From positions 56,450,283-56,514,282 of the forward strand of contig NC_083577.1 of the NCBI RefSeq assembly GCF_027579695.1: DNA of 64,000 bases, read 5' to 3'. The position numbers and the translations under genes are program-made. Shown here piece after piece: positions 1 through 64,000 of the stretch (positions within the stretch are counted from its first letter, which is position 1; the number at the start of each line of letters is the position of its first letter). The DNA is from Neoarius graeffei. Lineage: Eukaryota > Chordata > Actinopteri > Siluriformes > Ariidae. Under the pieces are notes generated by a model. The model was not told where the DNA came from. It made no database searches and saw only the letters and a program-made list of their open reading frames with translations.

Positions 1-2880
1 TGCATTTTTTTCCAGAGTCTCCAGTGTCAGCACTTTCTGATATTACAACAAATAATTATTAGCATATTGCAATGGTGTAAGATTAATCAAACACTTCAGG
101 ATATTCTGTTATTGGAAAATAATCAAGTTTGTGGTGATGTTACTGTTGATTATTTGCCTATGACAATACCTCTTATTTTCTTTATTTATTCATACATTTG
201 TTAATATTTATTATTAACAAATTAAAATGATTTTTGAGCAAAAAAAAGATGTTTGAAGTCATGGCAGTGTTTGCTTCACACAAATAACTGACAAGACTTT
301 CAGTCGTTTTACAAAATGATGAAATGAAGTCGATACTTTTTCACCCAACAACGTTACTGAACATTCAAAATGCGCCAAAAGCTGTATTTGTGAATAAACC
401 TTTAAAAAATGAGCCTGAGAAAATGTTGCTGAAAAACAGCTGCAGAAATGTTAACATATTTATAGCTAATATGTATGGGAGTTGCTTGAATAAGAAATTC
501 AAGAAGTACAACTGTGGCAGCTGTGACATCAAAATGTCACAGCTCTGGTCTTCAGAATGCAACTTGGAATTCATGAGTATCAGTTTCAGTGCGGAAGCCA
601 CACCATCACTCCATCACTCCATCACTCTTCCAGACCTGGCCAGTCGTAACAGCACCCTTGTGCATCTCACTGCCCTCAAACAAAGCGAAACGGAGCTAGA
701 GATGCATTTTAGCAGATCCTGACCTTTCTGGAAGAACAACGGAAGAGCATGGGAAAAAGAGAGGACAAAATGTGACTGATCCAACAGACCTGCTTAAAGG
801 ACCACTAAAGTTTTCACTACTGGTTATTCATGATGAGTTATTTAACAATCTGACATTTTTAATGGTGATTTATAAATCACCTTTAAAATGTAGAGTTGAT
901 TTCCCTTAAAATGAAGGCTAATTCTAGGACAGCTCTGCTTATTTATTTAAGTAAATTGGACCAATGCCTGAAGAATATTAAAATAAAAAAAAATAAAAAA
1001 ACATGACATTGAGTGGCAGAAAATCCAAGGCACGTTTACGTCGCTGTGTGTGATGTTCCAGAAACCACTTGAGCCTCAACTATCCTCTGAAACACAGTAT
1101 GCAGCTCATTGTTATTCCTGATATTCTCCCATAGATAAGGAAGTTGTCAAACTGTGGTGTCATTTCAGCGTTCCTACTGTCTCCTCAGTTTGGCAATGTG
1201 GCAGTGATCTGACACGTCACTGTTTGCAGGGAAAAGAGACAGCTCCACTGTGGCCACTCTTTCCCCCTCAGAAACCGTCACTGTCTTTTTCCTTCTCACC
1301 AACAGATGGGATTTCTAATGCAAAAACTCTTCACCGAAGCACATCTCTTCCAGTGTCCTTGCCTTCAAACTTATAATGTTGCAATCCATTCCAGTCATTT
1401 TATACCATGTGTCATCTTTTGCAATCTGTTTATTGTTTAATTCCCAGACAGAATTGCATTGTCAATGAATATTACTTCTGAAATTTCATTTCATGCATCA
1501 GTTACATGTTGTAACAGAGATTTGCATTTTTCACGTCCTTTTCCTGTGGCGTATTTTCAAGTCCATTGTAGAAGTGATGCATCACTCTTCTTTTCCATCG
1601 CTCATTCTGTCAGTGTGCTTTCAAATCTCCTTTGTGAGTGAAAGATAGACAATTCACCTTGAGATGTAACCTTATATGCCCAGTGCACAACTGTTATCAA
1701 ATGAAAGTCATACACTTACATTCAACATTTCCAATACTTATGGAAGATAGACATTTTTTATTTTATTTTTCAATTATTCCGCATTTTTCTAACCCAATTT
1801 GGTCACCTATCGTTTCCTAAAATGTGCTTCCTCTGAGAATACCATGAAACCAACAACCTGCATATTTCTGAACTGATGCCCATGCTGTGGCACATGGCAG
1901 CGTAACACAATAGGAGGAAAGAGCTCTATACCCTCTTCTGCATTCAAGGGCTTATAGATGATGTGGCTGTGATTGACAGGGATGAAACAGTAAGCCATCC
2001 CTCCTACCCAGAGACCATGGGCAATTTTTTTCCCCTGGGTCCTGGTAACAGATGGTCGTAGGTTCGGTTTTGTTTTGTTTTTTTGAGGTGTTTCGAACAA
2101 GCTCCCAATGATAGGATGCTATATAACACTTATCTCTTGCACCACTTGTGAGCCAAACCTGAGTTTTTCTGCTAGTGAATATAGTTCAAGAAAATGTTAC
2201 CAGAACAATGTAAAAATATTTTTAATAGGTTTCTTTACAACCATGCCTTAAATGTCTTCCTGAAAACATCATGTTCTGTGAGGAGAAAGTTTAACACCAT
2301 GGTAAATGCAGTCAGTCTGCATAAAGATGTCTAAAACCTTGCTTTTCTTAAAAAAAATTCGATCAAGTTTGTGAACAGCTACATGGCATAGCAAAACAGA
2401 CATCAGCCTAATCAGTTCAGTGTGTGCTGAGATACGACCTGTTAAAATGGCGCCCATGCTCCTGCACTATCACATCATCATCAAAACACCAAAAACAAAA
2501 AAGACATTTAATAACAAGAAATTTATTCAACAGAACAGAACTGACTGAATTGATCATTTTGATTTTCACAGCAATGTTAGTGTGAGCGGTGAGTAGTGAG
2601 TGAACAGACGATGATGAGGTTTGTGTTTAAAATGCTGCAGGAAACTGTTACCTCAGAGACTGAGGAGGAGGAGGAGGAGGAGGATCAAAGTGAAAACTCA
2701 TTTCGGATTGTAAACTTGTACGTTTTTACAGTTTGTCAGTAATGTTTTTTTGATTAATAGATGGAATAAAATATTTAAGTGCAGTTGTCTCCATTTTGGG
2801 GTTTCCAGATTTTAAAATGTTACTTCTGATTGAGACCAGATGTGCAGTGAAGACACCAAATTCAATTCAGGTAAATTTAA
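1..2880. other. Gene-poor left flank
   Basis: No exon, RNA gene or dated transposon can be supported here. The stretch is AT-rich with scattered A and T runs and a short GGA-type run near 2665-2685. One minus-strand open stretch (1807-2100) is listed separately as a weak candidate. Confidence 0.5.
1807..2100 (-). other. Unassigned open reading frame, possible exon
   Basis: A 97-residue minus-strand frame without stops. Its middle (about residues 25-85) has the mixed composition of real protein rather than repeat, including HGLWVGGMAYCFIPVNHSH and a CHVPQHGHQFRN stretch. CAG triplets before the protein-like part could serve as a splice acceptor. I do not recognise the family, and no neighbouring exon was found. 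It may be a decayed exon, a remnant of an unknown gene or chance. Confidence 0.15.
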
Positions 2881-4087
2881 AGCAATACAGCCTTTCGATT
2901 TCATAAAATCGGTGAAATTTAGTTCCCTCTGAAATTTGGTCATTGTGATATATGTTTATTTCTCATCTCATCTCATCTCATCTCATTATCTCTAGCCGCT
3001 TTATCCTGTTCTACAGGGTCGCAGGCAAGCTGGAGCCTATCCCAGCTGACTACAGGCGAAAGGCGGGGTACACCCTGGACAAGTTGCCAGGTCATCACAG
3101 GGCTGACACATAGACACAGACAACCATTCACACTCACATTCACACCTACGGTCAATTTAGAGCCACCAGTTAACCTAACCTGCATGTCTTTGGACTGTGG
3201 GGGAAACCGGAGCACCCGGAGGAAACCCACGCGGACACGGGGAGAACATGCAAACTCCGCACAGAAAGGCCCTCACCGGCCACGGGGCTCGAACCCGGAC
3301 CTTCTTGCTGTGAGGCGACAGCGCTAACCACTACACCACCATGCCGCCATGTTTATTTCTATAATATCTAAAAAAAAAAAAAAACAGGCCATTCAGTGTC
3401 TGGGAAGTTATTTAATTTGAGGGGATTCCCTAGCAAATAATGTGCATGAGATCATTCACTTCGCGCAATCAAGCAGACAGAGGAAGTCGGTGTGCGCATG
3501 CGCAGGTTTACTTTCTTATTATTATTTTCCTTCTCCTTTTGGGTTTTACAGCAGCCGGCATCCAGTGTTGCATTACTGTCATCTATAGGTTTACCTTGAC
3601 CGTGCACTGACAGTTACATAATTCTGTCGTTAAATGAACAGCTGATCACACCGAGGTGCTCGCTGACCGCTGATATTTATTAGTTTGGTCCTGTGTTTCC
3701 TTTCCTTCGGAACACATCTTTTCTTCTCGCTTTCCTTTACTGTAGTCGGTCTTTCACATTTCATTTGCACACTCACGTCCTCCGTTTTCCTCTCTGGTTT
3801 CAAATTTGTATCCCACAATGCCTTGCGTGAACAGGGAAAGCCCACCATGTGATGCATGACGTAGTCTCTTGAACTGGGTGATTCAAGGTTAAGCAGGAAA
3901 AAATAGCAGAGAATTTAGGGCCATGTGGCCCTAAATTCATTAGTTTTTCTATTTTAAAAAAACTAATAAAATTGGAAGTCTGTGATTCTAATTCAGTATC
4001 TTTCGGTCCACTAAACAAAAATACTTGGGTGTCAGGGAAAATTCTTTTTATGACCTAAACTTCAAAAATCTGAAAGGCAGTCTACCT
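2881..4087 (-). mobile_element. TTAA-flanked DNA transposon, copy 1 (Kolobok-like)
   Basis: The left end follows TTAA (2877-2880) and begins AGCAATACAGCCTTTCGATT. The right end is CTGAAAGGCAGTCTACCT followed by CTAA, a one-base-changed TTAA. The ends are imperfect inverted repeats. The same element lies in the opposite orientation at 28490-29264, which fixes both boundaries. A TTAA target duplication with ends beginning AG suits Kolobok better than piggyBac, whose ends usually begin CCC. No transposase is visible. A Mermaid-type SINE sits inside (2964-3348). Confidence 0.65.
2964..3348 (-). mobile_element. Mermaid/DANA-type tRNA-derived SINE, full length
   Basis: A full-length SINE in minus orientation: a tRNA-like head with B-box-like GGGTTCGAGCCC, the conserved core containing TTTCCCCCACAGTCCAAAGA, and a 3' tail of GATGA repeats. 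A 12-base target duplication, ATGTTTATTTCT, flanks it at 2952-2963 and 3349-3360. It inserted into the older TTAA-flanked element around it. Open frames across this family are side effects of its sequence, not genes. Confidence 0.9.
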
Positions 4088-4175
4088 CTAAAGTTCACTA
4101 CTGTACATTATAGTAGAAAATGGCAAAATTTGAGCATGTGAAGGTTTCCCAGACCACCACCCAAATAATTAAAGC

Positions 4176-4181
<6 letters not shown>

Positions 4182-4257
<76 letters not shown>
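4182..4257. repeat. (TA)n microsatellite
   Basis: About 76 bases of uninterrupted TA dinucleotide, followed by a T run. The Tyr-Ile open frames across it are artefacts. Confidence 0.97.
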
Positions 4258-4265
<8 letters not shown>

Positions 4266-4928
4266 TCCCAGCAAGATTTTAAAACCCAAATTACTGCAAA
4301 CGTTCATATTCTAGGAAAGTATTAACTGCATGACACCTGCTAAATGATTTAATTCCAAACTGACTCATTAATGATCACACACACTTCTCTCTGGTGCCTC
4401 ATTCTGATAATGAAAGTTAAGCACAGAGAAATCTGGATATTACAGCATTCCCAAATAGTCACGGTTCAGATCATGGGTGTCACAGATCCCAGTAAATCAG
4501 TCTGACCAGCTGGAGCTCCAGTGTGTGTTTCAGGGCCTGGTGCAAAACTCCTCCAGTCCTCTTCCAGGTACAGCAACATCTGCCTGATGAACTACGTCAG
4601 GACTTCACATTCCCAGCCAGGGTATTACAGATTGGGCTGACAACAAAGAACCACATTCATTCCACACTGCTGTGGTCAGATTGTGAAAGTTTATTAATCC
4701 TCTGCTGTGCTTTGTTAACCAGTGAATCAGAGAAGAAGCACTACATGAATGAGGGTTTGTACTTGACCTTTTAGCTTCCTGCTTCACTTCTGAGAACAGT
4801 TAGTGAGCTCTGTAATTCTGTCCTGTGATGATGCTTAGCAATCTTGGTCTCCTGAGATGAGAACTACGAATGTAATGTATACTTTATGCCACAGCATGGG
4901 TCATGTCTCTGTTATAATTGGATTGTAA
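4258..4928. other. No feature recognised
   Basis: Unique-looking AT-rich sequence with short open frames only. No splice-flanked exon, RNA or transposon end could be supported. Confidence 0.5.
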
Positions 4929-4940
4929 GAGCCAGCTACC

Positions 4941-5315
4941 GGGGTGGCATGGTGGTGTAGTGGTTAGCACTGTCGCCTCACGGCAAAAAGGTCCTGGGTT
5001 TGAGCCCAGCAGCCGACGGGGACCTTTCTGTGCGGAGTTTGCATGTTCTCCCCGTGTCTGCGTGGGTTTCCTCCAGGTGCTCCGGTTTCCCCCACAGTCC
5101 AAAGACATGCAGGTTAGGTTAATTGGTGGCTCTAAATTGACCGTAGGTGTGAATGTGAGTGTGAATGGTTGTCTGTGTCTATGTGTCAGCCCTGTGATGA
5201 CCTGGCGACTTGTCCAGGGTGTACCTCGCCTTTCGCCCGTAGTCAGCTGGGATAGGCTCCAGCTTGCCTGCGACCCTGTAGGACAGGATAAGTGGCTACA
5301 GATAATGGATGGATG
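4941..5315 (+). mobile_element. Mermaid/DANA-type SINE (GGAT-tail subfamily)
   Basis: A full-length plus-strand copy with a short GGATGGATG tail. The target duplication GAGCCAGCTACC is seen at 4929-4940 and 5316-5327, exact over 12 bases. The 3' end reads GGATAAGTGGCTACAGATAA, the subfamily with a GGAT tail rather than the GATGA tail of the 2964 copy. Confidence 0.9.
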
Positions 5316-5327
5316 GAGCCAGCTACC

Positions 5328-6209
5328 ATTTTATGAGGTACACAATCATATGTTGCTGGATTTTTTTTCTTTTTTCTGTATTACAGAGAGTACAAAAACA
5401 CTAAACGTTACTGTCCTCTTTCAAGGACAATTAGGATGTAGGTTTAGAAGGGAAAAAAGAAGATTTCGAGTTTGATTATGTTAGCAAAAATAGTGCTGAG
5501 TGCACTGTCCCCATTCCTTCTGATTGTGTAGCAAAGTCAAAAGGAGTTATCCAATTGAGCAAATATAATTAAAGACCATTGTGGTTTGTAGTCTTTCTTC
5601 TTTTTTTCTTTTTTTTTTACTGTGGATGGATTGATAATATTTTTGAGCTATAGTTTAAATGAAATTATATAAAGCAAAACAAAACATCAATACCTTTTAG
5701 CTGTAGTGATTTTCAATTTTCAATTAAAGTTCTTGTGTCCTATGCGATTAAATGTGTCTCACTTTAACCTTACAGTCTTCTGAAACCCCGACTGGCTGGA
5801 TAGCAAAGTTTTGTGGTTTGTGAACTTCACCTTAAATTTAACTTTATCTGAAAAAAAAGATATTTTAAAAATGTTTGTCATTTTTGGAGATTTTAGACTG
5901 TGTCGAGTATTTTTTGTCAAAATAACTATTAAGAGCCTTTCTATTAATATAACAGTTTTATTGTGTTTTTCCAATTTCAGTTATAGGTCATTTCAGTACA
6001 ACACATATTTTAAATGATGGTATTAGTAGTAGTAATCATAATTTTAAGAAATTTTGCTAAACTTGTTTTTTGTTTTTGTTTTTTTAACACAAAGAAGAAC
6101 CATTACTGTGGTAAAGAGCCTGGTGGAAACTCACGTTTTCCTGTTGTGCCACCTACTGTTACTTTGATGAAATTACACCTGCATACTGAGAGCAGTTCTG
6201 GTGGAGTTA
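5328..6209. other. No feature recognised
   Basis: AT-rich sequence with T and A runs. No gene or repeat end could be supported. Confidence 0.5.
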
Positions 6210-6217
6210 GTTTAGAA

Positions 6218-7679
6218 CAGGGGTCACCAAACTTTTTTCTCTGGGGGCCACATTGTCGTTCCTGACTGTGATGGGGGGCCGGGGTCGGGTCAGCTATATC
6301 ACATAGAATTGTATGACCCAGACAAATATGACCACCAGCAGGCCTCATTGTGTAGTAGAGTTTACTAGCCTGGCACGGCCATCCCCACTACTGTATCCAT
6401 ACTACTATATCAACACTTGATTCCTGGCACATATTTGTTTATCTTTACTAGTGGTTTGCAAAAGTAGTAATTGAGTCTTCACACTTTGTTTTAATTTGAA
6501 ATACCACAGATATTCCATTTATTTATTTTCTAATAAAAATAATATCAAAGCTGTCAAGGTAAGAAACATCTGCCTATTTGAGGTGATTGACACTGGCAAA
6601 GGTGAGTGGAAAATTATAAATTGTAGGTAGGCCTGTTGATATTATTAATAATATTAATAATAATTGTATGCAGCACTTAATAAAGGTCAAATAAATAGGC
6701 CTATAAAATAAATACATTTAAAAAAACAGTGAAATTATAATAATAGGAGCAATAGATCAATAGATCACAGCAGTTGTGCTGTGTCCTGCACGTCATTGCT
6801 CTCATCCATGGCCAAAGCAAAAAACTCGAATTCTGACTCTCTCATTCAGCTGGTCATACACGTTGTCCCCCAAATCTTCGGTTCGCCTGGTCATAGTAGG
6901 TGCGGAGAGACTCACCGCGTTGAGCGCATCCTACTTGTCGGGACGCGCATCCTACTTGTCGGGACACACCTCCTCGGCCACAGCAAGCATGCATACTTGA
7001 ACAAAGTCCCCATCAGTAAACGGCTTTCCATGGGTAGCTAGTAGGTGAGCTACCTTATAGCTAGCTCGGACAGCAGCCTGGTTGATCTGGGTTTGGCGAA
7101 GGAATACATTCTGTTGTGCAGCCAGTCCGCATTTCATCCTCCGAATCCTGTCTTCTCTTGTTTGCCCTCGCAAACTAGCATACTCTTTGTGGCGGGTTTC
7201 ATAGTGACGACGCAGATTATATTCTTTGAAAACCGGCACACTTTCTTTACATACAAGATAAACTGCACGGTCCTTACACCGAACAAAAAAATAATCAGTG
7301 GTCCACTGTTCTTTAAAAACTCTGCACCTTCGGTCAGCTTTTCGCTTACCGCTAGCCATTTTGCTGTCCTGAACACTGACAGTTCTCTGCGCGTGCGCTG
7401 CCTGTCACTGCTTGATCGCGAGCATATGACGAAAATTCGGAAAATATGAATAGTTCATTTTATAACTAAATATCAATTTTAATTGATAAAATCAACAAAA
7501 TACAAGATGCAGACGTTATTATTTGCCAAAAAGCAATTTAAAAAAAATAGGCCATGACCACTTTTGGGGATTGCCTCATAGGGCCGGTTCAAGTGGTGGG
7601 GGGCAGAGGGGCTGGGGGGCCGGTCAAAGGGGGGTGGCGGGCCGGATCTAGCCCGCGGGCCGTAGTTTGGTGACCCCTG
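6218..7679 (-). mobile_element. hAT (Charlie-like) transposon, internally deleted
   Basis: The termini are CAGGGGTCACCAAACTTTTT and the inverse of TAGTTTGGTGACCCCTG. The exact 8-base target duplication GTTTAGAA lies at 6210-6217 and 7680-7687. An 8-base TSD with CAG..CTG ends is the hAT hallmark. A zinc-finger-bearing N-terminal transposase piece remains at 6952-7359 on the minus strand. The catalytic part is gone, so the copy is non-autonomous. Confidence 0.9.
6952..7359 (-). pseudogene. hAT transposase N-terminal fragment, BED-like finger
   Basis: A 135-residue frame starting MASGKRKADRRCRVFKEQW. It carries a zinc-finger-like pattern around residues 32-60 (YLVCKE, then RRHYETRHKEY). This matches the N-terminus of Charlie-type hAT transposases and of the domesticated GTF2IRD2/ZBED5 proteins, as I recall those families. 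The RNase-H catalytic domain and C-terminal dimerisation domain are absent, so this is a remnant inside the 6218-7679 element. A related but different N-terminus is at 59300-59641. Confidence 0.7.
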
Positions 7680-7852
7680 GTTTAGAACAATATCAGTGTA
7701 TTTTTACTTCTCTAATTTTGGTTTCTTTCTCACCTGAAATGATATGGAGCACTCTGTGTTGTGCAAATTAAGGGACTTCAGGGAACTGCGTACTGTTAGT
7801 GTCAGTAGGTTAATAAAATGCTCTACAATTAGCCTCATATGTTGCTGTATAG

Positions 7853-8233
7853 GGCACAGTGGTGTAGTGGTTAGCGTTGTCACCTCACAACAAAAAGGTT
7901 CTGGGTTTGAGCCCAGCGGCCGGTGAGGGCCTTTCTGTGCAGAGTTTGCATGTTCTCCCCGTGTCCGCGTGGGTTTCCTCCGGGTGCTCCGGTTTCCCCC
8001 ACAGTCCAAAGGCATGCAGGTTTGGCTAATTGGTGACTCTAAATTGACCGTAGGTGTGAATGTGAATGTGAATGGTTGTCTGTGTCTATGTGTCAGCCCT
8101 GTGATGATCTGACGACTTGTCCAGGGTGTACCCCGCCTTTCGCCCATAGTCAGCTGGGACAGGTTCCAGCTTGCCTGCGACCCTGTACAGGATAAGCTGC
8201 TACAGATAATGGATGGATGGATGGATGGATGGA
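7853..8233 (+). mobile_element. Mermaid/DANA-type SINE (GGAT-tail subfamily)
   Basis: Plus-strand full-length copy ending in GGATGGATGG repeats. Target duplication TGTTGCTGTATAG at 7840-7852 and 8234-8246, exact over 13 bases. It lies about 160 bases right of the hAT element. Confidence 0.9.
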
Positions 8234-8545
8234 TGTTGCTGTATAGAAATGAAGGCTTTATATAAGGCATTTCTGGAACTGTGTTGGTACTGTCTTCAAG
8301 AGGAAATGTAAAATAAGATAGTGACAATTATAAATAGATTATCAAAAAATGTATTGTGGAATTTAAAGAAAAAATGATGTGCTTCATGTTAGTGTTGAGT
8401 TAAATTGTTTTAGCGAAATAATTGGAAGTTTCCCAAATTGATGGTATCAAGGAAGGTAGAACAGTGGCATCAGTGTATAGATAAAAATTAGCAAATAATA
8501 GTTATATGTGATGGCATGAAATAATAACAATAAAATGGTCATTTT

Positions 8546-8546
8546 G

Positions 8547-8620
<74 letters not shown>

Positions 8621-8636
8621 GTCTGTCTGTCTGTCT
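8546..8636. repeat. (CTAT)n/(CTGT)n microsatellite
   Basis: About 20 CTAT units followed by four CTGT units, the teleost GATA-type tetranucleotide repeat. Confidence 0.97.
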
Positions 8637-9325
8637 AAGCACACAAGCTTCGTCTGTGCCTAAAGGTAAACTGCTTTTAGAAATGGCTGAGAAACAGGAA
8701 GCTTTCAGGTGCCAGTCTTCTGCTGTATCTCACCTGCTTATCCTTCCTGACAGGCTGAATACAGTGGTTTTATTGGGGCAAGTGTTCACACTTGCAGATG
8801 GTTTAGACAGGAATCCTATAATCTCTCTGAATCAGGTGATGGTTTTTTTGACAGACTGTATTCAGTTTCCAGTGTCAGTGTCTTTGACCGTCAGTTGTAA
8901 ACTGAACTTGTAAAACACACAGAGCTCTGTCTGCTGGCTAACATCAGCTGCAGATATTTCAAATCTCATTCACATCTCTCAGATAGCTTAAGCCTCCACA
9001 GTGGCTTGACACAGTGATTGTCTATATTACTCATTTTATTTCTTGGAGTTTATGTAAGTTTTGCCTGATTCCTATCCCAGTCACTGTGGCTGACTCGCTT
9101 TTCAGTAGTAAATGTGACTAATTGCACTCATTTAAATACAGTACATAAAAGTGCAATTGCTAGGGATCAGCATGGATACAGCAGGCAGTGCAATTATTAT
9201 TATTTCATCCATCTATTATCAATACTGCTTATCCATCAGGGTCTCGGGGGAAACTGGAGCCAATCCCAGCCGTTGAATAAAGTTGTAATAATGTTGTCGT
9301 TGAACATTAGGGAACCCTATATATA
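8637..9325. other. Mostly unassigned; small SINE fragment
   Basis: No gene is seen. Bases 9206-9272 look like a reversed 3' fragment of a Mermaid-like SINE (ATCCATCTATTATCAATAC, then a GGAGCCAATCCCAG stretch). Confidence 0.4.
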
Positions 9326-9626
9326 GGGTATCATGGTGGTGTAGTGGTTAGTACTGTCACCTCACAGCAAGAAGGTTCTGAGTTTGAACCTCGTTGCCAA
9401 GTGGGGCCTTTTTGTGTGGAGTTTGCATGTTCTCCCCATGCCTGTGTGCCTTTGGGTGTTCTGGTTTCCTCCCGCAGTCCTAAGACATGTGGATTAGGTC
9501 AACTGGCTACTCTAAATTACCCATATGTGAATGATTCTTCATCTCTGTGTTCACCTTGCAATATAGATTGGCGACCTGCCCAGGTTTTACCCCAGCTCTC
9601 ACCCAAAGTCAGTGGTATAGCTTATA
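9326..9626 (+). mobile_element. Old, diverged Mermaid-type SINE
   Basis: Plus orientation. The head GGTGGTGTAGTGGTTAGTAC and a core with the ACAT..GGATTAGGTCAACTGG pattern are clear but much diverged, with small deletions. The 3' end fades near AGTCAGTGGTATAG. No target duplication could be read, as expected for an older insertion. Confidence 0.7.
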
Positions 9627-10506
9627 TATGACATAAAGGTGTATTATACAGTGATATATTGTATATATTATATATATAATTGCATCAGAATACTTTTTCC
9701 CATATCAGTAATTTTGTTTTTTAAACATATCTTATGAATACATGCTTATTTACATATTTACATACTTATCATATAAAGACATTATGTGTGTAATTTTAAA
9801 ATAGATTTAATGTGGTTATATGCACCGGAAGTATATTAAATTTGACAAAAGAAGTCATTAAGTGCCATCTCCCATTCAAATATTGTGTTGAAAATTAGGC
9901 TGGGTTAAAAAAAAAAAAGACTCAACATAGACTACTGTGTAGTTCATATAACAATAGGTGGCAACTTACTGGGACTGGAGTTCAGCCAATTTAAAAAAAA
10001 TCAACTACAAAAGGGTGAAAACAATATCTTGCCAACCAAAATTTCACAGAAACTCTATAAAGTCCACTTAATGCTGATAAGTTATGGTCCAGCTCATTTT
10101 TGAAAATTTAACTATTAATTGAGGACATCTTTTCCAAATCAAAATTAACATAAAATTATTTTTTTCTGTAAATATGGTAACACTGAGATAGTATTGTTCT
10201 GGATAAGTGTTAGGTGGTTCACGAGACACACCCAGATCCATACTTTTCAGTGTTTTCCTCCTGAATACACCATCTGCCATCTGACGTAACACTTTCACTC
10301 CATTCATCTAAATGAATAATGGAGATTTTACTGTTGATACAGTATAGATTTGTGTTTACAGTATGAATGCTGATATTGTCGTGCAGAACAATGAGGTTTA
10401 ACAATGCTGGCATGTAGGAACTCATAATGAGGGCATGACAGGGGAAAAAAGCAGGCAATGTCATTTTTTTCTCTGAAACATCAGTGTTGAATGGGAAAAT
10501 GCACAT
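9627..10506. other. No feature recognised
   Basis: AT-rich spacer. No exon, RNA or transposon boundary could be supported. Confidence 0.5.

Positions 10507-10572
<66 letters not shown>
10507..10572. repeat. (CA)n microsatellite
   Basis: About 32 uninterrupted CA units. Confidence 0.97.
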
Positions 10573-10573
<1 letters not shown>

Positions 10574-10647
10574 GTGTTTAAAAAATTTTCATATTATTTG
10601 AGATGTAAATATCCCAGAATTATATCAAATTTTCTGAAACACTATAT

Positions 10648-10654
<7 letters not shown>

Positions 10655-10702
<48 letters not shown>

Positions 10703-11103
10703 GCGGCATGGTGGTGTAGTGGTTAGCGCTGTCGCCTCACAGCAAGAAGGTCCTGGGTTCGAGCCCCGGGGCTGGCGAGGGCCTTTCTGTGTGGAGTTTG
10801 CATGTTCTCCCCGTGTCCGCGTGGGTTTCCTCCGGGTGCTCCGGTTTCCCCCACAGTCCAAAGACATGCAGGTTAGGTTAACTGGTGACTCTAAATTGAC
10901 CGTAGGTGTGAATGTGAGTGTGAATGGTTGTCTGTGTCTATGTGTCAGCCCTGTGATGACCTGGCGACTTGTCCAGGGTGTACCCCGCCTTTCGCCCATA
11001 GTCAGCTGGGATAGGCTCCAGCTTGCCTGCGACCCTGTAGAAGGATAAAGCGGCTAGAGATAATGAGATGAGAATGAGATATATATATATATATATATAT
11101 ATA
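10655..11103. repeat. (TA)n microsatellite split by a SINE
   Basis: TA dinucleotides run from 10655 to 10700 and resume at about 11080-11103. The SINE between them inserted into an existing TA array, so its target duplication is masked by the repeat. Confidence 0.9.
10701..11079 (+). mobile_element. Mermaid/DANA-type SINE (GATGA-tail subfamily)
   Basis: Full-length plus-strand copy starting GGGCGGCATGGTGG and ending AGCGGCTAGAGATAATGAG with a short GATGAGAATGAGAT tail. It is close in sequence to the copies at 16540, 45779 and 56977, so all are probably young. Confidence 0.9.
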
Positions 11104-11407
11104 AAATTCAGAACACAAAATGCTATGGGGTTGGCCATAAAAAAAAGATGTAATATAGTCTAGAAATAAAATAAATCTGTTATAAATAAATATTTTCTAT
11201 ATAACTAAAATAAAACATGAACATTTGTGCCATTAGTAGCTCCAAATCGGTTCCACACTTGGCCTTCACAATCTGGTATCTTGATTCTACAGAAATGTCT
11301 TAAATTGAGCTAGGGTTGTGCTTTTATCACAAACATTGTCCATACTTTTATAAAAATCCTCTTTTTTCACAACCTAATCCCTTCATACTATATAGTATGC
11401 CCTGATT

Positions 11408-12295
11408 TCATGCCTTTGGGCAGCAACAGCAACACAGTCTTCTTAAAGGGTTCTTCTTCCTATATCTGGAAGCCATTTTGAATTTCTCATTAGAAGCCAT
11501 CACATAGTCCTGAGTCTTCTCTACATTGGCCTGGATATTGTCAATTTGCACTCCTTGCTCTTCCACAAGCATGAATACATCTAGAAAGAGTTCTCTCAGG
11601 TCCTTCATGTTGTTCTCAAGGGTGAGCAGTTCTTTGTGGCGCTGCTCTATCTCAGATAACTGTGTGCGAGTGATCTTGACATCCACCAGGATGTTCTCAT
11701 TGAAAACATCCCACTTACCCTGTTCCACCATGTTTTCCACTTCTTCTTCTGATACCTCTCGGCCAGAGATCTCTAGCTGCCTGATGATGAACTGCTTGCA
11801 TTTGTCTTGTTTGCTCAGGAGCGAGTCATTGTACTGACGCATGACCTCCTGGAACCGACAGAAGAGCACATCATGCTGGGCACGTTGGATCCGGGCTGTA
11901 GCAGCTGACGCCCCCAGTTCAGTCTCGGTACACTTTGCCTGCTTTGAGAGGGCATCGAGCTTCTTATGCAGGTTCTCAGCCTGCAGCTTGATGTCCCGAG
12001 TGCGACTGCTCTCTTTTTTCATGACGCTGAGGCGCCGCATGGTGGCCACAAAGTTTCTCTGCTGCTGACTGAACGTCTTAACCTCAGTTTCCAGCTCTTC
12101 AAGGCTATCACGAACACGCTTGGCCTCATCCAGGAAGTTCTCCAACACAGGCTCAGTCTCAAAGAGCACAGCTTGTGGCCAAAGTCCAATGAAGGACATT
12201 GGCTCTTCCTCCTCATGTTGGGTGAAGGAGTTACCTTCTTGAAGTTGCTGATTTGCTTTGATTTGCAGACGCAGCTCTTCTAAGCGATCCTTCAT
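11408..12295 (-). CDS. stx19: Syntaxin-19, cysteine-tailed Qa-SNARE
   Basis: A single coding exon of 295 residues starting MKDRLEELRLQIK. Syntaxin-19 and its sister syntaxin-11 are Qa-SNAREs without a membrane span; they are thought to attach to membranes by acylated cysteines and act in post-Golgi or plasma-membrane fusion. The Habc region covers roughly residues 45-165. The SNARE motif covers about 205-267, with the zero-layer glutamine at Q247 in EEQGVQID. The protein ends in five consecutive cysteines, C288-C292, then PKA, in place of a hydrophobic anchor. I call stx19 rather than stx11 because QAVLFETEPV, QQQRNFVATMRR, IKLQAE and SEIEQRHKEL match what I remember of STX19. Length is near the human protein (about 294). 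AG sites just upstream of the ATG could accept a 5' UTR intron. No defects are seen. Confidence 0.92.
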   Translation of the reverse strand: MKDRLEELRLQIKANQQLQEGNSFTQHEEEEPMSFIGLWPQAVLFETEPVLENFLDEAKRVRDSLEELETEVKTFSQQQRNFVATMRRLSVMKKESSRTRDIKLQAENLHKKLDALSKQAKCTETELGASAATARIQRAQHDVLFCRFQEVMRQYNDSLLSKQDKCKQFIIRQLEISGREVSEEEVENMVEQGKWDVFNENILVDVKITRTQLSEIEQRHKELLTLENNMKDLRELFLDVFMLVEEQGVQIDNIQANVEKTQDYVMASNEKFKMASRYRKKNPLRRLCCCCCPKA

Positions 12296-12578
12296 GACTA
12301 AAACTCAGACTAAGACCAGGGAGATAATAGATGGTGTTGGTGTTCTGTAATTATTAAAAGAAGAAATCAATGAAAAATATGTTCCTACTGACTTCATTTT
12401 CAGCATATATATGGTAGGGGTAAGCAAATATTCAGCTGTGTAAATACTGAAGGCCGGTTTCACACAAATTCATTGTACAACCTGTAGTCGAATGATACAA
12501 AATGGCTTGGGTTTTTGTTTGTTTCATATACAATAGCATAGGAGACATTTCTGCTGATAGAAAAAGATACTTTTCTAT

Positions 12579-12609
<31 letters not shown>

Positions 12610-12811
12610 TAACCTAAAGACAAACTTCACAGGGAATGTTTTTTGTTTTCTACAGTGATGTATATTTCTGGTGGGAAAATATAATTTTTACTAATAGTAT
12701 AATAGTAATAGTAATAATAGTATAATGATATCCACTTAAACAGTTGCACAATATCTCTGCATGAAATTAAATGTCGTGGATATTCATGTACGAGATGGAC
12801 TGCACTTTCTT

Positions 12812-12850
<39 letters not shown>

Positions 12851-15522
12851 CCTCCACCTGCCCTAGAAGGAAGGCCACTTATAAACATAAATGTGGGCTT
12901 TGTTTTGTTCTCACTGCACCCTGTTCCTGTGCGAGAGACCTCCTAAGGAAACTGAGAAAGTCTATTTAAAAAACAACATTTTACAAAATGTTTCACATTC
13001 AGTTCTAATTTGCTCTGATTAAATTCACTGTCAGTGTTTATACAAAGCAAACTTTTGTCAGAGGTGGTAAAAGTACTGACATTCTTTCCTCTAATAAATG
13101 TACAATAAGGCTAGTCATCTAAAGATATGCGACACCAAAAGCTAAATTATAGCTGCAGATTCTTCAATCAAGTTAAAGTAAAAAAAAAAAAAGTTATAAT
13201 CTCTTAAATGTACTAGGAGTATGAAAGTGCAAGAGAGATTCCCAAAAGAAAGACTTCTGCCTTGAGTCACAGATTTTTTAGGATTTTTTTTTTTTTTTTA
13301 AGATACTGATGGTAAATTATTACCTCTTTCACCAACAAACCTTGGGATGTGGAAAAATATTTGCTAAGGCTAACTAACAACAGCTTTATTCCTAACCTCT
13401 CAAGCATTAATGAACACAATGATAGCTAGTAGCTACAATACAAAGTGCTTTAATAAATATAATCTGCAAGCAGCATCAGATAGATTACACTGGTAGGAGT
13501 TAGGGCTCGGTTTTGCTGTTATATCTGTTAAAGTTGAGATTTATTTATTTATTTATTTATTTGAATCTAGATCAGCTCCTTGAAGCTACATAATGCTAAG
13601 ATATATTATGCAGAGAAATATAATGTTTGAAAACATAGAAAAAAATAATTTTTTTAAATATAGTAAGCATAGGTTAAAAGTATTAGCTAAAAGAAAAACT
13701 CAAAATACTTCAAAACAGGCTTAAATACACTAACAATATGATTGTATTTTGTTACTTTCCATCTCTGTATATTGCTGACAGTGTGTCTCATTTTTACATT
13801 GGTCTGTTACAGTTGTCTTTCAGAACACACACAAATTACACATTAGAGAAATATACTCAAACACTACATTTAATGCATAAAAAGAATACATAACACTTCT
13901 TTGACTTACTTAATATATTCTCTTATCTTATAGACATGGTGTAATTAAGCAAGAAATGGGTCCTACAATGTGTGTAACTACTACAATAATTTTAATACAT
14001 AATTTTAATAAATAATTTACACCAACGTGGACAATAGTTTCTCACAGCTAGAAAAAGATGTGGTGCTTTTGGACATGGTGGGTTGTCTTGTATTGTACCC
14101 CAAACACCAAAAAAAGGAGAGAAAAAAAGCCCTAGATAAAAATCTGTTTCTCGTTAAAAATCCTTTATCTACATGCATACATTTTCAGCCAGAATACAAT
14201 AGTAATGTAATAGTATCATATTTATATTATATTTACCATGTGCATTGTTTATCCATGTTTATCCATCTCTATATCTGTCCAGAAAGGCATATTCCCTCCA
14301 TTCAAGACATTTGCAAATAACAACTAACTGTATTTTATAAATATTTAGTGAATAAATGTGGTAATTTCCTCTCCCATCTTACCTCTTATGTTTTACTCCC
14401 AGGAGGGTTGAATGACGCTGCATCATGAGTCCATAAAGAGAGAGAAGAGAATATCCTCACAATATTGATACCTCGGAGGCATTCTCCACTTCAGCCTGGC
14501 TTTAAAGCCTCTGCCAGGAATAAAACTCCCTCAGCTTCTGCTAGTCTCAGTTACACAGTTCAGACTCCTGGGAATTCTGGTAAAGCTAGTTTGCAACCAC
14601 ACCTACTGTTACAGTTAGAACTTTGTTTGCCCAATAGAGAGTGAAGATTTTAGGCTGTCTGAAAAAGAAGGAGTGACGTGAATGAGCACAGCATTGAAAG
14701 GACACATGCAGTGGCCCGAGCACAATTCCTGGACATAATGTCATTTAAGACAACAAAAAGCTCATTGAACTGATCTTATTACTTCTGACAGCGTAATCAG
14801 AATTCCTAGAGGCCGTTAGAGATAACTGTTGGAGTACTGTCTAACACACACACACACAGTTATTTTAGGTCTGTGGGGTATTTCCACTGATTCTGTATTA
14901 CTATAATATTACGTCCAACACTAACTTCAGTGAGAGAGGTTGACTGAGAGGTTGTCTAATCATAATATATTTATTTGAACCTTTACATATCTTAAAAGGA
15001 AAAAAAAACACTGTAACATGTTGAAGAAACAACTGGCAATCTACAGTTACTACTGTAAGAAATGCAAGTCAGATCCTGGAAACGTAAGCAGTTAAAGACC
15101 TTGAGAACTTTCTCTGTCAGATTTGTTTGGGAGTAAAATGTGCTTTCAGAAATATGTTGCTTTGTTGAGGTCGGTTGAGGGATTAAGTAAAGCTACATCT
15201 ATCTTTCTAACAAACAGAACTAAAATGATGATCCAGGATACATCAGAAAGAAAGAAAGCTGTTTTTCTTTATCCCTGGATACATACAGTACATACTATTA
15301 AATGCTAAATGCATGCTACATTCCCCAAAATAAATCTTTAAGCAAATTTTTTAGTGGCCTGCTTTCAGAATTATAAATAAACCTGCCAGCATGAGCGAAA
15401 GTCCTGTAAGTGACACTGACAAAATGTAAATAATGTTGAAGTATAGCATTTTCAGACCATCTTAAAAAGTTATGTTGCTGTAAATATTGACACATCTAAA
15501 GAGATACTGGATATGAAAGCTT

Positions 15523-15556
<34 letters not shown>

Positions 15557-16525
15557 CATGAGTCAGAGGTACTTTTAGTTAAAAGAATGAAGTGTTTAGA
15601 ACAAACACATGTACGGATAAATAAAGGACAGAACTGATTCAGTCCGAGGAAGATACTGTACTGTGTATTCTTACACCTACATTTCTTATCTTGCCACAAA
15701 AACATGTGGCACAATAGAATGTAATTGCTGATTTAAAAAAAAAAATAATCAGATGTCAGTGTCTGTGCTACAGTTCAGTAAAAGATTAAGCAGAAAATGG
15801 AGAATAAAGCCGGAGGTTGAAAGTAAATAAAGGTGTAACCGAATATGAAACACCCCTATAGCACCACCAACAGTGACTCAAACAGTAATACAAACCTGTA
15901 GCCATGTTCACCTGTTTCCAAGAACTGAAACAGCAATCTGATCAAGAATCTATGTTGCTTTCCTTACACTGAATGTAAGAGATATGCTGTTTTAAACAGA
16001 TCTTGTATACACCTTAAATATGCAGTTTTATAAAGACCTTACTGCTAATTTCCTCCTCAAATTCAAGTACATCATTTGTTTAAAGACCTTTATACAATAG
16101 AAATGGCTATAACATTTATATTGTTGAAATCATTGCTTGTTATTGCTACAGCAGGAATAAAATCAGGACAAAACTCATCTACAGATTTGGACAGTGGAAC
16201 CCCACAGAATGAACATTATTTTTTAAATCATCTATGAATTTTGAATATCAGCTGGTTTCATCTTCACTCTGCTTACTGACGAAGAGCTTCCACGTCTGTG
16301 AAATGACTTCTTTCTCCACAACAATCCTCTATAATATTTAAATATACTGGAGTTACTCCTTTGGCTGGATATATTTGTATATGAACTGAGTAAACAAAAC
16401 TCTTGAGCCAAGAAAATAGACTTCTAGGTCGTATACACTGCCCCCTGCTGACCATATTAAGAAAATATATTGTTGACTCTGCTGCTGGTTCCTAAAATAA
16501 TAGAATGGACTAATGCTTTTGTTCA
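12296..16525. other. stx19 5' flank, AT-rich, no other gene
   Basis: No exon is recognised. It contains (CT)n at 12583-12610, (GT)n at 12815-12849, a TTTA repeat near 13538-13561 and (GA)n at 15522-15555. The sequence around 14400-14600 is less AT-rich and could hold the stx19 promoter and untranslated exon; that is inference only. Confidence 0.4.
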
Positions 16526-16539
16526 TCAAGTTTGCTCAT

Positions 16540-16917
16540 CTCATCTCATCTCATTATCTCTAGCCGCTTTATCCTTCTACAGGGTCGCAGGCAAGCTGGA
16601 GCCTATCCCAGCTGACTATGGGCGAAAGGCGGGGTACACCCTGGACAAGTCGCCAGGTCATCACAGGGCTGACACATAGACACAGACAACCATTCACACT
16701 CACATTCACACCTACGGTCAATTTAGAGTCACCAGTTAACCTAACCTGCATGTCTTTGGACTGTGGGGGAAACTGGAGCACCCGGAGGAAACCCACGCGG
16801 ACACGGGGAGAACATGCAAACTCCGCACAGAAAGGCCCTCGCCGGCCCCGGGGCTCGAACCCAGGACCTTCTTGCTGTGAGGCGACAGCGCTAACCACTA
16901 CACCACCGTGCCGCCCC
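16540..16917 (-). mobile_element. Mermaid/DANA-type SINE (GATGA-tail subfamily)
   Basis: Full-length minus-strand copy with CTCATC tail repeats at its left end. The 14-base target duplication TCAAGTTTGCTCAT is exact at 16526-16539 and 16918-16931. Intact duplication and low divergence suggest recent insertion. Confidence 0.93.
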
Positions 16918-16998
16918 TCAAGTTTGCTCATTTTGTTTTTTTATTTTGTTATCCTGTGTGTGACCTACATCTGACTTGATTGAACTTTCGTCTTCAGT

Positions 16999-17215
16999 AC
17001 ACACTTATTGGTCAGGGTCATGGGATCTGGGACCAATCCCAGGAACAGTGGGTGTGAGGTGGGAATATACCCTGAATGAGATGCAAGTCCATTGTAGGGC
17101 ACCACACACATTCACACCAAGGGGCAATTTAGTGTAGCCAGTCTGCCTACTGGCAGGTTTTTGGGATGTTGTAGGAAACCAGAGAACCAAAGGAAGCGTA
17201 TGTGGACATATTTAG
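16999..17215 (-). mobile_element. Old DANA/Mermaid-related SINE, reversed
   Basis: Read on the minus strand it carries a diverged core (GGTTTCCTACAACATCCC, then TGTGAATGTGTGTGGTGCCC) and a 3' part with GGACTTGCATCTCATTCAGG and GGGATTGGTCCCAGATCC. This resembles an older fish SINE family also seen at 63282-63515. Ends are uncertain. Confidence 0.55.
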
Positions 17216-17225
17216 CAACAGACAC

Positions 17226-17235
17226 GAAGAAGAAG

Positions 17236-17266
<31 letters not shown>
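17226..17266. repeat. (GAA)n microsatellite
   Basis: About 13 GAA/AAG units directly after the older SINE. Confidence 0.95.
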
Positions 17267-17384
17267 TCAATGTAAAGGATCAGAAAGACTTTTTAGTATT
17301 ATATCAACATTATAGCACAGCCTGGTTGAAGTCTCATCTGACAGGTCAATCAAAAGCATTTTATTATTTTTTTATAACAGCATA

Positions 17385-17560
17385 GCCCTGCGATAACCTG
17401 ATGACTTGTCCAGGGCGTACCCCACCTCTCGCCCAGTCAACTGGGATAGGCTCCAGCTTGCCTGCGACCCTGTACAGGATAAGCGGCTACAGATAATGGA
17501 TGGATGGATGGATGGATGGATGGATGGATGGATGGATGGATGGATGGATGGATGGATGGA
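17385..17560 (+). mobile_element. 5'-truncated Mermaid-type SINE with long GGAT tail
   Basis: Only the 3' third is present, from GCCCTGCGATAACCTGATGA onward. It ends in about 16 GGAT units (17498-17560), an expanded tail of the GGAT subfamily. Confidence 0.85.
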
Positions 17561-17913
17561 TAACAGCATGGCTCAGACAGTAGCTCTGGCTGTAACATAA
17601 ATGATAGGTTCATATTATATGCACTTGTTCTGTTATTGTTTCAATAGTAACAGCTCATACACAAGGACTTGTACAGTGGACAGTCCACAGAATCTAAGAC
17701 TAATAATAAACTGATTAAAAAAATGTGTGTTGTTTAACAAAGAAAAAACATATTCATTGATGTGAAGTGGTTTATTTGTTTGTTTGTGAGACATTTATTT
17801 AGCATTTATGTGTAAGTCTGCGCTTTGTAATAGTCATGGAGCTTTTCAAAGTTTCCCAGCACAGGAAAGTCTGGAGGACAGAGTTTCTCACTAAATATGA
17901 CAAGCTGTGTTTT

Positions 17914-17958
<45 letters not shown>

Positions 17959-18369
17959 TGATGATGTGCTATTATAATGTAAGTAAGTGTTAATAGGTGC
18001 TAACTAACTCCAGGATATTCCACAGCATTAAATCTAACTTAAACTGTTCAACAGTGAGATGTGTTGTTCATTCGTAAATGCCAGTGATCACAACATTTCA
18101 AAATTGCTGTGCTATTAGCAGAATAACACAGTCTAGAGTCTAGACTGTGTGGGTATATGAAAATAATCCACCTCATGGTGGTAACAGCGCTCGGCTTTGG
18201 GTCGGGCTGTATCACATCACCCCATCTGTGGATTATTTCCATATAACTGCAGTCTATCGTGTGTTACTTCTTACATATATTCCAGTATCTCTGTCATTTG
18301 CATTAATGATTAACTGGTTTCTGGTGCTGGGCTCTGCCTTATGTCCTGCTCTTCTGATGGCATCTGAGC
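17561..18369. other. rsph1 3' flank
   Basis: No gene recognised. (GA)n lies at 17919-17955. Bases 18136-18250 hold an inverted pair (ATATGAAAATAATCCAC and GTGGATTATTTCCATAT), probably a small MITE remnant. The untranslated end of rsph1 should fall at the right edge. Confidence 0.35.
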
Positions 18370-20375
18370 CTATCCCTCCTCAGACATGCCCTGGCCTACA
18401 AGATCAAGAAAGAGCCGACAGTTAAACTAACTGAGCAAGTGTATGGATTTATTGTCTTCATATCCTCACTAATATTACTTACTAAAATTTGAATAATATA
18501 AATAGTAGGAATGCAAACAAAAACTATTTTTGAGATTACAATAAAATACTGCTAGAAAACATTTCCTGGTCCATTCAGTACAGGTATTTGGACACATGGT
18601 ATGAGCATACCTGAAGAGGCATTATCTTTGAGAGATGGTAGATCAGAGGCACAAGGTGATGAGCACGTCAAAACTTTGGGTTTCCATTTCAGAACAGTGG
18701 TAGTGATGGGCTCCTCGTCTTTTACATCTCCTTTATCCTGCAGGCCAAATATTGCATGACGAAAAGTGGTACTGATGCAAACTTGTACTTATCACAATCT
18801 CACATCTCAATCTTTCTGGGAAATGCATAGATGCTAACGCTTTGACATTATACATACACACATGCATAATGTTAAAACATATGAAACTCCAGTGACTGAC
18901 TACAGCTAAACAGATTCTCTTCAATCAAAACTTCTAGCAACAATAGGTTAGGCCTTTTATTTGCACAAGCCCTTGTCGGCATGCACAAGGGCCACAGTGC
19001 AACTATACTACAGAAGAAAGGCACAGCAACAGACTGTCATTAAAGCATTGCCACAGAACCTCTTCTCCAATGATCGCAACGGAAATAAAGCGTTCCCCCT
19101 GAGGAGGGTAGGGGGAATGCAACTTCGAAGTCTTCTCATCCTTAACAGTCCTCTCATTTAGTACTGGCTGGAGTTTCAGCAGGGGGGAAATTACTTTAAT
19201 CAATAACACAGTTCATTAGTCTGACACACCCAGCACGCCATCTGAATTTTTATATTCCACACACAATGCCCTGCCTTCATTCACTATAACTAACACACAC
19301 ACAAAGAGAGAGAGCTGTTACCTGATCTACCTGCAGATACTCCCCATGCTGCTCAATTCCAGTGTCAAACACATACTTCCCAGGACCTGAGGGCTGCACA
19401 AAGCCTCAATAAATGAGAGGAAATGAAAAGTCGTGTGTGCTTTTTAAGAGTGCGTTGAGGGAGAAAGGACCAGCCGAACTTACATTATTGTTCTGAAAGT
19501 TGCCCTGGTATTTGTAGTTTGCATGGATTATCTCTCCCACTGACTCCATCTTGCCCATAACCCACGTACCAACATACTTAGAACCTGTTTCATGGTATGT
19601 GTACACACCTTGCCCATGTCTGTGAGACAGACAGAGAAGGAAATGCAAGAAAGGTAGCAGATGAATACTTATATATACTAGGCATAAGACAATATCTCCA
19701 TAGACTATACACAAACTTACAATGACTGTATAATTTATAAGAAACTCTATGGAAGGCCAAAAGTCTCCAAGAAAATTGAAGTTGAAAATGTTATAGCTTT
19801 GATATGTGATGAATATGTTTGAAATCAATTGTTAATGATAGACCTTTGATGCTGTAGCCACTCCCCATCATAGGTGTCTTCATTAGGATATGTGTAAATC
19901 CCATGACCCTGACGCTGGTCTTCCACCCATGAGCCTAACCCAAAGTAAGACACACAGACACTTAGTGTTATGCATGCATTCACCTTGAATCTCCACACAT
20001 ACTTAAAAAAAAAAAACGTATAGCAAACGCTCACCATCATACTTGGACCCATCAGGGTAATAGAAAACACCTTGCCCATGTTTCAGGTTCATGTAATACT
20101 CCCCTATGTATCGAGCCCCATTCTTGAATCTGTAGGTTCCCTGATGAAACATATTCAGAACAGATGACTTTTAAATCATGGTGCATGGTTACGTTTTATG
20201 CACAGAGTTTAGATCCAAACAAACAAAAATAAAGAACATAAAGAATTTTTTAAATATCTATACCTGTAAGTAATAATTATTAAATGAAATATTCAAAGAA
20301 CATAAATATGCAATATGTATAGACCCACAGTATACTCATATAATTTAAATAAATAATTAGGATTGAAATAAAACA

Positions 20376-20453
<78 letters not shown>

Positions 20454-23012
20454 ACACAGTGCCTTCACCACTTCAGGTCATTTAACAATCTAAAACAAGA
20501 TAATCCTAAACTTTAGGGCCATTCAGACAAACTGACATACATCAAAACACTGTCTTTGATTTATAAAGCACCAAAATAGTTTATACTCACAAAATATGTG
20601 ACTAAAGATGTTCATTAATCTGTACCATTAAACATAAAGTCACTTAAAAAAATTAATAATAACCTAAAGGATTTTTTTTCATTAAATGTTTTGGAAGTTT
20701 TACAGATGGAAGGCAAGTTTTCAGTGGAAAGATAAATGAATCTAAATTCTAGTTATATTTTTGTCTGTGTCTATTCCTTAACCTTTTAAGAAAAACATGT
20801 GAATCATTTCTTGTCTATCCTTTTTCATATATGCCAAGCCAGAGTTTCCCAACCAGGGGTTTGTGAATCCCGCAGTGTTCGTAATGGCATTATAGGGGTT
20901 CATAGAAATGTCAATGTGGCATTAGATTCAACTTTGAAAATAAATAGCTAGATGTTTACAAGTTAAAATTGTAATGCCAAAAAAGAAAAAATGGTTAAAA
21001 TGTTAATATATTTCCGAAACTGAAAATTGTGTAAACATACTGTTATTTGCCATTTATTACAAAGTTGCGCCTATTTAAAGTACTATGAACGTAAATCATT
21101 TGTGCTGAAGGGGTTCAGCTGATTAAAAAAATAAATTAATTTAAAAAAAAACCCAACCTTGTCAGCCCCTGTGCAGCCACTAGTACAGTGGTGCTTTGAA
21201 GTTTGTGAACCCTTTAAAATTTTCTATATTTCTGCATAAATATGACCTAAAACATCATCAGATGTTCACACAAGTCCTAAAAATAGACAAAGAGAACCCA
21301 GTTAAACAAATGAGACAAAAATATTATACTTGGTCATTTATTTATTGAGGAAAATGATCCAGTATTACATATCTGTGAGTGGCAAAAGTATGTGAACCTT
21401 TGCTTTCAGTATCTGGTGTGACCCCCTTGTGCAGCAATAACTGCAACTGAACGTTTCCGGTAACTGTTGATCAGTCCTGCACACCGGCTTGGAGGAATTT
21501 TAGCCCATTCCTCCATACAGAACAGCTTCAACTCTGGGATGTTGGTGGGTTTCCTCACATGAACTGCTCGCTTCAGGTCCTTCCACAAAATTTCGATTGG
21601 ATTAAAGTCACGACTTTGACTTGGCCATTCCAAAACATTAACTTTATTCTTCTTTAACCATTCTTTGGTAGAACGACTTGTGTGCTTAGGGTCGTTGTCT
21701 TGCTGCATGACCCACCTTCTCTTGAGATTCAGTTCATGGACAGATGTCCTGACATTTTCCTTTACAATTCGCTGGTAGAATTCAGAATTCATTGTTCCAT
21801 CGATGATGGCAAGCCGTCCTGGCCCAGATGCAGCAAAACAGGCCCAAACCATGATACTATCACCACCATGTTTCACAGATGGGATAAGGTTCTTATGCTG
21901 GAATGCAGCGTTTTCCTTTCTCCAAACATAACGCTTCTCATTTAAACCAAAAAGTTCTATTTTGGTCTCATCCATCCACAAAATATGTTTCCAATAGCCT
22001 ACTGGCTTGTCCACATGATCTTTAGCAAACTTTAGACGAGCAGCAATGTTCTTTTTGGAGAGCAGTGGCTTTCTCCTTGCAACCCTGCCATGCACACCAT
22101 TGTTGTTCAGTGTTCTCCTGATGGTGGACTCATGAACATTAACATTAGCCAATGTGAGAGAGGCCTTCAGTTGCTTAGAAGTTACCCTGGGGTCCTTTGC
22201 AACCTCGCTGACTATTACACGCCTTGCTCTTGGAGTGATCTTTGTTGGTCGACCACTCCTGGGGAGGGTAACAATGGTCTTGAATTTCCTCCATTTGTAC
22301 ACAATCTGTCTGACTGTGGATTGGTGGAGTCCAAACTCTTTAGAGATGGTTTTGTAACCTTTTCCAGCCTGATGAGCATCAACAATGCTTTTTCTGAGGT
22401 CCTCAGAAATCTCCTTTGTTCATGCCATGATACACTTCCACAAACATGTGTTGTGAAGATCAGACTTTGATAGATTCCTGTTCTTTAAATAAAACAGGGT
22501 GCCCACTCACACCTGATTGTCATCCCACTGACTGAAAACAGCTGACTCTAATTTCACCTTCAAATTAACTGCTAATCCTAGAGGTTCACATACTTTTGCC
22601 ACTCACAGATATGTAATATTGGATCATTTCCCTCAATAAATAAATGACCAAGTATAATATTTTTGTCTCATTTGTTTAACTGGGTTCTCTTTATCTACTT
22701 TTAGGACTTGTGTGAAAATCTGATGATGTTTTAGGTCATATGCAGAAATATAGAAAATTCTAAAGGGATCACAAACTTTCAAGCACCACTGTATGTGATT
22801 CAGTTCATAAACACCATGCACAGGGTTCACTGTCTGTCTTTTTTTTTTTTTACTTGCAGTGAATCCCGGAGTGTTTAGTAGTCTGTGTGAAATACCTGTC
22901 CAGATCTTTTGCCGTGTTCATACAGTCCCTGATAGATGTCTCCATTGGACAGCACTGCTCTCCCAGTACCATGCCTCTCTCCTTCTTCATTCCGATCACC
23001 TTCATACTCCTT

Positions 23013-23044
<32 letters not shown>

Positions 23045-23318
23045 TATTTCCAATTATTTCTGTATTACTATAAGTAAGTATTAAGCCCACTACTAACTTC
23101 AGTAAACAAAATGAAATATTTTGGTTCTTTAGGTTTTCAAATAAAAGATGTCACATTTTTTGTAAATAAAAAACATTTATTTTGTGAGGGCCAAGTGAAG
23201 ATCAAACCCTCCAGCCCAACACACACACACACACACACACACAGGAGCTTGACCTAATTATACTTACTCCATGAAATGGCTGTTCTTCTATCAGTTCCTC
23301 AGAATCAACCTCCGACAT
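18370..23318 (-). CDS. rsph1: Radial spoke head 1 homolog, MORN-repeat protein
   Basis: Eight coding exons read in phase on the minus strand: 23268-23318, 22896-23009, 20035-20140, 19844-19934, 19484-19619, 19322-19393, 18611-18737 and 18370-18395; about 240 residues. All introns have GT/AG ends. RSPH1 is a radial-spoke head component of motile cilia and sperm flagella. The N-terminus [17 protein letters not shown] is acidic, as in human RSPH1. Residues about 18-165 are tandem MORN repeats ([63 protein letters not shown]). [17 protein letters not shown] follows, as in the human protein. The last exon is the least certain: it gives GQGMSEEG and a TAG, shorter than the human tail (309 residues in total). 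Exon 2 has an unusual acceptor preceded by a (TG)n run. A Tc1 transposon lies in intron 2. An RFX X-box sits 117 bases upstream of the ATG. Confidence 0.9.
20377..20452. repeat. (TTGA)n microsatellite in rsph1 intron 2
   Basis: About 19 TTGA/GATT units, uninterrupted. Confidence 0.97.
20846..21183 (+). mobile_element. Possible hAT end fragment
   Basis: CAGAGTTTCCCAACCAGGGG at the left edge resembles common hAT termini (CAG..CCCAACC). Bases about 20846-21130 have the character of an hAT 3' region, but the opposite end is not found and no target duplication can be read. Confidence 0.3.
21186..22791 (-). mobile_element. Tc1 transposon with about 210-bp inverted repeats
   Basis: Both ends read CAGTGGTGCTT inward, with TA duplicated at 21184-21185 and 22792-22793. 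The inverted repeats are long, about 210 bases, and include the motif GTGAGTGGCAAAAGTATGTG. Length is 1606 bases, normal for Tc1. The transposase lies on the minus strand. The element sits in rsph1 intron 2 in the same orientation as the gene. Confidence 0.95.
21406..22428 (-). pseudogene. Tc1 transposase, one early stop
   Basis: A 341-codon frame from ATG at 22428 to the stop at 21406. It encodes a paired-like helix-turn-helix ([20 protein letters not shown], then [13 protein letters not shown]), a GRPTKITPR hook and a DD34E catalytic domain: D in [11 protein letters not shown] in DNDPKHTS, E in [11 protein letters not shown]. The only obvious defect is a TGA at codon 3 (MA[12 protein letters not shown]), in the position where related copies usually have arginine (CGA to TGA is the common CpG-type change). 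Apart from that the frame is open throughout, so this is a young copy. Confidence 0.9.
23011..23040. repeat. (CA)n tract forming an rsph1 splice acceptor
   Basis: On the rsph1 strand this is (TG)n running directly into TAAG and exon 2 at 23009. The pyrimidine tract normally seen at an acceptor is replaced by the dinucleotide repeat. Confidence 0.85.
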
Positions 23319-23398
23319 TTTCCGTCTGTTTATTCTCAGTTCGCAGACTAACTAACTAACAATCAATCAAACAAACAAACAAACAAACAAACAAACAA
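23219..23398. repeat. (CA)n and (CAAA)n microsatellites around rsph1 exon 1
   Basis: (CA)n at 23219-23243 lies in intron 1 close to the donor. (CAAA)n at about 23371-23398 lies in the 5' untranslated or promoter region. Confidence 0.85.
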
Positions 23399-23434
23399 GC
23401 GAACTGCTAATAGAATGTCTTTATGACGTTTGCA

Positions 23435-23448
23435 GTTACCATGGCAAC
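23435..23448. promoter_or_regulatory. RFX X-box, GTTACCATGGCAAC
   Basis: A 14-base imperfect palindrome matching the RFX consensus GTNRCC-N(0-3)-RGYAAC with both half-sites intact. It is 117 bases upstream of the rsph1 ATG. RFX factors with FOXJ1 drive cilia genes, which fits a radial-spoke gene. Confidence 0.8.
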
Positions 23449-23760
23449 GCGCGTGTTCCCCCTTGCCTAAAACAGACATGCGCAGTATGGTAGACTTTTA
23501 TAATGCATTTTTCCAAAATGTGATTTCTCTTATTTAATTTTTTTTAAATAAACGATATATTTATCTGAAGTGTTTGTTTTAAGCTTTCCTCCTCCTTAAA
23601 CTTTATGCCTTTTCTCTGTGAAATCAGGCGAGGTCGTTAAAGACTACCATACTTATCCTTTTCATGCTGTTTTTGGGGATTATTATTATTATTATTATAA
23701 AAATTGCATATTGTAGAAATGTAATGAATTTTTACGATACACACACACACACACACACAA

Positions 23761-23796
<36 letters not shown>

Positions 23797-24168
23797 AAAA
23801 TCACTTGTATTAAAAATAAAAGGATTGTCCATGTGTATGAATTCCATGAGTAAAGGGGATTCCTTCTAATGAGGTTATAAATAAAAATAGCATTTATGTC
23901 TAAAATATTTAAAGTGTATAACCAAAGTTATAGAAAATATCACTTTTGAACAAAATAGATTAATATTCTTTTTAGGAGTGTTACATGGAGGTGATTTCAG
24001 AGGTTAAAATAAAATGTGTGTGTGTGTGTGTGTGTGTGTGTGGAGAAAGAGAGGTAGTAAACTGCAGAATAATGTAGCACACAGTTTATTTCAGTGTCAG
24101 TTTCAGCCAGCAGACAGAGGACTTTTCCATCCGCCCTCATCACGAGGCTGGTTATTAGCGTTATAAAA

Positions 24169-24178
24169 CCACGTGACC
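24169..24178. promoter_or_regulatory. CLEAR-like E-box (CCACGTGACC)
   Basis: CACGTGAC matches eight of the ten bases of the TFEB/TFE3 CLEAR consensus GTCACGTGAC. It lies 77 bases before the cln5 ATG. Lysosomal genes are typical CLEAR targets. A second partial site (GTCACATG) follows at 24180-24187. Confidence 0.6.
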
Positions 24179-24254
24179 AGTCACATGGTGAAATGAGGAA
24201 GTGTGTCCGCTGCGGAAGTTTCTGCTGGGTGAAGTTGAACATGAAACGTTAAAT

Positions 24255-26552
24255 ATGACTCTCAAATGGTTTTATTTTCTTATTCTGATCTGTTTCTTGG
24301 TTTTGTTAAGTTCCCAGAATATTGGTGGAAAGAGAGTTTGGCCTGTTCCTTACAGGTAAGATAAAAACATGAGCTCTCATTTATCAACTTCAGCCTGAGA
24401 GCTTCAGTGTCACTTCTGCATTTCTCTCTTCTGTTCCATTTCACTGTTTAATTAATGTTGTGCAGTATAGTAAACTGTTCACTATCAAGTAGATGGGTTT
24501 TTTAATGTTTATTTAATTATAATGTGTGAACACTCTGTCTTTTACATGTTTAATTATAATATGTACTCTCTGTCTTATGGCTACCACCATTCCGCTATTT
24601 TATGTCTTGAAGAGTGTTTCCAAAGGTGTGTAACACCCAGGCACTATTATTAAATGTGATGGAGTGCCTGTCACTACGGTTGAGTACGCGCTCTGACTGC
24701 CTGGCTCTTTGGTCAGGGTGCAGGTTTGGCACCCCGTAGACCTGGGTTCAAGGCTGGGTGGGGTGACTGCTCTCTCCCTTCGCTACGGTTGGTGTCAGAA
24801 GTGGGATGGCTTGCTGTGAGGCCATCAGAGGTGAGCCGTACAAGGGACCCCCAGGATAGGTGACCCCTGTGCGAGGGACCCCAGAGATGGGTGAAGCACA
24901 AGTGTGTGGGGCACACTGGCATGGGAGAAGTACAGCTGGGGGATGCGTGAGAGACGCCCATGTCCATGAAGCGCACGGGTGCACCTCCCAAAGGGGAGGG
25001 CAGTGTGACGGAGTGCCTGTCACTACGGCTGAGTATGTGCTCTGACTGCCATGCCAAAGAGCCTGGCTCTTTAGCGTTGTGGTCAGGGTGCAGGTTTGGC
25101 ACCTGTAGACCTGGGTTCAAGGCTGGGTGGGGTGACTGCTCTCTCCCTTCGCTACATTACAGTTATTGTTTTAATTTTTACTGAGTTATTTGCCTGTTAT
25201 TAGCTTGTGTTAACTAGTCACTTGAATCGAATGGATTTAATCCAGATCTTAATAACTCCAAAACAAATACACCTACAAATAACGTTAACTGGATTCTAAT
25301 GTGTTCAGAAAACAAACAACCTTCCTGGCTCCAGTAAATAGGATATTATTGTACACAATTAAATAATGAGCCTAATATTTTAACAATTGTGTTGATAAAA
25401 TTTAATTTGTTTTGCAAACCTTTGAGAACCCATGGTCGAGATTGTATTCCTGACAAACACACACTCACTCCCTCTCTCTCTCTCTGTCTGTGTAAATGAC
25501 TAGGCGATTCGACCATCGTCCTCCCACTGACCCTTACTGCCAAGCGCTTTACCCCTTTTGCCCAACTGGAGACCCGGATGGTCGTATCCCCTACATGAGA
25601 GACAGCGATGTCATTTCCGTGTTTAGACTTCAAACTCCTGTATGGGAATTCAAATATGGAGATCTTTTGGGGAAATTTGTAAGTTAATAACATAGTTGAA
25701 GTCTAAGGCTCCATTATGATGACTAGCATTAACAATGCATCTTCTGTTTCCAGCATATAATGCATGATGCCATTGGATTTGCCAGCTCAGAGACAGGAAG
25801 AAATTATACCATGGAATGGTATGAGCTTTTCCAGCTTGGAAACTGCACATTTCCCCATGAAAGAGAGGGGATAATGGCTCCTTTTTGGTGCAATCAGGGT
25901 GCCGCATGCTTCTTTGAGGGAATAGATGATGTGCACTGGAAACAGAATGGAACTCTGGAAAAAGTGGGAGAGATTTCTGGTAAGAAGTTGTGCACAAGTG
26001 TACAAATGGTTTGAGTACTCTTAATTTGATTCTGTGTTCAGTGCGTCACTGTTTCCTGTCATAGGTGAGCAGTTTAATGATCTGGCACAGTGGGTTCAAG
26101 AAGACAATGAGACGGGTATTTATTATGAGACGTGGACTATACGGTCAGACCCAGGACCCAACTCGACCACATGGTTCGACTCGTATGACTGTGCACAGTT
26201 TGTACACCGCACATACAGGAAATTAGCCGAGCTTGGAGCCAAGCTCTCAAGCAAAACTCAGACAAACTACACCAAAGTCTACCTGTACAGTGGTGAGCCT
26301 ACCTACCTTGGAGATGATAGCAGCATCTTTGATCAGTCCTCAATGAAAACTCTGGCCACAGATATCAGAAAGTTTTACCATTCTTTTCAGCCTCACCAGT
26401 CGATGCTTCATTTCATCCTCAGTCTGTTAGAAGCCTATAAAAAAGTAGTACTGGAGAAGACTTTTTATTTGTTCTACAACTTTGAGTATTGGCACTTGCC
26501 AATGAAACCACCCTACATCCAAATTACGTATGAAGAAGTTCCTCTGCCGTGA
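24255..26552 (+). CDS. cln5: Ceroid-lipofuscinosis neuronal protein 5, lysosomal BMP synthase
   Basis: Four coding exons, 24255-24355, 25504-25678, 25754-25979 and 26065-26552, join in phase to 329 residues. CLN5 is a soluble glycosylated lysosomal protein, reported to make bis(monoacylglycero)phosphate by transacylation and to have thioesterase activity; loss causes neuronal ceroid lipofuscinosis in humans. The start gives a signal peptide, [20 protein letters not shown]. The body is strongly CLN5-like: [121 protein letters not shown]. The His in HIMHDAIGF and Cys in DSYDCAQF match the human catalytic pair (H166/C280 in human numbering). Several N-glycosylation sites (NYT, NCT, NGT, NET, NST) remain. 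The N-terminus is shorter than the long human form. No defects seen. Intron 1 contains a TRIM fossil. Confidence 0.97.
24655..25155 (+). mobile_element. TRIM-type LTR retrotransposon fossil
   Basis: Two direct repeats of about 130-150 bases (24655-24786 and 25005-25155), starting TGTGA, enclose about 220 bases. A primer-binding-site-like TGGTGTCAGAAGTGGGAT follows the first repeat and a purine tract precedes the second. It has terminal repeats but no coding capacity, so it is a miniature, dependent relic. The repeats are still clearly alike, suggesting moderate age. It lies in cln5 intron 1. Confidence 0.6.
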
Positions 26553-27008
26553 TGAAGGCGACCTTGAGGGCTTTTTTTTTTCACCTGTAAATCTGTCATG
26601 ACAGCTTTGCACATGAAACTGTAATCATAAGTAACAAATGACTGTCAGTGATTAATTCCACAGGTTAAGCTTTCTGGAGGTGAATAACAATTAAGTCTTG
26701 TGTTCTGTTGGAAATACCACAGCATTACTGAAGGCTTGATTCTGATTGGCCAGAAAGTGTTGATTCATTTTCTATAAAAGCACAGCTCGGCCAGTACTTC
26801 CAGCAGCAAGGCAAATCACAATTATTTTCATGTGCTCATTCTAATATGTTTATTGTTCATGTAGTAATATAATACAAATGGACCGTCCTCCATACACGAT
26901 CCTGTAAACAGTTTTTTAAAAATGTGAGTGAAATGTGGAGAATCTCTAGTGTCATTGCTTTGTAACAGTCAAGTTGAATTATGACTGTTTTCTAACTGAG
27001 GACTCTTA
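26553..27008. other. cln5 3' untranslated region and flank
   Basis: The cln5 3' end should fall here. Bases 26736-26790 (GATTCTGATTGGCCAGAAAG, then TCTATAAAAGCAC) resemble a dispersed fish MITE end, possibly paired with 28190-28250. Confidence 0.3.
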
Positions 27009-27982
27009 GGCTACATCCACACGACAACGGCAACGAGATGTTATTTAAAAATATATCGCGTCCAAATGGGCAACGATCAGTAAAATATCAGGTCCATATG
27101 GCAACGCAACGCTTGCTGAAAACGATGCAATACACATGCCACACCTCTAGGGGTGCTGTAAGACGGTCCCTTCGGAGACACCAGAACAATAGAAGTAAGG
27201 ACGCATGCGCATAAACTATTATGCGCGAGACTTCATATTAGCCACAAAGTCAGGAAAATCTGTTCGTAAAATTACATTATAATGACCAAATACAATGAAA
27301 AGTATTTTTCCAGTCTCACCTGTGAAAGGTAATCCCATGTGATCTCGTTTGGACGGCAAACCTGTTGGTACAGTTAAATGCAGCTAATCTTTATTCTCCG
27401 CTTTGCCTCTCCAATATGGCGGCGAGGATGACGTATGATTCTACGCGGAAGGCGGCGTCTTTAATGGTCCGGAATAAATTGAATGCTACATGTTAATGGA
27501 TTAATTTGCTCTTCTACGCCCTTTTTGAGGAATGTATTGTAGGATTTAAACCAACATCTGAAGAGGTGAGATCGCTCCTTTTTTTTCCCTATTTTTGCTG
27601 GCGGGATTGACTCTGCCCTAAGGGCAGAGTCTCTCTCACTTTGCACCATTACACAATAAATATTCACAGTGAAAATATTTTGTAAGCGCGTTTCATGAAC
27701 CAAGTTATAGGATTTGTTGACAACTCGCATTGAGTTCGTTACACTTCTACCCGGCGTGAAGCACTGACAGTCATGTGGTTGTGACGTCATCGTAAACAAA
27801 TCCGTTCTACTCATCCAGACGACTTCACAATGGCAACGTTGCCAGATCTTTCCACTCTGGAACCCGTTCTCAAAAAGATTGCGTTTTGGGCACCCAAAAC
27901 GCCGGTGCCGTGTGGACGCCAGGCCGAAACGATAAGCAATTGTATCGGAGTCACCTGAATCCGTTGCCGTGTGGACAGGGCC
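27009..27982. mobile_element. PIF/Harbinger-type MITE, copy 1
   Basis: Termini GGCTACATCCACACGACAAC and the inverse of TTGCCGTGTGGACAGGGCC, with TTA duplicated at 27006-27008 and 27983-27985. A 3-base TWA-type target site and short inverted ends fit PIF/Harbinger. Open frames inside show no transposase motifs. A second copy is at 48243-49415. Confidence 0.8.
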
Positions 27983-28489
27983 TTAGAAAGGTAGGGTTTC
28001 TGGTTTCTCAATAACATGAGCAGATTTTTTTTTTTAATCACTTAAAAGTTGGTGACAGAATGACTTTTTAGAGTGGTTATAACGTGAATAAACTTGTCAG
28101 ACATTTTGAAGCATTAAATATAACTACAAATACGTGAAGTTTGAGGCATTTCAATGTAATTAAATCGTCCTCTTTGGCAGATTGTTGTGGTATAAAACAC
28201 TTCACTGCTGTTATTGAAAAATAATCAACTATGGGATCACAACACCATGTTGTTGATTTTCTTGACCGTACACCCAAGCATGTTTTATTGTTTACATCTC
28301 TAATATAAAAGTAATAATATATAACATTTAAGAATCAGAGTGTGCACAACAGAAACTTTTAAGTTTATTTGAACAATGCAAGATGTGAAGCATGTTAGGA
28401 TGTTGGAATTGACCAAGCACAGACTCACAAATTACACAAGTACAAAGTTTTCCCAAAGACACCAAAGCTTTTTTTTTTTTTTAACTTAA

Positions 28490-29264
28490 AGGTAGACTGC
28501 CTTTCAGATTACGTTTAGGTCGTAAAAAATTTTCTCTGACACCCAATTATTTTTGCTTAGTGGACCAAAACCTACTGAATTTGAATCACAGACTTGCAAT
28601 TTTATTATTAATTTATTTTTTAAAAATAGAACAATTGATGAATTTAGAGCCACGTGGCCCTAAATTCTCTGCCATTTTGTTCCTGCTTAACCATGACCCA
28701 ATTCAAGATACTATGTCATACATCACGTGGTGGGTTTTCTTCGTTCGCAAAAGACAGTGTGGGATACAAATTTGAAACAGGAGGGAAAAAAATGGAGGAC
28801 GAGAGTGTGCGAATGAAGCATGAAAAACGGACTATGGTGACAAAGCGAGAAGAAAAAAAAAAGTTGCGAAAGAACGGAAACACATGACCAAACTAATAAA
28901 TATCGGCGGTCAGCGAGCACCTCCGTGTGATCAGCTGTTCATTTAGTGACAGAACAATGTAGCTGTCAATGCACGGTCAAAGGTAAACCTGTCGATGTCC
29001 GTAATGCAACACTGTGAACGCCAGCTGCCGTAAAACCCAAAAGAAGAAGCAAGTAAACCTGCACATGCACACATGGACTTCCTCTGTCTGCTTGACTGTG
29101 CAAAGCGAGCGATTTCATGCACATTATTTGCAAGGGAATCCTCTCAAATTAAATAACTTCCCAGCCACATAATGGCCTGGGTTTTTTTTGGAGATATTAC
29201 AGAAATAAACATATCACAATGATCAAATTTCACCGATCTTATGAAATCGAAAGGCTGTCTAGCT
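28490..29264 (+). mobile_element. TTAA-flanked DNA transposon, copy 2 (Kolobok-like)
   Basis: Same family as 2881-4087, in the other orientation. Left end TTAA then AGGTAGACTGCCTTTCAG; right end GAAAGGCTGTCTAGCT then TTAA (29265-29268). It is 775 bases long. A short lysine-rich frame (MEDESVRMKHEKRTMV, then REEKKKLRKNG) lies at about 28792-28887; its function is unknown. Confidence 0.75.
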
Positions 29265-30042
29265 TTAACTGTTTTGGATAAATAACCATCATCAGATACC
29301 GGACACTGGTTATGACACACACACACCTATTGAACCCAAAACCAATAAAAAGATCAGTAAATGCAATAATAAATAAGTATACCTTTTATAAATCAAACAG
29401 GTTTTTTTAAAAACAATGATTAAATACACCAGGGTCTGAATAATGTTGTGCTTTACATCATACAAACTGTGTAACCAGGCAGAAGAGCCTGAGAAAGGTT
29501 TAGTACGTCGGACTATAATGTCTGGATGAACCGTTTTGCAAAATTCACAGCCACCATTTCTAAAGGACTCTAACACACCCTGTTTGTGCCAGTTTGTTAA
29601 AGAGATTACTATGCACTCCCCAGATCCAAGTTATTTACAAAGTGCAAAAAATATAATACTTGCTTCCCTGCATCTTACTACCTTCTGTGCTTGCAATTAA
29701 GTTTCTGTAGATAATTTAGTTAACATCTAAAGTGCCTTTTAACCATTCACAGAAATTTAGTTCATATCAGTCAAACATCCTGATGCTGATGAGAGAAATC
29801 TCTTTTAAAAAAAAAAAAAAAAAAAGGTTATCAAACATCACTGACATGATTATGCTAAGAAAGCAGCCTCTGACACTGCCTTCAGTACATCTTTGAAATA
29901 TACATAACTATTTTTCCATCCAAATATCAAATTAATTTCCAGGTTATGACAAATTATGTGAATTGAGCTTTGCATATAGGATGAATAAACATCACATGCC
30001 AGCTTGTACAACCTGGTTGAAAAAAAAAAAAAAATCACAATC
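29265..30042. other. No feature recognised
   Basis: AT-rich spacer downstream of cln5 and fbxl3. No exon seen. Confidence 0.5.
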
Positions 30043-30044
30043 TA

Positions 30045-30537
30045 CAGTACCGGTCAAAAGCTGACACCTTCTATTCAATGGTTTTTCTTTTATGAATTAA
30101 GACACGTCATATCTTAAAGTAATGATGGATGCCGTTTCTCTTTACTTAGTTGAGCGGTTCTTGACAATCTGGATTACTACAGTTGTGGAATAGGGCTGTT
30201 TACTGTATTTTTATTATTTACTATGATCTCAAAACACATTAAAAAGGCAAGAAATTGCACTAATTAACTTTTGACGAGGCACCTATTAATTGAAAAGCAT
30301 TCCAGGTGACTCCCTCATGAAGCTGGTTAAGATAACGCCAATAGCGTGCAAAGCATCATCAAGGTAAATGTTGGCTACTTTGAAGAATCTAAAATATTAA
30401 AACATTTTTTTAAAAAAACATGTTTACTACATAATTCCATAGTTTGTCTTCAGTGCTGTTTTACAATGTAAAAAAAAAAAAAAAGTCAAAATACAGGAAA
30501 AACTTATGAGTTGGTGCGAAACTTTTAACGAGTACTG
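30045..30537. mobile_element. Tc1-derived MITE
   Basis: Ends CAGTACCGGTCAAAAGC and the inverse of AACTTTTAACGAGTACTG, with TA at 30043-30044 and 30538-30539. At 493 bases it keeps only the terminal regions of a Tc1 element and no transposase. Confidence 0.85.
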
Positions 30538-30539
30538 TA

Positions 30540-31744
30540 ACTGCAGATCAAAAATATTAATTTAACGATATTGTAAAAAATTCCAACCTTGTTTCAGCTA
30601 ACTGTCACATTTCTCAGAGTCTGTATACAAAGACAAAATTCGTCAGCCCATTTCCTGTCACTTGGCAAATAGAAAGCAACAGGTTTCTGATGCGTCCCTT
30701 CTGAAAACGCAGATGTTAACATAAGATACAGGTTCTGAAGTAACGGTCGCTCAGTCACCTACTAGAAAGTATGGCTGGGTGATATGACAATGAAATACTG
30801 TGATGTCACAGTGTGCTTTTCTGAGCTCCAAATATCATGATCTCATTGCATACTTAAGCTGTTTTGTTACTTTCATATCTTAAATTGCAAAAAGATTTGA
30901 TTTTTTAAAATAGACTTCATTTTTCCTCATTCAGTATTTTTAATAAATAAAATGCCATTATAAAAATATAGGGTTTTTTTATTTTGACATTAAAGTTTAT
31001 AGATAACTTTTTTTTTTTACGCAACACTTTTGCTGGAAGTTTCTTCAGGAAGGAAAATAAAAAATAAATACACAGCATGCGTCATAGAAATGCCTTAAAG
31101 GGCTTATGATTTGTCATATTGCCCACTCCTACTAGAAAGTAGTACCTATTGTTGGTACTTTTTTTTTTTAATTTGAGTTTTGTACTTTTGTAGGCAACAG
31201 AACAACTCAAACTACATTTCAATAATTCTATACAGACCCAGTTTCCATCATTAATACAAATTAGAGTGGGGAAAATGTGCAATAATTATATTACAAAGAT
31301 GTACAGTCAAAATCCTGCATCTCGCCTTCAACAACAACAAAAAAAAAAAAACAAGTGGAATACATACACACGAAGCACACAGCACTGTACAATTGTAATA
31401 CAGCTGTAGTTTCAATAAGATAAAAGCTTATTTTCATGATTGTCAGCATATATAGTATTTAGATATACAACAAACAAAATAATAATAATAATAATGCCAT
31501 ACTATTCTAATGTGTTTACACCAGTGAAAATCTTTGCCTCCTTAAAAAACTTGATAAATTTTGTTAGTAATACCAAAACACCACTGATGTATCCCGCCAT
31601 GTGTAATACTACAATATCTCAAACATCAAGGATATATCTATAATACACTAAAGGGTTTAGAGCTACGTTATAAGGTAAAGTAATAAGCTTGACGTGCTGG
31701 TAATGAATCCAATAGTCTGATGCTTGAATAAGCCTGCCAATGCC
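30540..31744. other. fbxl3 3' flank and probable 3' untranslated region
   Basis: AT-rich with A/T runs and (AAT)n near 31478-31494. The fbxl3 3' untranslated region should lie at the right side. No other feature is supported. Confidence 0.4.
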
Positions 31745-34700
31745 TTACCAGGTAGGCATCATATCTGGGAACCAAACACGGCCAAGATGTTTTGAAACCT
31801 CCCAGTGGATCTCATCCAGGCTGTACTTGTGGTCAGGGATGAGCACCTCCTCCATGATGGAGAGCTGTGTGAGGCGTCTCCCACACATCCTCACAAACTC
31901 CACAAAGGCGCTGCAGGACACTTCGCACTCGCCCAGGCCGATGGCCGACAGCTGTGTACAGCGCTCGGCGATGCGAATCAGCTCCTCGTCCAAAGGACGC
32001 AAGCCGTTAGCGCACACCACCAGCTCCACGAGCCGAGGGCAGTTCATGCCCACGCGCCCCAGCACCTCCTTACTGACCGAACGGCCGAAGTAGAGGTGCG
32101 TAACGGGAATCTCATCCCGGAAAAAAGGCTCAAACTCATCCTCATAGAGGAAGAAGTACATGACGAGGTTGAACTTGGGCGAGTGGCGCACCATGGCATC
32201 CCAGCTGCTTTTTTTGATGGTGTGAAACTGCTGACCTGGGTTCTCACTCACAACATCGATGCGTAGATGCTCCAGATGCACGTGCTTCTCCGAGGACAGC
32301 GCAAGGAGGAGCTCGTCACTTAGCAAGTGGTAGTTCAATGCCAGCTCCCTCAAGCCGTGGCACTGATCTGCAACGCACAGGATTCCTGCCAGGAAACAGA
32401 GTTAAAGGTCATAGGCAACGATCGGAGGTGAAACGTAGAATATCAACTTTATTGTCTAGAAGAACGACTCAAAAAGCAAGTTCAATCTTCCTAATGTCTA
32501 ATTTGCACCCTAAAATTGAATAAAACAGTTAATATATACTGTTTTGCCCAATTTCCGAAGGTTTGTTTACATCTCACTTATGCGCACTTTCACCGCCAGG
32601 GGACCGTCGTTATGACGTCATTCAAGGCAAACAGACTGGGAGCAGCTCTGTGTTTACTTGGGAACCGAGCACATGTGTATGGACTTTGGTCGTGAGAGGT
32701 TGTGTAAAATGTCTGAAAGCGATAACGATTTTGAAGTAGGAACTCTCCAAATTAAATATCGAGTGGTGAAACCATATATGTATGAACCTATGGCCGTTGC
32801 GAAGCAATCAGTGAATGTGGCTCACTGGTTTGACCGTGCAGCCTCGGGATCGGACAGTGACTCGGCCGACTCTGATCGCGGTGACCCCGGACCTCAACAA
32901 GACTCGCGCCCAAACAATTTATCCTGGTAGTTATGATAAATTCTTACTTTCGTCATAATACTAAATAAGAGCCCTTTTGAAGAATTAAACCGCCCTCCCC
33001 AGTGGATATAGGTAACGATTATTGGACAGTGCGCTGTTAGGCCACATTAGCCTGCCATCCGCGGCATTATACTATTTATAGCCTAGTCTGAACGAGGAAA
33101 TATCCTTTGTCTCATTTCCACAATGATTGTACAGGATCCCTCAGGATTCTTCACTTGTCAATTGCAAGCAGAAGTAAAAATGTTTACCTCCAATCTTCTC
33201 CTTTTTGCTTGAGCGTTGTTGGTCCGTTTCTTCTTTGACTGCCTGATTTTGTTTCACACGCACAATCCACACGCACAATCCACTCTCTCCGCCTCTTCTG
33301 GAAAAAGCCAACCCTCTGGCTTCACGCGCACAATCCACTCTCTCTGCCTCGTCTCCTCTTCCGGAAAAAAAACAACCCTCTGGCTTTACGCACACAATCC
33401 ACTCTCTCCACCTAGTCTCCTCTTTCGGAAAAAGCCAACCCACTCGCTCCACCTCTTCTCCTTTTTGGGAAAAAGCCAACCCACTCGCTCTGCCTCTTCT
33501 CCTCTCTCGGAAAAAGGTAAAAACTTCTTCCTGAACCGGTCCCGTTGTTACAGTTCACTGCACAACAATAAGGCATGGTTTTTCTTTGGAAATTCCCGAA
33601 CACACATCTGCACTCAAGCCGAACAGCAATGCAAGTAAACGGAAGTGGACTCAACTCAAGTGGTTTGTTTGGCTTAAATGACGTCACGCGCCGAGTGGTC
33701 ACGAAAATAGCCAAACAGAAATTCGCCGCGATCCGCGCTAACTTATTTTAATTATTACTTATTAACAATACTTCTTGGGACCAGAAGAAAATTACAGAGG
33801 TTTTTTTTTTAAACATATAAAGTTTCAAATGTGCATAAAATTAAAACCGTTGCCTTTGAGCTTTAAAGGATCATGTTGTAATTTTTTCAACAAACTGAGC
33901 CCATTGTGTGTCAGCCTGTGAAAAACCCTACATGGTCAAACTGAGATTTTCTACTTAACAGATGGTTCTTAAAACTCCAGGCTTGAAAAGAAAGGTTCTG
34001 TTTTTGCACATATCTCAAGCAGATGTAAAGTTACAGCATGTTAAAGTCTGGTTACACCCAAAACTGAAAGTTTCATTCCAACTCCCCTGAAAGACAACCC
34101 ACCTACCGCAACATCTATGACCTCATCTACTTCAAGAAAACAACATTATAGGCAAGTTCTTACAGTAGATAATGCTGATTATCACTTTGATTATCCACAA
34201 GTCATTTTTGATTGAAACCGTGATTTATTTTTTCCTTTTGGTCTTCGGCTCTAGCAATTTCCCATGACGTTTTCTAGACCATGTTTTTGGAAAATGAAAA
34301 GGGTATATAAAAAAAAAAAACCTCCAAATGATGATATGCTGACTATCCGATTTGAAACATAGGTGGTGAGTTACAAGATGTGACTAACTTTGTATCCAAT
34401 CATACGGCAACAATTTTGCATCCCCTTGATGGAACTAAATCACTATTTTCCACAAAAAAAAAAAAGGGTGTTCATTCAGTGGTGTTTTCCTATTACACAA
34501 TCCACTGCATGGCCTACACGCACTTAAGGCCAATTTATACTGACAACCCAGTCCTCGCAGATGGCCTCGCAGATAGCGTCTGCGAAGCCTTCCCCCCTTC
34601 GCAGACGCTCTGCGCGCACCCTACGCGCACCTCCCAAAAATTGTGACCACCGCAGACAGCGCCGCAGACAAGAGGGCTCTGATTGGTCCACTCTACATCC

Positions 34701-37700
34701 GCTGTACACGCACTTCCGCTTCCTTACTTTCCTGGTTTGGTTTGTTTTCACGACCGCCATTTTTAAAAACACGAGTGAAGACAGAGCAGCACGAAGAGCG
34801 GTTGATCAAGGAAGTGAGGAAGTACGTACATCTATACGACTCCAGTTCTAGTCATTATAAGCATAATAAGTAACCGGAGGATAAACACTCCACTAACCAC
34901 ACCCACCAACTACTCCTAGCGATTTCGCGCCCCCTTGCGTTGTTGTGGTGAATAACATCGCGCACGCCTATTACTCCCTGCTCAATGATAAATTACAACT
35001 GTCTGCGAAAAGCTATCTGTGAAAGCCTTGTCGCAGAAGCATGCAGAGGCCTTTAGGCTACGTTCACATTCCCAGGCTGAAGTGCAGGCCTCAACAATAA
35101 CTTTTTAATCTTGTCCAGTCAGACAAGCAGCAAGATTTTTCACTTTTCCTGACCATAGCCTTTTTTATTACTATGTATTTACTAGTTCACTGAAAGGAAA
35201 GTGATTAACAAAGTTTATCAAAAAGCAGGTATAGTTATAATCATCATTATGCTTTAATGATTTATAATTTCAATAAAACTCAAAATTTAACTAACAATAA
35301 ACAAACTTTCCAATCCCCCACTATGGTGCACATGCAATTTTAAGAATCGCGATTGTCGTCTCTTTCAGTTTCTTTCGACGAAATGAAACTGAAAGAAAAC
35401 AAGTTGGATATGATAAGGGTGACGGAATCATGTGAGTGAAAACCAACCATAAAAAGCGAGTTTGGCACTGTTGTAAAATTCCCATGAAATATTTTATGAT
35501 ATTTGTGATCATTAGTGTGTACCGTACCAAAAAAAATAAATTTGCAATGAATGTCCAGATGAAATGAAGATTCGCCACAAATATTTATTTTAGCGCGGTA
35601 TCTGATCACCATTTCGCTGATTTCGATGAATTCAAAGTTTAATAATCTATAATTAGATATTATGATGTGGTTATTTTTACCCCCCTGTACTCGGCTTCCC
35701 TGTAATTTCGTAAACAATAACTCTGCCAGATCACTGAACTGGTTTTCTTAAAACGTTATTGAGTAACTTTTGGAAAATTACTATAAACATGGCAATTTAA
35801 CAAATATTCAACTTGTCCTGTCAGACTATTGTTACGTCAAGCCCTCAGGTGACTCAAATCTGATTTTCTACCTTAATTTGACAAAGATCTCATTCTCATC
35901 ATCTCTAGCCGCTTCATCCTTCTACAGGGTCGCAGGCAAGCTGGAGCCCATCCCAGCTGACTACGGGCGAAAGGCGGGGTACACCCTGGACAAGTCGCCA
36001 GGTCATCACAGGGCTGACACATAGACACAGACTGACAAAGATCTGATTTTTTTTTCCTTCAGGGCTGTGTTGACACAAAGCCGATCTTTTTAAATCTGAT
36101 TTGAATCATATGTGGTCCCAAATCGGATATCAGATTTGTGACCGCGTGTCGTGAATGAGAAGAGTCCGATGGGAACTCCTGTGGCTTTTTGCCTATACGC
36201 AGGTGCTGAGCGTCGTCTTCACCAGGCAGCACTAGCAGCGCAGTAAAACAATGGAGGAGAGCTACAATAGCTGCAAAAACAGCAAAAGCTAGCCATCTGG
36301 CTATTTCACCTTCTCGCCCTTATCATGTATACCTGGAAAACTACTGTCCTACACAGCAAAATGCATTGCATACTTTAGCTACTCACGCATCCATTTAGTC
36401 AGTTTTAATACCATGAGTTGTCTCGCAAATACGAACTGAACGAGGTTTGTAATGTGAACGCAACTTTAAAATCATATCAAATCTGATTCTAAAACCTTAT
36501 TCAAGGAAGACGGTGTTGTCTGCTTTCTGTTCTGCTCCAAAGGAAACCCCAAAGACTTCCTATGGCTACGCAATACCTGGGAAATACTGCAGAAACCTCT
36601 CATGCAACCTAATCACGAATGAGGCGCAGCTTCCACAATCATCAATAATTAGCAGCCAGGCGTTAATAATGAAATACATTGCATTACATCACATGGCGTT
36701 CAGCAGACGCGCTTATCCAGAGTAGATCCCAAAGCCGTTTGTTTTCAGGATAATGGCTGGCTGATGAAATTATTGGCTGGCTAGCTGACTCAGCCAAAAC
36801 CTTAATGGCTGCTGCAGCCACCAAAATGTTTATGGCTACAAATGGCTGATACTGGACGTCACTGTGTGGCATATATCCGGGCGAACGGATCAAACAAATG
36901 GGGGGAATAAATAGCAAATTACCACAGGTCCCCTGGTCTCTTACTTCATTGTAAATATAAATCTAGCAAGATTGTAGTTCAATGCTAATAATAAGCTAAT
37001 CTGGATTGTTCGAGGAAGGCATCTAGCTATCTACTCTCACTAGCAATGACCAGTGAAGGACTGGCAGCTATCTTACTATGATGAAAGTAGAGTGGTGGAG
37101 TACTTTTTTTTTTTATCAATCTCGAAGTATGTGAAACAAACAAACAAACAAAAAAAAAAAAATACCTTTACACTTTCCCTCAGCAGCAGCAAAGAATGCA
37201 GCCATCTCGTCGATATCGGAGTCGATTGATGCTCTGGGTGGGTTCCCGGGTTCCCCAGTGTATCGTGGTAACGGTGTGAGGGGCGGGAAGCCAGACAGGT
37301 AGTCACAACGGCAAGCTTGTGGTGGCTCTCTGTGCTGTGATATCAGTTCTAAATCTCTACAGTGTATGCCTATACGTCTCTATTGTGTTACTACTAGTGT
37401 GTACAGTTGATCATGTTTGTGTCACTTTTCTTGTAGCTCATGATGTGGATAAACCCATTATTTGATGTACACAATTCTTAGTGGCTCAGCCAAATTTTAT
37501 TAGATAGCGGCTCAAATTGGCTTACAAAATTATTGGCTGGCGGCGGCTCAAATTCTAAATGGCGGTTTTAGCGGCGCCTGGCGGCGGCTTCGGGGTCTAA
37601 TCCAGAGCGACGTGCAACTAGCGCAAAAGTCAGGTACATCAAGTGCTTTTAAATAAATAAATAAATAATAATTTGCCAGATTTGCTGATCATGTCGCTAA

Positions 37701-39874
37701 CACAAATGTAGTAACCATTTCAAATTAGGAAGTGGAGTTTTACCTGCCGAACACAGACAAGCAGAGTGATCCACACAGTGAAGCGTCCCAGTGCTGTTGT
37801 ACTAAATAGCGGCACTGCTGGAACGCTGCTCAACCAATCAAATTAGTGGACCGGAATTAACTGGTGTATAAATCAAAATACAGATTTGAAGGACGGTGTA
37901 CTTTCTTTTCCCCCCCACGACTGTAGGCCAGAACTTGGTTTTCTAGTTAGAAACCAGTGTCATCCATACAGCTAATCCAAAATCTTTAAACAGATTGAAG
38001 TGAAAATAAGAATACCAGCAGGAGAGACATGGGGGCAGCTGCTCATTTTCAGCAGCTTGAGCGTGTCACTGTTATTGGCCACCAAGACCTTGAGTGATGG
38101 GTCATCAACAGGGGTATCGTCGATCTTGAGAGATGACAGAGATTTGGAGTTGACGAACACCACAGTCAGTGCAGAGATGAAGTGGGACTGGAAAGATTCA
38201 AAGACAAACCTTTACACATTTAGACAGAAAAGAAAAAAAAATGCCAAAAAACCTTCTATGAGGTTACTTCAGATGCTTAGGCCAAAAAAAAAAAAAAGTG
38301 TGTTTCCGGTAACCGAGAATTTCCGTGTCGAAATTGCCGACCGTAAAGTTTTTATTACAAATTTCCCTCGATATTTTAGTGTAAGCGGTGTTAGTTTGTC
38401 ATAATTTTTTGTTTCAACGCATTCAAGTTGTGAAAGAAACGATAAAAAGTAAAATGTTTTGCCACTTCTATCAGCCCTCCTGCATAAACATGGAAGCGCA
38501 CTTGTATACTGAAGGAGGAAGAGAAAACTGAGCCAAGCCGCCATTTTGAATCCTCATTCAAGGCTGTAATGCAAATGGCTTCCTCTTCAGTATACAAGTG
38601 CACTTCCATGGCAGGGGAAAAACACTACGTTGTGCCGCCTATGTAGTCCCCTATTTATACAAATAGGGGTCATTCAGGATTCAGCCATGTTTTTGCTCGG
38701 TGTTTTTGCTCGACCCAAGTTCTACAGTAGGCTAGGCCGTCTGCTTTTAATGGAAGTAGCCTAGGACGTTATTTTCACGTTATTTCTTGATAAGGTGTTT
38801 TCACGTTATTACATGAAAATATCATGAAAAAACGTGATAATTTCGTATCATGAAATTACGTGATGTTATTACATGATATATATATTGTAAAAACATGATA
38901 ACTTTGTTAACATCTTTTCATGTAATTACTTGATTCTAAGCCAATTTTTTTTGAGTGTGGCAGCAATACGCTTCCGTAGATCACAACTCGAACTCTCGCG
39001 ATATTTTTTTTATTCGTTTAAAGATTTAAAACACTTATTTTATTATGATGTGTGGTATAAAGGATTATGTGCCAAAATACTATTTTGTAAGATGTTGTGT
39101 TAATTTTTTCGAACAAAATAAAAAAAAAAAAATTAAGAAAAAAAAAAAACTTTTTCCTACCTACCGACCTTATTTTAGTATTTCATGTTACCGGAAACAC
39201 ACTTTTTTTTTTTTTTGGCCTTACCTTTGTTAACTCCATAAAGCTTGGGCGTGCTGTGGAAATGAGTCCGAGGGTCTTTATCGAGCAGTTTACAAGTTGA
39301 GACAGGATGTTGCAGGCTGCCTCTGCTGATTCTGTACTGCTGTCCACCTGCATGCACATTTTGTACAATGTTAAACAGTGCAAAGCCTAAACAATACCCA
39401 GACATTACATCTGGAAATTTCTTGGTAATTTACTTATTCCTGTATGCCTACTAGTAGAAAAAAGAAAAAAAAAAATCAACCACAATACAACACACATCTA
39501 AGCATTCTCCTCACCTTAAAACTGACATACTGTAAATGATTAGAGTGCTTCTTGATGATCTGCTTGATGAGATCAGGATGTGTGGCCTTCAGGTAGGAGC
39601 TTGCAGGTTGGTTGAGTTCAAACTCGAAGCATCTCCAAAGCTCAGGCATGTGAAAAGCTTCGTTCCAACCACGGCACACCTGAGAGGCAAAGGCTCGATC
39701 CAACAAGGGCAAGTACTGAAAGACACGCAGTAGGATCTCCTGTGGTAACCACGCCCAGGTGGACACCACATCTCCACAGTCCTCGCTGGGACGCCTAACT
39801 TTCTTGCAAACCTCCATTCTCTCCTCACAGGACGAGCCGCTAGCCTCTTTGTGTCGGATTAATCTTCTTTTCAT
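31745..39874 (-). CDS. fbxl3: F-box/LRR protein 3, cryptochrome ubiquitin-ligase receptor
   Basis: Four coding exons on the minus strand, 39515-39874, 39225-39347, 38016-38187 and 31745-32385, join in phase to 431 residues (human FBXL3 has 428). FBXL3 is the substrate receptor of an SCF ligase that ubiquitylates CRY1/CRY2 in the nucleus and sets circadian period. The F-box is at about residues 33-80 ([20 protein letters not shown], then [12 protein letters not shown]). Leucine-rich repeats fill the rest ([91 protein letters not shown]). The C-terminus PDMMPTW keeps the tryptophan that in mammals enters the cryptochrome FAD pocket. I start at MKRRLIRHK because CATTTTCAAG just before it looks like a 5' UTR acceptor. 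Intron 3 (5.6 kb) and intron 2 are full of transposons, one of which ends five bases from the exon 2 donor. Tail to tail with cln5. Confidence 0.97.
32709..32926 (+). pseudogene. Orphan P2RX7-intracellular-domain-like first exon
   Basis: Plus-strand frame [14 protein letters not shown], then [13 protein letters not shown] and an acidic serine/aspartate tail, ending at a possible donor (CTG before GTAGTTATG). The YxxxPYxxEP pattern resembles the N-terminus of the fish multigene family annotated as P2X7-like because it shares the P2X7 cytosolic domain. No cysteine-rich continuation is found downstream, so it is an isolated exon, inside fbxl3 intron 3 and antisense to it. Recognition is from memory. 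Confidence 0.45.
33255..33520. repeat. Minisatellite derived from THAP coding sequence
   Basis: Four to five imperfect units of about 48-66 bases. Each contains AATCCACTCTCTCC-like or CCACTCGCTC-like sequence and GGAAAAAGCCAACCC. The units repeat the part of the THAP exon encoding [12 protein letters not shown]. Confidence 0.75.
33470..33576 (-). pseudogene. THAP zinc-finger N-terminal exon, disrupted
   Basis: Frame [20 protein letters not shown], then [12 protein letters not shown], matches the start of THAP C2CH fingers (M-x2-C-x4-C, then F-P, then W). The sequence after W is a minisatellite made from its own coding units, so the finger is never completed. THAP domains occur in cellular genes and in P and Kolobok transposons. 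Confidence 0.6.
33577..34523. other. fbxl3 intron 3, unassigned part
   Basis: No gene or bounded transposon is supported in this stretch. A and T runs are common. Confidence 0.4.
34527..35052 (+). mobile_element. PIF/Harbinger-type element with MADF remnant
   Basis: Left end TTA then AGGCCAATTTATACTGACAA; right end CATGCAGAGGCCT then TTA (35053-35055). The interior has repeated GCAGA-rich, GC-rich subterminal blocks. The plus strand near 34785-34870 encodes [20 protein letters not shown], the start of a MADF (Myb/SANT-like) domain, the DNA-binding accessory protein of Harbinger elements. Only this first piece is left. Confidence 0.7.
35085..35848 (-). mobile_element. hAT-like element, short copy of the 40394 family
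   Basis: The left end CAGGCCTCAACAATAACTTT and right end (inverse CTGAGGGCTTGACGTAAC) match the ends of the element at 40394-44302. The interior 35330-35750 matches 43200-43570 in reverse. It is an internally deleted, non-coding relative. The flanks rejoin as GAAGTGACTCAAATC; only GTG is visibly repeated. Confidence 0.65.
35891..36032 (-). mobile_element. 5'-truncated Mermaid-type SINE with target duplication
   Basis: Minus-strand 3' part only, from the CTCATT-type tail to the ACACATAGACACAG region. TGACAAAGATCT is duplicated exactly at 35879-35890 and 36033-36044, so truncation happened at insertion. Confidence 0.92.
36723..37599. mobile_element. hAT-type MITE in fbxl3 intron 3
   Basis: Ends TAGATCCCAAAGCCG and the inverse of CGGCTTCGGGGTCTA. 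The 8-base duplication ATCCAGAG is exact at 36715-36722 and 37600-37607. Subterminal GGCTGGC/GGCGGC repeats are present. It split an older dispersed repeat (CAGACGCGCTTATCCAGAG joined to CGACGTGCAACTAG). Confidence 0.88.
37600..38015. other. fbxl3 intron 3, right part
   Basis: Remainder of the split repeat up to about 37650, then unassigned intron sequence to the exon 3 donor. Confidence 0.4.
38280..39220. mobile_element. MITE with TTA duplication abutting fbxl3 exon 2 donor
   Basis: Ends GGCC followed by an A run and GTGTGTTTCCGGTAAC, and the inverse copy at the right. TTA duplicated at 38277-38279 and 39221-39223. Inside are an inverted pair containing CTTGTATACTGAAG near 38490-38610 and ATGATAT/CATGAA palindromes near 38780-38930. 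The right end lies in the fbxl3 intron 2 donor. TSD and size suggest PIF/Harbinger-like, but no protein is present. Confidence 0.82.
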
Positions 39875-40183
39875 TCTTGAAAATGAGAACATAGATTAAA
39901 AAGACTTTCATAAATACGCCACATTAAACACCACCCTGACATCATCTCTGTGCAAATCACATTGGACACTTGCAAATAGTTTATCCATCACTTCTGTCAA
40001 ATCCTTTCTGGTGACAAAATTGTAAATGGATATCAATACAAGTTGTCCCTGTTTGCAAATCACATCCAGAGACCCCCTTGTATTTATTTTAGCACTGAAG
40101 TCACACTTGTAAACTTTGCCAAAGCATATCTGGCTTTATTTTGGGCTCGTTCACCAGTCAATACGACCTGTACTCAGGAAATA
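39875..40183. promoter_or_regulatory. fbxl3 upstream sequence
   Basis: About 310 bases before the first transposon. It probably holds an intron leading to the 5' untranslated exon, which was not located; no clear CpG-rich promoter is visible. Confidence 0.3.
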
Positions 40184-40511
40184 CACTGCCTGGTCAAAAT
40201 AAAGTTGTCATTTGGATTTAAATAAGCAAATAGTTAAGAGCCTTGGATAACTACTGCAGTGAATAATATGCTTTAGCTGGCAACAATACTTTTAACGCTG
40301 ACTGCTGCAGTCAGTACCTTCTCATTTCTTTAACAACCATGGCAGAAGACGTACCCTGTAGTCGTGGAAAAGATGTTACTGTGTTTCAGAAGGCAGAGCT
40401 CGACATTAACGCTAGTCCAACTGGACAGGGCAATTAAATATTTGGTCCGGACAAGTCAAATCCGCAGGTGCTTGTCTGATGGGACAAGTTGAATTATTCT
40501 CAACTCTCCCT

Positions 40512-40542
<31 letters not shown>

Positions 40543-40999
40543 CGAGCACATGCCGATTGCTAGGTCTTGCTAAGTAGACCAATCAATCAGTTTTCTGCGT
40601 GGGCGGGCTTTATGTCTTCTCTCCCAGACTGAGAAAGAGCATCTTGATTGTTTTATCTTGTTAAAGTGCATATCACGGGTAAATTCAGGAGCAAGATCAA
40701 TGTAATTCTCCTATTTTATATTAAACTTTGGTCAAATATCTGTAACATTCTGCATTCTCTGCAATTTTTTTTTTACCTTACACAATACCAGAAAAATTCA
40801 GTTGAAATCAAGCCATTTGAGGCGAATTGGTCCACCTCTGAAAAAACTTGGGATTTGAATTTCCTGGCAAACGTTGATTTACGTGACGTCATCTGCGGGA
40901 CGCCTCCCTCTGAATCCTACGTCAGCGCTGGTTTGTTTATGAGAAAACGACCTGGTGATTTTCTGCAAATTTCTTCAAAGTTATCGCGTAATTATTAAA

Positions 41000-41169
41000 A
41001 TGGTTAACAGATGGATCGTAGGAGGGTGTAGCAACACCAATCTTGATGGGATTAGTACTCATCGTTTTCCAAAAGACCGGGCAATGAGAGAGAAATGGGA
41101 GCGCTTGGTCTACACAGGCTGTGCACTGAAACCGTGTAAAGCTCACTCAGCCTGCTGGCGCTTCCGCAG
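41000..41169 (+). pseudogene. THAP-domain exon of the Kolobok-like element
   Basis: Frame MVNRWIVGGCSNTNLDG, then HRFPKDRAMREKWERLVYTG, ends at a clean donor (CGCAG before GTAACG). It has the THAP pattern of Cys, then F-P, then W, but the first zinc cysteine position reads G-G-C, so one ligand looks replaced. The next exon is absent because the copy is internally deleted. Confidence 0.65.
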
Positions 41170-41338
41170 GTAACGTCACGAATCTGGCTCCAGACTCCCT
41201 TGGGATTTTTCCAGACGCGTTTTGTTATTTTATTTTTTTCTGCTGTAGACAGATGGCCTTGTGCAAAATTACCCTTCTGGATGAGTGTGGAAAGGGACAT
41301 ACTTTCATATTTAAAAAAAAAAAAAAATTGGTCCAGAA

Positions 41339-42565
41339 TAGGGCTGTGCGATATGGGAAAAAAATGAATATCCCGATACATTTTCTCCATTTCACGATAT
41401 ATATCTCGATATATTTAAATCTCCTCTAAAGGACCCCATGAAATCTAACTTTTACTCTTTACTGTTTTCACTACAATCCCTGCAGATTAAATAACATTCT
41501 TGGTTAACTTTACAGGTGGTTTTCAACAACACATTTTAAATTGTCACGTTGGTGATTAATCACAATTGAATTGAAATAAGACTATTTTTATTCAACAAAG
41601 ATGTGGCACAAACTGCAAAAACAATCTTGAAAATTGAAACAAAGGGACAATACAATACAGAGCTGCTCAGAGCTCAAATCAGTAAAGTGCAGCTCAACAC
41701 TGAGAAAGACATTTAGCCTAAATAAGAAAAGTGCTCATTCATTAAATTATTTTTTTTTTAAAATAGATCTCCAAGCTATTAATCTGACTACTGAGAACCA
41801 CTGGAACATTCACAATAGAGAGAGAGATTGAGGGAGAGAAGAGAGAGATCTGCAAAACATCATTTTTCCCTTTGCACACTTTTGAACTGAATGTTTTCTG
41901 GCTCTGCCTCTCAGATGTGTATAATTCCGGCTGCTGCCTTTCGTGATGACAGGTTTTTTTTGCACACTTTACAAACTGGCATTTGCTGTTCCACGTCCTC
42001 CTCGCGATATCCAAAAAAATGCCAGATGACTGACCCTTTACTAGTTCTTTTAGGAACCAATTCGTCCGCTTCCACTTTTAATTTGTCGCTGAAATTGACA
42101 GAGCTTACATGGTAGCCTATGCAAAATCAGCGATTGCACGAACTGAGTCAGCGCTGTAAACCGGAACCAGGAAATCTTCCCGCCGGCAGTGTTGCCAGAT
42201 ACTGCTGACGTTTTCCAGCCCAAAATATGTTCAAAACCCGCCAAAACGCACTTAAAACCGCCCAATCTGCAACACAACCGAAACTAGAAAATCTTCCCGG
42301 AAGTTCCTTTCAGCACCGAGATGTCGCCCGGGATTGGTTGGCGAGTGCGTGACGTTATTGTTTTCTTTACCCTTAGACAGCCTCTCACGTTACTGCCTGA
42401 GGGACAGGGAGAAAACCACTGGGAAATGTTTTAAACAAACACAACACGAACGCAAGTCGGAAGATGACCATAAAATACTCGATAGTTACGATATAATAAT
42501 TTTATGTATCGCACACAGAATTTTCGGCGATATATCGAGTATATTCGATATATCACACAGCCCTA
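41339..42565 (-). mobile_element. hAT element with BED-finger remnant
   Basis: Ends TAGGGCTGTGCGATATGG and the inverse of ATATCACACAGCCCTA. Exact 8-base duplication GTCCAGAA at 41331-41338 and 42566-42573. The minus strand near 41900-42060 encodes a BED-like piece (VIWHFFGYREED, then MPVCKVCKK), as in ZBED1/hAT-Ac proteins. The catalytic domain is absent. Confidence 0.88.
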
Positions 42566-42839
42566 GTCCAGAATATGCCCTTTAAGTAGACCAGTGTTCT
42601 GCGTGGGCGGGCTTTACGCCTCTCTCCTGGACCGAGAGTCCATCAGCTCAGTGTATCCAGGAGCGTCATGGATACACTGAAACACTTCACCTCAGACTAA
42701 ATGAAAGTGGCCCCTTGCCTAAAAATAATGAGGGTGTTGCGTGCTGTACCGTTTGTAACAGTGACTTCAGCATTGCCCATGGCGGGGTAAACGATTGTAA
42801 AAGACATGTTGAGATGAGTTTAACAGTGTCGTGTTCAGG

Positions 42840-44290
42840 TGCAGATTATTTATCCTTGCTGACTCGCTGCTAAGGCTACATGACATGGCCAAACTCCATG
42901 AAGACTTGCTTAAAATTGCAATAGATAAAAAATGAGTTAAGTAATAGTAATAAGCAGTTTACATAAATGGTACAAGTAGTCCACATATTTTATCACATTT
43001 TCTACGTATAGGCCAATCTAATTTGGTTTCCAGACCAGAGAAAATTACTCCGACTATTACATATAGCCGACCCAGACAATGTAGCAATGACACTTTATGC
43101 TTTTATATCTTTTCGGGACCACGTCTTTTAGGGATTGTTGAAAATCAACAAATAATTTAATAGTAATTATTCAAGAGTTACATCAATAAAAGTTCCAACA
43201 AAACTAGTTCAATCACCTCAGTGATCCGGCAGTCTTATTGTGAAGGAAATTCCGGGGAAGCCGAGTACAGCAAGTGTGTGTGTAAAAATAACCACGTCGT
43301 AATATCTAATTATAGATTACTAGACTCGGAATTCATCAAAATGGCGATCGAATGCCTCAATAAAATAAATATCTGTGATGAATCTTCATTTCATTTGGAC
43401 ATTCATTGTATTTTTCTTTTGTATGGTTCACATCAACACATTATCGTAAAACATTTGGCGGGAATTTTACGACAGTGCCGAACTCACTTACGGTTTGTTC
43501 TCATTCACAACGTGATTGTCACCCTTCTCATGTCCAACTTGTTTTCTTTTGGTTTAATTTCTTTAAATTAATTTATACTTCACGGTTTACTGGATTAATC
43601 AGGATGTAACTTTATTTCCTCCAGAAGCTTTGAATTTGGGTGAGTCTAACTTAAAACTGCAGATCAGGTAATGGATTAGAACACCACATGCACCATAATG
43701 GGGCAGTCGCTAATTTTTGTTTATCGTTACAGTTAAAGTTTGAGTTTTATTGAACAATTATAAATCATTAAAGCATCACTATCATAACTACACCTACTTT
43801 TTGATAAACTTTGTTAACCACTGTTAAGCGCAGGTTGATTGGAGAGACGGCTGTATGTGCAGGAAGAGTGTCTTTATTATAAAAGAAATAAATAGGCATA
43901 TAGTCCAAAATGACAGACTGAATCAATAAAGATAAAAGGCAAAAAGGTCAAGCAAGGTACAAACAGACGATACCGGGCAGGACAAGATCAGAAACGAGCG
44001 CCAATAACCAGGAAGACAATGCAATAACACCAGCTCGGTAATGGTCATAAACAATGCAATACTTCGCACTGTGTAGATGTGTGTAGTGTCCTTTTTTGCA
44101 TGCGCTGATTGCGCTTAATCCAGGGCAGGAGCTTGTTGTTCAGAGCGTGCATGAAAGTCCAATGTGCATGGGAGTGACAACCATTTTCCTTTCACTGAAC
44201 TAGTAAATACATAGTGCTAAAAAGGTTATGGTCAGGACAAGTGAAAAATCTTGCTGCTTGTTCAATTGGACAAGTGGATTAAAAAGTTAA
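42840..44290. other. Right part of the 40394 hAT element, non-coding
   Basis: Bases 43200-43570 match 35330-35700 in reverse, so this is family sequence rather than unique DNA. No intact gene. Confidence 0.5.
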
Positions 44291-44639
44291 TCTAGAGTCC
44301 TGGAAGGGTCAAATTATTGACCCTTAAAGAAAACAACTAAAGGAGTTTGCTGAAATTACTGGAATTGGGTTAAGAACTGTACAACGCATTATTAAAACCT
44401 ACAACCCCGATTCCAAAAAAGTTGGGACAAGGTACAAATTGTAAATAAAAACGGAATGCAATGATGTGGAAGTTTCAAAATTCCATATTTTATTCAGAAT
44501 AGAACATAGATGACATATCAAATGTTTAAACTGAGAAAATGTATCATTTAAAGAGAAAAATTAGGTGATTTTAAATTTCATGACAACAACACATCTCAAA
44601 AAAAGTTGGGACAAGGCCATGTTTCCCACTGTGAGACAT

Positions 44640-45694
44640 CCCCTTTTCTCTTTACAACAGTCTGTAAACGTCTGGGGACTGAGGAGACAAGTTGCTCAAG
44701 TTTAGGGATAGGAATGTTAACCCATTCTTGTCTAATGTAGGATTCTAGTTGCTCAACTGTCAGGTCTTTTCTGTCGTATCTTCCGTTTTATGATGCGCCA
44801 AATGTTTTCTATGGGTGAAAGATCTGGACTGCAGGCTGGCCAGTTCAGTACCCGGACCCTTCTTCTACGCAGCCATGATGCTGTAATTGATGCAGTATGT
44901 GGTTTGGCATTGTCATGTTGGAAAATGCAAGGTCTTCCCTGAAAGAGACGTCGTCTGGATGGGAGCATATGTTGCTCTAGAACCTGGATATACCTTTCAG
45001 CATTGATGGGGTCTTTCCAGATGTGTAAGCTGCCCATGCCACACACACTAATGCAACCCCATACCATCAGAGATGCAGGCTTCTGAACTGAGCGCTGATA
45101 ACAACTTGGGTCGTCCTTCTCCTCTTTAGTCCGAATGACACGGCGTCCCTGATTTCCATAAAGAACTTCAAATTTTGATTCGTCTGACCACAGAACAGTT
45201 TTCCACTTTGCTACAGTCCATTTTAAATGAGCCTTGCCCCAGAGAAGACGTCTGCGCTTCTGGATCATGTTTAGATACGGCTTCTTTTTTGAACTATAGG
45301 GTTTTAGCTGGCAACGGCGGATGGCACAGTGAATTGTGTTCACAGATAATGTTCTCTGGAAATATTCCTGAGCCCATTTTGTGATTTCCAATACAGAAGC
45401 ATGCCTGTATGTGATGCAGTGCCGTCTAAGGGCCCGAATTTCACGGGCACCCAGTATGGTTTTCCGGCCTTGACCCTTGCGCACAGAGATTCTTCCAGAT
45501 TCTCTGAATCTTTTGATGATATTCTGCACTGTAGATGATATGTTCAAACTCTTTGCAATTTTACACTGTCGAACTCCTTTCTGATATTGCTCCACTATTT
45601 GTCGGTGCAGAATTAGGGGGATTGGTGATCCTCTTCCCATCTTTACTTCTGAGAGCTGCTGCCACTCCAAGATGCTCTTTTTATACCCAGTCAT
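44640..45694 (-). pseudogene. Tc1 transposase with C-terminal frameshift
   Basis: A 313-residue open frame (44753-45694) starts [20 protein letters not shown]; the usual start may be the MGRGSPIPL methionine. HTH region: [22 protein letters not shown]34E residues: D in WSDESKFE, D in [10 protein letters not shown] in [13 protein letters not shown]. The frame ends at KRPDS, but another frame continues [12 protein letters not shown] and VPRRLQTVVKRKGDVSQW, so a frameshift removed the last 40-50 residues. Otherwise nearly intact, so fairly young. Confidence 0.9.
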
Positions 45695-45778
45695 GTTAAT
45701 GACCTATTGCCAATTGACCTAATGAGTTGCAATTTGGTCCTCCAGCTGTTCCTTTTTTGTACCTTTAACTTTTCCAGC

Positions 45779-46162
45779 GGCGGCACGGTGGTGTAGTGGT
45801 TAGCGCTGTCGCCTCACAGCAAGAAGGTCCTGGGTTCGAGCCCCGGGGCCGGCGAGGGCCTTTCTGTGTGGAGTTTGCATGTTCTCCCCGTGTCCGCGTG
45901 GGTTTCCTCCGGGTGCTCCGGTTTCCCCCACAGTCCAAAGACATGCAGGTTAGGTTAACTGGTGACTCTAAATTGACCGTAGGTGTGAATGTGAGTGTGA
46001 ATGGTTGTCTGTGTCTATGTGTCAGCCCTGTGATGACCTGGCGACTTGTCCAGGGTGTACCACGCCTTTCGCCCGTAGTCAGCTGGGATAGGCTCCAGCT
46101 TGCCTGCGACCCTGTAGAAGGATAAAGCGGCTAGAGATAATGAGATGAGATGAGATGAGATG
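45779..46162 (+). mobile_element. Mermaid/DANA-type SINE (GATGA-tail), young
   Basis: Full-length plus-strand copy with GATGA tail repeats. Exact 12-base duplication AACTTTTCCAGC at 45767-45778 and 46163-46174. It interrupts the Tc1 at 44402-46398. Confidence 0.95.
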
Positions 46163-47324
46163 AACTTTTCCAGCCTCTTATTGCCCCTGTCCCAACTTTT
46201 TTGAGATGTGTTGCTGTCATGAAATTTCAAATGAGCCAATATTTGGCATGAAATTTCAAAATGTCTCACTTTCAACATTTAATACGTTGTCTATGTTCTA
46301 TTGTGAATACAATATCAGTTTTTGAGATTTGTAAATTATTGCATTCCATTTTTATTTACAATTTGTACTTTGTCCCAACTTTTTTGGAATCAGGGTTGTA
46401 GAAGGATAGTGGTGAACCGTCAATTTCATGAAAGAAGAAATGTGGTCAGGAAAAGAAAAAAAAAACTCGACTGACTGTGATCAAAGATCACTTAAACGCT
46501 TGGTTAATTCAAATCATTAAAAAAAAAAAATCTTGACAGACGTGCATTCTACTATATTCAACAGTGAAAGTAAGAGCATTCCCACATGCACAATGTGATG
46601 AGAACTTAGAGGATTGATATTAAACAGCTGTGTGTCTATAAGAAAACCACTTGTTCATGTGGATAATTGAAAAAAAAGATTTCAATTTGCTACGAAGCAT
46701 AAAGATTGAACTCTGGAGCAATAGAAAAAGGTCATGAGGTCTGATGAGTCCAGATTTACTCTATTCTAGCGTGATGGGCGTGGGTAAGAAGGGAAGCACA
46801 TGAAGCAATGCATCCCATCAAGCATAGCAGCCACTGTACAAGCGTCTGGAGGCAGTGTTATGATTTGGGGTTGTTTCAGTTGGTCATTTTGAGGCTCGGC
46901 AATAAAATGAAGTCAGCTGACGACCTGAACGTACTGAATGACCAGGTTATCATATCAATGGATTCCCCACCCCACCCCCCACCGATGGCACGGGCATAAA
47001 TGTAGGGCTCAAACTGTGAAATAGTGGTTCAGGGAGCATGAAGGATCATTTTCACACATGAACTGGCCACCACAGAGTCCTGACCTTAACCCCAGTGAAA
47101 GTCTTTGGGATGTGCTGGAGAAAGCTTCACAGAGTGGCTCGACTCTCCCGTCATCGAGACAAGATCTCAGCAAAAGATGAATGCAACTCTGGGTGCACAT
47201 AAATGTGACGTTGTAGAAAGTTGTTGAGACAATGCCATGGCAAATACATGGCCTAATCAAATCTAAAGGTGGTCATTGGAGGGTGTGACTTTTTTTTTTT
47301 GGGGGGGGAGATAACATCAGCAAA

Positions 47325-47572
47325 AAAAGTTAAAACTGTTAATGTTATAGTCATATTGCCTGTTGTTGCCCAAATGAGGATGGGTTCCCTTTTGAATCTG
47401 GTTCCTCTCGAGGTTTCTTCCTCATGTCGTCTGAGGGAGTTTTTCCTTGCTTATTGGGGATAGATTAGGGATAAAATTAGCTCATGTTTTAAGTCATTCA
47501 AATTCTGGAAAGCTGCTTTGCAACAATGTTTATTGTTAAAAGTGCTATACAAATAAACATGAAACTGTGGAA
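47325..47572 (+). mobile_element. LINE 3' end (L2-like tail)
   Basis: Contains GGGTTCCCTTTTGAATCTGG, CTTCCTCATGTCGTCTGAGG and AAAGTGCTATACAAATAAAC. The GCTATACAAATAAA tail is typical of fish L2-clade LINEs and their SINE partners. A longer copy is at 54706-55106. 5'-truncated, no coding sequence. Confidence 0.65.
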
Positions 47573-47598
47573 CAGTCTCACGTGCTCTGATACACTAA

Positions 47599-48131
47599 TA
47601 CCCCTTTTCCACCAAATCAGTTCCAGGGCTGGTTCGGGGCCAGTGCTGGTGCTGGTTCACAACTCGTTCAACTTGCGAGCCAGCTGAGAACCAGTTTGCT
47701 TTTCCATAGCTCGGGGGGCTAAGCGGAGCCACGTCATTACGTCGCTACATACGTCATTACATCGCTGTATACGGAAGTTACGGCGCTACGTTTACATAAA
47801 CCTTGGCGCGAATATCAAAGCAAAAACAACACGGAAGAAGCAGCAGCAGCAACAACAATAATAAATTACTTCGCGTTTGTACAGCTGCTGCTTCTCGGCG
47901 CTTAAAAATGGCGATCTTTCGCGGTCTTGTTATTGTTGTTGGTCTTAACAACTCCGCCCCCCCCCGACGTAAGCGGTTCTTTCCTCTGGCCCAGCAAAGA
48001 GCTGGTGCTAGCCTGGAACCGGTTTTTCTGGCCCCAGAGCCAGTTCTTTGTCAGTGAAAACAGAAAACCCGGTTCCAAACTAAGCACTGGCCCCGAACCA
48101 GCCCTGGAACTGCTTTGGTGGAAAAGGGGCA
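47599..48131. mobile_element. PIF/Harbinger-type MITE
   Basis: Ends TACCCCTTTTCCACCAAATC and the inverse of GGTGGAAAAGGGGCA, with TAA at 47596-47598 and 48132-48134. Subterminal GGTTC/GAACC blocks pair across the element. Any open frames inside are by-products. Confidence 0.82.
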
Positions 48132-48242
48132 TAAGTAATCGGGAATCAACCTTCCCCCCCAGTGGAAGTTTGAGTAACTATTCATGCACAATTTACATAT
48201 TGAAAGTCTTTTATACTTTTGCAATGGCCAAAGGATGGTTAA

Positions 48243-49415
48243 GGCTACATCCACACAACAACGAGATTTTTTTTTTTTAAATATCGCGTCCACATGGGCA
48301 ACGGATCAGTAAAATATCAGGTACATATGGCAACGCAACGCTTGCTGAAAACGATGCAATACACATGCCACACCTCTACGTGCGCTGTAAGACGGTCCCA
48401 TCAGAGACACCAGAACAATAGAAGTAGGACGCATGCACATAAACCCCTTCTTCTGTAGCATCAGCCACAAAGTTTTGATTATTAATCAGTAGCGTAAAAT
48501 AGTATCTATTGTATAAGACACTTATTTATATTTCATATTAAAACGTCTATGTAAATTAATACATAGAAAGCCTGGCCAGGCGCTGAACGTTCTTCTGCCT
48601 TCATTTTAAGAGAAATTCAGGGCGAGCATGAGCCTAGGTTCTTCCCTGTCACTGTCACACACACACACACACACACCTTCTCACTCCCTATCCTATGGAT
48701 ATAGTCCCTTTAAATCGCGTGCTCGTTTTTTGAATGGCGACGCGGAAAGAAGAATGAACGGGGGTAGATGGAAGCCGGTACGCCAACATTCTGATATCCT
48801 CCAGAATTCTTTAATGGTCCGGAATAAATTGAATGCTACACGCTGATGGATTACTTTGTTCTTCTACGCCCTTTTTGAGGAATGTATTGTCGGACTTAAA
48901 CCAACATCTGAAGAGGTGAGATCGCTTCTTTTTTTTCCCTATTTTTGCTGGCGGGATTGTTTTTGTTTTTGGAAAGCGCATGGGCAGTGCGCGGTTTTGG
49001 TTATACTGCTTTCGCAGTGTTTGGACTAAAGACTGCCCTAAGGGCTATTCTCTCACTTGCTCTCTCTCTCTCTCTCACTTTGCACCATTACACAATAAAT
49101 ATTCACAGTGAAAATATTTTGTAAGCGCGTTTCATGAACCAAGTTATAGGATTTGTTGACAACTCGCATCGAGTTCGTTACACTTCTACCCAAGCACTCA
49201 CAGTCATGTGGTTGTGACGTCATCGTAAACAAATCCGTTCTACTCAAACAGACGATTTCGCAACGGCGCCGTTGCCAGATTTTTCCACTCTGGAACCCGT
49301 TCTCAAAAGATTTCGTTTTGGGGCACCCAAAACGCCGGTGCTGTGTGGACACCAGGCCGAAACAATAAACAATTTTATCAGATTCACCTGAATCCGTTGC
49401 CGTGTGGACAGGGCC
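48243..49415. mobile_element. PIF/Harbinger-type MITE, copy 2 of 27009 family
   Basis: Ends GGCTACATCCACACAACAAC and the inverse of TTGCCGTGTGGACAGGGCC, with TAA at 48240-48242 and 49416-49418. About 200 bases longer than copy 1, with an extra (CA)n and CT-rich part. No transposase. Confidence 0.82.
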
Positions 49416-49429
49416 TAAGGTGTCAATAA

Positions 49430-50160
49430 TTGTAGCCGCCGCTCTACTTCATGAAATCAAGAAAGGTGTCAAAGCCATCAGGATTGCAGGTGACCCATTG
49501 CAGGTCACCCATCTCACAGCCTCTTCAGCCTGCTGCCGTCGGGGAGGAGACTGCGGAGTCTCTGGGCCAAAACCAGCAGGCTCAAGGACAGTTTCTTTCA
49601 CCAGGCGGTCAGGAGGCTCAACTCCCTCCCCCCTCTGCCACAGATTCTGCCCGTACACCCCCCTGCCCCCCCTTCAGCATCTGACATCATGTCACCCTCA
49701 CAGTCCCCCCCAACATTCATTTGCACACTGAACTCAGGGACTGCACATTTCACTTTACCTCGCTCATTTGCACTCCCTCACCTTAACAGCTATTAGTTTA
49801 GTTTATACTGCTTATTTCATGTTTACCTGCTATACCTCAAGCGCCCATGACTGTTTATTTTATGTCCCTTTGCTCCAATTTGTATGTATATATGAGTGTT
49901 TAGTCTATGTCTATTTCTTATCTAGAGTGTTTATATTGTTTATTTCAGTTATTCTATTTTTATTTATGGGTTGTTTTACAATCAGGGTATAAAGTTTGTG
50001 TCACAGGGGTCCAAAATTCAAATTGATTCAAACTGGTTCTTGTACCAGTTTTTAAGTGAAGGACAAGTTAAAGAGCAGATAGGCATGTGTAATAGTTTGT
50101 ATTATAACAAGATTAAGTGTAGCTTTAAGCAGGGCTGGGAGAAACAAATGAAGTGATTCT
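49430..50160 (+). mobile_element. Non-LTR retrotransposon ORF2 C-terminus and 3' region
   Basis: Plus-strand frame near 49500-49640 reads SLFSLLPSGRRLRSLWAKTS then RLKDSFFHQAVRRLNSLPP, the typical end of CR1/L2/Rex-type LINE ORF2 after the reverse transcriptase. T-rich 3' sequence follows. 5'-truncated, as most LINE copies are. Confidence 0.65.
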
Positions 50161-50828
50161 CGGAGAGGACTTTTTTTTTTTTTTTTGGACAATTCAGAAT
50201 CCACTACTTCCATAGTGCTTTTAAATATAAGGCTGTAAGCTTTGTGTTAGTTGTCTCTAATATTTATGTCCCAATATCTTGACCACATTTTAGGAAGAAA
50301 ATAATCATTTTAGATATGTTATTTTATATTGAAAAATTAGCTGTCTCGGAGAGGACATTTTTTTTAACACAATTACATACTAATTTGATCAAAATAGTCT
50401 GAAAACTTACTGGCATTCAACGTTAACTATGTTTCCAATGATATGGAACCAAATATTTGTTTTATGGTATAAAGAATGATTTAAGTGCATCCGTTTTGGA
50501 GCTACCTGTGGTCAAAAAAAACACTTTTTCTAAATGACACGAGTAATTTTGCTAAATATGACATATTGCCATACATTCACCAAAAATAACGGCATCACCA
50601 AATTTTTTTTGCATGGTAAATAGAGCTATCACAGGGCTACAATAAATAACCAAGTTTATTTAGTCAAGCCTTTTGATATTGAAGATAATAAGCGTTAAAT
50701 GTGATTTTTAGCTTGCGTACCCTGATTGTAAAACAACCCTTATTGTATTGCCTGTTTGCACCGTGGATCAGAGAGGACTGAAATTTCATCTGTGCTGTAT
50801 GTCGAGCATGTATAGCATATTTGACTTG

Positions 50829-50830
<2 letters not shown>
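50161..50830. other. No feature recognised
   Basis: AT-rich sequence, partly repetitive in look (CTCGGAGAGGACTTTTTTTT occurs twice in similar form near 50158 and 50344). (TA)n at about 50834-50872. Confidence 0.4.
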
Positions 50831-50883
<53 letters not shown>

Positions 50884-51529
50884 GTTTTTACTTACACTAC
50901 CATTCAAAAGTTTGGGGTCACTTTGAAATTTCCTTATTTTTGAAAGAAAAGCACTGTTCTTGTCAATGAAGATCACTTTAAACTAATCAGAAATCCACTC
51001 TATACATTGCTAATGTGGTAAATGACTATTCTAGCTGCAAATGTCTGGTTTTTGGTGCAATATCTACATAGGTGTATAGAGGCCCATTTCCAGCAACTAT
51101 CACTCCAGTGTTCTAATGGTACAATGTGTTTGCTCATTGCCTCAGAAGGCTAATGGATGATTAGAAAACCCTTGTACAATCATGTTAGCACAGCTGAAAA
51201 CAGTTTAGCTCTTTAGAGAAGCTATAAAACTGACCTTCCTTTGAGCAGATTGAGTTTCTGGAGCATCACATTTGTGGTAGGGGTGTGCAAAAATATTGAT
51301 ACGGCGATATATCGCGATACTTTGTCTTCCGATTCAATATCGATACTCAAAATTTGAATATCGATATTTTTTCAAATAATAAATCATGTTTCAGACGGGT
51401 TGTAAATCCAGTACGACTTCCACACCTCCGCTCCGCAAGGTGTCGCTGTGCCGCTACCTCACTGCAAGGCACTCTTCGTCTTCTCTTTTTTTCCCGGTGG
51501 TTGCAGTGAGGGAAAAAAAACAAGCAAGC

Positions 51530-51828
51530 ATGGCTGTTAACGTAAACCTAGAGACGCCACCGAACTTTAAGGCAGATGTTTGGAGGCACTTTGGATTCCA
51601 AATGAAAGGAGAAAAAACAGTGAGCCGGACAAAGAGTACGCACTCTGCAAAACCTGTTTCGCTCCAATTAGATATTCAGGTAACACAACAAACTTGCGAA
51701 CTTACTTAGCACGACACCACCCCGACATATTAGCTCAGCCGGAGCCACCGAAACCCGACCCGAAGCAAACTACACTGGACAGCGCCAAAGTCCTCCCATC
51801 TACTTCAGTGATGTGTGACTTACTGTAA
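51530..51828 (+). pseudogene. hAT BED-finger N-terminus, frameshifted
   Basis: Starts MAVNVNLETPPNFKADVWRH and then continues in another frame as EYALCKTCFAPIRYSGNTTN followed by LRTYLARHHPDI. This is a C-x2-C...H-H BED finger with its conserved W. A frameshift lies near 51600-51620 and the frame stops at 51828 before any catalytic domain. Confidence 0.75.
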
Positions 51829-52042
51829 CTGTGAACTTAATTTTGTCATTTAAGGCCAAAGGCAAGAAGCTGCACTTTATTTTGCATTTTCAATTTTAGT
51901 GTGTGTGAGACACTGCATTTTATTTTGAGTATTTACTCAAAGTTCAGAAGAAACATGATTCACTGAGGTTTCAGTTCAGTTTCAGTGTGTGGACACTGAC
52001 CCACACTGCACTTTGTTTCATTATTGTGCTCAGGGAGACTAA

Positions 52043-53155
52043 GGGTGTATTCAGACCAGGATAGTTCACTTGATTTGGTCCGAACCAAATGTTTTTTTTA
52101 TTTTTTCATTTTGGTGCGGTTCGCTTTCACACTGTACATTTTAGTAAGCGGACCAAAACCTGTCAACAAAGCCACGCGCCCTGAGGTCGTTCAGCTATTG
52201 GTCAGAGACGACACGCGCACAAAGCGTTAAGTTCAAAAGTAGTCATGGAGGCTTTCCGTGCTGTTATTCTTTTTAATGTCATCAAAGCTATATGTTTTTT
52301 CCAGTTTTTACTGTTTTCACAATTGTGCGATTACTATGCTGTTGTACAAGTAATTTATCAACGACGACGACAAAGGGCAAGGCGGCTACGGAGGATAGCG
52401 CTGATGAGCGCACATCATGTTGTGACAGTTCTGGCTCTTCACGCAAGACGGAGGAGGTATGTGTCGGGATATTCACCTTATCCATCGTAATAGATGAATT
52501 TCTTTTTTGCGTCGCTAGTACTGCCACTTTTTGAAAGAATGTCCCTGATTTTAATGTAGGTCTGACGGAGTTTCTTCACTTTTAGCCGACATTGTTCTGG
52601 GGAGCGCGTGAACCCCTTCTCCTTCATTTTCTCACTGAATACAGCAAACACGTCGGCATTTTTGTGTGTTCTCTCCAAAAGCTCAGATATGTGGACATCT
52701 GCCCATATATCCACAAGGGTACGCGTTTCTTCCTCGGCCCACGTTTGCCCCCTACTCATTTTTTGTACTCTGTAGTCTAGCCTACCACTGGTCTGAATGA
52801 CTGAACGACTGTTGTAAGGTTCCCTTGACAACCGAAACAGTGTTTGCACTTTGTGGTGGAGTGTCAAGACTCTGTTTCCCATAATGCTCGACAAACGACG
52901 GAAGCTCCCGAGGTACAAAAAAAGCAAAACTGTCAGATTAGGTCCGGTCTGCTTTCACACCTCCAAAAGGTCCGCACCAGGGTTCCTTTGGTCCGGACCG
53001 AGTCCGACCTTGCAGCTCAGTCTCGGTCCGCTTGTTTGGTCCGGACCAGAGTTCGGTGGTTTGTATTCAGACCAACCCAAAAGGTCCAGACCAAGGGAAA
53101 TTTGGTTCGTTTGGTTGTTTGGTCCGGACCAAACAACGTAGGTGTGAATACGCCC
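52043..53155 (-). mobile_element. PIF/Harbinger element, third layer, Myb/SANT gene only
   Basis: Ends GGGTGTATTCAGACC and the inverse GGGCGTATTCACACC, with TAA at 52040-52042 and 53156-53158. Subterminal GGTCCGGACCAA motifs recur many times at both ends, especially 52940-53130. Only the DNA-binding accessory gene is left (52478-52759); the DDE transposase is absent. Confidence 0.9.
52478..52759 (-). CDS. Harbinger Myb/SANT-like DNA-binding protein, partial
   Basis: From the methionine of MSRGQTWAEEETRTLVDIWA the frame runs about 93 residues: W-x-EEE-TRTLVDIW helix, then HKNADVFAVFSEKMKEKG and RSPEQCRLKVKKLRQTY, ending KKKFIYYDG. This is the Myb/SANT trihelix of Harbinger accessory proteins and of ZSCAN29-like genes, which in autonomous elements brings the transposase to the DNA. 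An upstream in-frame extension exists but does not look conserved. Another open frame (52288-52527) overlaps its end in a different phase, so the C-terminal part may be frameshifted or spliced. Well preserved, so possibly still expressed. Confidence 0.75.
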   Translation of the reverse strand: MSRGQTWAEEETRTLVDIWADVHISELLERTHKNADVFAVFSEKMKEKGFTRSPEQCRLKVKKLRQTYIKIRDILSKSGSTSDAKKKFIYYDG

Positions 53156-53334
53156 TAAGATGCCCACTGCACTTTTTAATCTGTTCCAGACAGTGTGTTG
53201 TTCCTGCAAATATGTTGTAACTAGCGCTTGTATAGTTACAATAAAATGGCATGGATAATTTGAATTACATTGTTTTGACTCAGTTTGTCCCATGAATTAT
53301 CACTATCATCTGATGTACATACAACTCGGATTTT

Positions 53335-53509
53335 TTTTAAAGATTTTTTTTGGGCTTTTTCTACCTTTATTGGATAGGACAGTGTAGAGACAGGAAATGA
53401 GCAGGAGAGAGACGGGGAGGGATCGGGAAATGACCTCGGGTCGGAATCGAACCCGGGTCCCCGGATTTATGGTATGGTGCCTTATCCACCTGAGCCACGA
53501 CACCCCCCA
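53335..53509 (-). mobile_element. tRNA-derived SINE, distinct from Mermaid
   Basis: On the minus strand: a tRNA-like head with A-box-like TGGCTCAGGTGGATAAGG and B-box GGGTTCGATTCC, then a body ending CCTATCCAATAAAGGTAGAA and an A-rich tail. ACAACTCGGATTTT is repeated at both sides (53321-53334 and 53509-53522, approximately). Confidence 0.85.
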
Positions 53510-53823
53510 CAACTCGGATTTTAAGATGCATAATGCAGTTCACATTTTTCAGTGAACTATGTAGAATATCACAATATATTGCAAAATTTTGATATCGCAG
53601 TATCGTATCGTGACTCAAGTATCGTGATGCGTATCGTATCGTGAGGTCCTTGGCAATACCCACCCCTAATTTGTGGGGTCGATTAAATGCTCAAAATGGC
53701 CAAAAAAATGTCTTGACTATATTTTCTATTCATTTTACAACTTATGGTGGTAAATAAAAGTGTGACTTTTCATGGAAAACACAAAATTGTCTGGGTGACC
53801 CCAAACTTTTGAACGGCAGTGTA

Positions 53824-54664
53824 TTTCTTACTGCTTGCCTCTGGTGTGGATTGATAGTAGACATTTCTAATGTATGCCATTTTGTTGAGCTTTGCTTTAT
53901 TTCAGGAAAACAAGCCAACCTGTAAACAGCATAGTCATTATAATCTCCCAGTAAGTGAACCCATGTTTGAATGTTTTGTGCAGGTGAAGCCGACTGCTGA
54001 AGCTCCAGAGTGGACTGGAACAGCTAGCACTTTAATTCATGTCGGATGTGTCATTACTTAAATAAACACAAGCGCGTTGACGTTATCACCTTCACTCAGT
54101 ACAACAGGCGCTAGCCATTTTGTTTTGCTGCTCCAGCCAGTGAATTACCTGACTGCTGTGTAACCGGTAGAGAAATCTTGCTGAAGCCGTGAAGATCCCG
54201 TCAAAGTGCCCGGATTAGCCTGGAACCGCGCAACAAAACATCTGAATGCGCAAGATGTGACGCATTTGAAGCTTCTCGTTAACTAAACTCGTTTAAACAA
54301 CCGCGTTTTAATTCCTTACTCCCGGCTCTCTGTGTGTGTGTGTGTGTTGACCTAATTCCTGCGCTCGAGCTGTCGCAGTTGCCTTGGATCTCTAAAAATG
54401 GCGGCGTTCTTGTTGTTGTTTTTGTGACGGAGCGCAAGGGATCATGGGAAATATCCCGTTCAGTCACCTCCACAAACATTTCAGTTTTATTCATTCAGGA
54501 CAATCAGCCGAATACGACACAGACCGTGACCAAAGTTTATTTAACCCCGAGAACCTATGAAAAACTTTTCTTCATAAGCTTGTATGAACTACAAATCCCA
54601 CAATGCATTGTGGGAAAAAAAAACATCATAAATCACGTCCTATTAAATCCCTTGAGCACAGCAG
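53824..54664. other. No bounded feature; possible exon-like stretch
   Basis: 53870-54061 holds a 63-residue open frame with a TTTCAG acceptor-like site inside, ending in TAAATAAA. No family is recognised. 54400-54620 is GC-richer with GGCGGCG and a small palindrome (CCCACAATGCATTGTGGG). Confidence 0.3.
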
Positions 54665-54672
54665 CAGCTCCC

Positions 54673-55790
54673 GGGACTCCCTAAAGTGAATGACGCATGA
54701 AATGATGCTGGCCTGAGATGCTGGCCTCTTCTGCCCCTCGGACCTGCTTGATCCATCCTGGTGCCCTGTGTCTGGTCGGAGTTTTATCGCCCCACTCCTG
54801 TGAAGGATGGCCCCATGAGGACAGTTGAGGGTTATACCTGTTAAAACTGTTAATATTATAGTCAGGCTGTCTGTTGTTGCCCAAATGAGGATGGGTTCCC
54901 TTTTGAGTCTGGTTCCTCTCGAGGTTTCTTCCTCATGTCGTCTGAGGGAGTTTTTCCTTGCCACCGTCGCCACAGGCTTGCTCATTGGGGATAGATTAGG
55001 GATAAAATTAGCTCATGTTTTAAGTCATTCAAATTCTGTAAAGCTGCTTTGCGACAATGTTTATTGTTAAAAGCGCTGTACAAATAAACTTGATTTGATT
55101 TGATTTGAAATGGAATGACAGCTAGTGATTTGAACAATAAATGGTCCCTTGTCATTCAGATTCTTATAAATGGAATAACGATTGAAATGTAGGTGGAATG
55201 ACATGCTTTCACCTCATGAAATGGAATGACATTGTTTCTAAGTGGAATGACATACTTTTAGGTTATGTTATCAGTGATATCACCTTTTACAAATGGAATG
55301 ACAGCGTTTCCAGGTGGAATGACATACTTTAAGCTAATGTTATCAGTGATATCCCCTTTTACAAATGGAATGACAGTGTTTTTAGGTGGAATGACATACT
55401 TTGAGGCAATGTTATCAGTGATATCACCTATAACCTAACCCTAACCCTAGAAACAATGTCATTCCATTTGTTAATTTGATATCACTGATAACATTGCTTC
55501 AAAGTATGTCATTCCACCTAGAAACCTCATCATTCCATTTGTAAAAGGTGATATCACTGACAACGTTAGCTCAAAGTAAGTCAATACATATAGAAACCCT
55601 GTCATTCCATTTGTAAAAGCTGATATCCCACCAAGCACCCACTTATCTTATCCTAGGGAGGTCTAAAACTAAAGATTTCAATCGTTATTCCATTTGTAAG
55701 AATCTGAATGACAAGGGACCATTTATTGTTCAAATTTACTACCTGTCATTCGTCATTCCATTTCATGAGTCATTCACTTTAGGGAGTCCT
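54673..55790. mobile_element. Foldback element with internal tandem repeats
   Basis: Ends GGGACTCCCTAAAGTG and inverse AGGACTCCCTAAAGTG. The exact 8-base duplication CAGCTCCC is at 54665-54672 and 55791-55798. Almost the whole element (leaving out a nested LINE tail) is two inverted arms of about 330 bases. Each arm is built of imperfect units of about 85-90 bases with repeated GGAATGAC and GTTATCAGTGATATC. The centre holds CCTAACCCTAACCCTA. No protein. hAT- or Mutator-type by duplication length. Confidence 0.85.
54706..55106 (+). mobile_element. LINE 3' end (L2-like) inside the foldback left arm
   Basis: About 400 bases ending GCTGTACAAATAAACTTGAT and TGATT repeats, homologous to 47325-47572. 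It splits the left arm; TGAAATG appears on both sides as a likely target duplication. Confidence 0.7.
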
Positions 55791-56474
55791 CAGCTCCCCT
55801 CAGCGCGGTGTGGAGGAAACCTGTGCACTAGGGTGGTCCCGAAATGTATGGGAAATTTTTTTTTTTTTTTACCAAAACATTCCGACCACCCTACCATTTT
55901 TTTACATAGGCTAAAAGAAGGCAACAAGCAAAATTTCAGAAAAATTGGTTAATATTTAGACAAGGCTGCAACTTTTCAAAATTCCTTGGAGTGAGATTTT
56001 TTTTGGGGGGGGGTCGATGGCAAAATTTTCCGCACACCACGCAGTAAGTGGGAATTTTGTATTCAGTTTGATATTCACTTGTCCCCCTGCATCCTGGTGT
56101 TTTGTCTGAGAGTCGTCCAGCTGGAGATGGACAATGAAGGGGGGGAGGGGGGAGATTTTGGATTTAGTAGATGTTCCTGCATCCAAGTTAAGTTTTTAAT
56201 AACTGTTGCAAAAATAAGATTGTCCCTCACTGACTATTCATTATGCATTTAAGGGCTTTCCCCACCACTGGGTTCAGCAGAAGATTGGCATGGGGAAAAA
56301 TATCAACAGCAAAAGAACAAATAAAATGCTTAAACAGTAAGCAAAATGTGCATGTGCTACAAGAAACATTAAAATGATTAAGTTTGAACAGTATTGAAAC
56401 ACAAAAAGCTGAACCTTGGCCATAGGCGGGAATGTGCACACAAAGTTGGGCTTAAAAATTTTGGTCATACTTAA

Positions 56475-56976
56475 AGTGCCATTCCACCATTGGATGTATT
56501 CTTTGGCATAAAATACAATATATTTTGACAACATATATAAATGGTATCACTAGATAGAGAAATCTTTTAGCTTCAAAATGATATATCAAACATAATTTTT
56601 TGACAACGACAAGCATATTAATTTTGCGACCAAAGTCACCTACCCTTTTAATTTCCGCGCGTGATGTCATCGGCAGGTTCCCCTTCTTGTGTACCATGTG
56701 ACGTGTGACGTGGCACATATTATCAGCAATGGCAGATAGAACGCGATAAAAATAATACCAATAAATCTAGCTAACTGAAAGATTAACTCAAAAATTTTTG
56801 CAATTTTTTTGGCCCCCATATACGAGGAGAAATGACTCTCTCACTTTGGGGGTTTCCTGGTCTAAAAATAGGCCGACACATGGTACACAAGAAGGGGAAC
56901 CTGCCGATGACATCACGTTTCACTACCGCGCGGAAATTAAAAGGGTAGGTGACTTTGGTCGCAAAATTAATATACT
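56475..56976. mobile_element. TTAA-flanked foldback element, right end lost
   Basis: TTAA (56471-56474) then AGTGCCATTCCACC. Left arm about 270 bases; the right arm is cut off at the SINE that starts at 56977. Same family as 59667-60294, but its centre is unrelated to the centre of that copy. Confidence 0.8.
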
Positions 56977-57346
56977 TGTCTCATCTCATCTCTCATTATC
57001 TCTAGCCGCTTTATCCTTCTACAGGGTCGCAGGCAAGCTGGAGCCTATCCCAGCTGACTACGGGCGAAAGGCGGGGTACACCCTGGACAAGTCGCCAGGT
57101 CATCACAGGGCTGACACATAGACACAGACAACCATTCACACCTACGGTCAATTTAGAGTCACCAGTTAACCTAACCTGCATGTCTTTGGACTGTGGGGGA
57201 AACCGGACCACCCGGAGGAAACCCATGCAGACACGGGGAGAACATGCAAACTCCACACAGAAAGGCCCTCGCCGGCCCCGGGGCTCGAACCCAGGACCTT
57301 CTTGCTGTGAGGCGACAGCGCTAACCACTACACCACCGTGCCGCCT
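56977..57346 (-). mobile_element. Mermaid/DANA-type SINE (GATGA-tail subfamily)
   Basis: Full-length minus-strand copy, missing one short GTGAGTGTGAAT-type repeat unit in its core. No target duplication is seen; the left flank is a broken TTAA element and the right flank is unrelated, so a deletion accompanied or followed insertion. Confidence 0.88.
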
Positions 57347-57720
57347 TATTTCTTATCTATGTTTCTTATTAGTAATAGAGCATTCATCAGGGCCTGTTAT
57401 CTGACAAATATTCTCTACCTGTCTTGCCCTCTTTGAAACCCTGTCTCCTCAGTATATTGTTCTGGTTTTTTTTTTAATTATTCACAACAAGTTCAAGTTC
57501 TTTGATATTACAGGTGACCATGCTTTATTTACTTTAACTGAGCAATTACATACATCATAAGTAATTAAAAATAAATACCCTGTAAATAAACAATAGGTAT
57601 GGTGGCTAATGTCTCTTCTTGCATTTGTAATATCTCTTACTTGCTTTATTTTACAACATTTCCAGTATGGCTTCAAATAAAGTCATAAAGTATGATAACA
57701 TACAGTAAACAAACTAAAAA

Positions 57721-58359
57721 TGCGCTTAATAAACATGTGCTAAGGAGGTGCTTTCCCGTGCTGCTTGTTGGGGAAGATAGAGGCTGCGGCACGGCAGGAG
57801 GCCTATAATGATTTAGCATGCCTAGTACACAGCTCTCAATATGGCATTAAATATTCTCACAACACTTATAGGCTAAAATGATTAAGAAACTTTATATAAG
57901 TTCATAATTATGCCAATAACGCCACACATTGGCGTGCATATGTACAAACCTGTCTGAAACACCCGTCTTCAACTCAGACACCTCCTTCTCCCTCCTCTTC
58001 CTCTAAATTGACGGTGGGCAATTATCCAACTTCCGGCGAGTGCAGCATCATTAGATGCGCCACCTACCATAGGGGAGTGTGTACAGAAGGGAACACCTCT
58101 TTGCCTGTTTAGCCGTGCGTAAGGCATAATTGATCGATCGCAAGTGGTTGGCGCGACGCAATGGGTAGCCTAGATCAGATAGATAAACTAGATTTTTTTC
58201 AGCGTGAGAAATCGGAGGTATGGCGTGTGAAGACAGTCAAATGCGTGTGTCTCACGCTCATTGCGTGAGAGTTGGTAGCCCAGATTTAGAGGTGCCACAC
58301 GAGGTTGCAAATCGGGTTAATCCATTAACATTAGTTGGTGCGTAGACTGTTGCAGAGAA
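57721..58359 (+). repeat. 639-bp duplicated segment, copy 1
   Basis: Runs from TGCGCTTAATAAACATGTGC to GTTGCAGAGAA. Copy 2 is at 61670-62308, the same length, same orientation, with five differences seen by eye (about 99 percent identity) and no gaps. No protein frame and no inverted ends found; nature unknown. Confidence 0.9.
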
Positions 58360-59063
58360 GATCTCAAACCCCCAAAAAGTCACAGTTCTAGAGGGAATAT
58401 GCCACTTCTATGAAAAAGAAGAGGCAGGAAGAGTTTATAGACTGATAGAAGGTTAACTTTCATGCACTAAGGCAGGGGTATTCAATTAAGTCACTGAGGT
58501 CCAGCTATTAAATTTTGTCCAAGTAGAAGGTCCGAACCGAAGTCCAGCTTGTGTCTTATAGCCTTCCCCTATGTCCACATTTTCATATGGTTTCAACAAT
58601 ATTTATTGTTCATTTCCAATGCAGGAAATGAACTGAGTGCACAACTATCTCTTTTACCATAAATAAAAGTAGTCCCAGGAAAATAAATTCAAGGCCTTTA
58701 TTTCAGATTAAAAAAACAGAAACCTCAGAATAAAATAAAAAAGTGCAAACAGAGTGGAATAACTCCTTTTTCTCTTAAATTAAAGAGGTCCCAACCTGAA
58801 GAATTGAAGGCCTACACTTCAAGTAAAAAAGTCAACTCAGAAAACAGTAACTAAAAAGTGCAAACAGAGCACTGACTTCACATTTTCTCTTCTTTGTTCT
58901 TAAAATAAGGAGGTCCCAGCCTAAAAAAAAATGAGGGCCTAATTTTCAAGAAAAAAAAGTCCACATCTTCAGAAAACAAGTGGCTTTTGGGGGGGGGGGG
59001 GGGGGGATGCAAACAGAACATTTTTCTTTGAACTTTTCTCTTTTAATTCTTCTTTTACTCTTC

Positions 59064-59641
59064 TTAATGAGAAAAACGGGCATGTGGCTGACCTGCCAGT
59101 AATTTAAATCTTGGTTGGAGTGCCATTCTCATGCAGATATGTAGGTGTTCATTGTTGAGCCTAGAACGGTACTTGGTTTTGACAATGTTCATTGTGGAAA
59201 AAGCTGACTCACAGCTGTAAGTCGATCCAAACATAGTCAAGGTGTGCAGTGCTCCTTTGATTAGACCAGGGAACACACTCCAATGTGTTTATGTTGCTCC
59301 TAAATCCACGCTACTTTTAAGGAACATTCGTTTGCACGTTGCTGGGCTGTAAATGTATGTGTGATGAGTCGGGTAGACCTGTCATACTGTGCTTGCAGTT
59401 GGGTTATTTTGCGTGCCTTCAGCTCAGACTTCAGGGGATAACTTTGCTCAAAAGAGCTGTGCTTTGTTTCGTAGTGGCGCTTCACGTTGCCGCTTTTAAT
59501 TAATGCCACGTTTTCGGAGCATATGAGGCACACTGGTTTCGAACTGCTCGCCGGAAGAATGAACATATATTTCTCCATCCATTCATCTTTAAAACAACGA
59601 TTTTCCTTGTCTACTTTCCGCCGCCTTTTGGAGCAAGCCAT
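59064..59641 (-). pseudogene. hAT-Charlie (GTF2IRD2/ZBED5-type) transposase remnant
   Basis: N-terminal part: MACSKRRRKVDKENRCFKDE, FILPASSSKPVCLICSENVA and GNVKRHYETKHSSFEQSYP, a BED-like finger. C-terminal part: FGSTYSCESAFSTMNIVKTK then YRSRLNNEHLHICMRMAL, the conserved hAT dimerisation region. Roughly 400 catalytic residues between them are deleted; the junction is near 59277-59299. Confidence 0.85.
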
Positions 59642-59666
59642 GTTGTCTCGGTCGGTTGTCTCTTAA

Positions 59667-60294
59667 AGTGCCATTCCACCATTGGATGTATTTTTTTGGC
59701 ATAAAATACAATATATTTTATGACAACATGACTAGACAGAGAAATCTTTTAGCTTCAAAATGATATATCAACCATAATTTTTTGACAACGACAAGTATAT
59801 TAATTTTGCGACCAAAGTCACCTACCCTTTTAATTTCCGCGCGGTAGTGAAACGTGATGTCATCGGCAGGTTCCCCTTCTTGTGTGACGTGGCACAGATT
59901 ATCAGCAATGGCGGATAGAACGCGATTGTCAGCTTCGGAAAAGAAGCGAAGGAAAATAGCAAGTGATGCCCAAAGGAGACGGTCGATGGTGAATATCGGC
60001 ACAGCAATCGACAAGTGGAAATCACGTTCTATCCGCCATTGCTGATAATCTGTGCCACGTCACACGTGACGTGGTACACAAGAAGGGGAACCTACCGATG
60101 ACATCACGTTTCACTACCGTGCGGAAATTAAAAGGGTAGGTGACTTTGGTCGCAAAATTAATTTTACTTGTCGTTGTCAAAAAATGATGTTTGATACATC
60201 ATTTTGAAGCTAAAAGATTTCTCTGTCTAGTCATGTTGTCATAAAATATATTGTATTTTATGCCAAAGAATACATCCAATGGTGGAATGGCACT
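59667..60294 (+). mobile_element. TTAA-flanked foldback element with a captured ORF
   Basis: TTAA at 59663-59666 and 60295-60298. Both ends read AGTGCCATTCCACCATTGG inward and the arms pair for about 260 bases. The centre, about 90 bases, continues a frame that starts in the left arm: MADRTRLSASEKKRRKIASD, then RRRSMVNIGTAIDKW (from 59908). Kolobok-like by TSD and AG termini. Confidence 0.88.
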
Positions 60295-60632
60295 TTAACT
60301 TCACTCTCTTCCTCTCTGCTCGTTGCTCTGCTGTGGTGCGCTGGGTAAACTAATGATTTTATTGGCTCAACTGAGTGAAGCTATTGTTGTATTAACTGGA
60401 GTAGCAGCGCCCACTGTCAATAGCCACGACCGTCCAAAATAATGCTTCATGAAAATTACTTAATCTCGTGAATTTACCATTGGTCACGGGTCCGGACAGA
60501 ACAATCACTGGGTCTGGATCCGGACCGAGGTCCGCCCTTTGGTGATGCCTGCACTAAGGGGTTCTTAAACAATGAGCACTGATCGTAATATGCTGATGAA
60601 GTTGTGAATGTTTTTCTTTCTATGTTTTTCAG

Positions 60633-60800
60633 ATGGCTAGCAACAGTAATACAAGTAGTACCGGTGGTGCAAAGCACAACACCAGAAAGGACAATTATGT
60701 TTGGTTAATTGGTCCCACTTCCAAGGAACTGTCTGGGAGAAAGCTTCCTTCTGCTAGGGAAGTCCTTAGTGTGTTCTTTTATCTCCACAAGATACCATAA
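60633..60800 (+). CDS. Exon-like frame in the CACTA element, unknown product
   Basis: A 55-residue frame, MASNSNTSSTGGAKHNTRKD then NYVWLIGPTSKELSGRKLPS and AREVLSVFFYLHKIP, begins right after a strong acceptor-like tract (TTTTTCTTTCTATGTTTTTCAG spans 60610-60632). I recall the L-P-x-R-EVLxxFFYLHK pattern from uncharacterised fish proteins, but cannot name the family. It could be a CACTA accessory exon or a captured host exon. The upstream partner is missing. Confidence 0.35.
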   Translation: MASNSNTSSTGGAKHNTRKDNYVWLIGPTSKELSGRKLPSAREVLSVFFYLHKIP

Positions 60801-61083
60801 TACCGAAGGGTTTAGAAAATCGCAGACAAGTAATAGCTATTGTTACTTTGAACACAGGAAGTTATATTACTGTATTGTTTGTATTAATATGAAACAGCTA
60901 ATAAGCCACGTTATTTTATATTGTGTCTTGAGCGAAAACTTTAATGGCTTTGTGGCACCTCTAAACATTGTTCAAGCTTAACCAAATTTCGCACAATAAC
61001 TTCTTTTAGGCAATGTAAAAAAAAAAAAGGTAAGGTGGTCGTACCAAAATCCTAAAAAAAAAAAATTTGGGACCACCCTAGTG

Positions 61084-61305
61084 TGCAGGCGTGTAGATTG
61101 ATGGCTTTGTACATAAACATAACTAAAGAATCGTTTTACTGTTCAAGAGACAGTACTTCAAAATGAGGTGCATGACTTAACCTTCATATAAACAGCAGAG
61201 TACATTTGTTTAATATGACACTGATGTATAAAATCATTAAAACACTCATTTCTGTACCTGTATTCTGTATTGATAAACATTTATAAATCTTATAAAGTTA
61301 AGTAA
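61084..61305. other. No feature recognised
   Basis: AT-rich flank of the CACTA element. Confidence 0.4.
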
Positions 61306-61532
61306 GGGTGGCACGGTGGTGTAGTGGTTAGCACTGTTGCCTCACAGCAAGAAGGTTCTGGGTTCAAGCCCAGTGGCCGGCAAGGGCCTTTCTGTGCGGA
61401 GTTTGCTGCGGCCAGATTTGGTCTCCTAGTCAATGCCAAACCAGCTTCACTGGGAGACCAAGTTATGTTAGATTGATGCTGAAAGGTAAAACTGAAATGG
61501 GATTATGGGAGATGCTTGAATTGCTGGTCCAA

Positions 61533-62533
61533 ATTCATAAGACTGTTTTCTTTGGATTGGAATGTTTAAGAAATATTGAAGTTGGGTTGTCAAAACTGTG
61601 GGTGGTAAAAGAGAGCAACTGGACTTGCTTGAAGACGTTTCACCTCTCATCCGAAAGGCTTCGAAGAAGTGCGCTTAATAAACATGTGCTAAGGAGGTGC
61701 TTTCCCGTGCTGCTTGTTGGGGAAGATAGAGGCTGCGGCACGGCAGGAGGCCTATAATGATTTAGCATGCCTAGTACACAGCTCTCAATATGGCATTAAA
61801 TATTCTCACAACACTTATAGGCTAAAATGATTAAGAAACTTTATATAAGTTCATAATTATGCCAATAACGCCACACATTGGCGTGCATATGTACAAACCT
61901 GTCTGAAACACCCGTCTTCAACTCAGACACCTCCTTCTCCCTCCTCTTCCTCTAAATTGACGGTGGGCAATTATCCAACTTCCGGCGAGTGCAGCATCAT
62001 TAGATGCGCCACCTACCATAGGGGAGTGTGTACAGAAGGGAACACCTTTTTGCCTGTTTAGCCGTGCGTAAGGCATAATTGATCGATCGCAAGTGGTTGG
62101 CGCGACGCAATGGGTAGCCTAGATTAGATAGATAAACTAGATTTTTTTCAGCGTGAGAAATCGGAGGTATGGCGTGTGAAGACAGTCAAATGCGTGTGTC
62201 TCACGCTCATTGCGTGAGAGTTGGCAGCCCAGATTTAGAGGTGCCACACGAGGTTGCAAATCAGGTTAAGCCATTAACATTAGTTGGTGCGTAGACTGTT
62301 GCAGAGAAATTCATAAGACTGTTTTCTTTGGATTGGAATGTTTAAGAAATATTGAAGTTGGGTTGTCAAAACTGTGGGTGGTAAAAGAGAGCAACTGGAC
62401 TTGCTTGAAGATTCTTGAAGACGTTTCACCTCTCATCCGAAAGGCGAAGCCTTTCGGATGAGAGGTGAAACGTCTTCAAGAATCTTCAAGCAAGTCCAGT
62501 TGCTCTCTTTTACCACCCACAGTTTACCATGAC
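61533..62533. mobile_element. Penelope-like or LINE-like 3' repeats, direct and inverted
   Basis: A repeat beginning ATTCATAAGACTG and ending TCATCCGAAAGGC occurs at 61533-61668 and again at 62309-62444, flanking the 639-bp segment. It is followed by its inverted copy (62449-62522), giving a hairpin with arms of about 75 bases. The GACGTTTCACCTCTCATCCG motif is a widespread fish retroelement 3' end that I associate with Penelope-like elements, which often carry tandem or inverted partial copies. The assignment is tentative. Confidence 0.45.
61670..62308 (+). repeat. 639-bp duplicated segment, copy 2
   Basis: Gap-free match to 57721-58359. Here it lies between two direct copies of the ATTCATAAGACTG repeat, within the insertion that split the 61306 SINE. 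Confidence 0.9.
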
Positions 62534-62539
62534 CTGGAT

Positions 62540-62930
62540 GACTGAGAATCTTCACAGACAGGTTGTCAAGACTGTTCCAATTTCCAAATTATAGACTAAA
62601 TATACAGTTATTTGATACTATTTTTCACACTGAGCAATAAAATTGAAGATTTTCTTATTTTTCACTTTCTTAAAATACATAATATTATGAAAGTTGATAA
62701 AACAATAACTTAAACTCATAGTGTAATTTTAGTATTTTACCATATTTATGAAGTTATGGTAACTTGGCACTGCATTAACTATGTTGATATTATGCTGGCT
62801 GAAACGAGGATTCGTAATGCGGCAATTTGCATCACAGAATATGCCGCAGCGGTGCAGCCTCATGGACTCTGGGGCCTGTGATTGTATTGCCCAGACCAGT
62901 TGGTCTCCTAGTGGAAAATCCTTAAAAAAT
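62540..62930. other. Right part of the insertion, unassigned
   Basis: AT-rich. The motif GGTCTCCTAGT near 62903 repeats one at 61420, in the same orientation, close to both edges of the insertion. Confidence 0.3.
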
Positions 62931-63281
62931 GCTCTGGTGTTCGTATGGGTTTCCCCCACAGTCCAAAGACATGCAGGTTAGGCTAACTGGTGGCTCTAAA
63001 TTGACCGTAGATGTGAATGGTTGTCTCTGTATCAGCCCTGCGATGACCCGGCGACTTGTCCAGGGTGTACCCCGCCTCTCACCCATAGTCAGCTGGGATA
63101 GGCTCCAGCTTGCCTGCAACCCTGTAGGACAGGATAAGCGGCTACAGATACAGATGGATGGATTAAGTTAAGTAGTAAGAACTTTACTCCTACTTTACTA
63201 CTTCCCAGCCAGCATGGCTTTTTGGGGCCCATAGGATTACAAGTGGACTTGTTCGATTCTGTGGGTATGGGCTCTGACATC

Positions 63282-63515
63282 TGTGTGGTGCAGTGGGTAG
63301 CAATGTTGCCTCACAGCTCCAGTCTTCCTGGATTGATCCTGAGCTCTGGTTGGTGTCTGTGTGGAGTTCCACCTGTTCTTCTCATGTGGGTTTCCTCCCA
63401 CAATCATTACACGGTAGGTGACAGCTAAATTGTCCAAGGCCCAGTCTTTCTGGCAGAGGCTCAGGATCCAACTCTGCTCTGAGAAGAATAAAGCACTTAC
63501 TGAACATGAATGATT
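63282..63515 (+). mobile_element. Old DANA/Mermaid-related SINE
   Basis: GTGGTGCAGTGGGTAGCAAT head with a diverged B-box, core GTGGGTTTCCTCCCACAAT, 3' end GAATAAAGCACTTACTGAAC. Same old family as 16999-17215. Confidence 0.65.
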
Positions 63516-63704
63516 AATACTAATACTGAGGCTCATTTGGGTTAAAGTGGGTTGTTCCGAAAATCTTTATATATGGAGACCATATGGGCCCTTAGTATTT
63601 AAGTAGTTAATACAAATCTCATGCATAGTGGGGCATACAAATATTTCTTCTTTTAAACGAAATGCACAACTAAATAAATATAAAATGTAATTTATGAAAC
63701 ATGG

Positions 63705-64000
63705 ATAATGGCCTGAATATTAGAGAAGCAGCCTTAGGCCCAAAGGGTTGCTGGTTTGATTCCCAGGACCGGCAGTAAAAATGTGAGGGGAGTTGAGTGA
63801 ATGAACAGCACTTTTCCTTCCCTCTGTATCATGGCTGAAGTGCCCTTGAGCAAGGCACCTAACCCCCAACTGCTCCCCAGGTGCTGTAACTTAGCTGCCT
63901 ACTGCTCTGGGTATGTGTGCACGCTCATTGCTCATTTGTGTGCATGCGTGTATTCACTGCTTCAGATGGGTCAAATGCAGAGGAGGAATTTCACTGTGGT
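63705..64000 (+). mobile_element. tRNA-derived SINE running off the window
   Basis: Head with GGTTTGATTCCC B-box, then the conserved body GTGCCCTTGAGCAAGGCACC and GCAGAGGAGGAATTTCACTG. A third SINE type, cut by the window edge. Confidence 0.65.

Follow-up and report, generated by a model that had tools for sequence, protein, structure and literature searches.

The fbxl3 locus of Neoarius graeffei raises a simple question. An inverted-repeat element sits inside the splice donor of the second intron, and the donor looks intact. Is this a lucky escape for a conserved gene, or is it what transposons of this kind would be expected to do? We believe the second answer is the better one. Our whole account, in which a Harbinger-like element inserted into the TAA of the fbxl3 donor and the donor was rebuilt by the target duplication together with the element's own G, is in our opinion very probably right.

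Throughout, the window means the whole stretch of 64,000 nucleotides analysed. fbxl3 is a clock gene, and the window holds its complete coding sequence on the minus strand, intact and in frame, as four exons encoding 431 amino acids.

39874-39515, minus strand: fbxl3 coding exon 1, from the spliced coding sequence
39225-39347, minus strand: fbxl3 coding exon 2, ending ...ACA AAG in phase 0, with the spliced coding sequence open
38016-38187, minus strand: fbxl3 coding exon 3, from the spliced coding sequence and the match to FBXL3
32385-31745, minus strand: fbxl3 coding exon 4, from the spliced coding sequence

The top of nine matches to solved structures is FBXL3 itself (4i6j_B, E 1e-244, residues 14-431), and Pfam finds F-box families in the product. 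In vertebrates cln5 adjoins fbxl3, and a CLN5 match lies on the plus strand of the window at 26025-26549 (PF15014, E 3.4e-89). As a separate observation, the donor of exon 3 (38016) reads CTG/GTATTC, with weak predicted U1 pairing (-4.2), and the intron after it is about 5.6 kb long.

The features that matter for the insertion are as follows.

38280-39220, no strand assigned: putative non-autonomous PIF/Harbinger-like element, 941 bp, with inverted ends and TTA on both flanks
39221-39223, minus strand: exon-proximal target duplication, TTA on the plus strand and TAA on the minus, donor positions +2 to +4
38277-38279, minus strand: acceptor-side target duplication, TTA on the plus strand
39216-39228, minus strand: present donor AAAG/GTAAGGCCA, whose +5 G (39220) is the element's first base
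38188-38276, minus strand: remainder of the original intron 2, 89 nt, ending ...TCTTTCCAG

The ends of the element, the duplication that flanks it and the donor that results can all be read directly from the DNA. The inverted ends (38280-38313 and 39187-39220) are identical at 34 of 34 bases and first differ at base 35. Both termini read GGCC(A14)GTGTGTTTCCGGTAAC, in inverted orientation, and each borders directly on TTA; GATGC flanks the acceptor-side TTA outside the element. The equal runs of 14 A at the two ends suggest that this may be a young copy. Its G+C content is 34.2%, against 40.1% for the window. Inside it are AT-rich palindromes and a hairpin with arms of 33 bp (38489-38521 and about 38579-38610) that are 94% alike; this nested and near-perfect structure, 38489-38610, might be a small element in its own right or a palindromic core. 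Eleven open reading frames of at least 30 amino acids overlap the element, the longest wholly internal one having 72. Six of the eleven were scanned against Pfam, and among those six no family was found and no transposase identified. A blastn search found no second copy in the window, and repeat scans of the window, TRF among them, returned mainly A/T runs.

On the minus strand the junction reads ...GAGTTAACAAAG, then GTAA, then GGCCAAAA..., with the exon ending at 39225, the intron starting at 39224, TAA at 39223-39221 and the element starting at 39220. The first-pass annotation of this DNA had described an exon 2 ending in AAG, followed by GTAA and an element beginning GGCC, and these coordinates bear it out. 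They also confirm its claim that the target duplication lies within the donor. It had placed the insertion five bases into the intron, which is correct in putting it inside the donor, but only four intron bases precede the element. Joining the flanks and keeping one TTA gives an empty site with the donor AAAG/GTAAGCATC and an intron of 93 nt that has GT...AG ends and finishes in TTTCCAG. The present intron has 1037 nt, and there the exon end AAAG is followed by GTAAGGCC. The donor strings proposed earlier for the original and present sites are thus both right. The two donors are identical from -3 to +5; the A at +7 and the T at +8 of the empty donor, both of which fit U1, are lost in the occupied one.

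The mechanism we propose is short. A non-autonomous PIF/Harbinger-like transposon would have inserted at the TAA of a GTAAG donor in fbxl3 intron 2. Staggered cutting would have duplicated the TAA/TTA and left GTAA joined to exon 2, with the element's first base, a G, standing in for the original +5 G. The transcript should then still be spliced between the original donor and acceptor, with the whole element removed inside the 1037-nt intron. We infer both this normal splicing and the direction of the event, an insertion and not a loss. Predicted U1 duplex energies, calculated with the 5' end of U1, are -10.0 kcal/mol for the occupied donor and -9.5 for the empty one. This agrees with the earlier statement that the initial G of the element restored the +5 G and kept the donor consensus, as does the identity from -3 to +5. 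The terminal G does matter, because putting A, C or T in its place in test donors weakens the predicted pairing with U1 (-6.8, -6.5 and -6.6). Precise excision of the element would be expected to regenerate GTAAGCATC; the available part of PMC2836001 describes PIF/Harbinger excision as usually precise, with 109 of 110 events for mPing in yeast.

The first-pass annotation called all this a rare near-miss, which the evidence does not support. The target triplet lies within the GTAAG consensus, both ends of the element start with G, and the donor is one of the four TAA sites in the empty intron (positions 2, 15, 59 and 67; there are no TTA sites). Insertion directed to TWA in the empty intron would therefore have a chance of 1 in 4 of hitting the donor if all sites are equal. 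A random insertion in the window is unlikely to land there, since the donor is one of 2781 TTA/TAA sites. Because both ends begin with G, the +5 G is restored whichever way round the element inserts. We considered the restored G as a lucky coincidence and rejected the idea, because it follows from the end base of the element. The same result is to be expected at any GTAA donor that such elements enter, since GTAAG contains the target and the ends begin with G. To us the insertion looks like an expected by-product of the target choice of these transposons and not a remarkable coincidence. It is nevertheless a single case picked after the fact, so it can show neither enrichment nor rarity.

The argument depends on what kind of element this is. 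No transposase was identified in the six reading frames scanned and blastn found no second copy in the window, so the assignment to a superfamily rests on the duplication and the end bases. According to the available text of PMC12595863, TWA is the target of Tourist MITEs, which are mobilised by PIF/Harbinger transposases, and that of PMC2836001 gives mPing a 3-bp TTA/TAA duplication. The TTA copies at 38277-38279 and 39221-39223 agree with this. The same portion of PMC2836001 reports a 9-bp extended insertion preference for PIF and mPing, and a Myb-like domain in ORF1 of PIF/Harbinger.

We scanned the window for inverted ends of 14 bp flanked by TTA/TAA, with the first 3 bases exact, at most 2 mismatches and 60-2500 bp between them. 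Five pairs were found, against 0, 0, 0, 1, 0, 0, 0, 0, 0 and 0 in ten Markov-resampled windows. They are the fbxl3 element, a pair inside it (38809-38925), the pair at 52043-53155, and two pairs that run from 55290 and 55362 to a common right end at 55470. Harbinger termini are generally described as beginning with G. GGCC stands at both ends of the fbxl3 element, and within the window only this element and the one at 52043-53155 show an initial G; the other three of the five pairs do not.

52043-53155: second element flanked on either side by TAA, 1113 bp long, with ends GGGTGTATTCAGAC and GGGCGTATTCACAC, beginning GGG (GGGT, GGGC)

It has an open stretch of 158 amino acids (52481-52954, minus strand) with a Myb/SANT-like domain (PF13837, E 4.4e-18), and is likely a Harbinger relative that has retained ORF1. 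Nearby, 55290-55470 has TTA-flanked inverted ends CAAATGGAATGACA and two possible left ends (55290, 55362), and could be a small repeat in tandem or nested form.

Three other explanations have to be weighed. The fbxl3 element might belong to another inverted-repeat superfamily, its TTA being a chance match or an untypical duplication. That no transposase was identified in the scanned frames, and no second copy in the window, would allow this, and one shared triplet is weak evidence, expected about 1 time in 64 at equal base use. However, the inverted ends match perfectly as far as the TTA on either side, and the part of PMC12595863 available names TWA as the target of the Tourist and PIF/Harbinger group, so we think this quite improbable. 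It is still less probable, indeed hardly credible, that the element is an assembly artefact or a heterozygous allele that most individuals do without. We have a single assembly, and runs of 14 A in both ends would be expected to be error-prone, but a clean duplication with matching ends is the signature of a true insertion.

The most serious of the three, which we still regard as unlikely, is fully compatible with the insertion itself. It accepts the insertion but takes it to be harmful or regulatory: splice-like sites inside the element, or a hairpin at the donor, would send part of the transcripts to an early stop and so reduce FBXL3. The two sites in question are as follows.

39157-39167, minus strand: donor-like site TCG/GTAGGTAG, intron start 39164, predicted U1 duplex -10.6 kcal/mol
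38509-38531, minus strand: acceptor-like site TCAGTTTTCTCTTCCTCCTTCAG, giving an exon start at 38508 if used, with 18 pyrimidines among the 20 bases before CAG

Of the 53 GT sites in the sense intron for which U1 pairing was predicted, the one at 39164 pairs best and the real donor comes second; two sites that overlap it reach -9.1 and -8.1. It lies 60 nt downstream of the real donor, and its use would extend exon 2 by 60 nt and bring in an in-frame stop after 13 residues. The acceptor-like site is also richer in pyrimidines than the true acceptor, which has 14 of 20. Against this, the duplex energies were calculated with the register free to vary and ignore the wider splicing context, and the 39164 site has no A at -2 or +4. 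It shares 7 of 11 bases with the donor consensus, exactly as the real donor does. Splice-like sites are common within introns, and fbxl3 is intact and conserved.

Folding bears on the same question. In the full-length fold of the occupied stretch (1157 nt) the ends of the element pair with each other and take up donor positions +4 to +6 (unpaired probability 0.06, 0.00 and 0.00), whereas +4 and +5 are largely free in the empty intron (at least 0.88 and at least 0.84). Positions -1 and +1 are freer in the occupied full-length fold than in the empty intron. The mean over -3 to +6 is 0.43 for the 1157-nt occupied fold and 0.58 for the 213-nt empty one. If bases may pair only within 100 or 200 nt, the mean is 0.56 or 0.48 for the occupied donor and 0.59 or 0.58 for the empty one; at these spans +4 (0.95-0.96) and +5 (0.74) of the occupied donor are mostly free but +6 is not (0.35, 0.10). 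The end-to-end hairpin would, on the folding model, bring the donor near the acceptor, and this could even help splicing.

Returning to a donor rebuilt by a Harbinger-like insertion, we can compare it with systems already described. The fbxl3 element resembles the non-autonomous, Tourist-like MITEs of the PIF/Harbinger superfamily in its TTA/TAA duplication, its perfect inverted ends, its position in a gene and in that no transposase was identified among the frames scanned. It differs from them in length, since MITEs are usually shorter than its 941 bp. No further family member and no autonomous partner was seen in the window. The first-pass label of MITE was right about an inverted-repeat element, but non-autonomous Harbinger-like element is the safer term. 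Elements that add or disrupt splice sites are known from maize Ac/Ds, and a study in mulberry reportedly deals with MITEs and alternative splicing. As with the MITEs in the available part of PMC12595863, by which splice sites are gained or disrupted, the sequence of our element is part of a splice site or lies against it; unlike those, it is predicted to keep the donor and not to make or break one. Introners, DNA transposons that create new introns when they insert into coding sequence, share with it, as far as the accessible text of PMC9860276 describes them, a splice signal that is split between target duplication and element. However, the fbxl3 intron existed already, and the insertion has made it longer and done no more than rebuild its donor. 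We tried Introner identity and rejected it, since a 93-nt GT-AG intron remains when the element and one TTA are taken away. A word search of the literature (titles and abstract openings) returned no Harbinger insertion in a splice donor and no fbxl3 transposon, which does not imply their absence from print.

We would file the case as a real and tidy insertion of an ordinary Harbinger-like kind, in which restoration of the donor follows from the target and the end bases. It clearly illustrates how a transposon can sit inside the splice donor of a conserved gene with -3 to +5 unchanged. The interesting part is the general rule it suggests, a proposal made from one case: that target choice and terminal base predict which transposon families survive at donors. 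Harbinger-type elements might be intrinsically safe for splice donors, because TAA plus a terminal G regenerates GTAAG either way, so that GTAA(G) donors would form a tolerated niche at exon edges. We put this forward tentatively and would not be surprised to see it fail. If it is true, insertions starting at +5 should be over-represented among surviving Harbinger insertions near exons compared with those of Tc1 or hAT, a count that any annotated genome with many such elements would allow.

The window holds transposon sequences of other kinds as well. A stop-free stretch of 337 amino acids at 21409-22419, minus strand, has domains of a Tc1/Sleeping Beauty-type transposase (HTH_SB, HTH_Tnp_Tc3_2, DDE_3) and is possibly a recent copy. 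Another Tc1-like transposase lies at 44756-45703, minus strand, a stop-free stretch of 316 amino acids with matches to DDE_3 and a paired-type domain. At 11411-12304, also on the minus strand, a stop-free stretch of 298 amino acids matches Syntaxin (E 1.8e-44) and families of SNARE proteins, forming an unbroken piece of syntaxin-like coding sequence.
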